Below are positions 1-53,848 of a stretch of DNA of 53,848 bases, piece by piece. A program made the translations under genes and the position numbers. Where the stretch lies: NCBI GenBank assembly GCA_903840415.1, contig CAIMFY010000033.1, positions 1-53,848 of the forward strand. The letters are read 5' to 3'. Positions within the stretch are counted from its first letter, which is position 1; the number at the start of each line of letters is the position of its first letter. The notes under the pieces were generated by a model. That model searched no databases and was not told where the DNA came from. It saw only the letters and a program-made list of their open reading frames with translations. This stretch comes from an uncultured Opitutia bacterium. GTDB taxonomy: Bacteria; Verrucomicrobiota; Verrucomicrobiia; Opitutales; Opitutaceae.

Positions 1-214
1 AACCGACGCGGCGATCATTGTGTCCGGTGCAAACCCGGAGATTAACGGCCGCACTCGCTGTTCGCGCGGCCTCATTGGCTCTTTATCTCAACCCGCCTTC
101 ACAGGCTCGTTGCGATAAAAGCCTATGGTTTTTCGAACGGTGCGAACGAAAGGAAGTCGGTGCGTCGGCATTTCTACTGGAGGAAAGACAGAAAGCAGCT
201 ACGGTGCCGCCTTC

Positions 215-2044
215 ATGAAAAATTTCTTCACGTCAATGCTTGGCGCACTGGCAGCGCTGCTGATTTTTTCGGCCGGCTGTGTTTTGCTCTGCGTCGGCTT
301 CATGCTGGTCCTTGCAGCGCTAGGCGGCGGCGACAAGGCCACGCCGACGATCGAGCGCGGTTCCTACCTCGTCTTCGATCTTTCGACCAATATCACTGAC
401 GCGCCGCCGCCGATCGATTTCGGCGCGCTGCGTGGCGGGCGTGACGACACGCTGCAACTACGCACCGTCACCCGCGCCCTGCACGCGGCCGCCAAGGATA
501 ACCGGATCGCGGGCGTGTTCATCACTGGCGGACTCACGCCGTCGGGCTATGGCTCGGGCTACGCGGCATTGAAGGAAATCCGCGCCGCGCTCCTCGATTT
601 CAAGGCGGCCGGCAAACCGGTTAACGCCTACCTGACCTACGCCTCGACGAAGGATTATTACCTCGCCTCGGCCGCGAGTGAAGTCGCCCTCGATCCCTAT
701 GGACTGATCGCGATGCCGGGTCTCGCGAGCGAGCCGATGTTTTTTGCCGGCGCGTTTGAGAAATACGGCATCGGCGTGCAGGTCACGCGCGTCGGCAAAT
801 ACAAGTCCGCCGTCGAGCCCTTCACGCGAAAGGATATGAGCCCCGAGGCCCGGACAGAACTCCAAAAACTCCTCGATGACATCTGGGCCGGAGTGCTGGC
901 CGACGTCGCACCGTCCCGCGGATTGACGCCGGCGAAAATGCAGGCGGTTGTCGATCGCGAGGGCCTCATCCGGCCCGAGGCAGCCAAGGCCGGCAAGTTC
1001 ATCGACCGGATCGCCTATCGCGATGAAATCTACGATGACCTGAAGGCGAAGACCGGCCGCGCCGGCTCGAAGGAGGCGTTCAAGCAGGTGCTCCTCTCCG
1101 ACTATGCGAAACTCGTGAAAGACATTGCCGACGCGCCGCTCCCGAAGAATGGCGGCAGCGCCAAACCTACCGGTCGCAGTCGCATCGCAATCGTCTATGC
1201 CGAGGGCGAAATCGTGGATGGCGACGGCGATACCGGCGAAATCGGCGCGACAAAATTCTCGCGTGAACTCCGCAAGCTCCGGCAGGACGATGACGTAAAG
1301 GCGATCGTGCTGCGCGTGAACAGCCCCGGTGGCAGCGCCTCCGCCGCCGAAACGATTCAGCGAGAAATCCGGCTCATCAAGAAGGTGAAGCCGATCGTCG
1401 TCTCGATGGGTGCCTACGCCGCGTCCGGCGGCTACTGGATCGCGGCCTACAGCGATCGGATTTTTGCGGAACCGACCACTATCACCGGATCGATTGGGGT
1501 GTTTGGTGTGCAGTTCGACGTGAAGAAACTCGCCAACGAATTCGGCCTGACCTTCGACAGCGTGAAGACCGGTAAATTTGCCGACGCGATCACCATTTCG
1601 CGTCCCAAGACCGACGAGGAACTCGCGGTGTTTCAGCGGATGGTTGATTGGATCTACGGTGAGTTCATCACGAAGGTGGCCGAAGGTCGGAAGCTGCCGC
1701 GTGAAAAGGTCGAGGAGATCGCGCAGGGTCGGGTGTGGTCGGGCGTGGAGGCTAAGCAACTCGGCCTCGTCGACGAACTCGGCGGCCTCGACAAGGCGAT
1801 CGCGTTTGCCGCGGAGCGCGCGAAGCTCGGAACTAACTACCGGCTGATCGAATATCCGCGGCAGAAGGAACTGATCGAGGCGTTGCAGGAATTTCTATCG
1901 AAGGCGGTGCCGGATAACGCCCGCGCCACCAGCATCGCCGCGAAGGTCGCGCAGCGGATCGACAGCGAGTTGAAGCTGCTGCGATCGTTCAACGATCCGC
2001 AAGGCGTCTATGCTCGCCTGCCGATGAACTTGGGAATCCACTGA
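215..2044 (+). CDS. sppA: Signal peptide peptidase SppA, 67K type
   Basis: Membrane-bound serine protease that degrades signal peptides cleaved from exported proteins; acts at the periplasmic face of the inner membrane. The 609-aa product has an N-terminal membrane anchor (about residues 9-36) and the duplicated ClpP-like fold of the long SppA form. The Lys of the Ser/Lys dyad lies in GKYKSAVEPF (K197 by analogy to E. coli K209), and the nucleophile is in YAASGGYW (S404). Length fits the 67K family (about 618 aa in E. coli). I chose the ATG at 215 because the anchor begins right after it; in-frame codons upstream back to 125 encode no plausible protein. A GGAGGAAAG element at 179-187 is rather far upstream to be its ribosome site. 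It is followed 11 bp later by sufT on the same strand. Confidence 0.95.
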   Translation: MKNFFTSMLGALAALLIFSAGCVLLCVGFMLVLAALGGGDKATPTIERGSYLVFDLSTNITDAPPPIDFGALRGGRDDTLQLRTVTRALHAAAKDNRIAGVFITGGLTPSGYGSGYAALKEIRAALLDFKAAGKPVNAYLTYASTKDYYLASAASEVALDPYGLIAMPGLASEPMFFAGAFEKYGIGVQVTRVGKYKSAVEPFTRKDMSPEARTELQKLLDDIWAGVLADVAPSRGLTPAKMQAVVDREGLIRPEAAKAGKFIDRIAYRDEIYDDLKAKTGRAGSKEAFKQVLLSDYAKLVKDIADAPLPKNGGSAKPTGRSRIAIVYAEGEIVDGDGDTGEIGATKFSRELRKLRQDDDVKAIVLRVNSPGGSASAAETIQREIRLIKKVKPIVVSMGAYAASGGYWIAAYSDRIFAEPTTITGSIGVFGVQFDVKKLANEFGLTFDSVKTGKFADAITISRPKTDEELAVFQRMVDWIYGEFITKVAEGRKLPREKVEEIAQGRVWSGVEAKQLGLVDELGGLDKAIAFAAERAKLGTNYRLIEYPRQKELIEALQEFLSKAVPDNARATSIAAKVAQRIDSELKLLRSFNDPQGVYARLPMNLGIH

Positions 2045-2055
2045 CACCACCGCCC

Positions 2056-2589
2056 ATGTCCACGCACAAACTGACCGCTGATATTCCCGCCACTGCGATT
2101 CCCGCTGGGACCGCGATCACTTTGCATGCCGGCGAGGAAGTTTTCATCACCCAGACGCTCGGGGGCAATGTGACGGTGCGCACGGACCGCGGGCTGTTTC
2201 GGCTGGCGAGCGAGCAGGCGAAGGCCATCGGCGGATTTGATTTGGCGCACGCTGCCCCGAGCTCAGGGCAGGCGACGTTCAGCGAGCAAGCGGTGTGGGA
2301 CGCATTGAAAACGTGTTTCGATCCGGAAATCCCGGTGAACATCGTTGACCTCGGATTGGTTTACGATCTGGCGCTGGAGACCACGCCGGCGGGCGGGCAC
2401 GCCATCGACGTGAAGATGACGCTCACGGCGCCGGGTTGCGGCATGGGCCCGGTAATCGCGGAGGATGCGCGGCAGAAAATCGCCGCGCTGCCGACCGTCG
2501 AGTCGGCGAAGGTCCATATCGTCTGGGATCCGCAATGGACGCCGCAGATGATTTCGGCGGACGGCCGAAAGATTCTTGGATTGGAATAA
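2056..2589 (+). CDS. sufT: Long-form SufT-like Fe-S cluster assembly protein
   Basis: Predicted factor in maturation of Fe-S proteins. The 177-aa product has two parts. An N-terminal domain of about 75 residues is typical of the long SufT group, and a C-terminal DUF59/MIP18 domain (about residues 76-177) contains DPEIPVNIVDLGLVYD and the signature TAPGCGMG with its conserved Cys. The family is usually found in suf operons; here no sufBCDS genes are next to it and its neighbour is sppA, so a housekeeping carrier role is inferred from the family only. It ends 8 bp from the remnant of the convergent decayed peptidase gene. Confidence 0.85.
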   Translation: MSTHKLTADIPATAIPAGTAITLHAGEEVFITQTLGGNVTVRTDRGLFRLASEQAKAIGGFDLAHAAPSSGQATFSEQAVWDALKTCFDPEIPVNIVDLGLVYDLALETTPAGGHAIDVKMTLTAPGCGMGPVIAEDARQKIAALPTVESAKVHIVWDPQWTPQMISADGRKILGLE

Positions 2590-2596
2590 CGGAGCG

Positions 2597-4863
2597 TCAG
2601 AGCATGGCGGCGGCGAATTCGATCAGCGAACTGCGCGCGGAAGTCTCGGGATCGAGGTAGGGAGTGTTAGGATGCTGGCGTTTTAGCCGTGATTGTAATG
2701 CATCGAATCGGTCACGGGGCGCAGAGCGGCACCGTCGGCGAACGCGTCGGGCGTTTTGAAGAGAGCCATCAGTGCCATAAAGGCGCCGTAGGAATCGCCG
2801 TAGGTGCCAATGCGCGCGATCGACGGCGGCATTTTAGACGAACCACTTGATGCCGTCGACGTAGTCCTCGAGTTCCGGTGTATCCATTTGCGGTAGATCG
2901 TAGTGCGCCATGCGCGGCCGTTGCCGGCGGGGCCGCGATAATCCATGTCGAGAAGGAAATAGCCGCGGCGGATGACCAACTGGTGAAAGAGTTGCTCGTG
3001 AAAGCAATTCGACGACCAACCTTCGTGGAAATTTTTCAGGTAACCCGCACCGTGCTGAACATCACCGCCGGGTGCGGCCCGGCCGCGGAACTTGGGTCGC
3101 GGTTGAGCCGCGAATAAATCGGCGGACCCGCGAGCGACGGCACCGCGATCATTTCGGGGGCGATCTGCGGGAGTTTAGCAAACTCGGTTGTGAAGTGATC
3201 GGTGAGCACGCGCGCTGCCACGCCGGGGTTCAAGGTCTGAGCGTAGAATTCAACGGGGTGTATCGTCGTCGAGTTGCCGAGCAAGAGCTACGCGCCTTCG
3301 GTGGAGAGTTCAAATGTGTTGCCGCCGGCGAGCGCCGAGACGGTCTCGTTGCCGGTGCCGTCGGTCTTCAAGCGTAAACCTCGTGGTTGCCGGGGTGACT
3401 CGCGTTGGCGCGATAATAGATCCACTGGCCGTCGTACATTGGCTTCACGTGGGTCACGTCGAACTTGCGGGTCGTGAGCGCGCGAATCGCGCCATCGCGC
3501 GACAGGTAGAGCTGACGGTAGTCGCTTTCCTCGGAGGTGAACCAGAAGGCGGTGCCGTCGCGCGGCCAATCGAATTCATTGAAGCTCGTGCGGCAAATCC
3601 CCGCCAAGTCGGTGAGCCGACGCAGCGAATGGGCCTTGCCATCGGCGAGCGACACGTCGGCGATCCAGCATTCTTTGTTGTCGATGGCGGTGGCATTATC
3701 GCGAGGCGGCCGGTGGCGGAGTAGCGCGCGCCCCTGTCGCAACCGCCCCGAGAGCGCGAGCGCGCGGGGCTTCGGTTTCTTTTCCTTCTCGTCCGAGGCG
3801 GCCGGAGCTTTCTCGGAAGTGTCCTGTGATTCGACGACACCGACGCCTTTCGCGGATTTTTCCTTGCCCGTCTCGGCATTCTTGCGCGCTTCGACGGCGT
3901 GGTGCAAATCGGCGCGCCGATCATCTTTGAGGCCGGGAAGTTCGCGAGAATGACCGGGCGCCTCTTCCCGTGGCGAGACCGATGAGGAAGAGCGAGTCGT
4001 CGCGCGCCTTTTCGGTGCCGACATCGCTGCGGGGTGTCCACGGCCATCGTGCAGCCATCGACGTTGACGCACGACGCCATGTGTTTGCGCCGCCCGCGCA
4101 GATCGGCGCAATGAGGCCGTCGAGCAGCGTGAGGCCGTCGGGCGCGAGGCCACGGTGCGCACTTCCTTATCCTTACTAAAGTAGATCGGGCGCGGCGCGC
4201 CGGCGGGCGTCGCATCCAGTTCGTGATCGTATTTGACACAGGCAAGCCGGCGCGTCTCGCGCTGTTTCACGATGTCGAAGAGACGTATATTCTGTTGACC
4301 GAGGAGTTCCTTTTTCTACGGCTTGTCGGGGTCGGCAATCGTTTCGAGGGTGGCGATAAGGCTGAAGACGCCGGTCGCAAACTCGACGTCGAGGACGCGT
4401 TTGCCGGAGCGAAACGCGACGCGATCAGTGCCGAGAAACGTGAGCAGCGCGGTGGCATCGCCGGTGCGCATGAGCTGGTGCGGTGTGGGGTGATTGGTGA
4501 AGGACACGTTGCCACACTGGAGTCACGCGGCGTGCGTGCCGGTGGGTGTGAAGATGCGATCAGCGGATTCGGCGGCGGCTTGCAGCGCAGGCGGCGAGAG
4601 TTTCTCGAGTGCGCCGCGGCAAGTGGCACGCGCCACAGTGCGCACAGCTCGGAGTTTTCTTCTTTGCGCGAATAATACGCGTGGCGGCTGTCGGCGCTGA
4701 TGAACGGCGACTCCGGCGCCTGCCCTATCCGGTCGGGGTCGCTAATGATCTGCTCGAGCGTGAACGGCGAGGTGGCCGGTTCCGAGGCGCGTGCGGGCGG
4801 CGCACCGACGATCGCGAGGACAAAGCGGATAGGCAGCAGGGGACTGGCGAATAGATGGCTCAT
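2597..4863 (-). pseudogene. Decayed S9 (prolyl oligopeptidase/DPP4-like) peptidase gene
   Basis: No intact frame covers this region, but pieces of one S9 peptidase can be followed on the minus strand in several frames. The N-terminus at about 4863-4600 has a secretion signal, then FTLEQIISDPDRIG and SADSRHAYYSRKEE. Beta-propeller pieces lie at about 4507-4316, 4270-4140 and 3720-3368 (for example FNEFDWPRDGTAFWFTSEE). The catalytic-domain start lies at about 3280-2683, with the nucleophile motif GTYGDSYGAFM. After an in-frame stop at about 2683 homology-like sequence resumes as NASIL and then, one base shifted, as NTPYLDPE and SSLIEFAA up to 2597. The last part of the hydrolase domain, which would carry the catalytic Asp and His, is missing. 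Several frameshifts plus truncation make it non-functional. Boundaries are approximate. Confidence 0.85.
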
Positions 4864-5106
4864 TGGTCAGTGGTCGGGTTGAGGGGCGCGTGGCGCTGCG
4901 AGAAGAAGCTGGCGAGTAGTGGCGACGACGACACTCGCAATCCCATAGGATAGCGCGGGATCCACTATGTCATAAAGTGATTGAGTTCTTTTGCCGACAG
5001 GGAAAATGCGGTTTGAAGTTGTGTCGCTGGCGTGCAAACCATGACGTTGGGCGCCGGAGTAAGTGTGGAACCCGGTCAGCCGACATTTCCCCAATCAAAC
5101 AAGGCG

Positions 5107-7077
5107 ATGATTTCCAGCACGTTCGATCTGATTCTTTTTTCATTTTCGGTGGGATTCGCGGGGTTTGCGGCCTGGCGCGTTGCGACAGCGCTGGCCGATG
5201 GTCGAGTGGACGCGATTGCTATAACGGTCGCTGGGGTGGCACTAGAATTGGGCGCGATCACGCAGGTGCTTTCGGTGTTTCACGCGCTGCGACCCTGGCC
5301 GTGGATCGTGGCGCAATTCGTGATCGCCGCGGGGGTGTGGTATTGGTTGCCAGCCGCGCGCGACTGGCGCGGGCCGGCGGCGGTTCCGCGCGAGCCGCCG
5401 CTCGCGAGCGATGAGTGGGCGGGAGCGATTGCGCTCGTGATCCTCGTGGGGTCGGGGCTGGTGTGGGTCGCGCTCACGCCGATTCAAAACAGCGACGTGC
5501 TGAATTACCACGCGTCGCGGGTGCTTTACTGGATTCAGCACGGCGACGTGTTCCGGTTCGAGACGCACAACGATCGGCAGGTGGTTTTCCCGTGGCAGTC
5601 GGAGTTGTTTTTTTTGTGGCCGATTTTGTTTACGCACAACGAGACGATCGGACGGATAATTTATTGGCTCGGCGTGCCGTGGGCGCTCTTGGCGATGGGA
5701 GTATTGCTGCACCAGCTCAAGGCCTCGCGGCGGGCGATCCTTGCGGGTCTGCTGTTGTTCTCCGGTGCGCCGCTGGTGCGGGACATCTCTCTGAATCTGA
5801 AACCCGAGTGGTGGCAGACGGCGTGCACGCTTTTTTTCGCAGCAAACGTGCTGCGCGCCGAGGCGCAGCGCGCGCGCGCGGGCCGGCATCTCGCGGTGGC
5901 AACGGTGTTCCTCGTGCTTGCCATCAACACGAAGTTTCTGGCGCTCGGGCTGGTGCCGATTCTCGGAGTCGCGGCGTGGTGGTTCGGACGCAGCAAACTC
6001 GTCGCGTCGTGTCTCGTCGCTGGCGTAATCGCATCGGCGCTTTGCGGGCTGCTGCTGGTGGGCGCGACGAACCTGAGACGCGACGGGCATCCGCTGGGCC
6101 CGCGGGCGTTTCGGGCCACGCACTCGGACGCGGGTGAACCGGGTTATTATTGCACCAAGGCGATCCGAGTGGTGATGTTGTTGGCCGAGCCGGCCGATTT
6201 GACGTTTCCTACCTGGCGCGGACGCCTGGAACAAGCGGGCAACGCTTTGGCCGCGAAGCTCGGGGCAAAATCGCTCCCTGCCGAATCGCCCGAGGTGCCC
6301 TGGCCTGGCGTCTGGCGCTACACCGTTTCGAATCCCGCCGTGCATTTTTCCGTGGCTGGACTCGTCACGCTGTTGATGCTGTTTTTTTCGGCGGCAGCAC
6401 TCGTGTCGCGCTGGACGCCCGTGGGATCAGATTCGTGGCGCGCGTATGATCTGCGGTGGCTGGCACTGACGACGATGGGCAGTTTTTTTTCCACGGTGCT
6501 GGGCGTGCGCTGGATGGTGAACTCCATGGTGCCGGATCGATTTTTGGTGCCGGCTTGCGCGCTGGCGGTGGGCTGGGCGGTGACCGCCTATGAGCGCTGC
6601 TGGCGGCGCTCAGCTTTGGCGGGCGGACTGGCGATACTGGTCTTGGCGTGGGCGCTGTGGTTTCCCCTGCAACACGCCGCGTTCGCCGACGTGCAGCAGG
6701 TGGTTCATCCGGTGAAAGCCACGGAGGCCAGTGCACTCATCGCCGATATCGAAGCGCGGCTGCCGAAGGACGCACGCGTTTTGATCGTGGTGGGGCAAGC
6801 GTTCGGCGACTACGCGGTGTTTGGCCCGGCGTCCGGTTATCGACGGGCGGTTTTCCCGTGGGGCCGGGGCCGCTTCGACCAGACGCGGTTCGAACAACGG
6901 CTGCGGGAAGATCGCATCACGCATGTGTTGTTGGAGAACGACACCTCAATCGACTTTCAATGGGATCCGTCGCTCGACTCGACGGGATTTGTTCGTTCGC
7001 TGGAAGCCAAGCCAGCCGTGCGGGAAATCATGATGGGCACGCCGCGGCTACGCGTGTTTCAAGTGGATGCGCCGTGA
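5107..7077 (+). CDS. Polytopic membrane glycosyltransferase, ArnT/PMT-like (GT39/GT83 type)
   Basis: 656-aa integral membrane protein with roughly a dozen hydrophobic segments, the first starting at residue 3, and a soluble C-terminal part of about 120 residues. The loop after the second or third segment (PIQNSDVLNYHASRVLYW, then FPWQSELFFLWP) resembles the substrate-side loop with an Asp/Tyr-His motif in lipid-phosphate-sugar dependent glycosyltransferases of the PMT/ArnT/RgtA class. Such enzymes move a sugar from a polyprenyl carrier to an acceptor at the periplasmic side of the inner membrane. Donor and acceptor cannot be read from the sequence. I prefer the ATG at 5107 over the one at 5032 because the first membrane segment follows it directly; support is modest. 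It stands alone between the decayed peptidase and the convergent dus gene. Confidence 0.7.
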   Translation: MISSTFDLILFSFSVGFAGFAAWRVATALADGRVDAIAITVAGVALELGAITQVLSVFHALRPWPWIVAQFVIAAGVWYWLPAARDWRGPAAVPREPPLASDEWAGAIALVILVGSGLVWVALTPIQNSDVLNYHASRVLYWIQHGDVFRFETHNDRQVVFPWQSELFFLWPILFTHNETIGRIIYWLGVPWALLAMGVLLHQLKASRRAILAGLLLFSGAPLVRDISLNLKPEWWQTACTLFFAANVLRAEAQRARAGRHLAVATVFLVLAINTKFLALGLVPILGVAAWWFGRSKLVASCLVAGVIASALCGLLLVGATNLRRDGHPLGPRAFRATHSDAGEPGYYCTKAIRVVMLLAEPADLTFPTWRGRLEQAGNALAAKLGAKSLPAESPEVPWPGVWRYTVSNPAVHFSVAGLVTLLMLFFSAAALVSRWTPVGSDSWRAYDLRWLALTTMGSFFSTVLGVRWMVNSMVPDRFLVPACALAVGWAVTAYERCWRRSALAGGLAILVLAWALWFPLQHAAFADVQQVVHPVKATEASALIADIEARLPKDARVLIVVGQAFGDYAVFGPASGYRRAVFPWGRGRFDQTRFEQRLREDRITHVLLENDTSIDFQWDPSLDSTGFVRSLEAKPAVREIMMGTPRLRVFQVDAP

Positions 7078-7107
7078 TTTGTTTCGCCCGCATCGCGACA
7101 GTTCAAT

Positions 7108-8211
7108 CTAGGCGGTGACCGTTTCAAGCGAGCAACCCGCCGCGTCGGAGCCGGGCGTTTCGCAATTTGGGCGGGCGATGATGCCGGGATACGGCTCGGG
7201 AGAAAACTCTCGCTGCGGTTCCCCGAGCAGGTGCTGATCGCAAACCGCGAAAAGATCGGATTCGGATTCGGCGCGGCGCATGCCGTGGAGAAACGCGCCG
7301 GTTGCGTCTACGCTTTGGCCGACGAAGTTGAGGTATTTCTTCATCTTGGCCACGTGGGCACGCTCGGGAAATTCGTCGTTCTGCGTGGCGCGATAGAGTC
7401 GCTCTACGTAATCACGAACGTCGCCAAGTGTGACGCGGGTGACGTCGCGGCCCGCGAACTGTTCGCGGCACTGGCGGAAAATCCACGGGTTGCGGATCGC
7501 GTGGCGGCCGATCATGACGCCGGCGGCGCGGGTCTCGCCGAGGATCGCGGCGGCGCGGGTGGCGGAGGTGACGTTGCCGTTGGCGAGCACGGGGCAGCGG
7601 GCGCGGGCGGCGGCGCGGGCGATGAAATCGTAATGGACCTCACTGCGATACATTTCCTTCACCGTGCGGCCATGCACGCTCAGCAAGTCGACGCCATGCT
7701 CGTTAATGAGATCGAGCAAGGTGTCGAAAAGAGCGGTGTCGGCGAAGCCGATACGCATTTTGACGGTGAAAAGGCCGGGCACGGCGGCGCGGAGCGTGGC
7801 GAGGATTTGGGCGACTTTTTGGGGTTCGCGCAGGAGGCCGCCGCCGACGTTTTTCTTATAAACTTTCGGCGCAGGGCAGCCGAGGTTGAGATCGATGCCG
7901 GCGATGTTGTGCTTGAGCAACGCGTCCACGGTGCGCGCCATGTGGCCGAGATCCTCGCCGATGAGCTGGGCGAAGACAGGGCGGCCAGTGTCATTTTCGT
8001 CGATGGAGCGGAGGATGTGTTTCTCCGGGCGCGACTGGGCGTGGACGCGGAAGAACTCGGTGAAAAAATAATCCGGCGCGCCGTAGTGCGCGATGACACG
8101 CATGAACGCGAGGTCGGTCACATCCTGCATCGGCGCGAGCGCCGTGAGCGGCTGACCGATGAGATGCCCGGTCGGAAGACCGCCGGTGGGTGACAGGTGA
8201 GACGGAGTCAC
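7108..8211 (-). CDS. dus: tRNA-dihydrouridine synthase
   Basis: Flavin (FMN) enzyme that reduces specific uridines in the tRNA D-loop to dihydrouridine. The 367-aa product shows the family pattern: LAPMQDVTDLAFMRV near the N-terminus (FMN site), GIDLNLGCPAPKV with catalytic C112, the loop KNVGGGLL, TVKMRIGF, VHGRT and NGNVTS, and GVMIGRHAIRNPWIF. The subfamily (DusA/B/C) cannot be decided by eye. The start is a GTG at 8211 whose last two bases lie in the stop codon of the upstream nuclease-fold gene (GTGA overlap), so translation is probably coupled. It is the last gene of the lpxI-bfn-dus run. Confidence 0.92.
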   Translation of the reverse strand: MTPSHLSPTGGLPTGHLIGQPLTALAPMQDVTDLAFMRVIAHYGAPDYFFTEFFRVHAQSRPEKHILRSIDENDTGRPVFAQLIGEDLGHMARTVDALLKHNIAGIDLNLGCPAPKVYKKNVGGGLLREPQKVAQILATLRAAVPGLFTVKMRIGFADTALFDTLLDLINEHGVDLLSVHGRTVKEMYRSEVHYDFIARAAARARCPVLANGNVTSATRAAAILGETRAAGVMIGRHAIRNPWIFRQCREQFAGRDVTRVTLGDVRDYVERLYRATQNDEFPERAHVAKMKKYLNFVGQSVDATGAFLHGMRRAESESDLFAVCDQHLLGEPQREFSPEPYPGIIARPNCETPGSDAAGCSLETVTA

Positions 8212-8687
8212 GCGTCCTCGCCGCCCGAGTTGGTGTCGCCATCTTCGGATTGCTGCTTGAGCACGTTGGCGAGCACTTCCGACATGTCTGGGGCGTTGGT
8301 GAAGACTTTGCGGGCGACGTAAATCGGGCGCTTGTGCTGCAGGGCGAGGACGATCGAATCGCTCGGACGGGCGTCGAGTTCGACGATTTTTTGGCCGAGT
8401 TCGTTTTCCATCCGAAGGAGAATGCGGGCGAAGAACGTGTCCTTGGAGGCGTCGTTGACAACGATGTGTTCAAGTCGGGCGCCGAAACCGAGGAGCACGC
8501 TGCCGATGAGATCGTGGGTGGCGGGGCGCTCGGGTTTGACACCGTTGATCGTCATCTGGATAGCCTTGCCGACGAACTGATCGACGTAGATGACGAAGGT
8601 CTTGGTGTCCTCGCCGAGGAAGACAGCGCAGCCGTTGGCCATGGGGATCACATGCTTGACGGTGACGGCGACGAGGTCGGTTTGCAT
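8208..8687 (-). CDS. Bifunctional nuclease-fold (DUF151) protein
   Basis: 159-aa protein of the BFN/DUF151 family, which contains plant and bacterial proteins reported to have DNase/RNase activity. Family features visible are GCAVFLGEDTKTFVIYVD near residue 20 and, in the C-terminal half, IVELDARPSDSIVLAL, the most conserved block. A C-terminal tail of about 40 residues is acidic and polar. The frame is open back to 8831, but ATG 8687 places the start right at the conserved MQTDLVAVTV and fits the family. It lies 55 bp after lpxI and overlaps dus by 4 bp. Its cellular role is unknown. Confidence 0.85.
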   Translation of the reverse strand: MQTDLVAVTVKHVIPMANGCAVFLGEDTKTFVIYVDQFVGKAIQMTINGVKPERPATHDLIGSVLLGFGARLEHIVVNDASKDTFFARILLRMENELGQKIVELDARPSDSIVLALQHKRPIYVARKVFTNAPDMSEVLANVLKQQSEDGDTNSGGEDA

Positions 8688-8742
8688 GGTGGAGAAAAGT
8701 GCGAAATCGAAGGCGAAAGCGCAAGTGAGCGCGACGCGCAGA

Positions 8743-9591
8743 TCATGTGAAGCCCAGCAAATGGATGCCCCAGGCTCGCGCCTGTTGCAGCACGGCGGGC
8801 TGGTCGAGGATGATGACTTTGCCGGCTTCAAGAGCGGCGGCGGTGAGCTTGGCCTCGCGCATCGCCTCCAACGTGCGCAGGCCGAAGCATGGCACGTCGA
8901 AGCGAAAATCCTGGCGCGCTTTCACGGTTTTCACGAAGAGAGCGTCGTCGGTCTTGAAGGTGCCGGCGCGGCGGAGCATTTCATCGGTGCCCTCAAACGC
9001 TTCGACCGCGAGCACGGTGCCTTTGCGGACGACGCAGCCCTGCCCGATGTCGAGCCGCGCCGATTCGCGGGCGATGTGGATGCCGTGATCAAGGTAGTCG
9101 CGATCGATGGGGAATGTTTTTCCCGTCATGCAACCGGGCCGAGCGAGTTGGTCGTCGAGAAACGCGCGGGCATCGAGCAACGTGACGCCGAGCGCCTCGA
9201 TTTCGTGCGCGATGGCGCCGAAGATGGTCCCGGCATTGCGACGCTTGAGCGACAGGAGAATCTTCGTGGCCTTGAGGTCGGGATGCAGGCCCTTGAAGAG
9301 CCGGCGCGGCGTGATTTGACCGGCCATGAGCGCGTAGCCGGCACCAAAGTCATGCAACGCCTTCAGCATTTTCCCGAGCTGGCCAACCAGCAGTGTGCGA
9401 CGATCGGCCTCGGGAAACGAGGCGATAAGATCGGGCGGGGTCTCCTCGTCGAAGGCGATGAGCTTGAGCGGCACGCCGGCGCGGCGGATCGATTGCGCCA
9501 CAAGCGCAGGGTAGAGGCCCTGACCGGCAATCAATGCGACCGGCCGGCGGGGGTCGAAGGCGGTGGGAAGAAATGCGGACAGCGGCGGCAC
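8743..9591 (-). CDS. lpxI: UDP-2,3-diacylglucosamine pyrophosphatase LpxI
   Basis: Predicted lipid A enzyme that hydrolyses UDP-2,3-diacylglucosamine to lipid X and UMP, an alternative to LpxH. The 282-aa protein has the LpxI (DUF1009) architecture: an N-terminal nucleotide-binding-like half (VALIAGQGLYP) and a C-terminal catalytic half. Recognisable motifs are GQITPRRLFKG, LLDARAFLDDQL and, in the catalytic half, DIGQGCVVRKGTVLAVEAFEGTD, which holds the conserved Asp/Glu cluster and is followed by DVPCFG. The gene implies that the organism makes lipid A. It follows the EPS operon terminator by about 60 bp and starts the lpxI-bfn-dus run. Confidence 0.92.
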   Translation of the reverse strand: MPPLSAFLPTAFDPRRPVALIAGQGLYPALVAQSIRRAGVPLKLIAFDEETPPDLIASFPEADRRTLLVGQLGKMLKALHDFGAGYALMAGQITPRRLFKGLHPDLKATKILLSLKRRNAGTIFGAIAHEIEALGVTLLDARAFLDDQLARPGCMTGKTFPIDRDYLDHGIHIARESARLDIGQGCVVRKGTVLAVEAFEGTDEMLRRAGTFKTDDALFVKTVKARQDFRFDVPCFGLRTLEAMREAKLTAAALEAGKVIILDQPAVLQQARAWGIHLLGFT

Positions 9592-9650
9592 GAAACGAAG
9601 GCTGGAGGTGGGAGGCGGGAGGCGGAAGGAAGAAATGCAGCGCCAACTGA

Positions 9651-9690
9651 CGCGAAAAAGCCGCGCTGGGTGCGCGGCTGATTTTTCGCG
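9651..9690 (-). terminator. Strong intrinsic terminator after the EPS operon
   Basis: Inverted repeat AGCCGCGC-5 nt-GCGCGGCT at 9659-9679. It is flanked by an A-run on the left and a T-run on the right that can themselves pair (CGCGAAAAA with TTTTTCGCG), so it can work on either strand. On the minus strand it lies 22 bp after the stop codon of the tyrosine kinase gene and before lpxI, separating the two units. Confidence 0.8.
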
Positions 9691-9711
9691 AGGCGTGCAG
9701 CGCTGGTGCGG

Positions 9712-11880
9712 TCAGGTCTGCGCACCGTAATATTTCTTGTAGCTGCGGTAGTAGCGGTAGTTCGAATAATACTCGATGCGGCGCGGCGAGAGGCCGTTGA
9801 GCACGACGCCGAGAACCTCGTTCTTGCCATTGCGAAGTGCCCGCATGTAGAGGCGAATGTGTTTCCGGTAGGCGCGGTTGAAGCGGCAGACGTAAACCAC
9901 TTCGTCGATGCGCTCCGCGATGAGCAGCGAATCAGTGACGGCACCAAGCGGCGGCGAGTCGACGATCACGAGGTCATATTCGCGTTTCAGCTTTTCGAGG
10001 AGTTGACCAAACATCGGGCTCTCGAGCAGTTCGGTGGGGCTCTTCGAACGGCCCCCGGAGCAGAGCAGCGAAAGATTCTCCCCGATTTTGATGATGCCGA
10101 GCCCGGGATGGTTCGCGAGGTCGCCCTCGAGCGACGCGCCACCTTCAAACCAGGAGAGCAAGCCGGCGGTGTTCTGCTGCTTGAAATGCCGATGCAACAT
10201 CGGCCGGCGCAAATCGCAGTCGATCAGCAGCGTCTTCTTACCGTGGCGGGAAAAGCTGGCTGCGACATTGCACGAGATGAGCGTCTTGCCTTCTCCGGGG
10301 ATCGTGCTCGTGACGAGGATCGATTTCGGGAAATCAAGTTTGGAGTGGATCTTGATTGAGCTGTAGACACTGAGAAAGGCCTCGGCGCCAGGAGTCTGAC
10401 CGTCGTTGAGGAGGAGGCTATATTTCTCCTCGTCCTTCATCGACGCCAGATCGGGGATGATGCCGAGGAGGTTGGCCCCGATGAATGATTCGACGTCCCA
10501 CGCGCTCTTGATGCGATCATCGATGAAACTTAGCCCGACGGCAACGGCGATGAAGATCAGGATGCCGAGTCCGGTGCAGGTCCGGGTGATGGCGGGCTTA
10601 TTGGGGGAAAAGGGATACGGGTTGACGGTCGCGGGGTCGAGTGGGTGGAGGGGTAACTTGTCAATGTTCTTGGTCGTGCGCGTTTCGTTCAGACGATTCA
10701 AGAGGCCCATGTATTGCTGTTTTTTCACATCGGCTTCGCCCTTGAGATGGCCGTATTCGATGCTCATGCCGCTTAGCGCAAACGAGTCCTTCTCGTTCTT
10801 GTCATACTCAGTCTGGTAGGTCTTGACACTCTGCCGGGCTTCATCGCGCTGGGCGTAGAGTGCAGCGATGGCCAAGGCGATGGCTTTGTCGAGTTGCTCC
10901 TGAGTGATGGCGATGTTGTTCGCGTTATCGATCATCAGCGGGTGCTTCTCAAGATAGCGCTCCGTGAGGCGGGCTTGTGCTTGGAGCAGGCCATCGAGCT
11001 GGCCTTTGAGCGAGGGCACGGCGCCGTAACTGGCGATGTAGGAAATCTCGAACATGTTTTTCCCAGCGGCAGTGAAGGCTTCGACCTGCTTCACCATTTC
11101 TTCGATGTGGAGCAGGCTGAGCCGGGCTTCCTGTAGATGGCCATAGGCGGACTTGAGGGCATCGGCCACCATGTTCTGGCTGCTGTCGAGCGAGATGAGG
11201 TTTTTCTCCTTCATGTATTGCTGCAACTTGCCGTCCGCCTCTTCGGATTCCTTTCGCAGACGGTCCGCCTGCTGATTGAGGTAGTCGATGGCGGCGTCGT
11301 TTCGTCCGCCGGCGTTCTCGATCAGATAAGTCATGAACTGCTTGACGTAGGAATTGGCGACGAGCGCCGCAGCCTCCGGGTCCTCATGCGTGACGTTTAC
11401 TCCGATGAGAAAGCTGTTGTGAAGGGAACTGAATCCCACACCTCCGAGCGGGAGGCCGACCGCGGCGGGCGAAGTGCCGGGTGGCATGCGTTTCAGCGCC
11501 GTGCGCTGAAGGATTTTTCGTTCTTCGGGCGTAAACGATTCAAGGACCTTGGCCCGAAGCTTACCGCTGCCGAGGATCTGTAAGTAGGTGTTGAGATCGA
11601 CGTCGCTACGGACGGACTGATCGACTACGCCGACGGTAGTGACAATGGTGTCGGGCTTCTCGAATTGCATGGTCGCCGACGAGGAATACATCGCGGGGGT
11701 CTGCATCTGAAGGTAGCCGTAGCCGATCGAGACGAGGAGCGCCAAGGGGAGTGCGATCCACGTGCGCTCGCGCAGGATGATGTAGTAGTCGCGAAACGTG
11801 CGACGCTGGACGAGTTCATCATCACGATCGGCGGAAGGAGGCGACGCGGGTGGCGGAGGTTTTGTGGTGGTTTCGGCCAT
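9712..11880 (-). CDS. Polysaccharide co-polymerase with tyrosine autokinase domain (Wzc-like)
   Basis: Inner-membrane protein controlling chain length and export of exopolysaccharide. The 722-aa product has an N-terminal Wzz domain with a membrane segment near residue 45 (WIALPLALLVSIGYGYL), a long coiled-coil periplasmic region, and a second membrane segment near residue 440 (TGLGILIFIAVAVGL). The cytoplasmic BY-kinase domain carries Walker A STIPGEGKT (about residue 525), Walker A' LLIDCDLRRP and Walker B LVIVDSPPLG. The tail is a tyrosine cluster with eight Tyr in the last 20 residues, the expected autophosphorylation site. ATG 11880 fits the family and lies 7 bp after the export-protein gene; longer in-frame sequence to 11991 overlaps that gene. 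Last gene of the operon. Confidence 0.93.
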   Translation of the reverse strand: MAETTTKPPPPASPPSADRDDELVQRRTFRDYYIILRERTWIALPLALLVSIGYGYLQMQTPAMYSSSATMQFEKPDTIVTTVGVVDQSVRSDVDLNTYLQILGSGKLRAKVLESFTPEERKILQRTALKRMPPGTSPAAVGLPLGGVGFSSLHNSFLIGVNVTHEDPEAAALVANSYVKQFMTYLIENAGGRNDAAIDYLNQQADRLRKESEEADGKLQQYMKEKNLISLDSSQNMVADALKSAYGHLQEARLSLLHIEEMVKQVEAFTAAGKNMFEISYIASYGAVPSLKGQLDGLLQAQARLTERYLEKHPLMIDNANNIAITQEQLDKAIALAIAALYAQRDEARQSVKTYQTEYDKNEKDSFALSGMSIEYGHLKGEADVKKQQYMGLLNRLNETRTTKNIDKLPLHPLDPATVNPYPFSPNKPAITRTCTGLGILIFIAVAVGLSFIDDRIKSAWDVESFIGANLLGIIPDLASMKDEEKYSLLLNDGQTPGAEAFLSVYSSIKIHSKLDFPKSILVTSTIPGEGKTLISCNVAASFSRHGKKTLLIDCDLRRPMLHRHFKQQNTAGLLSWFEGGASLEGDLANHPGLGIIKIGENLSLLCSGGRSKSPTELLESPMFGQLLEKLKREYDLVIVDSPPLGAVTDSLLIAERIDEVVYVCRFNRAYRKHIRLYMRALRNGKNEVLGVVLNGLSPRRIEYYSNYRYYRSYKKYYGAQT

Positions 11881-11887
11881 CGAGATG

Positions 11888-12538
11888 TCAGATAATTTTT
11901 TCCGGGACGTAAACGATGTCGTCCGGTTCCAGCACGAAATTGTTGTCGGTGGATTTGGCGCTGTCTTTGCCCTTGAGGATGGCATCGACATTCAGGGTGA
12001 AAATCTTCGTCGTGCCGTCAGGGAGCACCCGGGTCACACGCACTTTGCTGCCGCTGGCGGTTTCCGTGAACCCGCCCGCCTTCAAGACGAGTTCCTGAAT
12101 CGTCATCGTGGTCTCGGGAGGCAGGCTGATGGTGCCGGGACTTTTCACCATGCCGGAGACCGAGACGGTGCGTGGAGCGTATTCCTCGATGTTGATCGTG
12201 ACTTGTGGGTTGCGGAGGATGCGGCCGTCGCGGTAGGCGTTTTCGATCGCGGTTTGGGCCTGGGCCACCGAGAGATTGGCCACCTTCACTTCGCCGACGA
12301 GGGCGAGGTTGACGTTACCGTTCGCATCGACCCGTTTGCCGCCGACGTTGAGATCGCCTTCGCCGACGACGACTATGCTGATTTTGTCGGTGGCGCAGAG
12401 TTTATAGACGACAGCCTTTTTCTCATCTCTGGGCGCGGTCCGCGCGCTTTGGGCGCGGAGGAGGGTGACGTCGGCGAGCGTGGTGAGCACTAGCATGCTG
12501 CAGGCGAATCGAAACGGGGTGCGATTCGGGGTGTTCAT
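11888..12538 (-). CDS. Polysaccharide export protein, Wza-like (Poly_export + SLBB)
   Basis: 216-aa exported protein predicted to form the periplasmic/outer-membrane export channel for the polysaccharide. After a signal peptide it has the Poly_export domain (VYKLCATDKISIVVVGEGDL, then VDANGNVNLALVGEVKVANLS and VTINIEEYAPRTVSVSGMVKSPG) and one SLBB domain (MTIQELVLKAGGFTETA). It ends at EPDDIVYVPEKII without the long C-terminal helix of E. coli Wza, so the outer-membrane pore is more likely the barrel protein upstream. No lipobox Cys is obvious near the signal peptide end. Start ATG 12538 overlaps the upstream stop codon (ATGA); an alternative ATG is at 12565. Confidence 0.88.
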   Translation of the reverse strand: MNTPNRTPFRFACSMLVLTTLADVTLLRAQSARTAPRDEKKAVVYKLCATDKISIVVVGEGDLNVGGKRVDANGNVNLALVGEVKVANLSVAQAQTAIENAYRDGRILRNPQVTINIEEYAPRTVSVSGMVKSPGTISLPPETTMTIQELVLKAGGFTETASGSKVRVTRVLPDGTTKIFTLNVDAILKGKDSAKSTDNNFVLEPDDIVYVPEKII

Positions 12539-13719
12539 AGGCGGGAATTGAGGTTGATGTTCCAACTGGCTCGCACGAAATCGGCGTAGGCGAGAGTCGA
12601 AACATTCTTAAACCAGCTGTAGGTGAAGGAGACCTTGAAGTGTTCGTTGCGTGAGTAGTTCAAACTGGCATCCCAGTTCATAAAGTCGTCCTGACGGTTC
12701 GCGCCGAGCACAGGGGGCGGGCCCGGATCGAGGACCATGCGTCCCCCTTGACCGAGAAAGCTGCTCCGACCCCAACCGGTGCCAGCGGAGACGCCCCAGT
12801 GTGAGCTATAGGCATACTGTGCGACGAGATTGGCCGCCATGGTATCGACGGAGGCATCAGCGGAGGTCGTGGAGAAATCCTTGGAGATCTGTGCGGAAAT
12901 CGATGTCTTGCGGTTGAGGTTGTAGGCGGTGGCACCGCTTGCGCTAAAACCCTTGAAGACCGGTTGGATGGCGCGGTTGCTCGGCACGCGAAACTGATAG
13001 CCGAAACTCACCTGTCCGTTGAGACCGCGAATCAGCTTTCCAGACATGCCCAGGGAAAAATTATGATCATCGGTGGACTCGTTGGTTGAGGTCTGCGTGC
13101 GACGGAATCGGTAACCGGCGCTCAAATCGCGCTCCGTGTTGTAAACATAGAACATGTTCATCGCGGCGGTGTAGGTCCCGAGGTTCACCAAATTGGAATT
13201 GCCGACATATTTCGTCCCAGAATAACCGAACTGCCCGGCCAATTTGAAGCGTTCGATCACGGGGTAAGCATAGTTGAGCGCGGCACCGTAGCCCCATGAA
13301 ACCGTCCGCATATTCGCCGCCGAATCCGCCTGACTTGACCGAGCGGCACTAAGCGTGAGCGAACCGGTTGTGCGACCGCTTTGTTTGGTGAATTCGAGGC
13401 CAAAGCTCGGGTTGCTGAAGTCCTGCCCCTTGATCGTGGCAAAGTGCGAACCAGAGACAGAGACGTTGGCGTTGACGCCAATCCAACCTGCACGCCGAAT
13501 ATATTCAGCGGCCAAGGAACTCGAGTAGACGAAGTCGCCCGGACTAGCGCTGTTGGCGAAGACGTTGGAATCTCTGGAAGCGCTGACCGTGCCGGTCACG
13601 TAAACATGATCGTGACCATCGTTGAAATTCAGCGTGACGAGTCCGTGCGCCGGTGCACAGCCGATGGCGACAGCGAGCACCAGCGCAAGAGCCGCACGAA
13701 ATGTTCGCCGATGTTCCAT
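12535..13719 (-). CDS. Outer-membrane beta-barrel protein of the EPS operon
   Basis: 394-aa protein with a clear signal peptide (MEHRRTFRAALALVLAVAIG, cleavage after about residue 25). The rest consists of alternating-hydrophobic strands such as YVTGTVSASRDSNVFANS, LDASLNYSRNEHFKVSFTYSWF and a final ASWNINLNSRL, as expected of an outer-membrane barrel. Similar barrels accompany Wza/Wzc genes in EPS clusters of other bacteria, so a role in polysaccharide passage or anchoring is inferred. Start ATG 13719 sits directly before the signal peptide. It follows the FecR-like gene by 46 bp and overlaps the Wza-like gene by 4 bp. Confidence 0.75.
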   Translation of the reverse strand: MEHRRTFRAALALVLAVAIGCAPAHGLVTLNFNDGHDHVYVTGTVSASRDSNVFANSASPGDFVYSSSLAAEYIRRAGWIGVNANVSVSGSHFATIKGQDFSNPSFGLEFTKQSGRTTGSLTLSAARSSQADSAANMRTVSWGYGAALNYAYPVIERFKLAGQFGYSGTKYVGNSNLVNLGTYTAAMNMFYVYNTERDLSAGYRFRRTQTSTNESTDDHNFSLGMSGKLIRGLNGQVSFGYQFRVPSNRAIQPVFKGFSASGATAYNLNRKTSISAQISKDFSTTSADASVDTMAANLVAQYAYSSHWGVSAGTGWGRSSFLGQGGRMVLDPGPPPVLGANRQDDFMNWDASLNYSRNEHFKVSFTYSWFKNVSTLAYADFVRASWNINLNSRL

Positions 13720-13765
13720 TGGTAAACGTTGGATCGATTTCCCGGTATCCGAAGCAGCAGCGGCC

Positions 13766-15121
13766 TCAACCACCAGGCGTGGTGACGATCCGCGCAGGGC
13801 TGACGGTGTATTGCACGGGGATGGTGACCGGGACTACCGGGACGGCGACGATTTCCTGCACGGTGGTGCGAATGGGTGTGAAGGTAACGGGGCTATTGGC
13901 CACGGGACCGTCGAAGGCGGTAACGGCTGGCGAATTGGATGCGAACGTGCTGGCACCGCTGGCAGTCGATGAATTATCGAAGGCGGTGATCGCGGCGCTA
14001 GTATTGTTCGCCGGAGTGGATGCGAAAGGGCTCGAAACGCTGGAGGTGTTGGCCGGGGTTGACGCAAATACGCTGGAGCCGCTAGCTGGGGTCGACGAAG
14101 GAGTGGTGGAACTGCTGGAGGTGTTGGCCGTAGTGGTCGAGACCGTGCTTGAGCTACTGCTAGTGGTGCTTGTCTTGGTAGTATCAGCTGTGGCTGAACT
14201 ACTAGTAGCGCTTTCAGTCGTGGATGCGGTCGTGGTAGTGGTGGGAGTCTCAGGTGTGCTCGTAGTGGCTTCAGCCGACTTGGTATCGGTGGCGGCGACT
14301 ACGGCCTCCTTAGCGGCCGGTCCAGCTTCGGTGATTACCCGCTCCTTCACTTCGAAATAGACGGTCTTTTTTGCCATGCAGGCCTGTGCGACCTTGTCGT
14401 CGAGCTTGGCGGCTTCCGACGGCGGGATGCGCTGCACGCTTACGGTGTTGGGCTGGCCTGCGCCTCCCTGACGAATGATCGCCTGCTCACCGGCATGCAG
14501 CACGTTGCCGCCCATATCCAGATTACCGCCTTTGACCGTGCTATCGCCTTCGAGCATCGAGATTTTGGTTTCGCCGTCCTTCGCCTCGATGACGACTTTC
14601 TTGCCTCGGATATTGATTGAACCCTGCGACGTGCTGTAGGTCATGTTGCTGCCCGCCACGAGCTTTGAAGTGCAGAGCCCCACCGTGCCGCGCGCCACGA
14701 AAGCGTGGGTTTGTGAGATCGAGGGCTCCGTGTCCATGTCGCTTCGATTTGGGGTGAACGGTTCCTGCTGAAACCGTTTCATTTCCACCTTAGTGTCCTC
14801 GTCAAAATAGGCACCCGTGCCGTTGGAAAAGACCATGGAGGAGAAAATCTTTCCTTTGTCCTTCGGATTGGTGGCCGTTTTTGTTTCAATCACAGTGCCC
14901 TCGGCTGTGTAAACAGAGCGCTTGTTCAGATCCTGAATGTTATCGCCGGTATCGATTTGAGCGTCACCGCTCACATCCGAGACGAAAATCTTGCTCGTCG
15001 GATTTTTCTTCCCCGGCTGCGCTAACAACGTGGCGGTAAAAGTGGCTAAAAAAACCAACAGGACGGTCGGCCCGACGCGGGCTGGCCTGTGCGTTGAAAG
15101 CAGGCTACGTTTGGTTTTCAT
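13766..15121 (-). CDS. FecR-domain secreted protein with Ser/Thr-rich repeat tail
   Basis: 451-aa exported protein opening the EPS operon. Residues about 15-35 form a signal peptide. About 40-250 carry a FecR-like beta-rich domain (VARGTVGLCTSKLVAGSNM, GSINIRGKKVVIEAKDGETKISMLEGDSTVKGG). From about 275 to 400 there is a low-complexity Ser/Thr/Ala tract with repeats (FASTPAN twice, then AITAFD and AVTAFDG), and the C-terminus is Pro/Val-rich. FecR domains here may bind or sense polysaccharide or anchor it; the function is not established from sequence. The Ser/Thr tract looks like a linker or a glycosylated stalk. ATG 15121 is followed by a normal signal peptide. Confidence 0.75.
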   Translation of the reverse strand: MKTKRSLLSTHRPARVGPTVLLVFLATFTATLLAQPGKKNPTSKIFVSDVSGDAQIDTGDNIQDLNKRSVYTAEGTVIETKTATNPKDKGKIFSSMVFSNGTGAYFDEDTKVEMKRFQQEPFTPNRSDMDTEPSISQTHAFVARGTVGLCTSKLVAGSNMTYSTSQGSINIRGKKVVIEAKDGETKISMLEGDSTVKGGNLDMGGNVLHAGEQAIIRQGGAGQPNTVSVQRIPPSEAAKLDDKVAQACMAKKTVYFEVKERVITEAGPAAKEAVVAATDTKSAEATTSTPETPTTTTTASTTESATSSSATADTTKTSTTSSSSSTVSTTTANTSSSSTTPSSTPASGSSVFASTPANTSSVSSPFASTPANNTSAAITAFDNSSTASGASTFASNSPAVTAFDGPVANSPVTFTPIRTTVQEIVAVPVVPVTIPVQYTVSPARIVTTPGG

Positions 15122-15163
15122 GATGAAGATGATCGGCGGAAAATATCGTTTATGGCGGAGTTT

Positions 15164-15179
15164 TTACGCCATGGCGTAA
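15164..15179. promoter_or_regulatory. Perfect 16-bp palindrome upstream of the EPS operon
   Basis: TTACGCCATGGCGTAA is a perfect palindrome, 43 bp before the start codon of the FecR-like gene in the 100-bp gap after leuS. An imperfect one, GGGTTAAACCC (15185-15195), and an inverted repeat GTAAG-4 nt-CTTAC (15212-15225) lie next to it. No T-run follows the 16-mer in the minus direction, so it looks like a protein-binding site rather than a terminator. That role is inference. Confidence 0.45.
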
Positions 15180-15221
15180 TCTGGGGGTTAAACCCTAGAT
15201 TTGGCAAGTTCGTAAGAATAC

Positions 15222-17792
15222 TTACTGCGTCACGATATTAAGAATCTTCCCTGGCACAAACACGATGCGACGGATGGCCTTCCCCTCGAAATGGGGTGCT
15301 ACTCGTGGGTTCGCTTTGGCAAGCGCCAGCGCCTCCTCCCGCGTCAGCCCGACCCGCACCAGTTGATCGCCGCGGTGCTTTCCGTCCACTTGGAACACGA
15401 GCTTTAACTCGGTGGCGGTAAGCCGCGCGGGGTCGAATTTGGGCCATGGCGCATGCTGGACCGACGGCTTTTCACCGAGGCGTTCCCACAAATCCTCGGC
15501 CAGGTGCGGCGCGAACGGAGCCAGCAACTGCACAAACGCGAGCATGGATGCGCGACTGACAACGGGCGTTTTCTGGAGCGCATTTGAGAAGATCATCATC
15601 TGTGAAATCGCGGTGTTGAAGCGCAGCGCCTCAATATCGTCGCCGACTTTCTTGATCGTTTCGTGCAGGAGTTTAGTGAGTTCGGCGGGTTCAATGGCGG
15701 TCGCGGATATTTTCGCATTCACGCCGCCATCGGCCGCAATGCACTCCCGCCACACTTTCTGGAGAAAGCGGTGCACGCCTTCGATTTGTTTCATGCTCCA
15801 CGGCTTCATCGCCTCTAGCGGACCGAGGAACATCAGGTAGAGTCGCAGCGTGTCGGTGCCGTGCGACGCTATGATCGTGTCGGGATTTACGACGTTACCG
15901 CGACTCTTCGACATCTTTTCGCCATCTTCGCCGAGGATGATGCCTTGGTGGAATAGTTTCTTGAACGGCTCCGCCTGCGGCACCACGCCAAGATCGAAAA
16001 GCACCTTGTGCCAGAAACGCGCATAGAGCAGGTGCAACACCGCGTGCTCCGCGCCGCCGACATAGAGATCGGGCACGCCCCAATACTTCAGCGCCTCGGG
16101 CGACGCGAATGCGCCGGGGTTTTGCGGATCGAGGAAACGCAAATAATACCAGCACGAACCCGCCCACTGCGGCATGGTGTTAGTCTCGCGTCGAGCGCGG
16201 AGCCACGCGTCGCCGGCGGGGCGCGGCTGCGACGCCGGGACCGCGGCGCCGGTCTCGTTGTTGAACCAAATCTCCAGCCACGCCGTCACGTTGGCGAGCG
16301 GACTCTCCCCGTTGCCGCTCGGCAGATACGACTGCACCTCTGGCAACTCCAGCGGCAGCGCACCCGCCGGCAGAGGCAGCGCGAAAAATTTTTGTCCGCC
16401 GCTCGCAAACGTCACCGCCTCCACTGGCAGCGCACGGGTGCCAGCGGCCTTCACCTTTGCGTAATCGCCTTCGCTCACCCAAACGATCGGAAACGGTTCT
16501 CCCCAGTAACGCTGGCGCGAAAACAGCCAGTCACGCAGCTTGTAGTTGACCGTCGGCTTGCCGACGTCACGGGCCGCGAGATCGGCGGTGATTTTTTTCT
16601 TCGCGTCGGGCCACGCCATGCCGTCGTAACCGGGCGAGTTGATGAGCGTGCCGTCGCCGGTGTAGGGCAACTTGGTCTCGCCCTCGGGCGATGCGATCAC
16701 CTGCGGAATGGGCAGCGAATACCGCTGCGCAAATTCAAAGTCGCGCTCGTCGTGCGCCGGCACCGCCATGATCGCGCCGGTGCCGTAGCCCATGAGCACA
16801 TAGTCCGCGATCCAGATGGGGACGTGTGCGCCGTTGGCGGGGTTGATCGCGAAAGCGCCGCTGAACACGCCCGACTTGTCCTTGGCGAGATCCGTGCGCT
16901 CGAGATCGCTCTTGGCGGCGGCTTTTTTCTTGTAGGCGTCGACGGCGGATTGGTTATCCGGTGTCGTGAGCGTTTCGACGAGCGGATGCTCGGGCGCGAG
17001 GACCATGTAACTGCAGCCGAAGAGCGTGTCGGGCCGTGTGGTGAAAATCTTCAGCGGGCCAAGTGCCTTGTTCTCCAACTCGAACAAAATCTCCGCACCC
17101 TCGCTCCGGCCGATCCAGGCTTCCTGCATCCGTTTTGTCGATTCCGGCCAGTCAACGTCTTTCAGGTCGGCGAGCAACCGCTCGGCGTAGGCGGTGATGC
17201 GAAGCACCCATTGCCGCAAATTTCTCCGCTCCACAGGAAAGCCGCCGACCTCGCTCTTGCCATCGACGATTTCCTCGTTGGCGAGCACGGTGCGCAATTC
17301 CGGGCACCACCACACCGGCCGCTCATCGACGTAGGCGAGCCCGCGTTGAAAGAGCTGCAAAAAGATCCACTGCGTCCACCGGAAGTAGTCTGCATCGGTG
17401 GTTGCCAACTCCCGCTCCCAATCGTAGGAAAATCCCAGCGCCTTGATCTGGCGCTTGAAATTGACGATGTTGGCGGCGGTGTTCGTCGCGGGATGCGTTC
17501 CCGTTTTGACCGCGTGCTGCTCTGCCGGCAGGCCAAACGCATCCCAACCGATCGGATGGAGCACATTGAAGCCTTTGGCGCGTTTGTAGCGCGCAATGAT
17601 GTCGGTCGCCGTGTAACCCTCGGGATGGCCGATATGCAGGCCGGCGCCAGACGGGTAGGGGAACATATCGAGCACGTAGTATTTCGGTTTCGCGGATTCG
17701 TTAGTTGCGCGAAACGAGCGATTTTCCTCCCAGAAAGATTGCCAGTGCGGCTCGATCTCATGGAAGTTGTAGTCAGTGCTCTTGGTAGCCAT
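15222..17792 (-). CDS. leuS: Leucyl-tRNA synthetase
   Basis: Class I aminoacyl-tRNA synthetase charging tRNA-Leu in the cytoplasm. The 856-aa product is full length for the bacterial enzyme. It shows the HIGH motif as HIGH at residues 53-56 (GAGLHIGHPEGYT), an editing (CP1) domain with TTRPDTLFG and the GYGTGAIMAVPAHDERD block, the catalytic-domain sequence DWLFSRQRYWGEP, and the KMSKS motif (EKMSKSRGNVVNPD). Its start codon is only 3 bp from the likely GTG start of the divergent HtrA-like gene, so each gene's promoter must overlap the other gene. It is followed by the EPS operon after 100 bp. Confidence 0.97.
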   Translation of the reverse strand: MATKSTDYNFHEIEPHWQSFWEENRSFRATNESAKPKYYVLDMFPYPSGAGLHIGHPEGYTATDIIARYKRAKGFNVLHPIGWDAFGLPAEQHAVKTGTHPATNTAANIVNFKRQIKALGFSYDWERELATTDADYFRWTQWIFLQLFQRGLAYVDERPVWWCPELRTVLANEEIVDGKSEVGGFPVERRNLRQWVLRITAYAERLLADLKDVDWPESTKRMQEAWIGRSEGAEILFELENKALGPLKIFTTRPDTLFGCSYMVLAPEHPLVETLTTPDNQSAVDAYKKKAAAKSDLERTDLAKDKSGVFSGAFAINPANGAHVPIWIADYVLMGYGTGAIMAVPAHDERDFEFAQRYSLPIPQVIASPEGETKLPYTGDGTLINSPGYDGMAWPDAKKKITADLAARDVGKPTVNYKLRDWLFSRQRYWGEPFPIVWVSEGDYAKVKAAGTRALPVEAVTFASGGQKFFALPLPAGALPLELPEVQSYLPSGNGESPLANVTAWLEIWFNNETGAAVPASQPRPAGDAWLRARRETNTMPQWAGSCWYYLRFLDPQNPGAFASPEALKYWGVPDLYVGGAEHAVLHLLYARFWHKVLFDLGVVPQAEPFKKLFHQGIILGEDGEKMSKSRGNVVNPDTIIASHGTDTLRLYLMFLGPLEAMKPWSMKQIEGVHRFLQKVWRECIAADGGVNAKISATAIEPAELTKLLHETIKKVGDDIEALRFNTAISQMMIFSNALQKTPVVSRASMLAFVQLLAPFAPHLAEDLWERLGEKPSVQHAPWPKFDPARLTATELKLVFQVDGKHRGDQLVRVGLTREEALALAKANPRVAPHFEGKAIRRIVFVPGKILNIVTQ

Positions 17793-17795
17793 TTT

Positions 17796-19169
17796 GTGAA
17801 ACTCTCCACTGTGAAACCTTTCTCCGCCCGGTCAATCTCTGCGCTGATCCTCCTGCCGCTGCTCGCCGCCGCCCTCGAGTTGCCGGCCCGCGCGGCCGTA
17901 ATGAAGCGCGGTTTCAACCAGTTGCTTGACGCCGTCGTGCGCATTGACGTGCGCGAAATTGCCTTCGAAGACGGAGCCAAACGCTACTCTGCGAGCATCG
18001 GCTCCGGCGTGATTCTTTCCGAAGACGGCCTCGTCCTCACCAACGCCCACGTCGCCAGTCCGCGCGCTATCGAGCTCAATGTCACTCTCGCCAATCAGGA
18101 GCGCGTGAGCGCCCGCTTAGTCGGCTGGGATCATTGGACCGACTTGGCGCTGATGCGCATCGACATGGCCGATGTGAAGCGGCGCGGACTGAAATTCGCC
18201 CACGCAGATTTTGGCGACAGCAACAAACTCTTTCCCGGAGAAGTCGTCTTCGCCGTCGGCACGCCTTATGGGCTCTCGCGCACCGTCACGCGCGGCATTA
18301 TTTCCAACAACAACCAATACCTCGAAGATCTCACTGGGGTGAATGGTTATGAGACCGGCCAATTTAGCACCTGGCTGCAAACTGATGCCGCGATCAATCC
18401 CGGCAACTCCGGCGGACCGCTTGTCAACGAGGATGGCAAAGTCATCGGCATCAGCACGCGCGGATTTTCCGGTGCCAACAATCTCGGTTTCGCGATCCCG
18501 TCTTCGACTGCGCAGCGTGTCGTTACCGGCCTTGTCCGCGATGGCGCGATCACCCGCAGCTACATCGGCCTTGTGCCCGGCGCGCTGCAAGACCTCGAGT
18601 CGTTCTACTCGCTCGCCCTCAACACCGGGGTCCTGATCAGTCAGGTCGATCCCGATTCGCCGGCGGCCAAGGCGGGCTTGCGCGGCGGCAACGACATTCT
18701 CCTCGCGATCAATGGCGTGAAGGTGGTCGGACGGTTTCCCGAAGAGTTGCCCGGAATCCAAAATCTCATCGCGAGCCAGCCGGTCGGCGCTTCGCTCAAG
18801 CTCACCGTGAAACGCGGCACCGAGACGCGCGACTACACCGTCGTGACCGAAAAACTCGAGAGCCGCGTTGGCGAAGAGTGGGCGCTTGAGAAGTGGGGCA
18901 TCAGCGTGCGCAAGGTTTCGCGCACCTACGCCCGCGAAAAACAACTCGACGACGCCAGCGGTGTCCTCGTGATCGGCGTGCAGCCTGGATTTCCGGCGGA
19001 TGTCGCCGGAATCAGCCGCGGCGACGTGGTGATGAAAATCAACCAGCAACCCGTCGTCACGCTGGATGTCATCAAAGCCGCGCAGGCCGCCTACGAAGCG
19101 AAGCCGGCGCCGACCCTCTTCGAAGTCAAGCGCTCCAGTCGCGTCTCACTCTACATTCTCAAACCATGA
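17796..19169 (+). CDS. Trypsin-like serine protease with two PDZ domains (HtrA/DegP family)
   Basis: 457-aa exported protease/chaperone expected in the periplasm. After a signal peptide (SISALILLPLLAAALELPARA) comes an S1C protease domain with a complete triad: H85 in LTNAHV, D116 in WTDLALMRID and S205 in INPGNSGGPLV. Two PDZ domains follow (about residues 255-350 and 385-455, the second with GVQPGFPADVAGISRGDVVMKIN). The start is uncertain. GTG 17796 and GTG 17811 both suit the signal peptide, and an in-frame ATG at 17760 would overlap leuS; no good Shine-Dalgarno helps decide. The stop codon overlaps the next gene's ATG (ATGA), tying it to the pseudoprotease. Confidence 0.9.
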   Translation: MKLSTVKPFSARSISALILLPLLAAALELPARAAVMKRGFNQLLDAVVRIDVREIAFEDGAKRYSASIGSGVILSEDGLVLTNAHVASPRAIELNVTLANQERVSARLVGWDHWTDLALMRIDMADVKRRGLKFAHADFGDSNKLFPGEVVFAVGTPYGLSRTVTRGIISNNNQYLEDLTGVNGYETGQFSTWLQTDAAINPGNSGGPLVNEDGKVIGISTRGFSGANNLGFAIPSSTAQRVVTGLVRDGAITRSYIGLVPGALQDLESFYSLALNTGVLISQVDPDSPAAKAGLRGGNDILLAINGVKVVGRFPEELPGIQNLIASQPVGASLKLTVKRGTETRDYTVVTEKLESRVGEEWALEKWGISVRKVSRTYAREKQLDDASGVLVIGVQPGFPADVAGISRGDVVMKINQQPVVTLDVIKAAQAAYEAKPAPTLFEVKRSSRVSLYILKP

Positions 19170-20554
19170 AATTTCGTTTTCTTCTTTCCGCTCTGCTCCT
19201 CGGACCGTGCGTCGCTCGCGCCGCGGCCGATTTGCCGGCGCTCTGGGCTGAGCGGGCGAAATGCGCCGTCGCAGTCGAATATGTGACAGTCACTGAAACT
19301 GAACGTCAGCCCACGATTTCGATGGGCACGGTCATCGACGCCAACGGCACGATCATCATGCAGTCTGGTTCCATCGACCCGCGCGCGGCGACCTGGCAGT
19401 TGCAGGAATTCAAAGTCTATCTGCCCGGCGATGCGACCGGCACTCCGGCGGAATACCTCGGGCAGGATGCGTTCACCGGCTGGCATTTCGTTCGGGCCAG
19501 CGAGCAGGTTCGCGCGCGACTGGTCCCGGTCACTGCGTTTGCCGCGAAAGGCCCGGTGCCGGTGCCAACGCTTTCGGAATTCGTGTGGGGCGTCGGCTTG
19601 CGCAACAAGGACGAAGACTTCGCTCCCTATCTGATGCAGAGCTACGTCGCGCTCATCCAATCGCTGCCTCAGCGCACCGCGATCTCGCAGCAGGAAGTGG
19701 CGAGCCCCGGCCTGCCCGTCTTCAACCGCGACGGCGCGCTCGTCGGCCTCGCCGCGGCCTCGTTCGGCCAAAGTTATCTTCAATTCGGACGCGGCCCACG
19801 GCCGCAGCCGATCGTGCTCATCAACGTGGAGGAAAGCAGCGCGTTTATGCTCGCGGAAGAAATGCTACCGTATCTCGGCCGGATTCCGAAAAACATTTCC
19901 GGCCGGCCGCTCGCGTGGCTCGGTGCCTATGGCCTTGAACCGATCGATCGCGAAGTCGCGAAGTTTCTGAAACTCGGCGCGCAGTCCGGCGCCGTCGTCA
20001 GCGAGGTGCTGGAAGGCAGCCCGGCCGAAAAAGCCGGCCTCAAGGATCGCGACATCATCCTCGCGCTCGATGGCCAGCCGCTGCCGCAGCTCAAACCCGA
20101 TCGCGTCATCGTCACTTACATCGAGCGTGAAGTGGATCGCCGGGCCCCCGGCGACACTCTGACACTCTCGGTGCTACGCGGCGCGGATCGCGTGGAGTTG
20201 AAAGCCGTGCTTGGCGAGGAGCCGAAGATCCTGCGCGAGGCCGAGCGGAAATACTACGACCGGATCGGATTCACCGCCCGCGAATTCGTCTACGGCGACG
20301 CCATCGACCGCCATGTGAAGATTGCGGAGACGACCGGTGTCGTCGCGCACTTCGTCAAGCCGAGCAGTCCCGCCGGTGTCGCCGGCCTCCGCCCCGACGA
20401 CTGGATCAAGGAAATCGACGGCGCCGAGGTGAAGACGTTCGCCTCGGCCACCGCCAAGCTCGCCGAGATCGACAAGGATCTCGTGCGATCGGAGTTTGTG
20501 CTGCTCGTCAGCCGCGGCGGCGAGACGGCCGTGCTGCGCGTGAAACTGAAATAA
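19166..20554 (+). CDS. HtrA-like pseudoprotease with two PDZ domains
   Basis: 462-aa exported protein with the same layout as the upstream protease: signal peptide, degenerate trypsin-like domain, and PDZ domains at about 275-370 (SGAVVSEVLEGSPAEKAGLKDRD) and 380-462 (VVAHFVKPSSPAGVAGLRPDDW). Alignment by eye to the neighbour shows the His region LTNAHV replaced by IIMQSGSI and the Asp region TDLALMRI by FTGWHFVR. The Ser motif GNSGGP is altered to ASPGLPV. His and Asp are therefore gone and it should not be a protease. Translational coupling through ATGA suggests that the two proteins act together, for example as a hetero-oligomer or substrate adaptor; this is inference. Confidence 0.8.
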   Translation: MKFRFLLSALLLGPCVARAAADLPALWAERAKCAVAVEYVTVTETERQPTISMGTVIDANGTIIMQSGSIDPRAATWQLQEFKVYLPGDATGTPAEYLGQDAFTGWHFVRASEQVRARLVPVTAFAAKGPVPVPTLSEFVWGVGLRNKDEDFAPYLMQSYVALIQSLPQRTAISQQEVASPGLPVFNRDGALVGLAAASFGQSYLQFGRGPRPQPIVLINVEESSAFMLAEEMLPYLGRIPKNISGRPLAWLGAYGLEPIDREVAKFLKLGAQSGAVVSEVLEGSPAEKAGLKDRDIILALDGQPLPQLKPDRVIVTYIEREVDRRAPGDTLTLSVLRGADRVELKAVLGEEPKILREAERKYYDRIGFTAREFVYGDAIDRHVKIAETTGVVAHFVKPSSPAGVAGLRPDDWIKEIDGAEVKTFASATAKLAEIDKDLVRSEFVLLVSRGGETAVLRVKLK

Positions 20555-20558
20555 TCCC

Positions 20559-21155
20559 ATGTTCACGGGCATCGTCGAGGAAACGGGCCGCGTCGTCGCG
20601 TTCACCCAGAACGCGGCCGCGTGGCGTCTTCACATCTCCGCCGCGACCACGCTCGCCGGCACCGCGCTCGGCGACAGTATCGCGGTCAACGGCTGCTGCC
20701 TCACGGTCGCGCACCTCGATGTGCAGCATTTCTATTTCGACGTGCTCGAGGAGACGCGACGGCTCACGAATTTTTCCGCCCTCGCCACTGGCGCGTTGGT
20801 GAATCTCGAACGCAGCCTGCGTTTCGACGGAAAAGTCGGCGGCCATTTTGTGACTGGCCACATCGACGGTCTCGGTGAGATCGAGGTGTTCGAGCGACGC
20901 GGCGCAGATTTTTTCCTGCGCGTGCGCGCTCCTGCTGGCCAGGGTCGCTATCTCATTCACAAAGGCAGCATCGCTATCGACGGCATCTCGCTGACGGTGG
21001 CTGAAGTCGACGGCGACAGTTTTGCAGTCTGGCTTATTCCTACGACGCTAGAAGTGACCAATGTCGGCCGCCGCCTCAGAGGAGAAGTCGTCAATTTGGA
21101 ATTCGACTTGCTCGGCAAGTATGTGGAAAAGCTGCTCGCGTCCTGCTCCACATAG
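20559..21155 (+). CDS. ribE: Riboflavin synthase, alpha subunit
   Basis: Catalyses dismutation of two 6,7-dimethyl-8-ribityllumazine molecules to riboflavin. The 198-aa protein starts with the signature MFTGIVEETG and has the internal duplication typical of the enzyme, with the second-half motifs GHFVTGHIDG and GSIAIDGISLTVAEV. Length is normal (about 200-215). It lies 4 bp after the pseudoprotease and 9 bp before the UDG gene in a plus-strand run; other rib genes are not in the window, and no FMN riboswitch is seen because there is no leader. Confidence 0.96.
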   Translation: MFTGIVEETGRVVAFTQNAAAWRLHISAATTLAGTALGDSIAVNGCCLTVAHLDVQHFYFDVLEETRRLTNFSALATGALVNLERSLRFDGKVGGHFVTGHIDGLGEIEVFERRGADFFLRVRAPAGQGRYLIHKGSIAIDGISLTVAEVDGDSFAVWLIPTTLEVTNVGRRLRGEVVNLEFDLLGKYVEKLLASCST

Positions 21156-21164
21156 CTTGCTGCC

Positions 21165-22073
21165 ATGCGCTTCGCTCTAACGGCCCTGACTGACGAACTT
21201 CGCCGCCTGAAAACCGCGGGCGTGAAGACCGTCGCGGTATCGGATGCCAGCATCGCCGCGCTGCGCGAGACCATGGCGAGCCGAGCGCAGCCGGCCGTCG
21301 GGCCCGAACTGAAAGCCGTGCCGCCGCTTCCGGTGGCAGGGGTCAAACCCGTCCTACCGACGAAACCAGTCACGGCCAAACCGTCACCCGTTCCGACTCT
21401 TCCTGCGCCACCGACGCTCACGCTTCCCGACGGAGGAAAACAAATCCGTTGGGACGCACTCCTCGCGCTCGTCCAAAACGATCCGGTGTGCCGGGCGCAT
21501 GTGCGACCCGGGAAAAAGGTCGTGCTGGGTGTCGGCCATCTCGATGCGAAAATCATGTTTGTCGGCGAGGCGCCGGGGGCGGAAGAAGAAGTGCAGGGCG
21601 AACCTTTTGTCGGACCCGCCGGGCAATTGCTCACCAAGATGATTCAAGGCATGGGCCTGAAACGCAGCGACGTTTACATTGGCAATATCATGAATTGGCG
21701 GCCCGAGTTGCCGACGAGCGCGAATGGCGAGCAATACGGCAACCGCCCGCCTACGGAGGAGGAAATGTGTTACTGCCTGCCTTATTTGCGGGCGCAGATT
21801 GAAGTCGTCGCTCCGGCGCTGCTGGTCGCGCTAGGCACGACAGCGGCACAGGGGCTGCTAGGATTCGGGTCGTTTAAGGCCCTTGGCGACATTCGCGGCC
21901 GATGGGCCGAGTTCGCCGGCAAGCCTCTCATGGTCACCTATCATCCGAGCTATATCCTCCGCAACCAGTCGAACCGCTCGAAGCGGATGATCTGGGAGGA
22001 TTTGCTGAAAGTGATGGAACTCGGCGCACTGCCGATCTCGGATCGGCAACGGGGATTTTTCTTGGACAAATGA
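21165..22073 (+). CDS. Uracil-DNA glycosylase family 4-like protein
   Basis: Base-excision repair enzyme family removing uracil from DNA. The 302-aa protein has an N-terminal Pro/Ala-rich extension (about 1-90) and then the UDG fold: motif GEAPGAEEEVQGEPFVGPAG (about 134-153), GNIMNWRPE, LVALGTTAAQ and the C-terminal TYHPSYILRN (259-268). Compared with classical family 4, the four Fe-S cysteines are not all kept. C109 is followed by H112 where Cys is usual, KCRPP is NWRPE (W178), and only C204 remains of the second pair. The cluster may be lost or altered. Stop and opgG start overlap (ATGA). Confidence 0.82.
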   Translation: MRFALTALTDELRRLKTAGVKTVAVSDASIAALRETMASRAQPAVGPELKAVPPLPVAGVKPVLPTKPVTAKPSPVPTLPAPPTLTLPDGGKQIRWDALLALVQNDPVCRAHVRPGKKVVLGVGHLDAKIMFVGEAPGAEEEVQGEPFVGPAGQLLTKMIQGMGLKRSDVYIGNIMNWRPELPTSANGEQYGNRPPTEEEMCYCLPYLRAQIEVVAPALLVALGTTAAQGLLGFGSFKALGDIRGRWAEFAGKPLMVTYHPSYILRNQSNRSKRMIWEDLLKVMELGALPISDRQRGFFLDK

Positions 22074-23575
22074 AACGACACCTCGCCTTCGTCGGATTAT
22101 GTTCGCTCGTCGTGCTCGCTGCCGCGTCGCGTGCGGCCGACGAGATTTTCGATTTCGAAACGCTCCGCTTCCGCGCCAAATTACTCGCCGCGAAGCCATA
22201 CGTGTCCCGGCCGACCACGGTGCCTTCGGCGTTGCAGAAACTCAGCTACGACGACTATCGGCTCATTACATTCGACGAGGAGAAGACCCGGTGGCGCCGC
22301 GAGAATGTGCCTTTTCAACTTCAGTTTTCCCACCTCGGTTTCGTGCACCGGAATGCCGTGCAGTTGTTCGAACTCAACAGTCGCACCGCGACGCCGATCA
22401 AATTTTCCCGTGATCTGTTTAAGTATGGTGGGCTCAAGGTGGGTGCGGGTCTGACTGACACTCTCGGTTTTGCCGGTTTCCGCGTCCTTGGTCGCCTGGA
22501 TCGGCCGTGGGATGAGTTGGTCTCCTTTCTCGGGGCGAGTTACTTTCGCTCGCTTTGCATGAAGACAGTTTACGGTCTGTCCGCGCGCGGTCTAGCGGTC
22601 GATCCGGCCGAGCCGACTGGAGAAGAGTTTCCCGTCTTCGAGGAATTTTGGATCGAACGGCCGGCGCCGGAGGCGAAGCAATTTGTGATTTATGCACTGA
22701 TGGACAGCGCGAGTCTGGCGGGAGCGTATCGCTTCACGGTCGCGCCCGGCGCCGAGACGATCATGCAGGTGAAGGCCGTCGTCTATTGCCGGAAAAATCC
22801 GAAGGTGCTCGGACTCGCGCCGCTGACGAGCATGTTCTGGCACGGCGAAAACTCCCCGACCAATTATGGCGATTTCCGGCCCGAGGTGCATGACTCGGAT
22901 GGTTTGCTGATTCACAATGGTGCGAGCGAATGGCTCTGGCGCCCCCTCACCAATCCGCGGGCGGCGCGCGTCTCGGCGTTCATGGACGAAAATCCGCACG
23001 GCTTTGGACTACTGCAACGCGATCGAAGATTCGAATCCTACGAGGATCTGGAAGCGCAATATCACGTGCGGACCAACGCTTGGGTCGAGCCCGTGGGCAA
23101 CTGGGGTCGCGGATCCGTGCGTCTCGCCGAGTTGTCAGCGCCGGACGAAACTAACGACAACATCGTCGCCTTCTGGGTGCCCGAGCGGCTGCCACCCGCC
23201 GGCGAACCGATCGAGTTTGAATATCGGCTGCACTGGTTCCTCGATCAGATTCATCCGCCGGCGGGATTCGTGGTATCCACGCGCTCCGGTCAATCTAAGA
23301 CGCATGAACCTGAGCTGCGGCGGTTCGTCGTCGATTTCGACGGTTCCTATCTCCGGCAGCAGAAACTCGATCCCTCAATCGAGGCGGAGGTGGCGGTCGG
23401 CGCGGGCGCGACCCTCGCTTATCAGACAGTCCAAAAAAATCCCTACAACGGCACGTGGCGAATCGGGTTTGGTTTTAAGCCCGATGGCAGCGGTCGACCG
23501 GTGGAACTGCGTTGTTTCCTGAAAAAGTCTCAACATGTTTTGACGGAAACATGGACCTATCTCTGGAGTCCCTGA
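22070..23575 (+). CDS. opgG: Glucan biosynthesis protein OpgG (MdoG)
   Basis: Periplasmic protein needed to make osmoregulated periplasmic glucans, thought to act on the nascent beta-glucan (branching or release) together with OpgH. The 501-aa product has a signal peptide (residues 1-22, LVVLAAASRA) and full family similarity: FDFETLRFRAKLLAAKPY, FSHLGFVHRNAVQLFE, FGASYFR-like FLGASYFRSL, LTSMFWHGENSP, FRPEVHDSDGL and EPVGNWGRGSVRL. Length matches E. coli OpgG (511). ATG 22070 overlaps the upstream stop. The 3' end overlaps the next gene by 25 bp. Confidence 0.95.
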   Translation: MKRHLAFVGLCSLVVLAAASRAADEIFDFETLRFRAKLLAAKPYVSRPTTVPSALQKLSYDDYRLITFDEEKTRWRRENVPFQLQFSHLGFVHRNAVQLFELNSRTATPIKFSRDLFKYGGLKVGAGLTDTLGFAGFRVLGRLDRPWDELVSFLGASYFRSLCMKTVYGLSARGLAVDPAEPTGEEFPVFEEFWIERPAPEAKQFVIYALMDSASLAGAYRFTVAPGAETIMQVKAVVYCRKNPKVLGLAPLTSMFWHGENSPTNYGDFRPEVHDSDGLLIHNGASEWLWRPLTNPRAARVSAFMDENPHGFGLLQRDRRFESYEDLEAQYHVRTNAWVEPVGNWGRGSVRLAELSAPDETNDNIVAFWVPERLPPAGEPIEFEYRLHWFLDQIHPPAGFVVSTRSGQSKTHEPELRRFVVDFDGSYLRQQKLDPSIEAEVAVGAGATLAYQTVQKNPYNGTWRIGFGFKPDGSGRPVELRCFLKKSQHVLTETWTYLWSP

Positions 23576-24138
23576 CTTCGTTTCGCCCGCGGACGGGCAC
23601 CATGGAGGCGTGGAACGCCGCCTACGTCCGCGTGGAGGATTACCTACGCGCGCACCGCATCCATAACCGTCTCCATCAGAGCCGGCTCATCCAGCAGATC
23701 CTCGAGCGCGCCGCGCGCCGCCACGAAACCGATCCATCGCGCGAGCCCACCACACTTGCTGCCGAGGAAACCGAAGCGATGATCGACCTGTGGTTTGCCG
23801 AGGTGCTGGAGGTGCGCGGCCAGCCACACGAGCGGATCGCGGTTGACGGCCGCGTGGCGCTTTTACTCTGCGACGGGTCGCAACGGTGGCCGTATGCGTT
23901 TCTTGATGAGAAAAATATCCCGCGGGATTTTGCTCAGGCCATGCGGACCGGCGTGATGGAAGCCGGCCCAGACATGACCGTGTCGAGCATGGTGCCGCGC
24001 CCCATCGATCTCGGGCCGATCACCGCGGTGGCCGGCGACACGCTGGAGCAGATTGAACGCTGGCCGCTTCTGCGGGCACTGCTACTGTGGATGCTGTTTG
24101 CAGCGACGCTGGCGGGGATTTTTTACGCGACGCGCTGA
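23551..24138 (+). CDS. Unknown membrane protein between opgG and opgH
   Basis: 195-aa protein of unknown function. Most of it is polar and helical, with AWNAAYVRVEDYLRAHR near residue 20 and the blocks MIDLWFAEVLEVRG and MVPRPIDLGPIT; one membrane segment lies at the C-terminus (about 170-192, LLRALLLWMLFAATLAGIFY). It overlaps opgG by 25 bp and ends 6 bp before opgH, so it is almost certainly part of the glucan operon. The adjacent OpgH is shorter than the E. coli enzyme (715 against 847 aa) and lacks most of its N-terminal cytoplasmic part; this protein may take over that role. That is inference. A shorter start at 23602 is possible. Confidence 0.75.
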   Translation: MDLSLESLTSFRPRTGTMEAWNAAYVRVEDYLRAHRIHNRLHQSRLIQQILERAARRHETDPSREPTTLAAEETEAMIDLWFAEVLEVRGQPHERIAVDGRVALLLCDGSQRWPYAFLDEKNIPRDFAQAMRTGVMEAGPDMTVSSMVPRPIDLGPITAVAGDTLEQIERWPLLRALLLWMLFAATLAGIFYATR

Positions 24139-24144
24139 CCCGCT

Positions 24145-26292
24145 ATGACGCTTCATCTGACCAAGGAAATGGACGCACGCCGGCTCGATCGCCGGCGATT
24201 TCTGTTTTTCTCGGGCATCTTCGGTCTGACGAGTGTGGCGACGTGGTTCATGGCGGATTTGCTCTGGCGCGATGGGGTGACGGTGATCGGCGCCGCCCTG
24301 CTGGGATTGTTCGTGATACTGTTCGCGCATATCGCGACGGGATTTTGCACGGCACTCGTCGGGTTCTATGTCATCAACCGCGGCGGCGACAGCTCGCGCA
24401 TCACGGCGACGCTGGCGCCCGGCGAAGAGCTCACACTTGCCTCGACGGCCATCGTGATGCCCGCATTCAACGAGAACGTCAGCCGGGTGTTTGAAGGCCT
24501 GCGCGTGGTTTTCCGCTCGGTGCAGGAAACGAAGCAGCTCGGGCACTTCGACTTCTTCGTCCTCAGCGACTCGAACCAACCGAACCAATGGATCCAGGAG
24601 GAGGTGGCGTGGCTCGAACTCTGCAAACAAGTCGGCGGTTTCGGGAAAATTTTCTACCGGAAGCGTCGGCAGTCGATCAACAAGAAGGCCGGCAACGTCG
24701 CGGATTTCCTCCGTCGCTGGGGTAAGAGTTACCGCTACATGATCGTGCTCGATGCGGACTCAATCATGACGGGGCGCGCGCTGGTCGAGTTGGTGGCGTT
24801 GATGGAAAAAAATTCTTCGGTCGGTATCATCCAGACGGCGCCGCGCATCGTGAATGGCGAGACGCTGTTCGCCCGTGTGCAATCGTTCGCGAGCCGGCTC
24901 TACAGTCCACTGTTTCTCGCCGGCCTGAATTACTGGCAGCAGCACGAAGGAAATTTCTGGGGGCACAACGCCATCGTGCGCATCCAACCTTTCATGGATC
25001 ATTGCTCGTTGCCCGAGTTGCCGGGCCGCGAACCGTTTGGCGGTCGGATCTTGTCCCACGATTTTGTCGAGGCGGCGCTTATGCGGCAGGCGGGCTGGGC
25101 AGTCTGGCTCGCCGGTGACATCGAAGGGACCTTCGAGGAAGGTCCACCAACACTCATCGACTCTGCGAAACGCGATCGTCGCTGGTGTCAGGGCAACATG
25201 CAGCATGCTTGGCTGCTCACCACGAGGGGTTTTCGGGCGGCGAGCCGGTTTCATTTGCTCATGGGAGTGATGGGCTACCTGTCGTCGCCGTTGTGGCTCC
25301 TCTTCATGACGCTCAGCACGATTCAGGTTTTTTCCCTGATGAACTTGCCGGCGGGTAGCCTCGATCGGCCGGAAGATTTTACCGCGCTTTTTGGTTATGT
25401 GCTCAAGGTGCCGGAGGCGCTCACGCTCTTTGCGCTGACGATGCTTGTCATCTTTGTCCCCAAAATCGTCAGCGTAGTCGTAACGCTTGGTGACCGCGCG
25501 CAGGCGGAAAAATTTGGTGGTAGCCGGCGACTGATTGCGAGTGCGCTCTTCGAGACGCTCCTCTCTACGCTGCTCGCCCCGATCAACATGGCGTTCAATT
25601 CGAAGTTCGTGCTCGTCACACTGCTCGGCCAGGGCGTGTCGTGGGTCACGCAAAAGCGCGGGGTGGATGACGACGGCACCGACTGGCGCGAGGCGATCAT
25701 TACACACGGCGGGCAGACGCTGTTCGGCGTGGTCTGGGGCGTATCGTCATTCATTTTGCTTCCGAGTTTTTTCTGGTGGCTCAGCCCCGTGATCGCAGGA
25801 TTAGTGCTCTCGGTGCCGCTTTCAATTTTCCTGAGCAAGGCGGGGTTTGGTCGGCGGGCCCGCGCGCTAGGATTGTTTCTTACGCCGGAGGAAACGCATC
25901 CTCCATACGAGTTGAAGCGGTTGGAGCAGAACCTTGCCGAGTGCTATCGGCATTTCGCGCCGCTCAAACCGCTCCGCGCCGACTACGGGTTGATGCAGGC
26001 AGTGCTCGATCCCTACGTGAACGCGCTGCATGTCGCTTTGCTACGGCAGCGGCGCCCGGGAGAGGAAGCACGCGAATGGTTCGCGCAACTCCGCACTCGT
26101 CTGCTGCGCGAAGGACCGGCTCGATTCACTTCAAAGGAAAAGATGGCACTGCTGATGGATGCCGACTCGATGATTTGGCTTCACCGTGAATTGTGGAGTG
26201 TGCCGGCGGATGCGCTTGCCGAGTGGTGGCGCCTCGCGATGCGCCAATACAACGTCCTCACGACCGCGCCGACCACCGCGCTGTATCGCTAA
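24145..26292 (+). CDS. opgH: Glucan biosynthesis glucosyltransferase OpgH (MdoH)
   Basis: Inner-membrane family-2 glucosyltransferase polymerising the beta-glucan backbone of periplasmic glucans from UDP-glucose. The 715-aa protein has two membrane segments (about 18-40 and 45-75). The cytoplasmic GT domain has ALIMP-like AIVMPAFNENVSRVF, VLDADSIMTG, ILSHDFVEAALMRQAGW and the QxxRW-type RDRRWCQGN. Further membrane segments follow (about 365-600), then a cytoplasmic tail. Relative to E. coli it starts close to the first membrane segment, with the preceding gene possibly covering the N-terminal part. The downstream neighbour is convergent, 38 bp away. Confidence 0.95.
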   Translation: MTLHLTKEMDARRLDRRRFLFFSGIFGLTSVATWFMADLLWRDGVTVIGAALLGLFVILFAHIATGFCTALVGFYVINRGGDSSRITATLAPGEELTLASTAIVMPAFNENVSRVFEGLRVVFRSVQETKQLGHFDFFVLSDSNQPNQWIQEEVAWLELCKQVGGFGKIFYRKRRQSINKKAGNVADFLRRWGKSYRYMIVLDADSIMTGRALVELVALMEKNSSVGIIQTAPRIVNGETLFARVQSFASRLYSPLFLAGLNYWQQHEGNFWGHNAIVRIQPFMDHCSLPELPGREPFGGRILSHDFVEAALMRQAGWAVWLAGDIEGTFEEGPPTLIDSAKRDRRWCQGNMQHAWLLTTRGFRAASRFHLLMGVMGYLSSPLWLLFMTLSTIQVFSLMNLPAGSLDRPEDFTALFGYVLKVPEALTLFALTMLVIFVPKIVSVVVTLGDRAQAEKFGGSRRLIASALFETLLSTLLAPINMAFNSKFVLVTLLGQGVSWVTQKRGVDDDGTDWREAIITHGGQTLFGVVWGVSSFILLPSFFWWLSPVIAGLVLSVPLSIFLSKAGFGRRARALGLFLTPEETHPPYELKRLEQNLAECYRHFAPLKPLRADYGLMQAVLDPYVNALHVALLRQRRPGEEAREWFAQLRTRLLREGPARFTSKEKMALLMDADSMIWLHRELWSVPADALAEWWRLAMRQYNVLTTAPTTALYR

Positions 26293-26330
26293 CTGAGTCT
26301 ATGAGACTTTGGGCCTGCGGCGCCAAGCTC

Positions 26331-26693
26331 TCAGCGCGGCGTGATGATCTTGCGCAGCGCGACCTCAGCGCGGGCAAACTCCGCCTTGATAGCGGTGACG
26401 TTGGCGGCGACGCCGGCCAGACCCTCGGTGCGGGACTGATGTTCAAGTTTTTCGGCCACCGCCCTGAGTGCGGCTGCGCCCAAGTTGGCTGCGCTGCCCT
26501 TGATGCTGTGGGCGGCACGGGTGAATTTCGGCACATCGTCCGCCGTGAGACTTTGGGTGAGTTCGGCGATGCGCTGCGGAGTGTCCTCAAGGAAAATACC
26601 GGCAATCTCCCGCAGGAACTCATCGTTGTCGCCCGGGTTGAGCGCGCGCAGATTTTCGATCGCTTGAGGGTCGATGACGAGAGAGTCAGCCAT
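26331..26693 (-). CDS. Histidine phosphotransfer (Hpt) domain protein
   Basis: 120-aa single-domain phosphotransfer protein. The Hpt signature FTRAAHSIKGSAANLGA contains the phosphorylatable H62, followed by the usual helical tail (LRAVAEKLEHQSRTEG). It has no catalytic domain, so it must exchange phosphate with receiver domains; the receiver proteins encoded upstream in the same direction are obvious partner candidates. It lies 79 bp after the PilB-like gene and is the last gene of this minus-strand run. Confidence 0.88.
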   Translation of the reverse strand: MADSLVIDPQAIENLRALNPGDNDEFLREIAGIFLEDTPQRIAELTQSLTADDVPKFTRAAHSIKGSAANLGAAALRAVAEKLEHQSRTEGLAGVAANVTAIKAEFARAEVALRKIITPR

Positions 26694-26772
26694 AGGGATC
26701 GAGGTGAGGTGAGTGTTACTAGAGTCGCGTGGGCTGCAATGCGGATGTTGCGAAACTTGGCTCGCGCCCCGC

Positions 26773-28476
26773 TCACGTAGCCCACTCGAACGACGTGTTT
26801 TGATCGATCTCGTCGATGGTCGTGAGACCGAGGAGAACTTTCTTCAGTCCATCGTGCCGGAGTGGTTTGTAGCCCACTTTCGCCGCCGCTTGGGAAATTT
26901 CCTGCACGCTGCGGCCCTCACTGATGAGCGTGCGCACCTCATCGGTGATCAACACCAACTCGTGAAAGGCCACGCGTCCCTTGTAGCCGGTATGGCGGCA
27001 GGCCGGACAGCCGCGGCCCCGGAAGAACGGCACCTCGGTGAGTCCGTCTTCCTTGAAGTATTTCAGGAGCGTCTCCCTTGTCGGGTAGTAAGCTTCCTTG
27101 CAGTTCTCACAGATGCGGGCGGCAAGTCGCTGGGCGAGCACGCCGATGACGGAGGGCGCGACCATGTAAGGCTCGACTCCGATTTCGATCAACCGGACGA
27201 TCGCCTGGGCGGCGGTGTTCGTGTGCAGGGTCGCGAAGACGATGTGGCCGGTGAGCGCCGCCTCGGTGGCAATCTTCGCCGTCTCCAGATCGCGGATTTC
27301 GCCGACTAAAATCACATCCGGATCCTGCCGCATGAGAGCACGGAGAATGGTCGCGAACTTGAGATCGATCGGGAGATTGACCTGACTTTGCGTGACACCG
27401 GCCAACTGAATCTCGATCGGATCCTCGATGGTGGAGATGTTGACGCCGGGCGAATTGATTTCGTGGAGCGCGGCGTAGAGGGTAGTGGTCTTGCCCGAGC
27501 CGGTCGGGCCGGTAACGAAAATAATCCCGTTGGGGTTTTGGATGAGGCGCTTGAACGGCTGAAGGATGGTCTGGGAGATCATCATCTTATCCAGCGTGAG
27601 CATCGTCTTCTTGCCGGTCATCGCGAGGATGCGGATAACGGCTTTTTCACCATAGGCGGACGGGATCGTCGAAACGCGGAAGTTCGCCGTCTGACTACCG
27701 ATGGGCATCGTGAAGCGACCATCCTGCGGGAAGCGGACCTCGGAGATGTTGAGCCCGCAGAGAATCTTGATGCGCGAAATGAGGGCGCGGTGGAGTTTGC
27801 GCGAGTAGGTGAGGATTTCGCGGAGGTTGCCGTCGACACGAAATCGGATGCGGCAATGCGTTTCCTGCGCTTCGACGTGGATGTCGCTCGCTCGCTCGCG
27901 CATGCCAAAGTAGATCACTTCGTCGAGGATCTGGATCAGGGCGTTGTTCTCGACGAGGGCGGCGAGTTTGTCGGCCGCGATTTCCGGCCGGTCAAAGAGA
28001 CTGGAGCGTTCGAGTTCGCTGAGACTTTCTTCGAGTCCTTTCTCCGTGCAGTAGTGGATGGCGATCGCATCTTCGATTTCGCGGGGCAACGCGAAGACGG
28101 GGCTCACCGGCATCTGGGCAATTTGGCTGAGGCGCTTGATCAGGACTGCGTCGCCAGGGTCGGCCATCGCGGCGGTCAACACTCCATCCAGGACGTAGAG
28201 TCCGATGGCTCTTACCTTGCGGGCAATTTCCGGCGGGATGCGTTCGAGGGCTTCGTCCGTGATGACGGATGCGAAAGGATCAACGTAGGCGACGTTGATG
28301 GCATCGGCCCAATATCGACAGGCATCTTCCTTCGTGATCAACCGCTGATCGACGATGGCCTGCACCAGCGTGGCGTCGGTAAAACGCTCAGCCAAGGCAG
28401 TGACTTCCGCCAACGAATCGAAGTGCGGGAGTTGACTGATGCGCTCGAGAAAAGCGCTATTTTTTGAGTTTTGCAC
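26773..28476 (-). CDS. Type IV pilus/type II secretion assembly ATPase (PilB/GspE family)
   Basis: Hexameric ATPase that drives extension of type IV pili or the type II secretion pseudopilus. The 567-aa protein has an N-terminal MshEN-like domain (about 1-150). The ATPase core shows Walker A FVTGPTGSGKTTT, the Asp box TIEDPIE, Walker B DPDVILVGEIRDLET and the His box GHIVFATLHTNT. A tetracysteine zinc motif (CENC then CPACRHTGYKG) near residues 450-495 is typical of PilB/GspE. The start is GTG 28476, overlapping the 67-aa gene by 20 bp. No other pilus genes are adjacent; pilT is about 18.6 kb away. PilB or GspE cannot be separated by sequence alone. Confidence 0.93.
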   Translation of the reverse strand: MQNSKNSAFLERISQLPHFDSLAEVTALAERFTDATLVQAIVDQRLITKEDACRYWADAINVAYVDPFASVITDEALERIPPEIARKVRAIGLYVLDGVLTAAMADPGDAVLIKRLSQIAQMPVSPVFALPREIEDAIAIHYCTEKGLEESLSELERSSLFDRPEIAADKLAALVENNALIQILDEVIYFGMRERASDIHVEAQETHCRIRFRVDGNLREILTYSRKLHRALISRIKILCGLNISEVRFPQDGRFTMPIGSQTANFRVSTIPSAYGEKAVIRILAMTGKKTMLTLDKMMISQTILQPFKRLIQNPNGIIFVTGPTGSGKTTTLYAALHEINSPGVNISTIEDPIEIQLAGVTQSQVNLPIDLKFATILRALMRQDPDVILVGEIRDLETAKIATEAALTGHIVFATLHTNTAAQAIVRLIEIGVEPYMVAPSVIGVLAQRLAARICENCKEAYYPTRETLLKYFKEDGLTEVPFFRGRGCPACRHTGYKGRVAFHELVLITDEVRTLISEGRSVQEISQAAAKVGYKPLRHDGLKKVLLGLTTIDEIDQNTSFEWAT

Positions 28477-28660
28477 GGCGGGGCGCCTTGGCTTTAAAAA
28501 GTTTTCCGATCTCAGCCTGATCTAGTTTCTCCATGGCAAACGTGCCGGCAGCTCGTTCGACGGTGAGTTCGCGCAGGAGTTCCGGTAGCGAATAGCGCAC
28601 TTCTGCGATTTGCAGTGGGGGCGGTGCGACAGGCGGACTGTTCTCAGGCGAGGCTTCCAT
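28457..28660 (-). CDS. Small protein (67 aa) between receiver and PilB-like genes
   Basis: Unrecognised 67-aa protein: a Pro-rich start, a middle part (VRYSLPELLRELTVERAAG) predicted to be helical, and a strongly basic tail (KAKAPRRAKLKK). It begins 8 bp after the receiver gene and overlaps the PilB-like gene by 20 bp, so it is co-transcribed and probably coupled. A role as a small adaptor for the ATPase or the receiver is possible but unsupported. Confidence 0.55.
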   Translation of the reverse strand: MEASPENSPPVAPPPLQIAEVRYSLPELLRELTVERAAGTFAMEKLDQAEIGKLFKAKAPRRAKLKK

Positions 28661-28668
28661 GGAAATTC

Positions 28669-29055
28669 TTATTCGGTTTCGAAACACTCGCTGATGGTTT
28701 CGCTGAGCGCGTTGGTGATCTCGTTTTTCGGCGTGTCTTTGCGAATATAGTTCGACGCCCCGAGGGTGAGGGCCGCCTCGACGCTTTGGCGGTTCGTGAG
28801 TGAGGTGAGCATGACGACGATGCACGCCGGATCGATTGCCTTTAGTTGCTTCAACGTCTCCATGCCGTCCATGATCGGCATATTGACATCGAGGAGCACG
28901 AGATCGGGATGCTCGCGCTGGTAAAGAGCAATCGCCTCTTCGCCGTTGGCGGCCTCGAAAATCGTCGGCGCGCCGAGTTGGCGAAGGATGAGCCCGACAT
29001 ATTTGCGGATGTGGGCCTCGTCGTCGACGAGGAGGATGGAGCCAGTGAAGTTCAT
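28669..29055 (-). CDS. Single-domain response regulator (CheY-like)
   Basis: 128-aa receiver domain with no output domain. The acidic pair is in ILLVDDE (residues 11-12), the phosphorylation site is D56 in PDLVLLDVNMP, the Thr/Ser switch is in VVMLTSL, and the Lys is in YIRKDTP. ATG 29055 overlaps the stop of the upstream kinase (ATGA), which makes that kinase its likely partner, with the downstream Hpt protein as a further phosphate partner. Confidence 0.92.
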   Translation of the reverse strand: MNFTGSILLVDDEAHIRKYVGLILRQLGAPTIFEAANGEEAIALYQREHPDLVLLDVNMPIMDGMETLKQLKAIDPACIVVMLTSLTNRQSVEAALTLGASNYIRKDTPKNEITNALSETISECFETE

Positions 29056-30203
29056 GCGCAAGCGGGGAGCACGACGCGGAATTCGCACCCCTTGGTCGGC
29101 AGGTTCTCCGCAGAAATAGTGCCATGGTGAGCTTCGACGATCTTCCGGCAGATGGCGAGTCCAAGTCCTGTGCTTTTCTCGCCACCCGTAGGTCGCACCG
29201 AGAGGCGGCTAAAATCCTTGAACAAACGATCCCGCTCACCTTCGGGAATGCCCGGCCCTTGATCCTGCACGGCAAACGTGCATGTGCCACGCGCCTCGTC
29301 AGCCGAAAGCATGACTGTGATCATCGCACCGGGCGGGGAGTATTTGATCGCATTGCTGAGGAGATTGTCGATGACCTGACGCATCTTGGCGGAATCGATC
29401 ATGAGCTTCGGCACAGTGCTGCCGGGTGCAAAATTCAGGACCGTCTTTTTCTTGGCCGCTTCCATGTTCATCAAGCCAACAGATTTGCCGATCAATGCGG
29501 CGAGATCGACGGCATCAAGATGCATTTTGAGTTCACCGGCCTCAATGGTCGCGACGTCGAGGAGTTCGTTGACCAATTCGAGCATGGACTGACTCGCACC
29601 ATGAATAGTCTCAATGAGATCCTGTTGGTCGGCATTGAGCGGGCCGACAGAGCCGTCGCGCAGAAATTCGGTCAGTCCTCGAATTGAGGCGAGCGGGTTG
29701 CGCAAATCGTGCGCGGCCATGCCAAGGAATTTGTTTTTCTCGGCGTTGGCCTGACTGAGTTGCTCCACGAGCAATTTCTGCTGCTCGACCAACGCCTGAT
29801 TATGTAGGTGGGAACGGATGCGCGCGAGAACCTCCTTCGCCTTGAAAGGCTTCGGCAGATAGTCCACGCCGCCCGCACCGAGCCCCTCCACGACATCGTC
29901 CGATTCGCTTTTCGCCGTTATAAAAATTATCGGCGCACAGCGGCTGCCGTAGATTTTCTTTAAGCGTCGGCAGGTCTCGAACCCGTCGATGCCGGGCATC
30001 ATCACATCGAGCAAGACGAGATCGGGTTTGAATTGCTCGTAAAGCACTAGCGCCCGCTCGCCAGAGTCACCTTCGGCAAGTGCATAGCCCTCACCACGCA
30101 AGATACCTCCGATGATGCGCAGGTTCAGGCGATCATCATCGATGACGAGAATTTTCCGTCCTGAAAGGGGAGGGAGAGGCGGAGTGGTTAAGGTCGATTC
30201 CAT
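29052..30203 (-). CDS. Receiver-histidine kinase hybrid (soluble)
   Basis: 383-aa protein with an N-terminal receiver (VIDDDRLN, phospho-site D66 in LVLLDVMMPGIDG), a short coiled coil (about 135-155), HisKA with H165 in FLGMAAHDLRNP, and a HATPase domain (N box LLSNAIKYSPPGA, G1 DQGPGIPEGE, G2 GEKSTGLGL). No membrane segment is seen, so input probably comes through phosphorylation of its own receiver. It opens the operon with a receiver, a 67-aa protein, a PilB-like ATPase and Hpt. Divergent from metK, 186 bp away. Confidence 0.92.
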   Translation of the reverse strand: MESTLTTPPLPPLSGRKILVIDDDRLNLRIIGGILRGEGYALAEGDSGERALVLYEQFKPDLVLLDVMMPGIDGFETCRRLKKIYGSRCAPIIFITAKSESDDVVEGLGAGGVDYLPKPFKAKEVLARIRSHLHNQALVEQQKLLVEQLSQANAEKNKFLGMAAHDLRNPLASIRGLTEFLRDGSVGPLNADQQDLIETIHGASQSMLELVNELLDVATIEAGELKMHLDAVDLAALIGKSVGLMNMEAAKKKTVLNFAPGSTVPKLMIDSAKMRQVIDNLLSNAIKYSPPGAMITVMLSADEARGTCTFAVQDQGPGIPEGERDRLFKDFSRLSVRPTGGEKSTGLGLAICRKIVEAHHGTISAENLPTKGCEFRVVLPACA

Positions 30204-30389
30204 CCAAGTCGGCGACGCCGGCGCTTCGCCTCAGCTAAATTGGCGATACGATAGCAACGGGCAAGAACTCAGTTCATCGGGATTAATTCCGTCGACTTGA
30301 GACAAGAAATAATACGCATCAGGTAATCGTCATACGTTGATATTAATCTTGCCAGAAGTCCGGCACCGTTGTTTTGTCCGCTTTTCACT

Positions 30390-31562
30390 ATGGCTAAATC
30401 ATTTGTTTTCTCCTCTGAGTCGGTCGGCGAAGGTCATCCGGACAAAGTCGCTGATCTGATTTCCGATAGCGTTCTCGACGCCTGCCTCGCGCAGGATCGC
30501 TCCAGCCGGGTGGCGTGCGAGACCATGGTCAAATCCAATATGGTCATTCTCGCTGGTGAAATCACAACCAGCGCGAAACTTAACTATGAGGCGATCGTGC
30601 GGGCCGCGATTCGTGACATCGGCTACGTGAATAGCGATGACGTCTTTCACGCCGACCAAGTTTTCATCAACAACTACTTGACGCGCCAGTCGCCCGATAT
30701 CGCTCAGGGTGTCGATGCCAAGAAGGCCAAAGGCAAAAAGACCGCTGAGCAAGGTGCGGGTGATCAAGGAATTATGTTTGGTTATGCGTGCACCGAAACG
30801 CCCGAGCTGATGCCGACGCCGATCATGTTTGCGCACCGCCTTGGCCGCGAGCTCACCAAGGTTCGCAAGTCAGGCAATGTGCCGTGGCTGCGTCCTGACG
30901 CGAAGTCTCAAGTCTCTGTGCGTTACAAGGACGATAAACCGGTCGAGGTCGTGAACGTCGTCATCTCCACGCAGCACACCGCTGACGTCGCCCACGCCAC
31001 GATCGAAAAATATCTCATCGAGCACGTCGTCAAGAAGGTCCTACCCGCCGACATGCTGACCAAGAATACCGAGTATCTCATCAACCCGACCGGACGTTTC
31101 GTGGTCGGTGGTCCGCAGGGTGATTCGGGGCTCACCGGCCGCAAAATCATCGTCGATACTTACGGTGGCTGGGGTCGGCACGGCGGCGGCGCCTTCTCGG
31201 GTAAAGATCCTTCGAAGGTCGATCGCTCAGCTGCCTACATGGGCCGTTGGGTGGCCAAGAACATTGTGGCCGCTGGTCTTGCGACGCACGCCGAGATCCA
31301 GTTCGCCTATGCCATCGGACACCCGCAGCCGGTCTCAGTGCGGGTAGAGACTTTCGGCACGGCGCTCCTCGGAATTTCCGATGAGCAAATCACTGATGCC
31401 GTGCAGAAAATTTTCAGCTTTAAGCCGGCCGACATCGTCGCGCAGCTGAATCTGCTCCGTCCGATTTACCGCCAGACCACCAACTATGGACACTTCGGCA
31501 AAGCCGGATTGCCGTGGGAAACGACCAACAAAGCCGCCGCGCTCAAAGCCGCGGTGAAGTAA
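30390..31562 (+). CDS. metK: S-adenosylmethionine synthetase
   Basis: Makes SAM from methionine and ATP in the cytoplasm. The 390-aa protein shows [21 protein letters not shown] at the N-terminus, the ATP-loop region [39 protein letters not shown], and [19 protein letters not shown]. Full length for the family. ATG 30390 gives [11 protein letters not shown], the usual beginning; the frame also has an ATG at 30369. ahcY follows after 28 bp. The 186-bp leader was inspected; it is A/T-richer than its surroundings but shows no riboswitch that I can recognise. Confidence 0.97.
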
Positions 31563-31590
31563 AAAGCGAATTCCGATTCCAAAATTTAAC

Positions 31591-33027
31591 ATGGCCACCG
31601 CTTCAAAACCCGCGCGCAAATCCGCTGCGCCAGACTATCACGTCAAGGATATCACTCTCGCCGACTGGGGGCGCAAAGAGATCTCCGTCGCCGAGCACGA
31701 GATGCCCGGTCTCGTGTCCGTGCGCAAAAAATTCGGCCCGAGCAAGCCCCTCAAAGGTGTGCGCATCACCGGCTCGCTGCACATGACGATTCAGACCGCC
31801 GTGTTGATCGAGACGCTGAAGGAACTCGGCGCCGACGTGCGCTGGGCCTCGTGCAACATTTTCTCGACCCAGGATCATGCCGCATCGGCGATCGCAAAAA
31901 CCGGCACGCCGGTGTTTGCGTGGAAGGGCGAGACGCTTGAGGAATATTGGGATCTCACGCTCCGTGCGATCACGTTTCCTGGAGGCAAAGGGCCGCAACT
32001 GGTCGTAGACGACGGCGGCGATGTCACGTTGCTCATCCACAAAGGCTGCGAACTCGAAGAGGGCAGCGATTGGGTGAACTCCGCATCTGGATCGCACGAG
32101 GAACAGGTGATCAAAAATCTCCTCAAACGGGTCCACAAAGAAGACCCGCGCAAGTGGACGACGATCGTCAAGGAATGGCATGGCGTTTCCGAGGAGACGA
32201 CGACCGGCGTGCATCGCCTCTACCAGATGTTGGAGAAGGGCAAACTTCGCGTGCCTGCCATCAACGTAAACGACTCGGTTACTAAATCGAAATTCGACAA
32301 TCTCTACGGCTGCCGCGAATCACTCGCTGACGGCCTGAAGCGAGCTACCGACGTGATGATCGCCGGCAAGGTCGCTTGCGTATGCGGCTACGGCGATGTG
32401 GGCAAGGGCTCCGCGCATTCGCTGAAAGGTTTTGGCGCGCGCGTCGTCGTCACCGAAATTGATCCGATCAATGCGCTGCAGGCGGCGATGGAAGGTTTCG
32501 AGGTGAACACGATCGAATCGACGCTTGGGACTGCCGACATCTACGTTACCACGACCGGCAACAAGGACATCATCACGCTGGAACACATGCGGAAGATGAA
32601 GGACCAGGCGATCGTCTGTAACATTGGGCACTTCGACAACGAAATCCAAGTCGATCGCCTCGCGCAATCCGACGCGAAGCGGATCAACATCAAGCCCCAA
32701 TACGATCTCTACACCTTTCCGAAGGGGAACAGCATTTACCTGCTCGCCGAGGGCCGGCTCGTGAATCTCGGTTGCGCCACGGGCCATCCTTCGTTCGTTA
32801 TGTCGAACAGCTTCACAAACCAGACGCTCGCGCAACTCGATCTCTGGCGGAATCGGGATACCTACAAGATCGGCGTCTACCGTCTCCCGAAGCACCTCGA
32901 CGAGGAAGTGGCACGACTCCATCTGGAAAAAATTGGAGCGAAGCTGACCAAACTCTCCAAGGAGCAAGCAGCGTATCTCGGTGTGCCAGTCGAAGGCCCC
33001 TACAAGCCGGAGCATTACCGCTACTGA
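31591..33027 (+). CDS. ahcY: Adenosylhomocysteinase
   Basis: NAD-dependent hydrolysis of S-adenosylhomocysteine to adenosine and homocysteine, clearing the inhibitory product of methylation. The 478-aa enzyme carries [29 protein letters not shown], the Rossmann motif [27 protein letters not shown] and the C-terminal KPEHYRY. The insertion around residues 85-130 is characteristic of the longer bacterial form. Located 28 bp after metK, forming a two-gene SAM-cycle unit. Confidence 0.97.
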
Positions 33028-33108
33028 GTGGATCCGATCGTGGAGGGCGCGGTCTGCCCAGACTTCTCTATCAACGCCAGTCCAACCGTAGCCTGCACGC
33101 GAATGCCG

Positions 33109-34575
33109 TCAGGCTCTCGTCGGCGTGCGGATCGGAAACGGCGGGAGCGTGTCTCCCTTCTCGTAATCTGTAAGAATCGAGAAGCGGAACGTCGTGCCTT
33201 CGCCGGGTTTGCTGTCCACTGAAATCGAGCCGCCCATGAGTTCGCAGAGGCGTTTCGAAATGATAAGACCGAGGCCGGTGCCACTGCGGCGGCGCTCTGA
33301 TGACGTGTCGACCTGACTAAACGGCTTGAAAAGTTTTTGGATTTTATCCGCGGGAATGCCGATGCCAGTGTCGCTTACCGCGAAGAAAAGGCGCAGCTCG
33401 CGGCGCGAATCGCCCATGCTGACCGGTTCGCCGCGCATGCAGGAGACCTGCAGTGTTACGCTCCCGCGCTCCGTAAACTTCAGTGCATTGTTCACGAGGT
33501 TGGTGAGAATTTGGCGCAGTCGAGCTTCGTCGCTGTTCACGATCGCGGGCACATCGGCCTCGATATTGAACACAAGTTGAAGAGATGCCGCCCGGGCCTT
33601 CAGTTGGAAGAACGCCATCACTTCCTCGATGCACTTGTGGAGACCAAACGGCGACGATTCGATCTCGATCTTGCCCGCTTCGATTTTCGAGAGATCGAGG
33701 ATGTCGGCGATGAGTTTCTCGAGTGCGTGGCCGCTGGATTTGATGATCGCGACTTGCTCGCGCTGTTCGGGAGAGAGCGGCGAGTCGGCGAGAATCTGCG
33801 CAAATCCAATGACGCCGTTGATCGGCGTGCGGATTTCGTGGCTCACGATCGCGAGGAATTCACTCTTGGCGCGATCGGCGGCCTCGGCGGCTTCCTTGGC
33901 GTGGAGCAGGGCGGCTTCGGCCTCTTTGCGGAGTGTAATGTCGTGCCCCACTCCTTGGTATTCGAGCGTCTCGCCCCGATCGTCCTTGATCGCGCGCTGC
34001 GTCCACATCAACCAGCGGCGCTGGTTATCGGGTAGACTGAGTTCGCGCTCAAAAGTATAAGGTTCATCGCCGATCGCCGCGCCGGGCGAGAAGAGCGGGA
34101 AGGGTTGACCGACGAGTTCGTTGCGCTTGCGGCCAAAGGCTTGGGCGTAGGCGCTGTTGACGAACGTCAGTTTGCCATCGAGTCGGTAACGGCAAATCAA
34201 GTCGACCTGATCCTCGACGATGCCGCGGTAGCTCGCCTCAGTTTTTTGAAGCGCCTGCGCCATGCGCTCGATATTGCGCGCCAAACCGATGATTTCGTCG
34301 TGGTCAGGCTCGGCGGCTTCGCCGTCTTCGTCAACGCCGGCTGCGCTCCGCAGGGTGCGCAGCTTCTGCATGAGCGTGCGATCCCAGACGTAGCCCGCGA
34401 GCACCAGGAGCACGCATCCGATTATCGCGAGGGTGAGGATGTAATACTCGTTGCCGAGGCGGTCGCGCAGTTCCTCGTCGTTAACGACACGAATGACCAC
34501 GGCGACGAGCGCCGCCATCAGGCTACCTGCCAAGGTGAGGATGAAAAACGTCTTGCGCTTGGAGTTGTCTGCCAT
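33109..34575 (-). CDS. Membrane PAS-histidine kinase
   Basis: 488-aa sensor kinase of the inner membrane. Two membrane segments lie at about 9-30 and 45-64 with only about 15 residues between, so no large periplasmic sensor. A PAS domain follows (about 110-220, YRGIVEDQVDLICRYRLDGKLTFVNSAYAQ), then HisKA with H246 in FLAIVSHEIRTPINGV and a HATPase (NLVNNALKFTERG, DTGIGIP, GTGLGLIISKRL). No receiver is attached and no regulator gene is adjacent, so the partner is unknown. ATG 34575 precedes MADNSKRK and the first membrane helix. Confidence 0.92.
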   Translation of the reverse strand: MADNSKRKTFFILTLAGSLMAALVAVVIRVVNDEELRDRLGNEYYILTLAIIGCVLLVLAGYVWDRTLMQKLRTLRSAAGVDEDGEAAEPDHDEIIGLARNIERMAQALQKTEASYRGIVEDQVDLICRYRLDGKLTFVNSAYAQAFGRKRNELVGQPFPLFSPGAAIGDEPYTFERELSLPDNQRRWLMWTQRAIKDDRGETLEYQGVGHDITLRKEAEAALLHAKEAAEAADRAKSEFLAIVSHEIRTPINGVIGFAQILADSPLSPEQREQVAIIKSSGHALEKLIADILDLSKIEAGKIEIESSPFGLHKCIEEVMAFFQLKARAASLQLVFNIEADVPAIVNSDEARLRQILTNLVNNALKFTERGSVTLQVSCMRGEPVSMGDSRRELRLFFAVSDTGIGIPADKIQKLFKPFSQVDTSSERRRSGTGLGLIISKRLCELMGGSISVDSKPGEGTTFRFSILTDYEKGDTLPPFPIRTPTRA

Positions 34576-34797
34576 GGGTAGCGGTTCAAGCAATGCGCGG
34601 GGTGATGGCGAAGTCTAACGAAAAATACCGCGGAAGTTGGTCTATTCGTCGGACCACTGCGCGGGTCAGGCACGGCAGGGGGAAGTGCAGCCATCGAGAC
34701 GGTGCCCCAAAAACGCAGGGTGAACCTCAAAGGATTCGAGCCGTTTCACAGGGTCATTGACAAACCGGGCGCGCGCCTGTTTCGCTGATCGTTTCAC

Positions 34798-35220
34798 ATG
34801 AGCATCCTTCTCAATCTCCTGACGGCGGTTCTGATCCTCGTCTCACTTTTCCTCATCCTTGTGGTGTTGGCCCAAAAAGCGAAGGACGGCGGCATGGGCG
34901 CGGCCCTCGGCGGCGGCGCAGCTGAGGCGGCGTTTGGCGCCGAGACGGGCAACGTTCTCAGCAAGTCGACGATTTACGCGGCGATTTTGTTTTTCGTTTT
35001 AGCGTTTACGCTTTACCTCGGCCGCATCTACGAGCGCAAACACGCCGCCGCTGATGCGGGCAACGCACTTCCGACTATCGCGGTGTCAGCCACGGTTGGG
35101 GCCGCCAAGACGCCCGCCACGACGGCCGCGAAACTCCCCGACGCTCCTGCGCCCACAGCCACCACGGCCCCCGTCACAGCCGCAACACCGGCACCCGTCG
35201 AACCGGCGAAAAAGCCCTGA
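34798..35220 (+). CDS. secG: Preprotein translocase subunit SecG
   Basis: Small inner-membrane subunit of the SecYEG channel. The 140-aa protein has two membrane segments (about 3-24 and 58-77) around the family loop [20 protein letters not shown], then [13 protein letters not shown]. After them comes an unusually long Ala/Pro/Thr-rich tail of about 60 residues. A TTGACA sequence at 34757-34762 could be a -35 element, but no good -10 follows. A strong terminator lies about 30 bp after the stop codon. Confidence 0.93.
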
Positions 35221-35227
35221 GCGCGTA

Positions 35228-36106
35228 ATGCCGAATTTCGGTCAACGCGCGCCCGCCTCACTTTGGCGGGCGTTTTTCTATTTAGCCGTCGCGTCATGCA
35301 CGTTACTAGCCGCGCCACCATCAAGCCCTCCCCCCGGTCTCGCCCAAATCGGGAAACCCGATGCCGCCGAGTCGCGCCGTATCCTCGAGCAATTTCGTCA
35401 GTCGGGAATCGCGGGGGGATATTATCTCGAATTTGAACTGCACCAACTTCCGCGTCGAGGCAACGAACGCGTTTTCCCCGGGAAGATTTGGGGCAGCCGC
35501 AACACCCGCGGCACGATTGTGCGTATCGCGCTGACCGGTCCGATGGGCCGTGAGCAACGCATCTTGGTGCAGAATGGCGCGCAACCCTCGGTGTGGACCT
35601 ACGTTGATGGTAAACTAGCTCAACCCGGCATGACGGCTTTGCTGACTCCGCTGGTTGCTGATGTCGACCTCACCGCCTTTGATCTTGAGATGCCGTTTCT
35701 CGTTTGGCCCGATGTAGAGTGCACGGCGATCGTTCGAGTGCTTGGCCGACCGGCACACGCGTTTTTTTTCCGTCCGCCGCTGAACTTTTCCAGCCAATAT
35801 AAAGAACCCGCGGCCGTGCGCGCCTATTTCGACACACAGTTCAACGCCCCGACCCAAACCGAACTGATCGACGCCACCGGTCGCATCACCAAGACACTTT
35901 CGCTCGTCGAACTGAAACGTATCGGCACGCAGACCCTCCCAGAAATCCTCGAGGTGCGCAACGAAACGACCCGCGACAAGACGCGCTTCGTCCTAACTGC
36001 TGCCGCCCTCCAACTTGATCTCGCCGCGGCGATTTTCGACCCGGCGACGCTCGCCGATGACATTCACGCGCCCGCGTCCGACCGCCTGGTGCGGATTTCG
36101 CCATGA
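35228..36106 (+). CDS. Secreted LolA-like protein (outer-membrane lipoprotein-sorting protein type)
   Basis: 292-aa exported protein. A signal peptide covers about residues 12-30 (LWRAFFYLAVASCTLLAA), and the mature part is rich in beta strands: YYLEFELHQLPRRG, GTIVRIALTGPMG, RILVQNGAQPSVWTYVDG and LPEILEVRNETTRDKTRFVL. The pattern resembles LolA/LppX-like proteins that carry hydrophobic ligands, but identity is tentative. Start ATG 35228, 7 bp after secG, is required for the signal peptide; codons 8-17 coincide with a terminator-like hairpin. The 3' end overlaps the HAD gene (ATGA). Confidence 0.6.
   Translation: MPNFGQRAPASLWRAFFYLAVASCTLLAAPPSSPPPGLAQIGKPDAAESRRILEQFRQSGIAGGYYLEFELHQLPRRGNERVFPGKIWGSRNTRGTIVRIALTGPMGREQRILVQNGAQPSVWTYVDGKLAQPGMTALLTPLVADVDLTAFDLEMPFLVWPDVECTAIVRVLGRPAHAFFFRPPLNFSSQYKEPAAVRAYFDTQFNAPTQTELIDATGRITKTLSLVELKRIGTQTLPEILEVRNETTRDKTRFVLTAAALQLDLAAAIFDPATLADDIHAPASDRLVRISP
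35249..35278 (+). terminator. Intrinsic terminator lying inside the start of the next gene
   Basis: CGCCCGCC-7 nt-GGCGGGCG followed by TTTTTCT: an 8-bp GC stem (35250-35257 with 35265-35272) and a U-tract. It sits 30 bp after secG but within the first codons of the downstream reading frame, so it would end most secG transcripts before the secreted-protein gene is read. Confidence 0.7.
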
Positions 36107-36759
36107 TGCTTCGACCCAAGAAACGTGCTATCGTCTTTGATCTCGATGGCACACTTGTCGACAGCTTGCCTCTTGTGCTGCGTTCGATCGCCCATGCGAT
36201 CGAACCGTTTGCCCCGGCGCGGCCGACGATGGAGATCTTTGCGCACCTTGGCGGCCCGCCACGACGGTTTCTCGGTGGACTAGTCGGAGACGAGCGGCAT
36301 GTCCCAGCGGCGATGGCGCGGATGACTGAGTTTCACGATGCGAACCAACATCTTATTCTTCCATTCGAAGGAGTGCGCGCCGCGCTAGCCGACTTGCGAG
36401 CTCGTGACGTGCAACTCGCGATTTGGACCGGTCGCGATCGCGAAAGCGGCGAGATACTCCTGCGCACGCACGATTTGACGGCGTTGTTTGCGACCATTGT
36501 CTACGGCGACGATTTGCCGACACACAAGCCCACACCCGAGGGCATGCGGGAGATCTTGCGCCGGCTGGCTGTCACGGCGGAGGAAACGCTTTTTGTCGGC
36601 GATGCCGATGTCGATGTGGTCGGGGGCACCGGAGCCGGCGTTGAAACCGTGCTCATCCGCCATACGAGGAAAATTGATGAAGCCGTGCGTGCGCAGGCGT
36701 GGCGGATGGTCACCTCGCCGATCGAAGCGCTGGAACTAGCCAGGGCCGCCGCGATTTAG
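36103..36759 (+). CDS. HAD-family phosphatase (phosphoglycolate phosphatase-like)
   Basis: 218-aa haloacid-dehalogenase hydrolase. Motif I is VFDLDGTLVDS (nucleophile and acid Asp), motif II is LAIWTGRD, motif III is HKPTPEGM (Lys), and motif IV is FVGDADVDVVGG. A helical cap domain sits between motifs I and II as in Gph/PgmB proteins. Substrate unknown. The start overlaps the previous stop (ATGATG: ATG 36103 or 36106), suggesting coupling to the secreted protein. Confidence 0.85.
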   Translation: MMLRPKKRAIVFDLDGTLVDSLPLVLRSIAHAIEPFAPARPTMEIFAHLGGPPRRFLGGLVGDERHVPAAMARMTEFHDANQHLILPFEGVRAALADLRARDVQLAIWTGRDRESGEILLRTHDLTALFATIVYGDDLPTHKPTPEGMREILRRLAVTAEETLFVGDADVDVVGGTGAGVETVLIRHTRKIDEAVRAQAWRMVTSPIEALELARAAAI

Positions 36760-36844
36760 TTGTGAGGCGTGGCGAAGGGGGGCTACCCACACTGCCGGTG
36801 AAGCGATTGGTGATGGGGACACCTTTTGGGAATATTTTCGTTGC

Positions 36845-36864
36845 GGCGGCCGGTGCCGGCCGCC
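36845..36864. promoter_or_regulatory. GC-rich palindrome upstream of the tandem RHH gene
   Basis: GGCGGCCGG-TG-CCGGCCGCC: two perfect 9-bp arms with a 2-nt centre, 36 bp before the RHH start codon and 85 bp after the HAD gene. No T-run follows on the plus strand, so a terminator is unlikely; an operator for the adjacent DNA-binding-type protein is plausible. Confidence 0.45.
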
Positions 36865-36899
36865 ATTGAAACAAGTCGTCCAATCCACCCCCTTACAGC

Positions 36900-37217
36900 A
36901 TGGCTAAAAAATCTCGCAAAGTATCCGCTCCTCTCACCTTCGATCTACCTGTGTCGCTCATCGCCAAGATTGGCGCTTGCCGACGTGGACACGGCTTAAA
37001 GACGGCCAGCGAAGTCGTGCGGTTCGCAATCACAACGTTCGATTTTGAGGGCTGCGAACCGACTCGCGATCCTCACCGCCAAATCTCGGTGCGGGTGAGC
37101 CCGGAGCAGCGCGCGATGCTGAAACGCTACGGCAAGAGCAAGGACGCGAGCATTGGCGAATTGCTGCGCCTCGCGCTCGAAGCCCTCCCGCTCAAGCTGG
37201 CGAAGAAAAAAAAGTAA
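36900..37217 (+). CDS. Tandem ribbon-helix-helix-like protein (105 aa)
   Basis: Small basic protein that appears to contain two ribbon-helix-helix units in one chain. Unit 1 (about 10-50) has strand APLTFDLPVSL, then a helix and TASEVVRFAITTF. Unit 2 (about 60-98) has strand RQISVRVSPEQ, then helices RAMLKRYGKSK and IGELLRLALEAL. Each matches the strand-helix-helix pattern of MetJ/Arc folds, which normally bind DNA as dimers; a single chain could form a pseudo-dimer. A perfect palindrome lies 36 bp upstream and a strong terminator 34 bp downstream, so the gene is its own unit. A transcription-factor role is inference. Confidence 0.65.
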   Translation: MAKKSRKVSAPLTFDLPVSLIAKIGACRRGHGLKTASEVVRFAITTFDFEGCEPTRDPHRQISVRVSPEQRAMLKRYGKSKDASIGELLRLALEALPLKLAKKKK

Positions 37218-37250
37218 AAACGGCGCAACACGCGCCCTCGGTTCAATTCT

Positions 37251-37277
37251 GAGCGCAGCAAGTCTGCGCTCTTTTTT
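37251..37277 (+). terminator. Intrinsic terminator after the RHH gene
   Basis: GAGCGCAG-5 nt-CTGCGCTC followed by six T: a perfect 8-bp stem and U-tract, 34 bp after the RHH stop and 84 bp before the aminotransferase start. Confidence 0.88.
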
Positions 37278-37360
37278 GTGGTTAGGTGGTCTGCAGAATG
37301 GATCCGGAAGAGCCGGGCTTGCTTTTGCCAGGCGCCGCGCCTTTCGTCTGGCCGATTTTT

Positions 37361-38551
37361 ATGAGCATTCCTCCCACGCCTCTCTCCACTTGGGCCCGCA
37401 ACGTTTCGCCATCGCCGACGCTGGCAGTCGATGCCAAGGCCAAAGCCTTGCAAGCCGCGGGTGAGGACGTCTGCGGTTTCGCTGCGGGCGAACCCGATTT
37501 CGACACGCCTGACCACATCAAAGAGGCGTGCATCGTCGCTCTGCGGGCCGGGAAAACAAAATACGCTCCGACGCCCGGCATCGAGCCGCTGCGCGTGGCG
37601 ATTGCCGAGCGATATTTCACTGACTACCAGCACAAGGTCGCCGCGTCGCAGGTGGTTGTATCGCCGGGCGGAAAATTTTCCTGCTACCTCGGCGTGTTGG
37701 CCACGTGTTCGCCTGGAGACGAGGTCATCGTCCCCGCCCCGTTTTGGGTCAGCTACCCGGAAATGGTGAAATTGGCGGGTGCGGTGCCAAAGCTGGTGCT
37801 CGCCGACGATCGCACGGGCTTCAAACTCACTCCTGCTCTCCTCGAATCCGCCATCACGCCGCGCACCAAGCTCGTCATCCTCAATTCTCCCTCGAACCCG
37901 ACCGGCGCGGTCTACACTCGTGCCGAACTTGAGGCGCTCGTCGCCGTCGCGGTAAAGCATAACCTATACATTCTTTCCGACGAAATGTATGAGCACTTGG
38001 TTTATGATGGTGCGACGCCGACATGTGTGGCGACGCTCAGTCAAGAGGCCGAAGCGCGCACGATGATCGTAGCTGGTTTCTCGAAGACCTACGCGATGAC
38101 CGGCTGGCGCATCGGCACACTCGTGGCCCCGTCTCCGATCGCGAAGGCGGTCGCGGAATTGCAGAGCCAGATATCGTCGAACGTCACAACGTTTGCGCAA
38201 TACGGCGCGCTGGCAGCGCTGAAGGAGAAAGAGAAAACGGCCGCGGCTCTGAAGACCATGCTCGCCGCCTTCGATCGGCGCCGGAAATACCTCCATGCCG
38301 AGTTGAACAAGATCCCCGGTCTCAAATGCCTGCTCGCCGAAGGCGCGTTTTATCTCTTCCCCAACATCTCTAGCTTTGGCCTGAAGGACCTAGAGTTTTG
38401 CAATCGTTTGCTCGACACCGAAAGGGTGGCGGCCGTCCCCGGTAGTGCGTTTGGTGCCGAGGGCTATTTGCGCCTCAGCTACGCGACGAGCGACGAGATT
38501 ATCGCCAAAGGAGTTGAGCGCCTTGCGCGGTTCTGCCGGTCGCTGCGCTGA
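37361..38551 (+). CDS. Aspartate aminotransferase-like PLP enzyme (class I, subgroup Ib type)
   Basis: 396-aa cytoplasmic aminotransferase. It shows [14 protein letters not shown], the P-loop-like [23 protein letters not shown] (binding the PLP/substrate carboxylate), [11 protein letters not shown] and the PLP Schiff-base lysine K242 in [14 protein letters not shown], with R250 next to it. This fits the aspartate (or aspartate/prephenate) aminotransferase AspB group; the precise substrate is not decided. ATG 37361 is chosen because the upstream in-frame ATG at 37286 adds residues without family character. It might supply aspartate for the dap genes further right, but it is not linked to them. 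Confidence 0.9.
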
Positions 38552-38641
38552 AGTAGCGACAAGCCGTGGCGCGCCGAAAATAGCCGCCGCTGGGTTGAGA
38601 TTGTGGTTGCCGATGCTTCGCATTGTCGGCCGCCTTGCGGC

Positions 38642-38770
38642 ATGGGTGCCAAATATCTACCGACCATCAAAGACTTGAAAGCGGCTCAACGTTTTCAGCA
38701 AAAACAGAAGCCGCTGCGTAAGTTTAAGAAGACACCGGGCGGTTCAGCGACGAGGAAAGCCCGCTCGTAA
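38642..38770 (+). CDS. Possible small basic protein (42 aa)
   Basis: Reading frame from ATG to TAA encoding 42 residues, beginning MGAKYLPTIKDLKAAQRF, with about a quarter Lys/Arg, no Cys and a basic tail (KKTPGGSATRKARS). The stop lies in the loop of the hairpin at 38751-38782. Short and without recognised relatives; it may be chance. Confidence 0.3.
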   Translation: MGAKYLPTIKDLKAAQRFQQKQKPLRKFKKTPGGSATRKARS

Positions 38771-38782
38771 CGGGTTTCCTCG
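38751..38782. repeat. 12-bp hairpin with one bulge, flanked by direct repeats
   Basis: CGAGGAAA-G-CCCG, 7-nt loop, CGGG-TTTCCTCG. The arms pair over 12 bp with a single bulged G. GGTTCAG occurs just before (38741-38747) and again at its end (38782-38788). No T-run follows, so it is not a standard terminator on the plus strand. Confidence 0.5.
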
Positions 38783-38805
38783 GTTCAGGCTTCAGCAACT
38801 ACGCG

Positions 38806-38835
38806 AAAAAAAACGCCGCGGAAGATTCCGCGGCG
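38806..38835 (-). terminator. Intrinsic terminator after pal
   Basis: On the minus strand CGCCGCGG-6 nt-CCGCGGCG is followed by eight T; it lies 45 bp after the pal stop codon. Confidence 0.85.
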
Positions 38836-38880
38836 AAATTAACCCTATCGGCGAGTAGCCGCCCGAGTAGGGAACTGGCG

Positions 38881-39435
38881 TTACTTAGCCTTGGAGACGA
38901 CGAGGTCGACGCGACGATCTTTTCCCATCGTGGCTTCATCAGCATTCTTTGCCGCTTCGAGACTACCTTTGGAAAGTGTCTCCAGTTTGTCGGCAACGAC
39001 ACCGAGCGAGAGAAGGTATTTTTTTACCGCCGCTGCTCGCCGATCACCGAGGCCAAGATTATATTCGGCAGTGCCACGCCAGTCACAATGACCTTCGAGG
39101 ACGAGGCGGTAGGTCGGATTCTTGTCGAGAAACTCCTTCGCGGCTTTGAGCTTCTCACGTTCCGCCTGTTTAATCGCGGACTGATCAAAATCAAAATAAA
39201 CGGTGTTGCCTGCGAGTGCGGCGCGATTGAGCCCGTTGGGATCCCAATCGTCGGAGCGTTGCGTAAGGTCGGTGCCGGGGGCGAGTGATGTGTCAACGTT
39301 CGACGGGTTCAGATTGCTGTTGCCCATCGGCGCAGTCTGGAGCGGCGTGGGCCGATTGGGCTTTTGGCTGCAGCCGGCAAGAGTGAGCACGGCGCTGGCG
39401 AGGACGAGGCAAAGTGGCGTCGAAACGAGTTTCAT
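38881..39435 (-). CDS. pal: Peptidoglycan-associated lipoprotein (Pal/OmpA family)
   Basis: 184-aa outer-membrane lipoprotein. A lipoprotein signal peptide ends in LTLAGC (acylated C22), a polar linker follows (about 23-75), and the OmpA-like peptidoglycan-binding domain contains TVYFDFDQSAIK, LVLEGHCDWRGTAEYNLGLGDRRAAAV and the C-terminal KDRRVDLVV. This fits Pal of the Tol-Pal system; tol genes are not in the window. ATG 39435 precedes the signal peptide. It lies 77 bp after the NarL-type regulator gene and ends at a strong terminator. Confidence 0.9.
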   Translation of the reverse strand: MKLVSTPLCLVLASAVLTLAGCSQKPNRPTPLQTAPMGNSNLNPSNVDTSLAPGTDLTQRSDDWDPNGLNRAALAGNTVYFDFDQSAIKQAEREKLKAAKEFLDKNPTYRLVLEGHCDWRGTAEYNLGLGDRRAAAVKKYLLSLGVVADKLETLSKGSLEAAKNADEATMGKDRRVDLVVSKAK

Positions 39436-39512
39436 GGGAAAGGAGTGGCGGCGGAGTGAATTTCTATTGGGCATTCCACTCCGCGGCGGCAAGGTTTTTA
39501 GACAGGCTTTTT

Positions 39513-40145
39513 CTACTCGATGAGTCCGACCTCAAGCGCGTAGCGCGTGAGACTAGCGACATCGTGAAGGTTGAGCTTGCGCATCAGGTTGGTGCGGTGG
39601 TTGTCCACGGTCTTGACGCTGATGCTGAGTTTGGCGGCGATCTCCTTGGTGCTGTGACTTTCGGCGACCAACTGGAGAATCTCGCGCTCGCGGTCGGTGA
39701 GGAAATCGGCCGCACCACTGGCAGAGGGATTGGCCACGACGTTGCGGAGGAGGGCGGCGACCGCAGGACCAAAGTAGGTGCCGCCGTTGGCGACTGTTTC
39801 CAAGCCCTTCTTGAATTCAAACAGGCCAGCGGTTTTCTCCACGAAGCCGTGGGCTCCAGCCTCCAGCATTTCACGAACCAAGACCGGGTTTTCGTGGCCA
39901 GAGAAAACAAGGACGCGCATCTGCGGCAGTTTCTTGCTGATCCGGCGGAGAATATCGACGCCGTTTAGACCCGGGAGTTTGGCATCAAGGACACAAACGT
40001 CAGGCGATGTCTCCAAGCAAAGTGCCACCGCCGCTTGACCATCGCCCGCCTCGCCAACCAATTGATAGTTGGCGTCGAGTCGCAGAATCTCCACCAGCAT
40101 TTCACGGATGGCGGTTTGGTCTTCGATGATAACTAGGCGCTTCAT
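39513..40145 (-). CDS. NarL/FixJ-family response regulator
   Basis: 210-aa DNA-binding regulator: a receiver with VIIEDQTAIR, D54 in VCVLDAKLPG, VLVFSGH and VEKTAG, then a LuxR-type helix-turn-helix (about 145-205, LTDREREILQLVAESHSTKEIAAKLSISVKTVDNHR). No kinase gene is adjacent. Its ATG is only 25 bp from the 3' end of the tRNA-Lys gene on the same strand, so it may be read from the tRNA promoter. pal follows after 77 bp. Confidence 0.93.
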   Translation of the reverse strand: MKRLVIIEDQTAIREMLVEILRLDANYQLVGEAGDGQAAVALCLETSPDVCVLDAKLPGLNGVDILRRISKKLPQMRVLVFSGHENPVLVREMLEAGAHGFVEKTAGLFEFKKGLETVANGGTYFGPAVAALLRNVVANPSASGAADFLTDREREILQLVAESHSTKEIAAKLSISVKTVDNHRTNLMRKLNLHDVASLTRYALEVGLIE

Positions 40146-40170
40146 TAATATTTTTTTCCCGAAAATCGGA

Positions 40171-40245
40171 TGGTGGGTTGGCCGGGATTCGAACCCGGAA
40201 CCAACGACTTAAAAGGACGCTGCTCTACCATTGAGCTACCAACCC
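40171..40245 (-). tRNA. tRNA-Lys (anticodon TTT), CCA encoded
   Basis: Folds as a cloverleaf of 75 nt. The acceptor is GGGTTGG/CCAACCC with discriminator A and encoded CCA. The D-arm is GCTC-AATGGTA-GAGC, the anticodon loop CTTTTAA (anticodon TTT, Lys), the variable loop TGGTT, and the T-arm CCGGG-TTCGAAT-CCCGG. The anticodon stem GCGTC/GTCGT has one U-U mismatch and one G-U pair. It ends 25 bp before the response-regulator start. Confidence 0.95.
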
Positions 40246-40595
40246 ACATACACAACCGACAATTTACTGCGCGGGGTGGTTACGGTTCATCGTTAAGGGC
40301 TTTCTGCAATAGCATTCTATCTCTGCCAAGTGACATGAACAGTGAGCAGAAAATTGAATGGGAAACAACGAACGAACATAACCTCTTACGCGAGCAATAG
40401 AGTGGCGGTTTTACGGATGTTACCAGAGTGGGAGCAAGCAGAAATGGGTAAATCGCAACCATCACGCCAAAAAACAACCCCTGCGACCGAGAAACGTCGT
40501 CCGGTGGAACAATAGCTTGTGCCGGGCAATCGACTGCGGCAACGAAAAGCCTGCTACCATCAGGGCAACTTCACCGTTTCTCTCTGTCACCGACC
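40246..40595. other. Intergenic region without a supported gene
   Basis: 350 bp between tRNA-Lys and the divergent STT3-like gene, visibly less GC-rich than the flanks. Only very short frames occur (for example 21 codons from 40335 and 32 codons from 40417). The promoters of both neighbours must lie here, but I cannot place them. Confidence 0.5.
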
Positions 40596-43205
40596 ATGCA
40601 ACTTAGCGAAGAACGATACCGCACGCGCTGGGTCATCTTGGTTGGGTTGTGGGTCGTGGCGGCAGCGATGTTGTTTTACCAGGCAGAAATCATTCGCCGC
40701 TATTTGGAGACCGCGGGTGGCTTGGGGTTGCGGGGCACTGCGGCGCCTGATACGCCGCTCAAGCAGATTTACCCGGCTTTTGCCGCCGATGCCCAAACAT
40801 GGGTCCGCCACGCGCTAGGGTTGTTGGAGGGGAATCAACTTCAACTGCGTTTTACGACAATTGATAACGCTCCGGTGGGACGGGAAGTCCATTGGAATTC
40901 GGCCTGGGCTTGGCTGATCGGATGGGCTGGTTGGCTCTACCACCTGTTTACTGGGGCGCCGCTAACAACGTCGGTCGAGCGGTCCACCGTCTGGTTGAAT
41001 CCTTGCGTTTTGCTCGCGTGCATCATGGTGCTCTCCACGTGGGCCACGAGACGCGCCGGTGCGATCGCGGGGATGATCGTGGCCGTCGCATTGATGTGTC
41101 ATGACCGGATCTACGAAGGCTTCTATCCGACCTACGTCGACCACCACGGTTTACTTACGTTGGCGGTTTTTGGACTGATGCTGGGTGCAATCATGATGGG
41201 TGGGGGATGGTGGCAGGAGAAGTCAGCCGGCCAATCGCCTCTCTTGCCGGTGTCCCCGGAAGCCGCACGGAGTGCCGCAGTTTTTTCCGCCATCTGCGGT
41301 GCTTTCGGGATGTGGGTCAGCGCAGCGTCCACCGTGCCGCCGATTGCTCTCGTCGGAGTGTCAGGGGTGATCCCGGTGCTGTGGCACGGTCGAATCGCGA
41401 TGAGAGGCGGTGCCAGATTCGACCCGCGGGTTTGGCGCATGTGGGGAAGGGTGGGAGCGTCAGCGAGCTTGTTGTTTTATCTTTTGGAATATTTTCCCGG
41501 TCATCTGGAACTGAGGTTGGAGGCCAATCACCCTTTTTATGCGCTCGCTTGGTGGGGGGCCGGTGAACTGATCGCCGAGGTATCGGGTCGCTGGTTATCG
41601 CCTGGCGAACAACAACGCTCGCCGGGGTGGAACCTCGCGTGGCCCTGTGCGGCATTGGGCGTGGTGCCTATGGTGATAATACTTGGCGGGCCGCGTGTCT
41701 TCATCGTGTTGGACCCGTTTCTCGCGAGGCTGCATTCGAACTATATTCAGGAATTCCTACCGGTCTGGCGCGCCGTGCGGGGCGCGAACGCCATGATGGT
41801 CTTTCAACTGCTCGTCGTCGACAGCTTGCCGCTGCTGGCCGGATTCGCGACACTGACCTTCCTCCGTCGCGAGACGCCGATCATCGTATGGTTTGCCACC
41901 ATCGCCGGATTGCTGTTCAGTGTGATGGCGTGGTGGCAATCGCGCTGGCTGCTTAACGCCAGCGGCGTTCAAATCTGTCTGGTGATCGTTCTGTTCGGGT
42001 GCTGGACCCGATCGGCCGGTCCCGTCACTCGCTGGCTGGTGGCGATCGCACTGGTGGGCGCGCTTTACGTCCCGACATGTGCCATTCGTGTCTGGTCGGC
42101 AGCGGATCAGGTGCGCTTGCGCCGAGTGGTCCCGCGCGATGCCATCAACGTCCTTTACCGTGACATCGCGGCCGCAATCCGCGCCAGCCAACCGGAGGGT
42201 GAAATCACGCTGCTGTCTAGCCCCAATGGCTCGACTGGCATCGGCTATTATGGGCGTTTCCATACTTTGGGGACGCTTTATTGGGAGAATCGCGACGGCC
42301 TTGAGTCGGCCGCTGCCATTTTCAGCGCCAGACCAGATGCCGACGCGGCTCAACTGCTCCGACAACACCATGTGACCCACATCGCGATTGTTTCGGAGGA
42401 GAATTTTATCCAGCAGTATTTCGAACTCCTGCACCCAGGAGCCACCATCGACCAAATCAAGCAGGGATTGGGCTACAAACTGCTGGTCGATAAAAGCGTC
42501 CCGCAATGGCTCGAAACCATCCCATATCGGGTGCCCGCCGATCTCAGTTCGCTGAAGATTGTCGTGATGTTGTTTAAGGTGAACTTTGGCCAAAATCTGG
42601 CCGAGGCGCTCTACCACGTGGCACTCGCGCAAATCGTGCAGGGAGAAATCGACGCTGCTGATCGCACGCTCGACTTGCTAATCGCGAAAGCACCTCAGCT
42701 TTATCAACCGTGGCTGCAAAAAGCGGATCTTTTCTTAGCCCGCCACCGGTGGGACGAAGCGGCGGACGCGGTCAACCGCGCCATCTCGCTGACCCCGGCC
42801 GCCGAGCGCGTTGCCGTCTGCACGCTGGTTGGCAAGTCGTTTTACGATCAGCGGCAACACGCGACTGCGCTGCGAATTTATCGGGCTTCGATGGCGCAGC
42901 AACCCACGGCCGACACGGCGTGTTATCTGGCGTGGATATTGGCCACCAGCACGGACGACTCCATCCGCAATGGTCCGGAAGCGCTGAAGTTCGCCCAGCA
43001 AGCGGTGCTGGCCGATTCCAACTCGGCCATCTATTGGGAGAGCCTAGCTGCTGCGTTGGCCGAAAATGGTCGCTTTGCTGAAGCGGTTGCGGCCGCCGAC
43101 CGGGCCATCGTCAATTCTCGGATTGGAGGCGCTCCCGCTGCCACGCAGCAGATTTTTGTGCAACGGCTTGAGACGCTTAAAACTGGCCAGCCACTCCGAA
43201 ATTGA
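40596..43205 (+). CDS. STT3-like polytopic membrane protein with C-terminal TPRs
   Basis: 869-aa protein with about a dozen membrane segments (about 10-520) and a soluble C-terminal half containing TPR-like helices (about 640-850, for example DEAADAVNRAISLTPAAERV). The N-terminal part has oligosaccharyltransferase hallmarks: ADAQTWVRHALGLLEG, then NAPVGREVHWNS (residues 91-102, like the P-G-x-x-x-HW motif of AglB/STT3), and a loop with YVDHHGLL (D182-H184, like the DHH motif). The WWDYG motif is not found; the matching place seems to read LSSPNGSTGIGYYG. It may be a glycosyltransferase of the STT3/GT66-like superfamily, possibly for protein or polymer glycosylation; activity is unproven. Confidence 0.65.
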   Translation: MQLSEERYRTRWVILVGLWVVAAAMLFYQAEIIRRYLETAGGLGLRGTAAPDTPLKQIYPAFAADAQTWVRHALGLLEGNQLQLRFTTIDNAPVGREVHWNSAWAWLIGWAGWLYHLFTGAPLTTSVERSTVWLNPCVLLACIMVLSTWATRRAGAIAGMIVAVALMCHDRIYEGFYPTYVDHHGLLTLAVFGLMLGAIMMGGGWWQEKSAGQSPLLPVSPEAARSAAVFSAICGAFGMWVSAASTVPPIALVGVSGVIPVLWHGRIAMRGGARFDPRVWRMWGRVGASASLLFYLLEYFPGHLELRLEANHPFYALAWWGAGELIAEVSGRWLSPGEQQRSPGWNLAWPCAALGVVPMVIILGGPRVFIVLDPFLARLHSNYIQEFLPVWRAVRGANAMMVFQLLVVDSLPLLAGFATLTFLRRETPIIVWFATIAGLLFSVMAWWQSRWLLNASGVQICLVIVLFGCWTRSAGPVTRWLVAIALVGALYVPTCAIRVWSAADQVRLRRVVPRDAINVLYRDIAAAIRASQPEGEITLLSSPNGSTGIGYYGRFHTLGTLYWENRDGLESAAAIFSARPDADAAQLLRQHHVTHIAIVSEENFIQQYFELLHPGATIDQIKQGLGYKLLVDKSVPQWLETIPYRVPADLSSLKIVVMLFKVNFGQNLAEALYHVALAQIVQGEIDAADRTLDLLIAKAPQLYQPWLQKADLFLARHRWDEAADAVNRAISLTPAAERVAVCTLVGKSFYDQRQHATALRIYRASMAQQPTADTACYLAWILATSTDDSIRNGPEALKFAQQAVLADSNSAIYWESLAAALAENGRFAEAVAAADRAIVNSRIGGAPAATQQIFVQRLETLKTGQPLRN

Positions 43206-43292
43206 GGCGACTGTGGACAATTACGGCGCTAAGGTCATGGAGCGATTGACCGAATCGGCCGGTGCGTATCTGCTCTCCTTCACAAAAACTTG

Positions 43293-43320
43293 GGAACAAT
43301 TCAAAAATACACCCATCAGA
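43293..43320 (+). promoter_or_regulatory. Candidate ECF-type promoter of the sigma/anti-sigma operon
   Basis: GGAACAA (43293-43299), a 16-nt A/T-rich spacer, then TCAGA (43316-43320), 14 bp before the sigma start codon. It resembles the GGAAC-type -35 with a TCTRA-type -10 used by RpoE-like sigma factors, which would mean autoregulation. The leader would be very short; low confidence. Confidence 0.3.
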
Positions 43321-43334
43321 GCGAAGCAGAACGC

Positions 43335-43940
43335 ATGACTGCAAAAGCTCAAGAAGTTGCCCTCGATCGGGTGCTCGTTGATCGGTTTAAGAATGGCGAC
43401 CAGTCCGCCTTCGACGAGATGGTTGCGCGCTACTGGGATCGCATCTTTTCGATGGTGCATCAGCTCCTTCGCAATCAGCAGGATGCGGAGGAAGTGACGC
43501 AAGATGCGTTCATTCGGGCCCATCGCGGCCTCGTAAATTTCCGGGGAGATTCTGCCTTTTCGACCTGGCTTTACCAGATCGCCACGAACTTGGCACGCAA
43601 CCGCTACTGGTACTGGTGGCGCCGCAAGCGGGACAAGTCGGTCTCGTTCGATGCGCCGATCGGGGCGGAAAATGATTTGACGCTCGCTGACGTGATCCCG
43701 GCCGAAGTCGAGTCGCCGGACGACATCACGGTGACGACCGAGTTTGTCGATCGCATCGGCAAGGGCATGGAAAAACTTTCAGCGAAGCATCGCGAGATTC
43801 TCGTCCTGCGAAACATCAAGAATCTCTCCTACGAAGAGATTGCCGGCATCCTCGGCATTTCTGTCGGCACCGTGAAAAGCCGCATCGCCCGCGCCCGTGA
43901 AAGTCTCCGCAGCAAACTGGGCGAAGACTTCAAAATCTGA
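43335..43940 (+). CDS. ECF-subfamily RNA polymerase sigma factor (RpoE-like)
   Basis: 201-aa sigma factor. Region 2 is complete (FDEMVARYWDRIFSMVHQLLRNQQDAEEVTQDAFIRAHRGL, then FSTWLYQIATNLARNRYW), as is region 4 (LSAKHREILVLRNIKNLSYEEIAGILGISVGTVKSRIARARE). No region 1.1 or 3, as expected for ECF factors. ATG 43335 is preferred over the in-frame ATG at 43290, because the latter would lie inside the possible promoter. The gene after it encodes a likely anti-sigma factor, 31 bp downstream. Confidence 0.93.
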   Translation: MTAKAQEVALDRVLVDRFKNGDQSAFDEMVARYWDRIFSMVHQLLRNQQDAEEVTQDAFIRAHRGLVNFRGDSAFSTWLYQIATNLARNRYWYWWRRKRDKSVSFDAPIGAENDLTLADVIPAEVESPDDITVTTEFVDRIGKGMEKLSAKHREILVLRNIKNLSYEEIAGILGISVGTVKSRIARARESLRSKLGEDFKI

Positions 43941-43971
43941 TCTGTCTGACCCGTCTGACTACCACAACACC

Positions 43972-44703
43972 ATGAAAGACTCCGAATTCCTCGAACTGCT
44001 CAACCTCTACCTCGACCACGAAATTGGCGCGGCCGAAGCCGCCCGGTTGGAAGCCGAAGTGCAAGCTAACCCCAACCGTCGCGCGGTCTATCACGACTAT
44101 TGTCGGATGCAGAAAGCGTGCACATTGCTCGCGAAAGATTTCGCTGACCAACCCGCCACTGATCGAAAAGTGATCGCGTTCGAGCCGCGTCGCTCGGCTT
44201 GGACACCGGGACTGTTGGCCGTCGGCGGCCTCGCGGTGGCGGCGGCTTGTGTGGCGCTTGTTTTGATCAACCGCGCGCCGACCGCCGCGCCGATGCCGGC
44301 GTCTGTGGCGACGATAGCCGCCGTGCCGTCGGTTTCGACGGGGAGAACTTCCGATACGTTAGCGCTGGCTTCCGCGGCCGACGAGCCTGCGACGGTGATC
44401 ACGCGCACGGTCACGACCGTTCCGGCGCGACGCACCGAGTCGAGGCCGATGTTGGCCGCCGTGCCACTCACGCTGGCGGGGGCGAATGCCAGCGATTCCG
44501 AAGCGCTGTTCGCCGCGCAACAAAACGCCACGACCACTCTTGAATGGATGAAGAATGTCCAGCTCGCGCCGATGCAGCCGATCCCGTTGGATGAACTGCG
44601 GCTCGACGCGCGTTCGCCGCTCCAGCCCGCCAGCCGCACTTACTCGAATGGCCAGGCGGTGCAGGGTAGCGTCGAGATGACGGCGTTCCGGTTCCAGCGC
44701 TGA
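43972..44703 (+). CDS. Probable membrane anti-sigma factor
   Basis: 243-aa protein. The N-terminal cytoplasmic part (about 1-75) has the look of an anti-sigma domain: FLELLNLYLDHEIGAAEAARLEAEVQANPNRRAVYHDYCRMQKAC, with H15, H41, C44 and C50 in a loose zinc-finger-like pattern. One membrane segment follows at about 82-101 (GLLAVGGLAVAAACVALVLI), then a low-complexity Ala/Thr-rich outside part. Position right after the ECF sigma gene supports the assignment; a classical HxxxCxxC motif is not evident. Confidence 0.75.
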   Translation: MKDSEFLELLNLYLDHEIGAAEAARLEAEVQANPNRRAVYHDYCRMQKACTLLAKDFADQPATDRKVIAFEPRRSAWTPGLLAVGGLAVAAACVALVLINRAPTAAPMPASVATIAAVPSVSTGRTSDTLALASAADEPATVITRTVTTVPARRTESRPMLAAVPLTLAGANASDSEALFAAQQNATTTLEWMKNVQLAPMQPIPLDELRLDARSPLQPASRTYSNGQAVQGSVEMTAFRFQR

Positions 44704-44753
44704 TTCGGCTGCGGGTCACTGCTTCCGCTGTCACCCATTGCGGCGAATGGCTT

Positions 44754-45353
44754 CTACACCAGCGCGCGCTTAATCAGGGCCTCGGTGGTGGCGGTCGCCC
44801 CGAGGGTCAACGCGGCGCGCCGAATCGCTTCATCGGCGTCGGCCCCGCGATAACCGAGCGCCATGAGGGCCGCGACCGCGTCGCGGTGGGCCGTGCTACC
44901 GGTCGCGGAGGTGGCATCCGAACCCAAGGTTGATACCGCGGTGTCGGACGCGCCCACCTTCGATTTAAGCTCCACGATCAGACGTTCGGCCGTCTTTTTT
45001 CCGATGCCGGGACATTTCGCGAGCGTGCCGATGTCACCGAGTCGGATCGCGCTTTCCAACAGCGGCAGCGACAGCCGACTCATAATGCTGAGCGCGACTT
45101 TTGGGCCGACACCCGTGACGTTCTCGATCATCAGTCGGAAAAAATCCCGCTCGGCCGGCGTCGCAAATCCATAGAGCGTCTGCGAATCTTCGCGATAAAT
45201 CACGAGCGTGTGCAGCTTCACCGTTGCACCGGGCGTGGGGAGTTTTTCCGCGGTGGTCACCGGGATGTTTACCTCGTAGCCAATGCCGTTCAACTCGACG
45301 ACGGCGCGCAACGGTGATGCCGAGGTGAGCAGGCCCTGAATCGAAGTGATCAT
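44754..45353 (-). CDS. ruvA: Holliday junction DNA helicase subunit RuvA
   Basis: Binds Holliday junctions and loads RuvB during recombinational repair. The 199-aa protein has the N-terminal OB domain (MITSIQGLL, ELNGIGYEVNIP, LVIYREDSQTLYGF), two HhH motifs (ENVTGVGPKVALSIMS and KCPGIGKKTAERLIVELK) and the RuvB-binding domain III (DAVAALMALGYRGADADEAI). ATG 45353 abuts the dapB stop codon with no gap. ruvB and ruvC are not in the window. Confidence 0.96.
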   Translation of the reverse strand: MITSIQGLLTSASPLRAVVELNGIGYEVNIPVTTAEKLPTPGATVKLHTLVIYREDSQTLYGFATPAERDFFRLMIENVTGVGPKVALSIMSRLSLPLLESAIRLGDIGTLAKCPGIGKKTAERLIVELKSKVGASDTAVSTLGSDATSATGSTAHRDAVAALMALGYRGADADEAIRRAALTLGATATTEALIKRALV

Positions 45354-46085
45354 TTATTTCAAACCGAGTACATCCTGCATATCGTAGACACCCGGCGGCT
45401 GCGCGACGACCCACTGCGCGGCTCGCAACGCCCCGCGGGCAAAAATCCCGCGGTCGCTGGCCTTGTGGGTGAGTTCCAGCCGCTCGCCGAGCGCGGCAAA
45501 TATAACCGTGTGGTCGCCGACCACGTCGCCGCCGCGAAGAGAATGGATACCGATCTCGGTCGGCGTGCGCTCACCGGTGATGCCGTGGCGGCCATGGCGG
45601 AGAGCATCGGGGCCGAGCTTGCGCTCCTCGCGGATGATTTCGAGCAGACGCTCGGCGGTGCCGCTGGGCGCGTCTTTCTTGAAACGATGATGCATCTCGA
45701 CCACTTCAGCGTCGTAGTCGGAGCCTAGCACCGCGGCGGCCCGGCGGCTCAGAGCGAAGAGCAGGTTCACGCCGACGGAAAAATTTCCGGCCCACACGCA
45801 CGACACGTTCGAAGCCAGTGCGAGGAGTTGTGCTTTTTCGGGCGCGGAATGTCCGGTGGTGCCGAGGACGATCGGCTTCTTTTTTGCGACGGCCAACTCA
45901 AGCACGGTGCGCGTGGCCAACGGTGAACTGAAATCGACCACCACCTCGCACGAGGCAAGCGCGCCGACGAGATCGTCGCCGACATCGACGGCGGCGCCGA
46001 CGGTCAGGTCGAGTTCCTTGGCTGCGGCGGCGAGCGCCTGGCCCATGCGGCCTTTGGATCCGTTGATGAGAATTCTTGGAGGCAT
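45354..46085 (-). CDS. dapB: 4-hydroxy-tetrahydrodipicolinate reductase
   Basis: Second committed step of the diaminopimelate/lysine pathway, NAD(P)H-dependent. The 243-aa protein has the Rossmann start ILINGSKGRMGQ, VVDFSSPLATRTVLELA, LGTTGHS, NFSVGVNLLF, the signature EVVEMHHRFKKDAPSGTA (catalytic His and Lys) and RGGDVVGDHTV. ATG 46085 is the natural start; the frame is open further upstream into dapA. It lies 8 bp after dapA. Confidence 0.96.
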   Translation of the reverse strand: MPPRILINGSKGRMGQALAAAAKELDLTVGAAVDVGDDLVGALASCEVVVDFSSPLATRTVLELAVAKKKPIVLGTTGHSAPEKAQLLALASNVSCVWAGNFSVGVNLLFALSRRAAAVLGSDYDAEVVEMHHRFKKDAPSGTAERLLEIIREERKLGPDALRHGRHGITGERTPTEIGIHSLRGGDVVGDHTVIFAALGERLELTHKASDRGIFARGALRAAQWVVAQPPGVYDMQDVLGLK

Positions 46086-46093
46086 GGCGCAGA

Positions 46094-46981
46094 TCAGCGT
46101 TCGAGCACCGCGAGTGCTTGCACGAGGAGTTTTTCGTTGGCCGCGCTCATTTCGCACAGCGGCGAACGCACTTCGGCAGACCCGATGATACCAGCGCGGG
46201 CGAGGGCGAATTTCACCGGAACGGGATTCGGCTCGATGAAAAGCGTCTTGAAGATCGGATAAAGCCGGCGGTGGATTTTTCGCGCGTTCGCGAAATCTTC
46301 CGCGAGCAAATGCCGGACCATCCGGGAGATTTCGCGGACGTAGAGATTGGAGGCGACGCTGATGACGCCCTCGGCGCCGACAGCCATGAACGGAAGCGTG
46401 AGTGAATCATCGCCACTCAGCACCGTGATGTCAGAGCCCATGGCCTGCTTGAGTTGGTCCACGCGATCGACGCTGCCGCCGGCTTCCTTGATCCAGCGGA
46501 CGTGGGAATATTTCGCACGCAGCCGCTCGACGGTGTTGACGCCTATCTCCACACCGCAGCGGCCGGGAATCGAGTAGAGAATAATCGATTTGTCGGTCGC
46601 GTCCGCGAGAGCGCTGAAGTGGCGGAACAGGCCTTCCTGGCTCGGTTTGTTGTAATATGGCGCGACGAGCAGCATCGCATCCGCGCCCGCTTCATGCGCG
46701 AGTTTGGTGAGGTGCAACGCTTCGTGGGTGGAGTTGGAACCGGTGCCAGCGATGACGGGGACTCGCCCGCGCACTTCGGCGATCACGGCGCGCACGACGT
46801 CGAGATGTTCGTCGTAATCAAGCGTCGGCGACTCGCCGGTCGTGCCGACGGGCACGAGACCGTCGATGCCACCCTTGAGTTGAAAGGCGACGAGTTTCTT
46901 CAAATCGGCATAATCAACCTTGCCCCGGGAAAAGGGTGTGACGAGTGCGGTGATGGTGCCGGTGAGCGGGCGAAGTTTCAT
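46094..46981 (-). CDS. dapA: 4-hydroxy-tetrahydrodipicolinate synthase
   Basis: Condenses pyruvate with aspartate semialdehyde, the first step to diaminopimelate and lysine. The 295-aa TIM-barrel enzyme carries ALVTPF, GTTGESPTLDYDEH, AGTGSNSTHEA, VAPYYNKPSQEG, catalytic Tyr in ILYSIPGR and the Schiff-base Lys in WIKEAGGS, then LSGDDSLTLPFMAVGAEGVISV. ATG 46981 is preferred over 46993. First gene of dapA-dapB-ruvA; divergent from pilT with 68 bp between starts, so the promoters share this gap. Confidence 0.96.
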   Translation of the reverse strand: MKLRPLTGTITALVTPFSRGKVDYADLKKLVAFQLKGGIDGLVPVGTTGESPTLDYDEHLDVVRAVIAEVRGRVPVIAGTGSNSTHEALHLTKLAHEAGADAMLLVAPYYNKPSQEGLFRHFSALADATDKSIILYSIPGRCGVEIGVNTVERLRAKYSHVRWIKEAGGSVDRVDQLKQAMGSDITVLSGDDSLTLPFMAVGAEGVISVASNLYVREISRMVRHLLAEDFANARKIHRRLYPIFKTLFIEPNPVPVKFALARAGIIGSAEVRSPLCEMSAANEKLLVQALAVLER

Positions 46982-47049
46982 GAGGACGTCCAAAGTTGCC
47001 TTGCGGAACAGAGCACGGCGAAATAGAGAATCCGCAACGCTTATTTCCC

Positions 47050-48153
47050 ATGCCCACCCTCACACCGCACACGGAAATGATGAACGATCTGCTCAAGCTC
47101 GCCGTGGACAGCGGCGTGAGCGACATCATCGTCAAATCCAACAAACCCGGCTACGTGCGCCTCGCGGGCAAGCTCAAACCCGTGGACATGGATCCGATCA
47201 CGTCCCCTGAGGCGAATGCTTGGGTGGAGGAACACACGCCGAAAATGTTTCGCTCGAAATGGGAGGACGAGGGGCAGGTGGACTTTGCCTACTCGTTCGA
47301 GGGCATCGGCCGCTTCCGCGTGAACGCGTTTCATCAACGCGGCCTCGTGAGCATTGTGATGCGCCACATCAAGAGCACGGTGCCTAATTTCGATCAGCTC
47401 AAACTCGGCGAAAAACAACATGCGCTGATCAAACTCGCGCAAGCGAAGGACGGCATCCTGCTGGTCTGCGGCGCCACCGGCTCTGGCAAGAGTTCCACGA
47501 TGGCTGCGATGATGAACTGGATTAACCTCAATCTCGACAAGCACATCGTCACAATCGAGGACCCGATCGAATATACCTTTCAGGATGAGAAGTCGCTCTT
47601 TCAGCAGCGCGAAATCGGGCTCGACGTGCCAAATTTCCAGTTGGCGATCAAAGCCGTGCTGCGGCAGAATCCGGACATCATTCTCGTCGGCGAAATGCGC
47701 GATCGCGAGACGTTCGAGACCGCGATCAGCGCCGCGGAGACGGGGCATTTGGTGTTTTCGACGATGCACGCTTCCACGGTGGCGCAATCGCTCACACGAC
47801 TGTTTGAGTTCTTCCCGGCCGAGGAACAGTTGCAGGCGCGGCGTGCCATCGCGGGTTCACTGCGCGGTTTCGTCTGCCAAAAATTAATTCCCACAATCGA
47901 TGGCAACGGGCGAGTTCCGGCCAATGAAATCCTCAACGCTGATGCCACCGTCAGAAATCTAATCTTGGAGGGGCAGAACGAAAAAATTCAGGGCTTGCTT
48001 GAGAGCAATGCCGACTCGGCGACGTTTTCCTTCAACAAGGACATCTATGCCCTCATCAAAGCTGGCCTGATCAGCAAAGCCGACGGACTCCGATTCTCGC
48101 CGAGTCCGCAACAACTGGAGATGAATCTGAAGGGCATATTCATCAAATCGTGA
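47050..48153 (+). CDS. pilT: Type IV pilus retraction ATPase (PilT/PilU family)
   Basis: Hexameric ATPase powering pilus retraction or twitching. The 367-aa protein has an N-terminal PAS-like part (LAVDSGVSDIIVKSNKPGYVRLAGKL). The ATPase core shows Walker A LVCGATGSGKSSTMAAM, Asp box TIEDPIEYTFQDEKS, Walker B NPDIILVGEMRDRETFE and His box GHLVFSTMHAST. It lacks the tetracysteine motif of PilB, as expected. PilT or PilU cannot be decided by eye. A secreted-protein gene follows after only 3 bp. Confidence 0.93.
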   Translation: MPTLTPHTEMMNDLLKLAVDSGVSDIIVKSNKPGYVRLAGKLKPVDMDPITSPEANAWVEEHTPKMFRSKWEDEGQVDFAYSFEGIGRFRVNAFHQRGLVSIVMRHIKSTVPNFDQLKLGEKQHALIKLAQAKDGILLVCGATGSGKSSTMAAMMNWINLNLDKHIVTIEDPIEYTFQDEKSLFQQREIGLDVPNFQLAIKAVLRQNPDIILVGEMRDRETFETAISAAETGHLVFSTMHASTVAQSLTRLFEFFPAEEQLQARRAIAGSLRGFVCQKLIPTIDGNGRVPANEILNADATVRNLILEGQNEKIQGLLESNADSATFSFNKDIYALIKAGLISKADGLRFSPSPQQLEMNLKGIFIKS

Positions 48154-48156
48154 GCC

Positions 48157-49047
48157 GTGAGCCGCTTTGCTCTAATCTGGCTGCTCGTCGCAACGACCGT
48201 GTGGGCGCAGGAGTCGCCGTCGCCACCGGTCGAGAAATCCGCCCCGCCGACGGAGGATGCCATCGCGGCGGCCAAGCGGGATTTTAACGCGATCAGAGGC
48301 GCACGCGGGGCATCCGATTCATCGAACGCGGATCTCTCCTCGCTGTCTGCCCCAGAACTGCAGACGACCGCTCCGTTGCCGCGACTGCAATCGACGCCCA
48401 AAGCCGATTCCGGCGCGGCGAATAAGAACGCGAACTGGCTCGTTGACGCGATGATGAAGCAGGACGGAAAAGAAGCGCGCGATTCGCACGAGCCTATTTC
48501 CACTGCCATCCAGCACGATGGCGAAACCACCAGTGCCCAAGATCAGCGGACCTCGGCCAATCCGCGCGCCGCGAATGCGGAAGGAAATCTGTCCGTGGCG
48601 GAAAAACGCACCGGGCCTGAATTTAATCCGCTGGCGCGCTACATGGTGGGATGGATGACACCGCAGGATTATGCGTTGCTGAAGCCTGGGCTGGACGGCG
48701 CGGCGGCGGCGAGTCTGACCAGCCGTGGCGATCCCTCCTTGCCGGCAGTCGGCTCCGATCTGTCGGTGCTGGGCGACACCGGTTCCGCGCTGGATCTGGG
48801 GGCGATGAACAAGGCCGCTCCGTTCGCCTTACCGAAACCGGCAGACAACCCGTTTCTCCAATCGATCAACGGCGGCGGTGCATCGACTTCAGGTGCATTT
48901 GTTACCGCCGCAGCTCCGAGCTTACCGGCAGCGAGTATTTCGCTCACGCCGGTGCCGGTGGAGGTCGCGCCAGTGAAGTCGAAAATCCCGGATTTTGCGA
49001 AACCAGCGATGGACGAAAAGTATTTCAAGCAGCTGAAACGTTTTTAG
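48157..49047 (+). CDS. Unknown secreted protein downstream of pilT
   Basis: 296-aa protein of unknown function with a signal peptide (FALIWLLVATTVWAQES) and otherwise polar, Ser/Pro/Ala-rich sequence likely to be partly disordered. The middle has a more ordered block, FNPLARYMVGWMTPQDYALLKPGL. The C-terminus is basic (MDEKYFKQLKRF). Start is GTG 48157, 3 bp after pilT, suggesting co-expression; a pilus-related role is only guilt by association. Confidence 0.65.
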   Translation: MSRFALIWLLVATTVWAQESPSPPVEKSAPPTEDAIAAAKRDFNAIRGARGASDSSNADLSSLSAPELQTTAPLPRLQSTPKADSGAANKNANWLVDAMMKQDGKEARDSHEPISTAIQHDGETTSAQDQRTSANPRAANAEGNLSVAEKRTGPEFNPLARYMVGWMTPQDYALLKPGLDGAAAASLTSRGDPSLPAVGSDLSVLGDTGSALDLGAMNKAAPFALPKPADNPFLQSINGGGASTSGAFVTAAAPSLPAASISLTPVPVEVAPVKSKIPDFAKPAMDEKYFKQLKRF

Positions 49048-49093
49048 GGCTTGGATTCCCCCACGGCGGGCGATTGTCTCGTCTGTTTTAACC

Positions 49094-50008
49094 ATGGCAT
49101 TGGCATTTTTATTTGCAGGACAGGGGGCCCAAAAAGTAGGTATGGGCAAATCGCTGTGTGAACAGTCGGCGGCGGCGCGGGCACTTTACGACGAGGCTGG
49201 TCAGTTGCTTGGCTGGAATCTGGCGAACGTGAGCTTCGCCGGGCCGGAGGCTGAGTTGACTCAGACCAAAGTCTGCCAACCGGCGCTTTTCGTGCATGGG
49301 CTCGCGTTGGTCGCGGCCTTGCGTGAGCTGGGAAAGATACCCGCGGGAGAACCCAAATTCGCGATCGGTCTGAGCTTGGGCGAAGTGACGGCGTATTGCG
49401 CCGCGGGGGTCTTCGATTTTGCGACCGGTCTACGCGTGGTCGCCGAACGCGGCCGGCTTATGCAGCAGGCGTGCGAACAAACCACCGGTGGCATGGCGGC
49501 AATAATCGGCGAAGATCGGACGAAGGTTGCGGAATTGTGCCGCGAGTTCGACATCGAGACGGCAAATTTCAACGCCCCCGGACAAATCGTGGTCTCGGGA
49601 GAAAAATCTAAAGTCGAGGCGGCGGTAGTGGGAGCGAAGGCGCGCGGCATGAAGAAGGTCATCCCGCTCGTCGTGGCCGGGGCGTATCACTCGCGGCTCA
49701 TGGAGCCTGCACGCGCAGCGTTTGCGGTGTATCTCGATGGTGTGACGTTTTCCGCGCCGAAATTCACGGTCTTCACGAACACGACTGGCCAAGCCGTGAG
49801 CGATCCGGCGGCGATCAAGGCGGCGCTGGTGAGGCAGGTCGTCTCGTCGGTGCTGTGGGAGGATTGCACGCGCAGTGCCGCCGCCGCGGGCGCGACGGAA
49901 TTTTGGGAACTCGGGCCGGGTGGGGTCCTCGCGGGTTTGGCGCGTCGCACCGAAAAATCTTGGTTGGTGAAAAGTTTTGCGGAGTTCGCCGACGTCACTG
50001 CCGCCTGA
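49094..50008 (+). CDS. fabD: Malonyl-CoA:ACP transacylase
   Basis: Loads malonyl groups onto acyl carrier protein for fatty acid synthesis. The 304-aa protein shows FAGQGAQKVGMGKSL at the N-terminus, the nucleophile motif GLSLGEVTA with S94, a conserved Arg region (VAERGRLMQ), AYHSRLM with the catalytic His, and ELGPGGVLAGL. Other fab genes are not adjacent; lepA follows after 3 bp. Confidence 0.95.
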   Translation: MALAFLFAGQGAQKVGMGKSLCEQSAAARALYDEAGQLLGWNLANVSFAGPEAELTQTKVCQPALFVHGLALVAALRELGKIPAGEPKFAIGLSLGEVTAYCAAGVFDFATGLRVVAERGRLMQQACEQTTGGMAAIIGEDRTKVAELCREFDIETANFNAPGQIVVSGEKSKVEAAVVGAKARGMKKVIPLVVAGAYHSRLMEPARAAFAVYLDGVTFSAPKFTVFTNTTGQAVSDPAAIKAALVRQVVSSVLWEDCTRSAAAAGATEFWELGPGGVLAGLARRTEKSWLVKSFAEFADVTAA

Positions 50009-50011
50009 ACG

Positions 50012-51808
50012 ATGCCCGCCAAAAACACTCGAAATTTCTGCATTATCGCTCACGTCGATCACGGCAAGACCACGTTGTCTGACCGAATCCTCGAGCATAC
50101 GAACACCGTCGCGATGCGCGTGATGACCGCCCAGCATCTCGACTCGATGGACCTTGAGAAAGAGCGCGGCATCACGATCAAATCACACCCGGTGACGATG
50201 ACGTATCGCGCAAAGAACGGACAGGACTACAAGCTCAACCTGATGGACACGCCGGGCCACGTGGATTTTTCCTACGAGGTCTCGCGGTCGCTCGCGGCAT
50301 GCGAAGGCGCGGTGCTGCTCATCGATGCGTCACAGGGCGTCGAAGCACAGACGGTCGCGAATGCGCACCTCGCGTTTGGTCAAAAACTAAAGGTCATTCC
50401 GGTCATCAACAAAATCGATCTGCCGAGCGCAAATCTCGATCTCTGCCTGAAGCAGCTTGAAGACATTCTGACGATCTCCGCCGAAGAGGCGATTCTCGCG
50501 AGCGGCAAATCTGGGATCGGCATCACCGACATTCTTGAAGCCGTGGTCGAGCGCGTGCCGCCGCCGCGCTGGACGGAATACCCGCAGCTGCGCGCGCTGG
50601 TGTTCGATTCGCTTTACGATGCTTACCGCGGCGTGATCACTTACGTGCGCGTGTTCTCGGGCACGATCAAGGCGGGCGATTTCATGCTGCTGATGAGCAA
50701 TAATGTGAAATCCGAAGTGAAGGAAGTCGGCGTTTTCATGCCGAAGATGACCAAGATCTCATCGCTCGGTCCGGGCGACGTCGGCTACATTGTTTCCGCC
50801 GTCAAAGACACCTCCGAGATCAAGACGGGCGACACGATCACGTTGTCGGCGCGGCCGGCGAAGGACATGCTGCCGGGCTACAAGGAGGTCCGGCCGATGG
50901 TGTTTTGCGGACTCTATCCGGTCGACACGGGCGACTACGAAAAGCTCAAGGCGGCGATCGGGCGGCTGCGGCTCAACGATGCGGCGTTTGTCTATTCGTC
51001 GGAGAGTTCGGTCGCGCTGGGTTTCGGTTTCCGCTGCGGTTTCCTCGGTTTGCTCCACATGGAAATCATCCAAGAGCGCATCCGGCGGGAGCATGACGTG
51101 GACATCATCTCGACCTATCCGAGCGTCGTTTATCGCATCGTGAGGCACGGCGGAGAAATCATTGAGGTGGACAATCCGGTGAACTTGCCCGACCCGGGCA
51201 CAATGATCGAAATCCGCGAGCCCACGATCAAGGCATCGATTCACATTCCGAACGAAGCCATGGGCGACATCCTCGCGCTCGTCATGGAAAAGCGCGGCAA
51301 TCTCGATCACACCGACACACTCGACGCCACGCGAGTGATGCTCACGTGCATATTGCCACTCAATGAAATTCTGGTCGATTTCAACGACCGATTGAAGAGC
51401 GTCACCCACGGCTACGGTTCGATGGACTACGAGTTGGGTGAGTATCGCGCGGCCGACCTCGTGAAGATGGAAATTCTCGTCAACAACGATCCGGTCGACG
51501 CGTTTGCCAGCATCGTCCATCGCGACAAAGCCGAGGCCAAGGGTCGCGACCTGTGCGAAAAGCTCGCCGAGATTATCCCGCCGCAGATGTTCAAGGTCGC
51601 AATCCAAGCCGCCATCGGTGGCAAGATCATCGCCCGCGACAATGTGAAGGAAATGCGGAAGGACGTGACGGCGAAATGCTACGGCGGCGACATCAGTCGC
51701 AAACGAAAGCTCCTCGACAAACAGAAAGAGGGTAAAAAGAAGATGAAGCAGTTTGGCCGTGTCTCCATTCCATCGGACGCATTTATCAAAGTTCTGAAAA
51801 CCAACTAA
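50012..51808 (+). CDS. lepA: Elongation factor 4 (LepA)
   Basis: Ribosome-associated GTPase. The 598-aa protein is full length, with G1 AHVDHGKTT, switch I region RGITIKSHPV, G3 MDTPGHVDFSYEV, G4 VINKIDLP, then LepA-specific domains (LGPGDVGYIVSAVKD, FCGLYPVDTGDYEKLK, ALGFGFRCGFLGLLHMEI). The C-terminal domain KCYGGDISRKRKLLDKQKEGKKKMKQFG is characteristic of LepA. ATG 50012 lies 3 bp after fabD; lepB follows 9 bp later, the same lepA-lepB order as in E. coli. Confidence 0.97.
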   Translation: MPAKNTRNFCIIAHVDHGKTTLSDRILEHTNTVAMRVMTAQHLDSMDLEKERGITIKSHPVTMTYRAKNGQDYKLNLMDTPGHVDFSYEVSRSLAACEGAVLLIDASQGVEAQTVANAHLAFGQKLKVIPVINKIDLPSANLDLCLKQLEDILTISAEEAILASGKSGIGITDILEAVVERVPPPRWTEYPQLRALVFDSLYDAYRGVITYVRVFSGTIKAGDFMLLMSNNVKSEVKEVGVFMPKMTKISSLGPGDVGYIVSAVKDTSEIKTGDTITLSARPAKDMLPGYKEVRPMVFCGLYPVDTGDYEKLKAAIGRLRLNDAAFVYSSESSVALGFGFRCGFLGLLHMEIIQERIRREHDVDIISTYPSVVYRIVRHGGEIIEVDNPVNLPDPGTMIEIREPTIKASIHIPNEAMGDILALVMEKRGNLDHTDTLDATRVMLTCILPLNEILVDFNDRLKSVTHGYGSMDYELGEYRAADLVKMEILVNNDPVDAFASIVHRDKAEAKGRDLCEKLAEIIPPQMFKVAIQAAIGGKIIARDNVKEMRKDVTAKCYGGDISRKRKLLDKQKEGKKKMKQFGRVSIPSDAFIKVLKTN

Positions 51809-51817
51809 TCTGTCCTC

Positions 51818-53155
51818 GTGCGCACCCAAGGTTATCCTTTCGTCTGGTTCTGGAAGAAACTGCTTGGGTTGATCGGCCTCGCCGATGCCGACACGAAAAT
51901 GCGCGACAACGCGGCCAACTGGCTCGAACTCGCCGAGAAGGTCTGGAATTTCCGGCGCGACCAACTCATCGCGGCCGAATCGGCGGAGTTGTTGGCGCGC
52001 ACGCAGGACGTGCGGCAAAAGCTCAAGGAGCGGGTGCCAGCGGAGAAACTAAAGCTGACGCTGGAGTCGTTGGAAGATGTGCTGCGGCGCACCGGCGGAG
52101 CGATTTATCCGAAAGGCGCGCTCGTCGAGAATGTCGAATTTTTCCTCGTGGCTGCGATCGTGATTCTCGGAATTCGCACTTATTTCGTCCAGCCGTTCAA
52201 GATACCGACGAATTCAATGTGGCCGACTTACAACGGCATGACGCCAGAGATCTTTGCCAAGCCGGCGGACGAACCGGCTGCGGCCGTGGAGGCGTTGCGC
52301 GCGGTGGCGTTTGGCGCCTGGCCGCACCGGTTGGACGCGGCGAGTGACGGCGAAATCCTCGTCCCGATTGGTGGCGCCGAGAGCCGCGGCATCGTGCACT
52401 GCCGCATCGTGCCCGGCCGCACCTGGCTCATTTTCCCGACGAAATTGCGCGAATATACGATCTTGGTGAACGACCAACCGACGCGGGTCCGCGTGCCGTT
52501 GGATTTCGATTTCGACTGGGTGATGGCGCAGGCGTTCTTCATGAACGGAGAGAATTACAGCCAGCGAAAGCTAATCACCGAAATCGAACAGCGACTCAAA
52601 GCCGGCGAATTCGAGGTGCGCGTGGTGGATGGCGAAAGAATGCGGTGCATTCGGACCGGCCGGCGCGTGCGCACGGGCGAACGGATTCTAGCCTTCGACG
52701 AACTCACCGGTGATCAACTGTTCGTTGATCGCTTCAGCTATCATTTTGTGAAGCCGGCGGTGGGAAGCGGATTTGTGTTCCGCACCGGCAACATCAAATC
52801 GCTAGTCGAAGACTATGGGGATCAGTATTTCGTGAAGCGACTCGTCGGCACGCCCGGCGATACGCTAGAAGTGCAGGGCACCGGCCTAATGCGCAATCGC
52901 GCTCCGATAACTGGAGCCGATACGTTTGCCGCAAACGCGCAACGGCTCGGCAAATATCCGGGCTACGTGGCGATGGGCTTGCTCGCGCCGGGTATGAAAG
53001 TGACCGTGCCGGAGCGAAACTATTTCGCGATGGGTGACAACTCACCGAACAGTCAGGACGGTCGCTACTGGGGCTTCGTGCCAGCCAAAGACGTCGTCGG
53101 GCGCCCGTTGTTCGTGTATTTTCCCTTTACCTGGCATTGGGGTCCGGCGCGGTAG
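51818..53155 (+). CDS. lepB: Signal peptidase I, long form
   Basis: Inner-membrane protease removing signal peptides of exported proteins. The 445-aa protein has a cytoplasmic N-terminal part (about 1-104), one membrane segment (about 105-122), the nucleophile S133 in IPTNSMWPT (box B), the general base K340 in QYFVKRLVGTPGD (box D) and box E MGDNSPNSQDGRYWG (about 405-420). About 207 residues separate the two catalytic residues, against about 55 in E. coli, so there is a large insertion. Start is GTG 51818 by best fit; no ATG alternative near the anchor. It closes fabD-lepA-lepB. Confidence 0.93.
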   Translation: MRTQGYPFVWFWKKLLGLIGLADADTKMRDNAANWLELAEKVWNFRRDQLIAAESAELLARTQDVRQKLKERVPAEKLKLTLESLEDVLRRTGGAIYPKGALVENVEFFLVAAIVILGIRTYFVQPFKIPTNSMWPTYNGMTPEIFAKPADEPAAAVEALRAVAFGAWPHRLDAASDGEILVPIGGAESRGIVHCRIVPGRTWLIFPTKLREYTILVNDQPTRVRVPLDFDFDWVMAQAFFMNGENYSQRKLITEIEQRLKAGEFEVRVVDGERMRCIRTGRRVRTGERILAFDELTGDQLFVDRFSYHFVKPAVGSGFVFRTGNIKSLVEDYGDQYFVKRLVGTPGDTLEVQGTGLMRNRAPITGADTFAANAQRLGKYPGYVAMGLLAPGMKVTVPERNYFAMGDNSPNSQDGRYWGFVPAKDVVGRPLFVYFPFTWHWGPAR

Positions 53156-53192
53156 CGGGCGGCGGTCGATCGAGGTAAAACACGCACAATAG

Positions 53193-53210
53193 ATATTATG
53201 TTAATAATAT
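53193..53210. promoter_or_regulatory. A/T-rich inverted repeat at the start of the small gene pair
   Basis: ATATTAT-GTTA-ATAATAT: perfect 7-bp arms overlapping the ATG at 53209, in an unusually A/T-rich patch after lepB. It could be a promoter -10 region or an operator. Confidence 0.35.
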
Positions 53211-53379
53211 GAAAGCCGCGAAGTCTTCGCATGGGTCTGTCCCTCTGTCCGACCAAGCGAAACTCGCTCCCAAATCAGGCGATTCTCGCTCCCAGTCTCT
53301 CAGATTGTTTCAGCCTGCGATGAAAACGCCCGCCTCGCGCCGGCCCTTCCCTCGATCTTTCTGTGCAAATTTCCCGTGA
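53209..53379 (+). CDS. Possible small protein (56 aa), unknown
   Basis: Frame from ATG 53209 to TGA 53379, 56 residues, Ser/Pro/Arg-rich (MKAAKSSHGSVPLSDQAK at the start, SRRPFPRSF near the end). Its stop overlaps the GTG of the next frame (GTGA), a pattern seen for real gene pairs in this window. No recognised family. It may also be the 5' part of one gene broken by a frameshift. Confidence 0.35.
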   Translation: MKAAKSSHGSVPLSDQAKLAPKSGDSRSQSLRLFQPAMKTPASRRPFPRSFCANFP

Positions 53380-53732
53380 ACGGTGGCTTGCACCCCGAGT
53401 CTCACTCCAACGCGGGCGCCTCTTGGGTCGAAAGTTACCCCAAGGACGACATTCGAAGCGAGTCTCACTCTATCTTGCGGAAACTTTATCAGAAAAAAGG
53501 TTCTGGTCGCCGGGAGTCCGCACTGTATCGGGGACTAGATTCTAAGGCGAAGGACGTCGTTTCTGATGTTCTTCACGCGTTGAAATCAGATAGGTTGGCC
53601 TACCCAGCGAAGCATGCTGGCAATCGTGTCTGGTATCCGGTGCGCAACCAAGCTCCCCGTGCGTTCGCAATGATCAAAGCCCCCGGGGGATGCAAAGACC
53701 CGATTTTCACGGGATGTCCCAGGCGTCGTTAA
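53376..53732 (+). CDS. Unknown protein (118 aa) at the right edge
   Basis: Frame from GTG 53376 to TAA 53732, 118 residues. Basic, no membrane segment, with a more ordered block GLDSKAKDVVSDVLHALKSDRLAYP. Codon use (many TCT, AAA, AGG) differs from the GC-rich neighbours. CGAGTCTCACTC occurs twice, at about 53397 and 53459. No recognised family; a transferred or decaying gene is possible. Confidence 0.4.
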   Translation: MNGGLHPESHSNAGASWVESYPKDDIRSESHSILRKLYQKKGSGRRESALYRGLDSKAKDVVSDVLHALKSDRLAYPAKHAGNRVWYPVRNQAPRAFAMIKAPGGCKDPIFTGCPRRR

Positions 53733-53848
53733 AAGTGCTGGGTGGATGGCAGCATAGGGATTGGTTTCAGGGATTGGTGGATTGGCAAGGGTGATATACC
53801 TCGGAGAGACAAAGGCGGGTGAGATGTCTTGGCCGGCGCCGAGGACAG

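Follow-up and report, generated by a model that had tools for sequence, protein, structure and literature searches.

A Verrucomicrobial family of AglB-like GT-C membrane proteins with a TPR tail and without the WWDYG motif, proposed to glycosylate exported proteins

Gene and family

The window, i.e., the whole stretch of 53,848 nucleotides analyzed here, carries on its forward strand an open reading frame whose product of 869 amino acids combines a GT-C membrane domain, an AglB-like soluble domain, and a TPR tail (Table 1). A tRNA-Lys and a response regulator gene lie on one side, genes for an ECF sigma factor and a zf-HC2 protein on the other. Within these flanks, neither a two-partner-secretion (TPS) nor a GT2 neighbour was found and the flanking genes gave no functional link. 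The reading frame is a true member of a large, mainly Verrucomicrobial family. A second copy, a paralogue with 43% identity, is found in the window's own genome, and family matches occur in 22 of the 57 genomes searched around it (own genome counted) as well as, among 288 genomes sampled from the phylum, in at least 29, with a maximum of four candidates scored per genome. A scan of named genomes provided 78 family loci, nearly all labelled as Verrucomicrobiota or groups within this phylum. A plasmid collection searched with two family queries gave no match. Among the matches listed by a search of the open-access literature, mostly outside the reach of subscription papers, the family is unnamed and no GT-C enzyme is placed in a TPS locus, a weak indication of absence.

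Residue conservation was determined on 102 family rows, consisting of the window protein, 79 proteins covering 77 of the 78 scan loci, and 22 rows from an earlier alignment. Some genes are thereby counted twice (e.g., L004 and L103 are the same gene); the fragment L076 fell below the score cut-off and stands outside the 102 rows, and row L092 is a fragment ending before the place of WWDYG. Partial or duplicate loci (L010, L014, L016, L024, L026, L029, L030, and L031) were left out of alignments A1 and A2. Alignment A3 comprises 72 rows, the window protein and 71 others, leaving out three of the 79 proteins (<650 amino acids) plus L054, L059, L086, L089, and L099. The tree, calculated with FastTree and midpoint-rooted, holds 99 of the 102 rows, the three with fewer than 430 aligned residues being left out; the TPS-linked L092 lies outside it. 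Neighbour counts are based on tblastn, a clustering of flanking reading frames having been set aside as swamped by spurious frames in the GC-rich DNA.

Table 1. Features of the family gene in the window (residue counts refer to the 102 family rows unless A3 is named; L112 is an STT3-like Verrucomicrobial protein)
Feature	Residues	Position	Strand	Basis
Whole gene: GT-C membrane domain, AglB-like soluble domain, TPR tail	1-869	40596..43205	+	Open reading frame, predicted model, fold comparison
Asp65, candidate first catalytic Asp	65	40788..40790	+	D in 92/102; aligns with D of GND in L112 (low confidence there)
DNAPVGREVHW	90-100	40863..40895	+	Near-invariant; D90 96, P93 98, R96 99, H99 90 of 102
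Asp182-His183-His184, second DXD motif	182-184	41139..41147	+	Invariant in A3 (72 rows); D182 96, H183 95, H184 96 of 102; aligns with DHH of L112
LEYFPGHLELRLEANHPFYALAW, family signature	297-319	41484..41552	+	E298 101, P301 102, E309 99, H312 101, P313 102 of 102
YIQE, TIXE-type motif	383-386	41742..41753	+	E386 in 96/102; invariant in A3; E aligns with E in L112
QSRW	448-451	41937..41948	+	Q448 92, R450 97, W451 94 of 102; aligns with QERF of L112
SPNGS, place of WWDYG, without Trp or Asp	542-546	42219..42233	+	Aligns with SWPYG of L112; register maybe off by one
WEN, by position putatively near AglB's DGGK-type loop	563-565	42282..42290	+	W 97, E 98, N 99 of 102
Stretch matching AfAglB-S2/-S1 soluble domains	about 568-602	42297..42401	+	3vu0 E 0.0024, 3vgp E 0.0082
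TPR tail	668-862	42597..43181	+	Pfam, solved proteins, model, fold

Predicted fold and matches to oligosaccharyltransferases

A first-pass annotation of the sequence had suggested an unusual enzyme of the oligosaccharyltransferase (OST) superfamily, and had named matches confined to unrelated GT39/ArnT proteins as one outcome that would speak against it. The model of all 869 residues, predicted from the 72 rows of A3, reached a pLDDT of 95.1 and a pTM of 0.91. In the Foldseek comparison, rows 1-15 consist of AglB entries and of chains from complexes that contain OST (best 7e9s, E 1e-11), the identity of the OST chain in translocon entries being assigned indirectly, followed by CeDPY19 in row 16 (1.8e-7); PglB was matched at 7.9e-5. 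VIA-align ranked the Archaeoglobus AglB 3wak best, with Z 20.7 over residues 6-688 (587 aligned, rmsd 4.9, 11% identity). The four AglB entries cover Z 17.7-20.7, three of them 17.7-19.1, and CeDPY19 (Z 18.6-18.9, 571 aligned) is no worse than these three; yeast and mammalian OST chains reached 15.7-18.9, and the GT39-type Pmt4 14.8 over residues 5-512 only. ArnT is absent among the best 50 VIA-align entries, which excludes nothing. Matches were thus not confined to GT39/ArnT, and the superfamily assignment is supported, with AglB leading the fold matches and OST chains well represented. Membership in GT39/PMT was rejected on the lower fold score (Pmt4 14.8 versus AglB 20.7) together with the missing Pfam PMT match: the list of 12 Pfam families for the window protein (E ≤ 1) includes no PMT-type model. 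Judged from the model, the fold is of the STT3/AglB/DPY19 kind and, taken alone, does not distinguish AglB from DPY19.

The model contains the GT-C membrane fold and the AglB-type soluble core of GT66 enzymes. The first-pass description of the soluble domain as TPR-like applies to the tail, where the model adopts a TPR fold (residues about 668-865) and where Pfam TPR_2 (6.5e-7), TPR_14 (1.3e-6), and solved TPR proteins match, but not to residues of about 510-660, which form an AglB-like globular domain between the membrane part and the TPRs.

On sequence level, the window protein alone matches TPR-type models only (Pfam, NCBIfam, solved proteins): PF02516 and TIGR04154 are both unlisted at E ≤ 1, and STT3 (PF02516) is absent from its own genome at E ≤ 10. 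A GT66 profile search, proposed as a check of the annotation, gave matches for some relatives but none for the window protein itself at E ≤ 1. Six of 23 members match the NCBIfam archaeal OST model TIGR04154 at E ≤ 1 (best 3e-9; the best score of 35.8 bits lies below the curated cut-off of 450), and one of the 23 matches Pfam STT3 (PF02516, 4.8e-6). A profile of residues 1-655 weakly matches 3vu0 and 3vgp, the solved soluble domains of the A. fulgidus AglB paralogues AfAglB-S2 and -S1, respectively (E values in Table 1). Furthermore, comparison of the family profile with L112 by hhalign yielded a probability of 95.6 (E 1.1e-8), the maximum among 28 other targets being 2.6. These comprised eight PMT_2 loci of the own genome, 17 weaker PF02516 loci, L113, and the shuffled and the reversed L112; targets were single sequences, the most hydrophobic reading frame per locus picked by a script, and L126 yielded none. 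PF02516 matches were found in 20 of the 288 phylum genomes (loci L112-L131), none of them among the family-profile matches. L112 (PF02516 match 8.6e-20) and L113 are the two best PF02516 loci and both were tried, the WWDNG-bearing protein L113 being unreached by the family profile (0.8%).

Active-site motifs and the place of WWDYG

Oligosaccharyltransferases are known for reading N-X-S/T. According to the AfAglB study, the metal of this enzyme is held by Asp47 of the motif Gly-Asn-Asp and by Asp161 and His163 of Asp-His-His, with Glu360 of TIXE reaching it through water (PMC8342417). Asp65, Asp182-His-His184, and Glu386 of the window protein align with these metal-site residues, and the DHH corresponds letter for letter to the second AglB motif. 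All of them are invariant across the 72 rows of A3, the window among them, and member L008 has TIAE where the window has YIQE. As far as sequence can tell, counterparts of the GT66 features, two DXD motifs and the TIXE/SVSE-type Glu of EL5, appear to be present. Both motifs noticed in the first pass, PxGREVHW and (V)DHH, are confirmed and near-invariant in the 102 rows. Of the two, DHH corresponds to an OST active-site motif; PxGREVHW comes after the first catalytic Asp and aligns with PAGLHPNW of L112, yet is itself none of the named OST motifs.

The lack of WWDYG was likewise borne out, as WWD or a variant W-[WFY]-[DE]-[YWF]-G occurs in none of the 102 rows (the place is covered in 101). A location of this place at residues 548-553 (GIGYYG), taken from the 3vu0 match alone, was dropped in favour of the one given by the L112 alignment (Table 1). 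WWDYG and the DK/MI motifs are described to form the Ser/Thr pocket (PMC8342417, PMC3703281), which in PglB consists of Trp-Trp-Asp and the Ile of the MI motif; DK and MI were defined by structure superposition (PMC3703281). With WWDYG lost, it can be argued that Ser/Thr at +2 would not be read in the AglB manner. Canonical membership in STT3/AglB/PglB (GT66) was ruled out by the absence of WWDYG, and because this test failed the window protein is not filed there. In all likelihood the protein works like AglB, yet it fails a defining test of AglB's family.

Gene neighbourhoods, proposed function, and known systems

A relative of TpsB (ShlB/FhaC-type transporter; ShlB match 4.1e-28) adjoins the family gene in 17 of the 78 loci; in eight it shares the strand and lies downstream (66-373 nt), in nine it is divergent and lies upstream (227-686 nt). 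The tree places 16 TPS-linked loci, the window protein, and L004 (a duplicate of L103) in one group with no other row; within the tree, all 16 loci that share the window's clade thus have a TPS transporter next to the gene. An exoprotein start was readable and alignable in ten of the 17 TPS-linked loci, 28 residues remained at the contig edge in one, and six showed none in the stretch covered. The profile of the ten TpsA N-termini matches the HMW1 secretion domain (7.1e-9), EtpA (1.6e-7), and HxuA (4.2e-5), two of the ten starts match the filamentous haemagglutinin N-terminal model, and for a model of one exoprotein (pLDDT 81) Foldseek rows 1-9 are all TPS exoproteins, at E values of 3.3e-5 to 0.037. 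No Pfam TPS-domain model was listed for the exoproteins tried, and phmmer with one exoprotein N-terminus alone gave nothing convincing. A polysaccharide pyruvyltransferase gene is present in 13 of the 17 loci.

In 61 of the 78 loci there is no TpsB neighbour, and clades other than the window's are without TPS neighbours. ShlB matches per genome amount to 0-2 in six of the seven genomes counted and to 14 in the remaining one (G006). The window genome revealed one remote ShlB and no HMW-type exoprotein; in two further genomes (G026 and G022) the enzyme is present without a ShlB match, and in G007 enzyme and TPS locus lie on different contigs. A TPS exoprotein as universal partner was rejected, since most loci are without TpsB and some enzyme-bearing genomes without ShlB; TPS exoproteins are therefore not acceptors everywhere.

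In a second clade, a GT2 gene was detected downstream in 16 of 26 loci (16 of the 78 overall), in 12 cases at a distance of -4 to 21 nt. Among NCBIfam models, AglJ fits this GT2 best (3.5e-32; 112 bits, below the cut-off of 325); among solved structures, DPM synthase does (5.4e-12). The other ten loci lack the GT2, eight of them with at least 3.9 kb read downstream. G006 has a relative of this GT2 (54%) immediately upstream of its family gene.

Taking the computed family, predicted fold, motifs, WWDYG loss, and neighbourhoods as the basis from which we infer metal binding, donor, acceptor, TPR role, and periplasmic side, we regard it as fairly probable that the window protein is an AglB-type GT-C glycosyltransferase with a lipid-P-sugar donor, an exported protein as acceptor, and an acceptor rule other than WWDYG. 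The enzyme would be embedded in the inner membrane; its active site, its soluble domain, and its TPR tail would all face the periplasm. It would take the sugar from a polyprenyl-phosphate carrier at an AglB-type metal site (Asp65, Asp182, His184, and Glu386) and put it on an exported protein by a rule different from the one by which WWDYG recognizes Ser/Thr at +2. The TPR tail probably contributes to holding the acceptor and may be a plausible stand-in for WWDYG. Such a periplasmic transfer from polyprenyl-P-sugar to exported protein is proposed as the simplest reading because an AglB-type site is combined with a GT2 resembling a polyprenyl-phosphate-sugar synthase in one clade and with an exoprotein pore in another. 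The different acceptor already suggested in the first pass is still one that we infer. For the clade that includes the window, the ancestral acceptor was probably an HMW1-like TPS exoprotein en route to the outer-membrane pore. More tentatively, and with rather more doubt than confidence, we put forward an AglB-derived GT-C enzyme without sequon pocket as third partner of HMW1-type TPS, which would glycosylate the exoprotein in the periplasm, using a polyprenyl-phosphate sugar, and whose TPR tail would select the acceptor in place of WWDYG.

It is unlikely, if not negligibly so, that an AglB-fold transferase decorates an envelope glycan or lipid instead of a protein, with TPRs that only assemble an envelope complex. 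The pyruvyltransferase genes in the TPS-linked loci and the 61 loci without TpsB neighbour are in line with this idea, as are other bacterial GT-C relatives of STT3 with an open or non-protein role, such as a YfhO-like family whose sequence space is described as connecting with that of STT3/PglB (PMC10584680). It is opposed by the TPR tail and the steady link to an exoprotein pore across one whole clade, and by OST chains being the best fold matches among the solved structures listed.

That the enzyme is an ordinary N-X-S/T oligosaccharyltransferase whose Ser/Thr pocket has diverged and can do without WWDYG is decidedly improbable. This reading would fit the enrichment of N-X-T in the eight exoproteins above 1200 amino acids (344 observed versus 184 expected), but the reversed T-X-N is enriched in the same eight as well (273 versus 184) and N-X-S not clearly (z -0.8 to 2.3). 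The N-X-T enrichment was consequently rejected as proof of N-glycosylation; with both orders enriched, beta-helix periodicity accounts for at least some of it, and such counts do not decide between N-glycosylation and beta-helix repeats. Moreover, the Trp-Trp-Asp described as building the pocket (PMC3703281) is missing in all 102 rows.

DPY19 belongs to CAZy GT98. A DPY19-like C-mannosyltransferase would agree with the closeness of CeDPY19 in VIA-align and with the DPM-like GT2 adjoining the gene in 16 loci, DPY19 using Dol-P-Man. We consider it very improbable, given the Foldseek value below that of AglB (1.8e-7 versus 1e-11) and a Trp content of only 0.2-0.4% in the eight exoproteins. The DPY19 study describes a fold that can work without metal and has no obvious metal ligands (PMC10154233), as opposed to the conserved Asp65, DHH, and Glu386 of the window family. 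A catalytically dead relative kept as scaffold, for which the loss of D65 and DHH in some divergent members could be quoted, is hardly credible in view of the invariance of D65, DHH, and E386 in A3.

If the proposed AglB-type transfer to exported proteins is true, a large family built on the AglB catalytic core but without N-X-S/T reader would show how acceptor specificity can be replaced, and a lipid-linked glycosyltransferase with another acceptor rule might find use in glycoengineering. The TPS-linked genes point to the likely acceptor, rendering the idea directly testable by glycoproteomics.

Compared with known systems, the window protein resembles A. fulgidus AglB (GT66) in predicted fold over the membrane part and first soluble domain, in the first-motif Asp, in Asp-His-His, and in the TIXE-type Glu; the monophosphate carrier described for AfAglB (PMC8342417) is possibly shared by the window family. 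Unlike AglB, the family is bacterial, lacks WWDYG, and carries a TPR tail, and relatives of the window gene have a TPS or GT2 gene next to them. The AglJ-like GT2 beside an AglB-like gene in one clade recalls the archaeal AglJ-AglB pair and would, if the proposal is true, be its bacterial echo, although this GT2 scores far below the AglJ cut-off (112 versus 325 bits) and none stands beside the window copy. With DPY19 the GT-C fold is common (Z 18.9), whereas the DHH and TIXE-type residues conserved here have no counterpart described for DPY19 in that study (PMC10154233). The O-mannosyltransferases TMTC1-4 likewise join a membrane GT-C half to a TPR half, lumenal in TMTCs, and are described as nearest to ArnT (PMC7801869), while the window protein is nearest to AglB; TPRs are present and DUF1736 is absent among its 12 listed Pfam families.

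HMW1 and EtpA, which among solved proteins are nearest to the exoprotein, are described as glycosylated by the third gene of their own locus, the enzyme being soluble and, for HMW1, cytoplasmic (PMC3983070). Relatives of the window gene resemble HMW1C/EtpC (GT41) in standing in one locus with genes for an HMW1/EtpA-type exoprotein and for a pore of the ShlB type. HMW1C is described as a cytoplasmic enzyme using UDP-sugars and no lipid carrier (PMC3983070), whereas the window protein has a polytopic GT-C membrane fold and not that of a soluble GT41. If the proposal is true, TPS adhesins have, next to HMW1C, an unrelated second type of glycosylation partner, and the window family is best read as the lipid-linked counterpart of HMW1C.

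Family gene copies and their taxonomic labels

Members of the family (relatives of the AglB-like, TPR-tailed gene of the window) were found in tandem as well as in a further copy within the window's own genome (L033). They also occur in MAGs labelled Gemmatimonadetes, Lentisphaerae and Eisenbacteria (loci L056, L102, L111), reflecting either mislabelling or transfer, with those of L056 and L102 being placed among the Verrucomicrobial ones in the tree.

Coordinates of family genes, neighbours and STT3-like proteins
Feature	Position	Strand	Details
Tandem pair of family genes, single locus	L055:2495-7502
Tandem pair of family genes, single locus	L048:2449-7481
Second family copy, window genome	L033:7779-10448	-	GH28 gene and PAS-histidine kinase nearby
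Polysaccharide pyruvyltransferase gene	L103:9471-10508		After TpsB; PF04230, 3.6e-9
AglJ/DPM-like GT2	G006:C1 614452-615594		Immediately upstream of family gene; 54% to L073 copy
Large repetitive exported-looking protein	L067:8472-11312		Near family gene; other clades
Large repetitive exported-looking protein	L108:7772-10147		Near family gene; other clades
Large repetitive exported-looking protein	L110:31-4872		Near family gene; other clades
STT3-like Verrucomicrobial protein	L112:649-2781	-	Gly-Asn-Asp and Asp-His-His kept; SWPYG where WWDYG expected
Verrucomicrobial PF02516 protein	L113:94-2295	-	WWDNG present

Glycan-related neighbours and candidate acceptors

The polysaccharide pyruvyltransferase gene, present in 13 of the 17 loci with an adjoining ShlB-type transporter (TpsB), may act on the same glycan. 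The GT2-linked family gene of genome G006 belongs to a different clade. Possible further acceptors are the three large repetitive proteins.

Relation to other GT-C-type enzymes

Nineteen PMT_2 (PF13231) matches at E<=0.001 indicate many other GT-C-type enzymes in the window genome. Judged from its motifs, the L112 protein may be intermediate between the canonical enzymes and those that lack WWD. WWDNG in the L113 protein shows that the phylum has more canonical oligosaccharyltransferase relatives.
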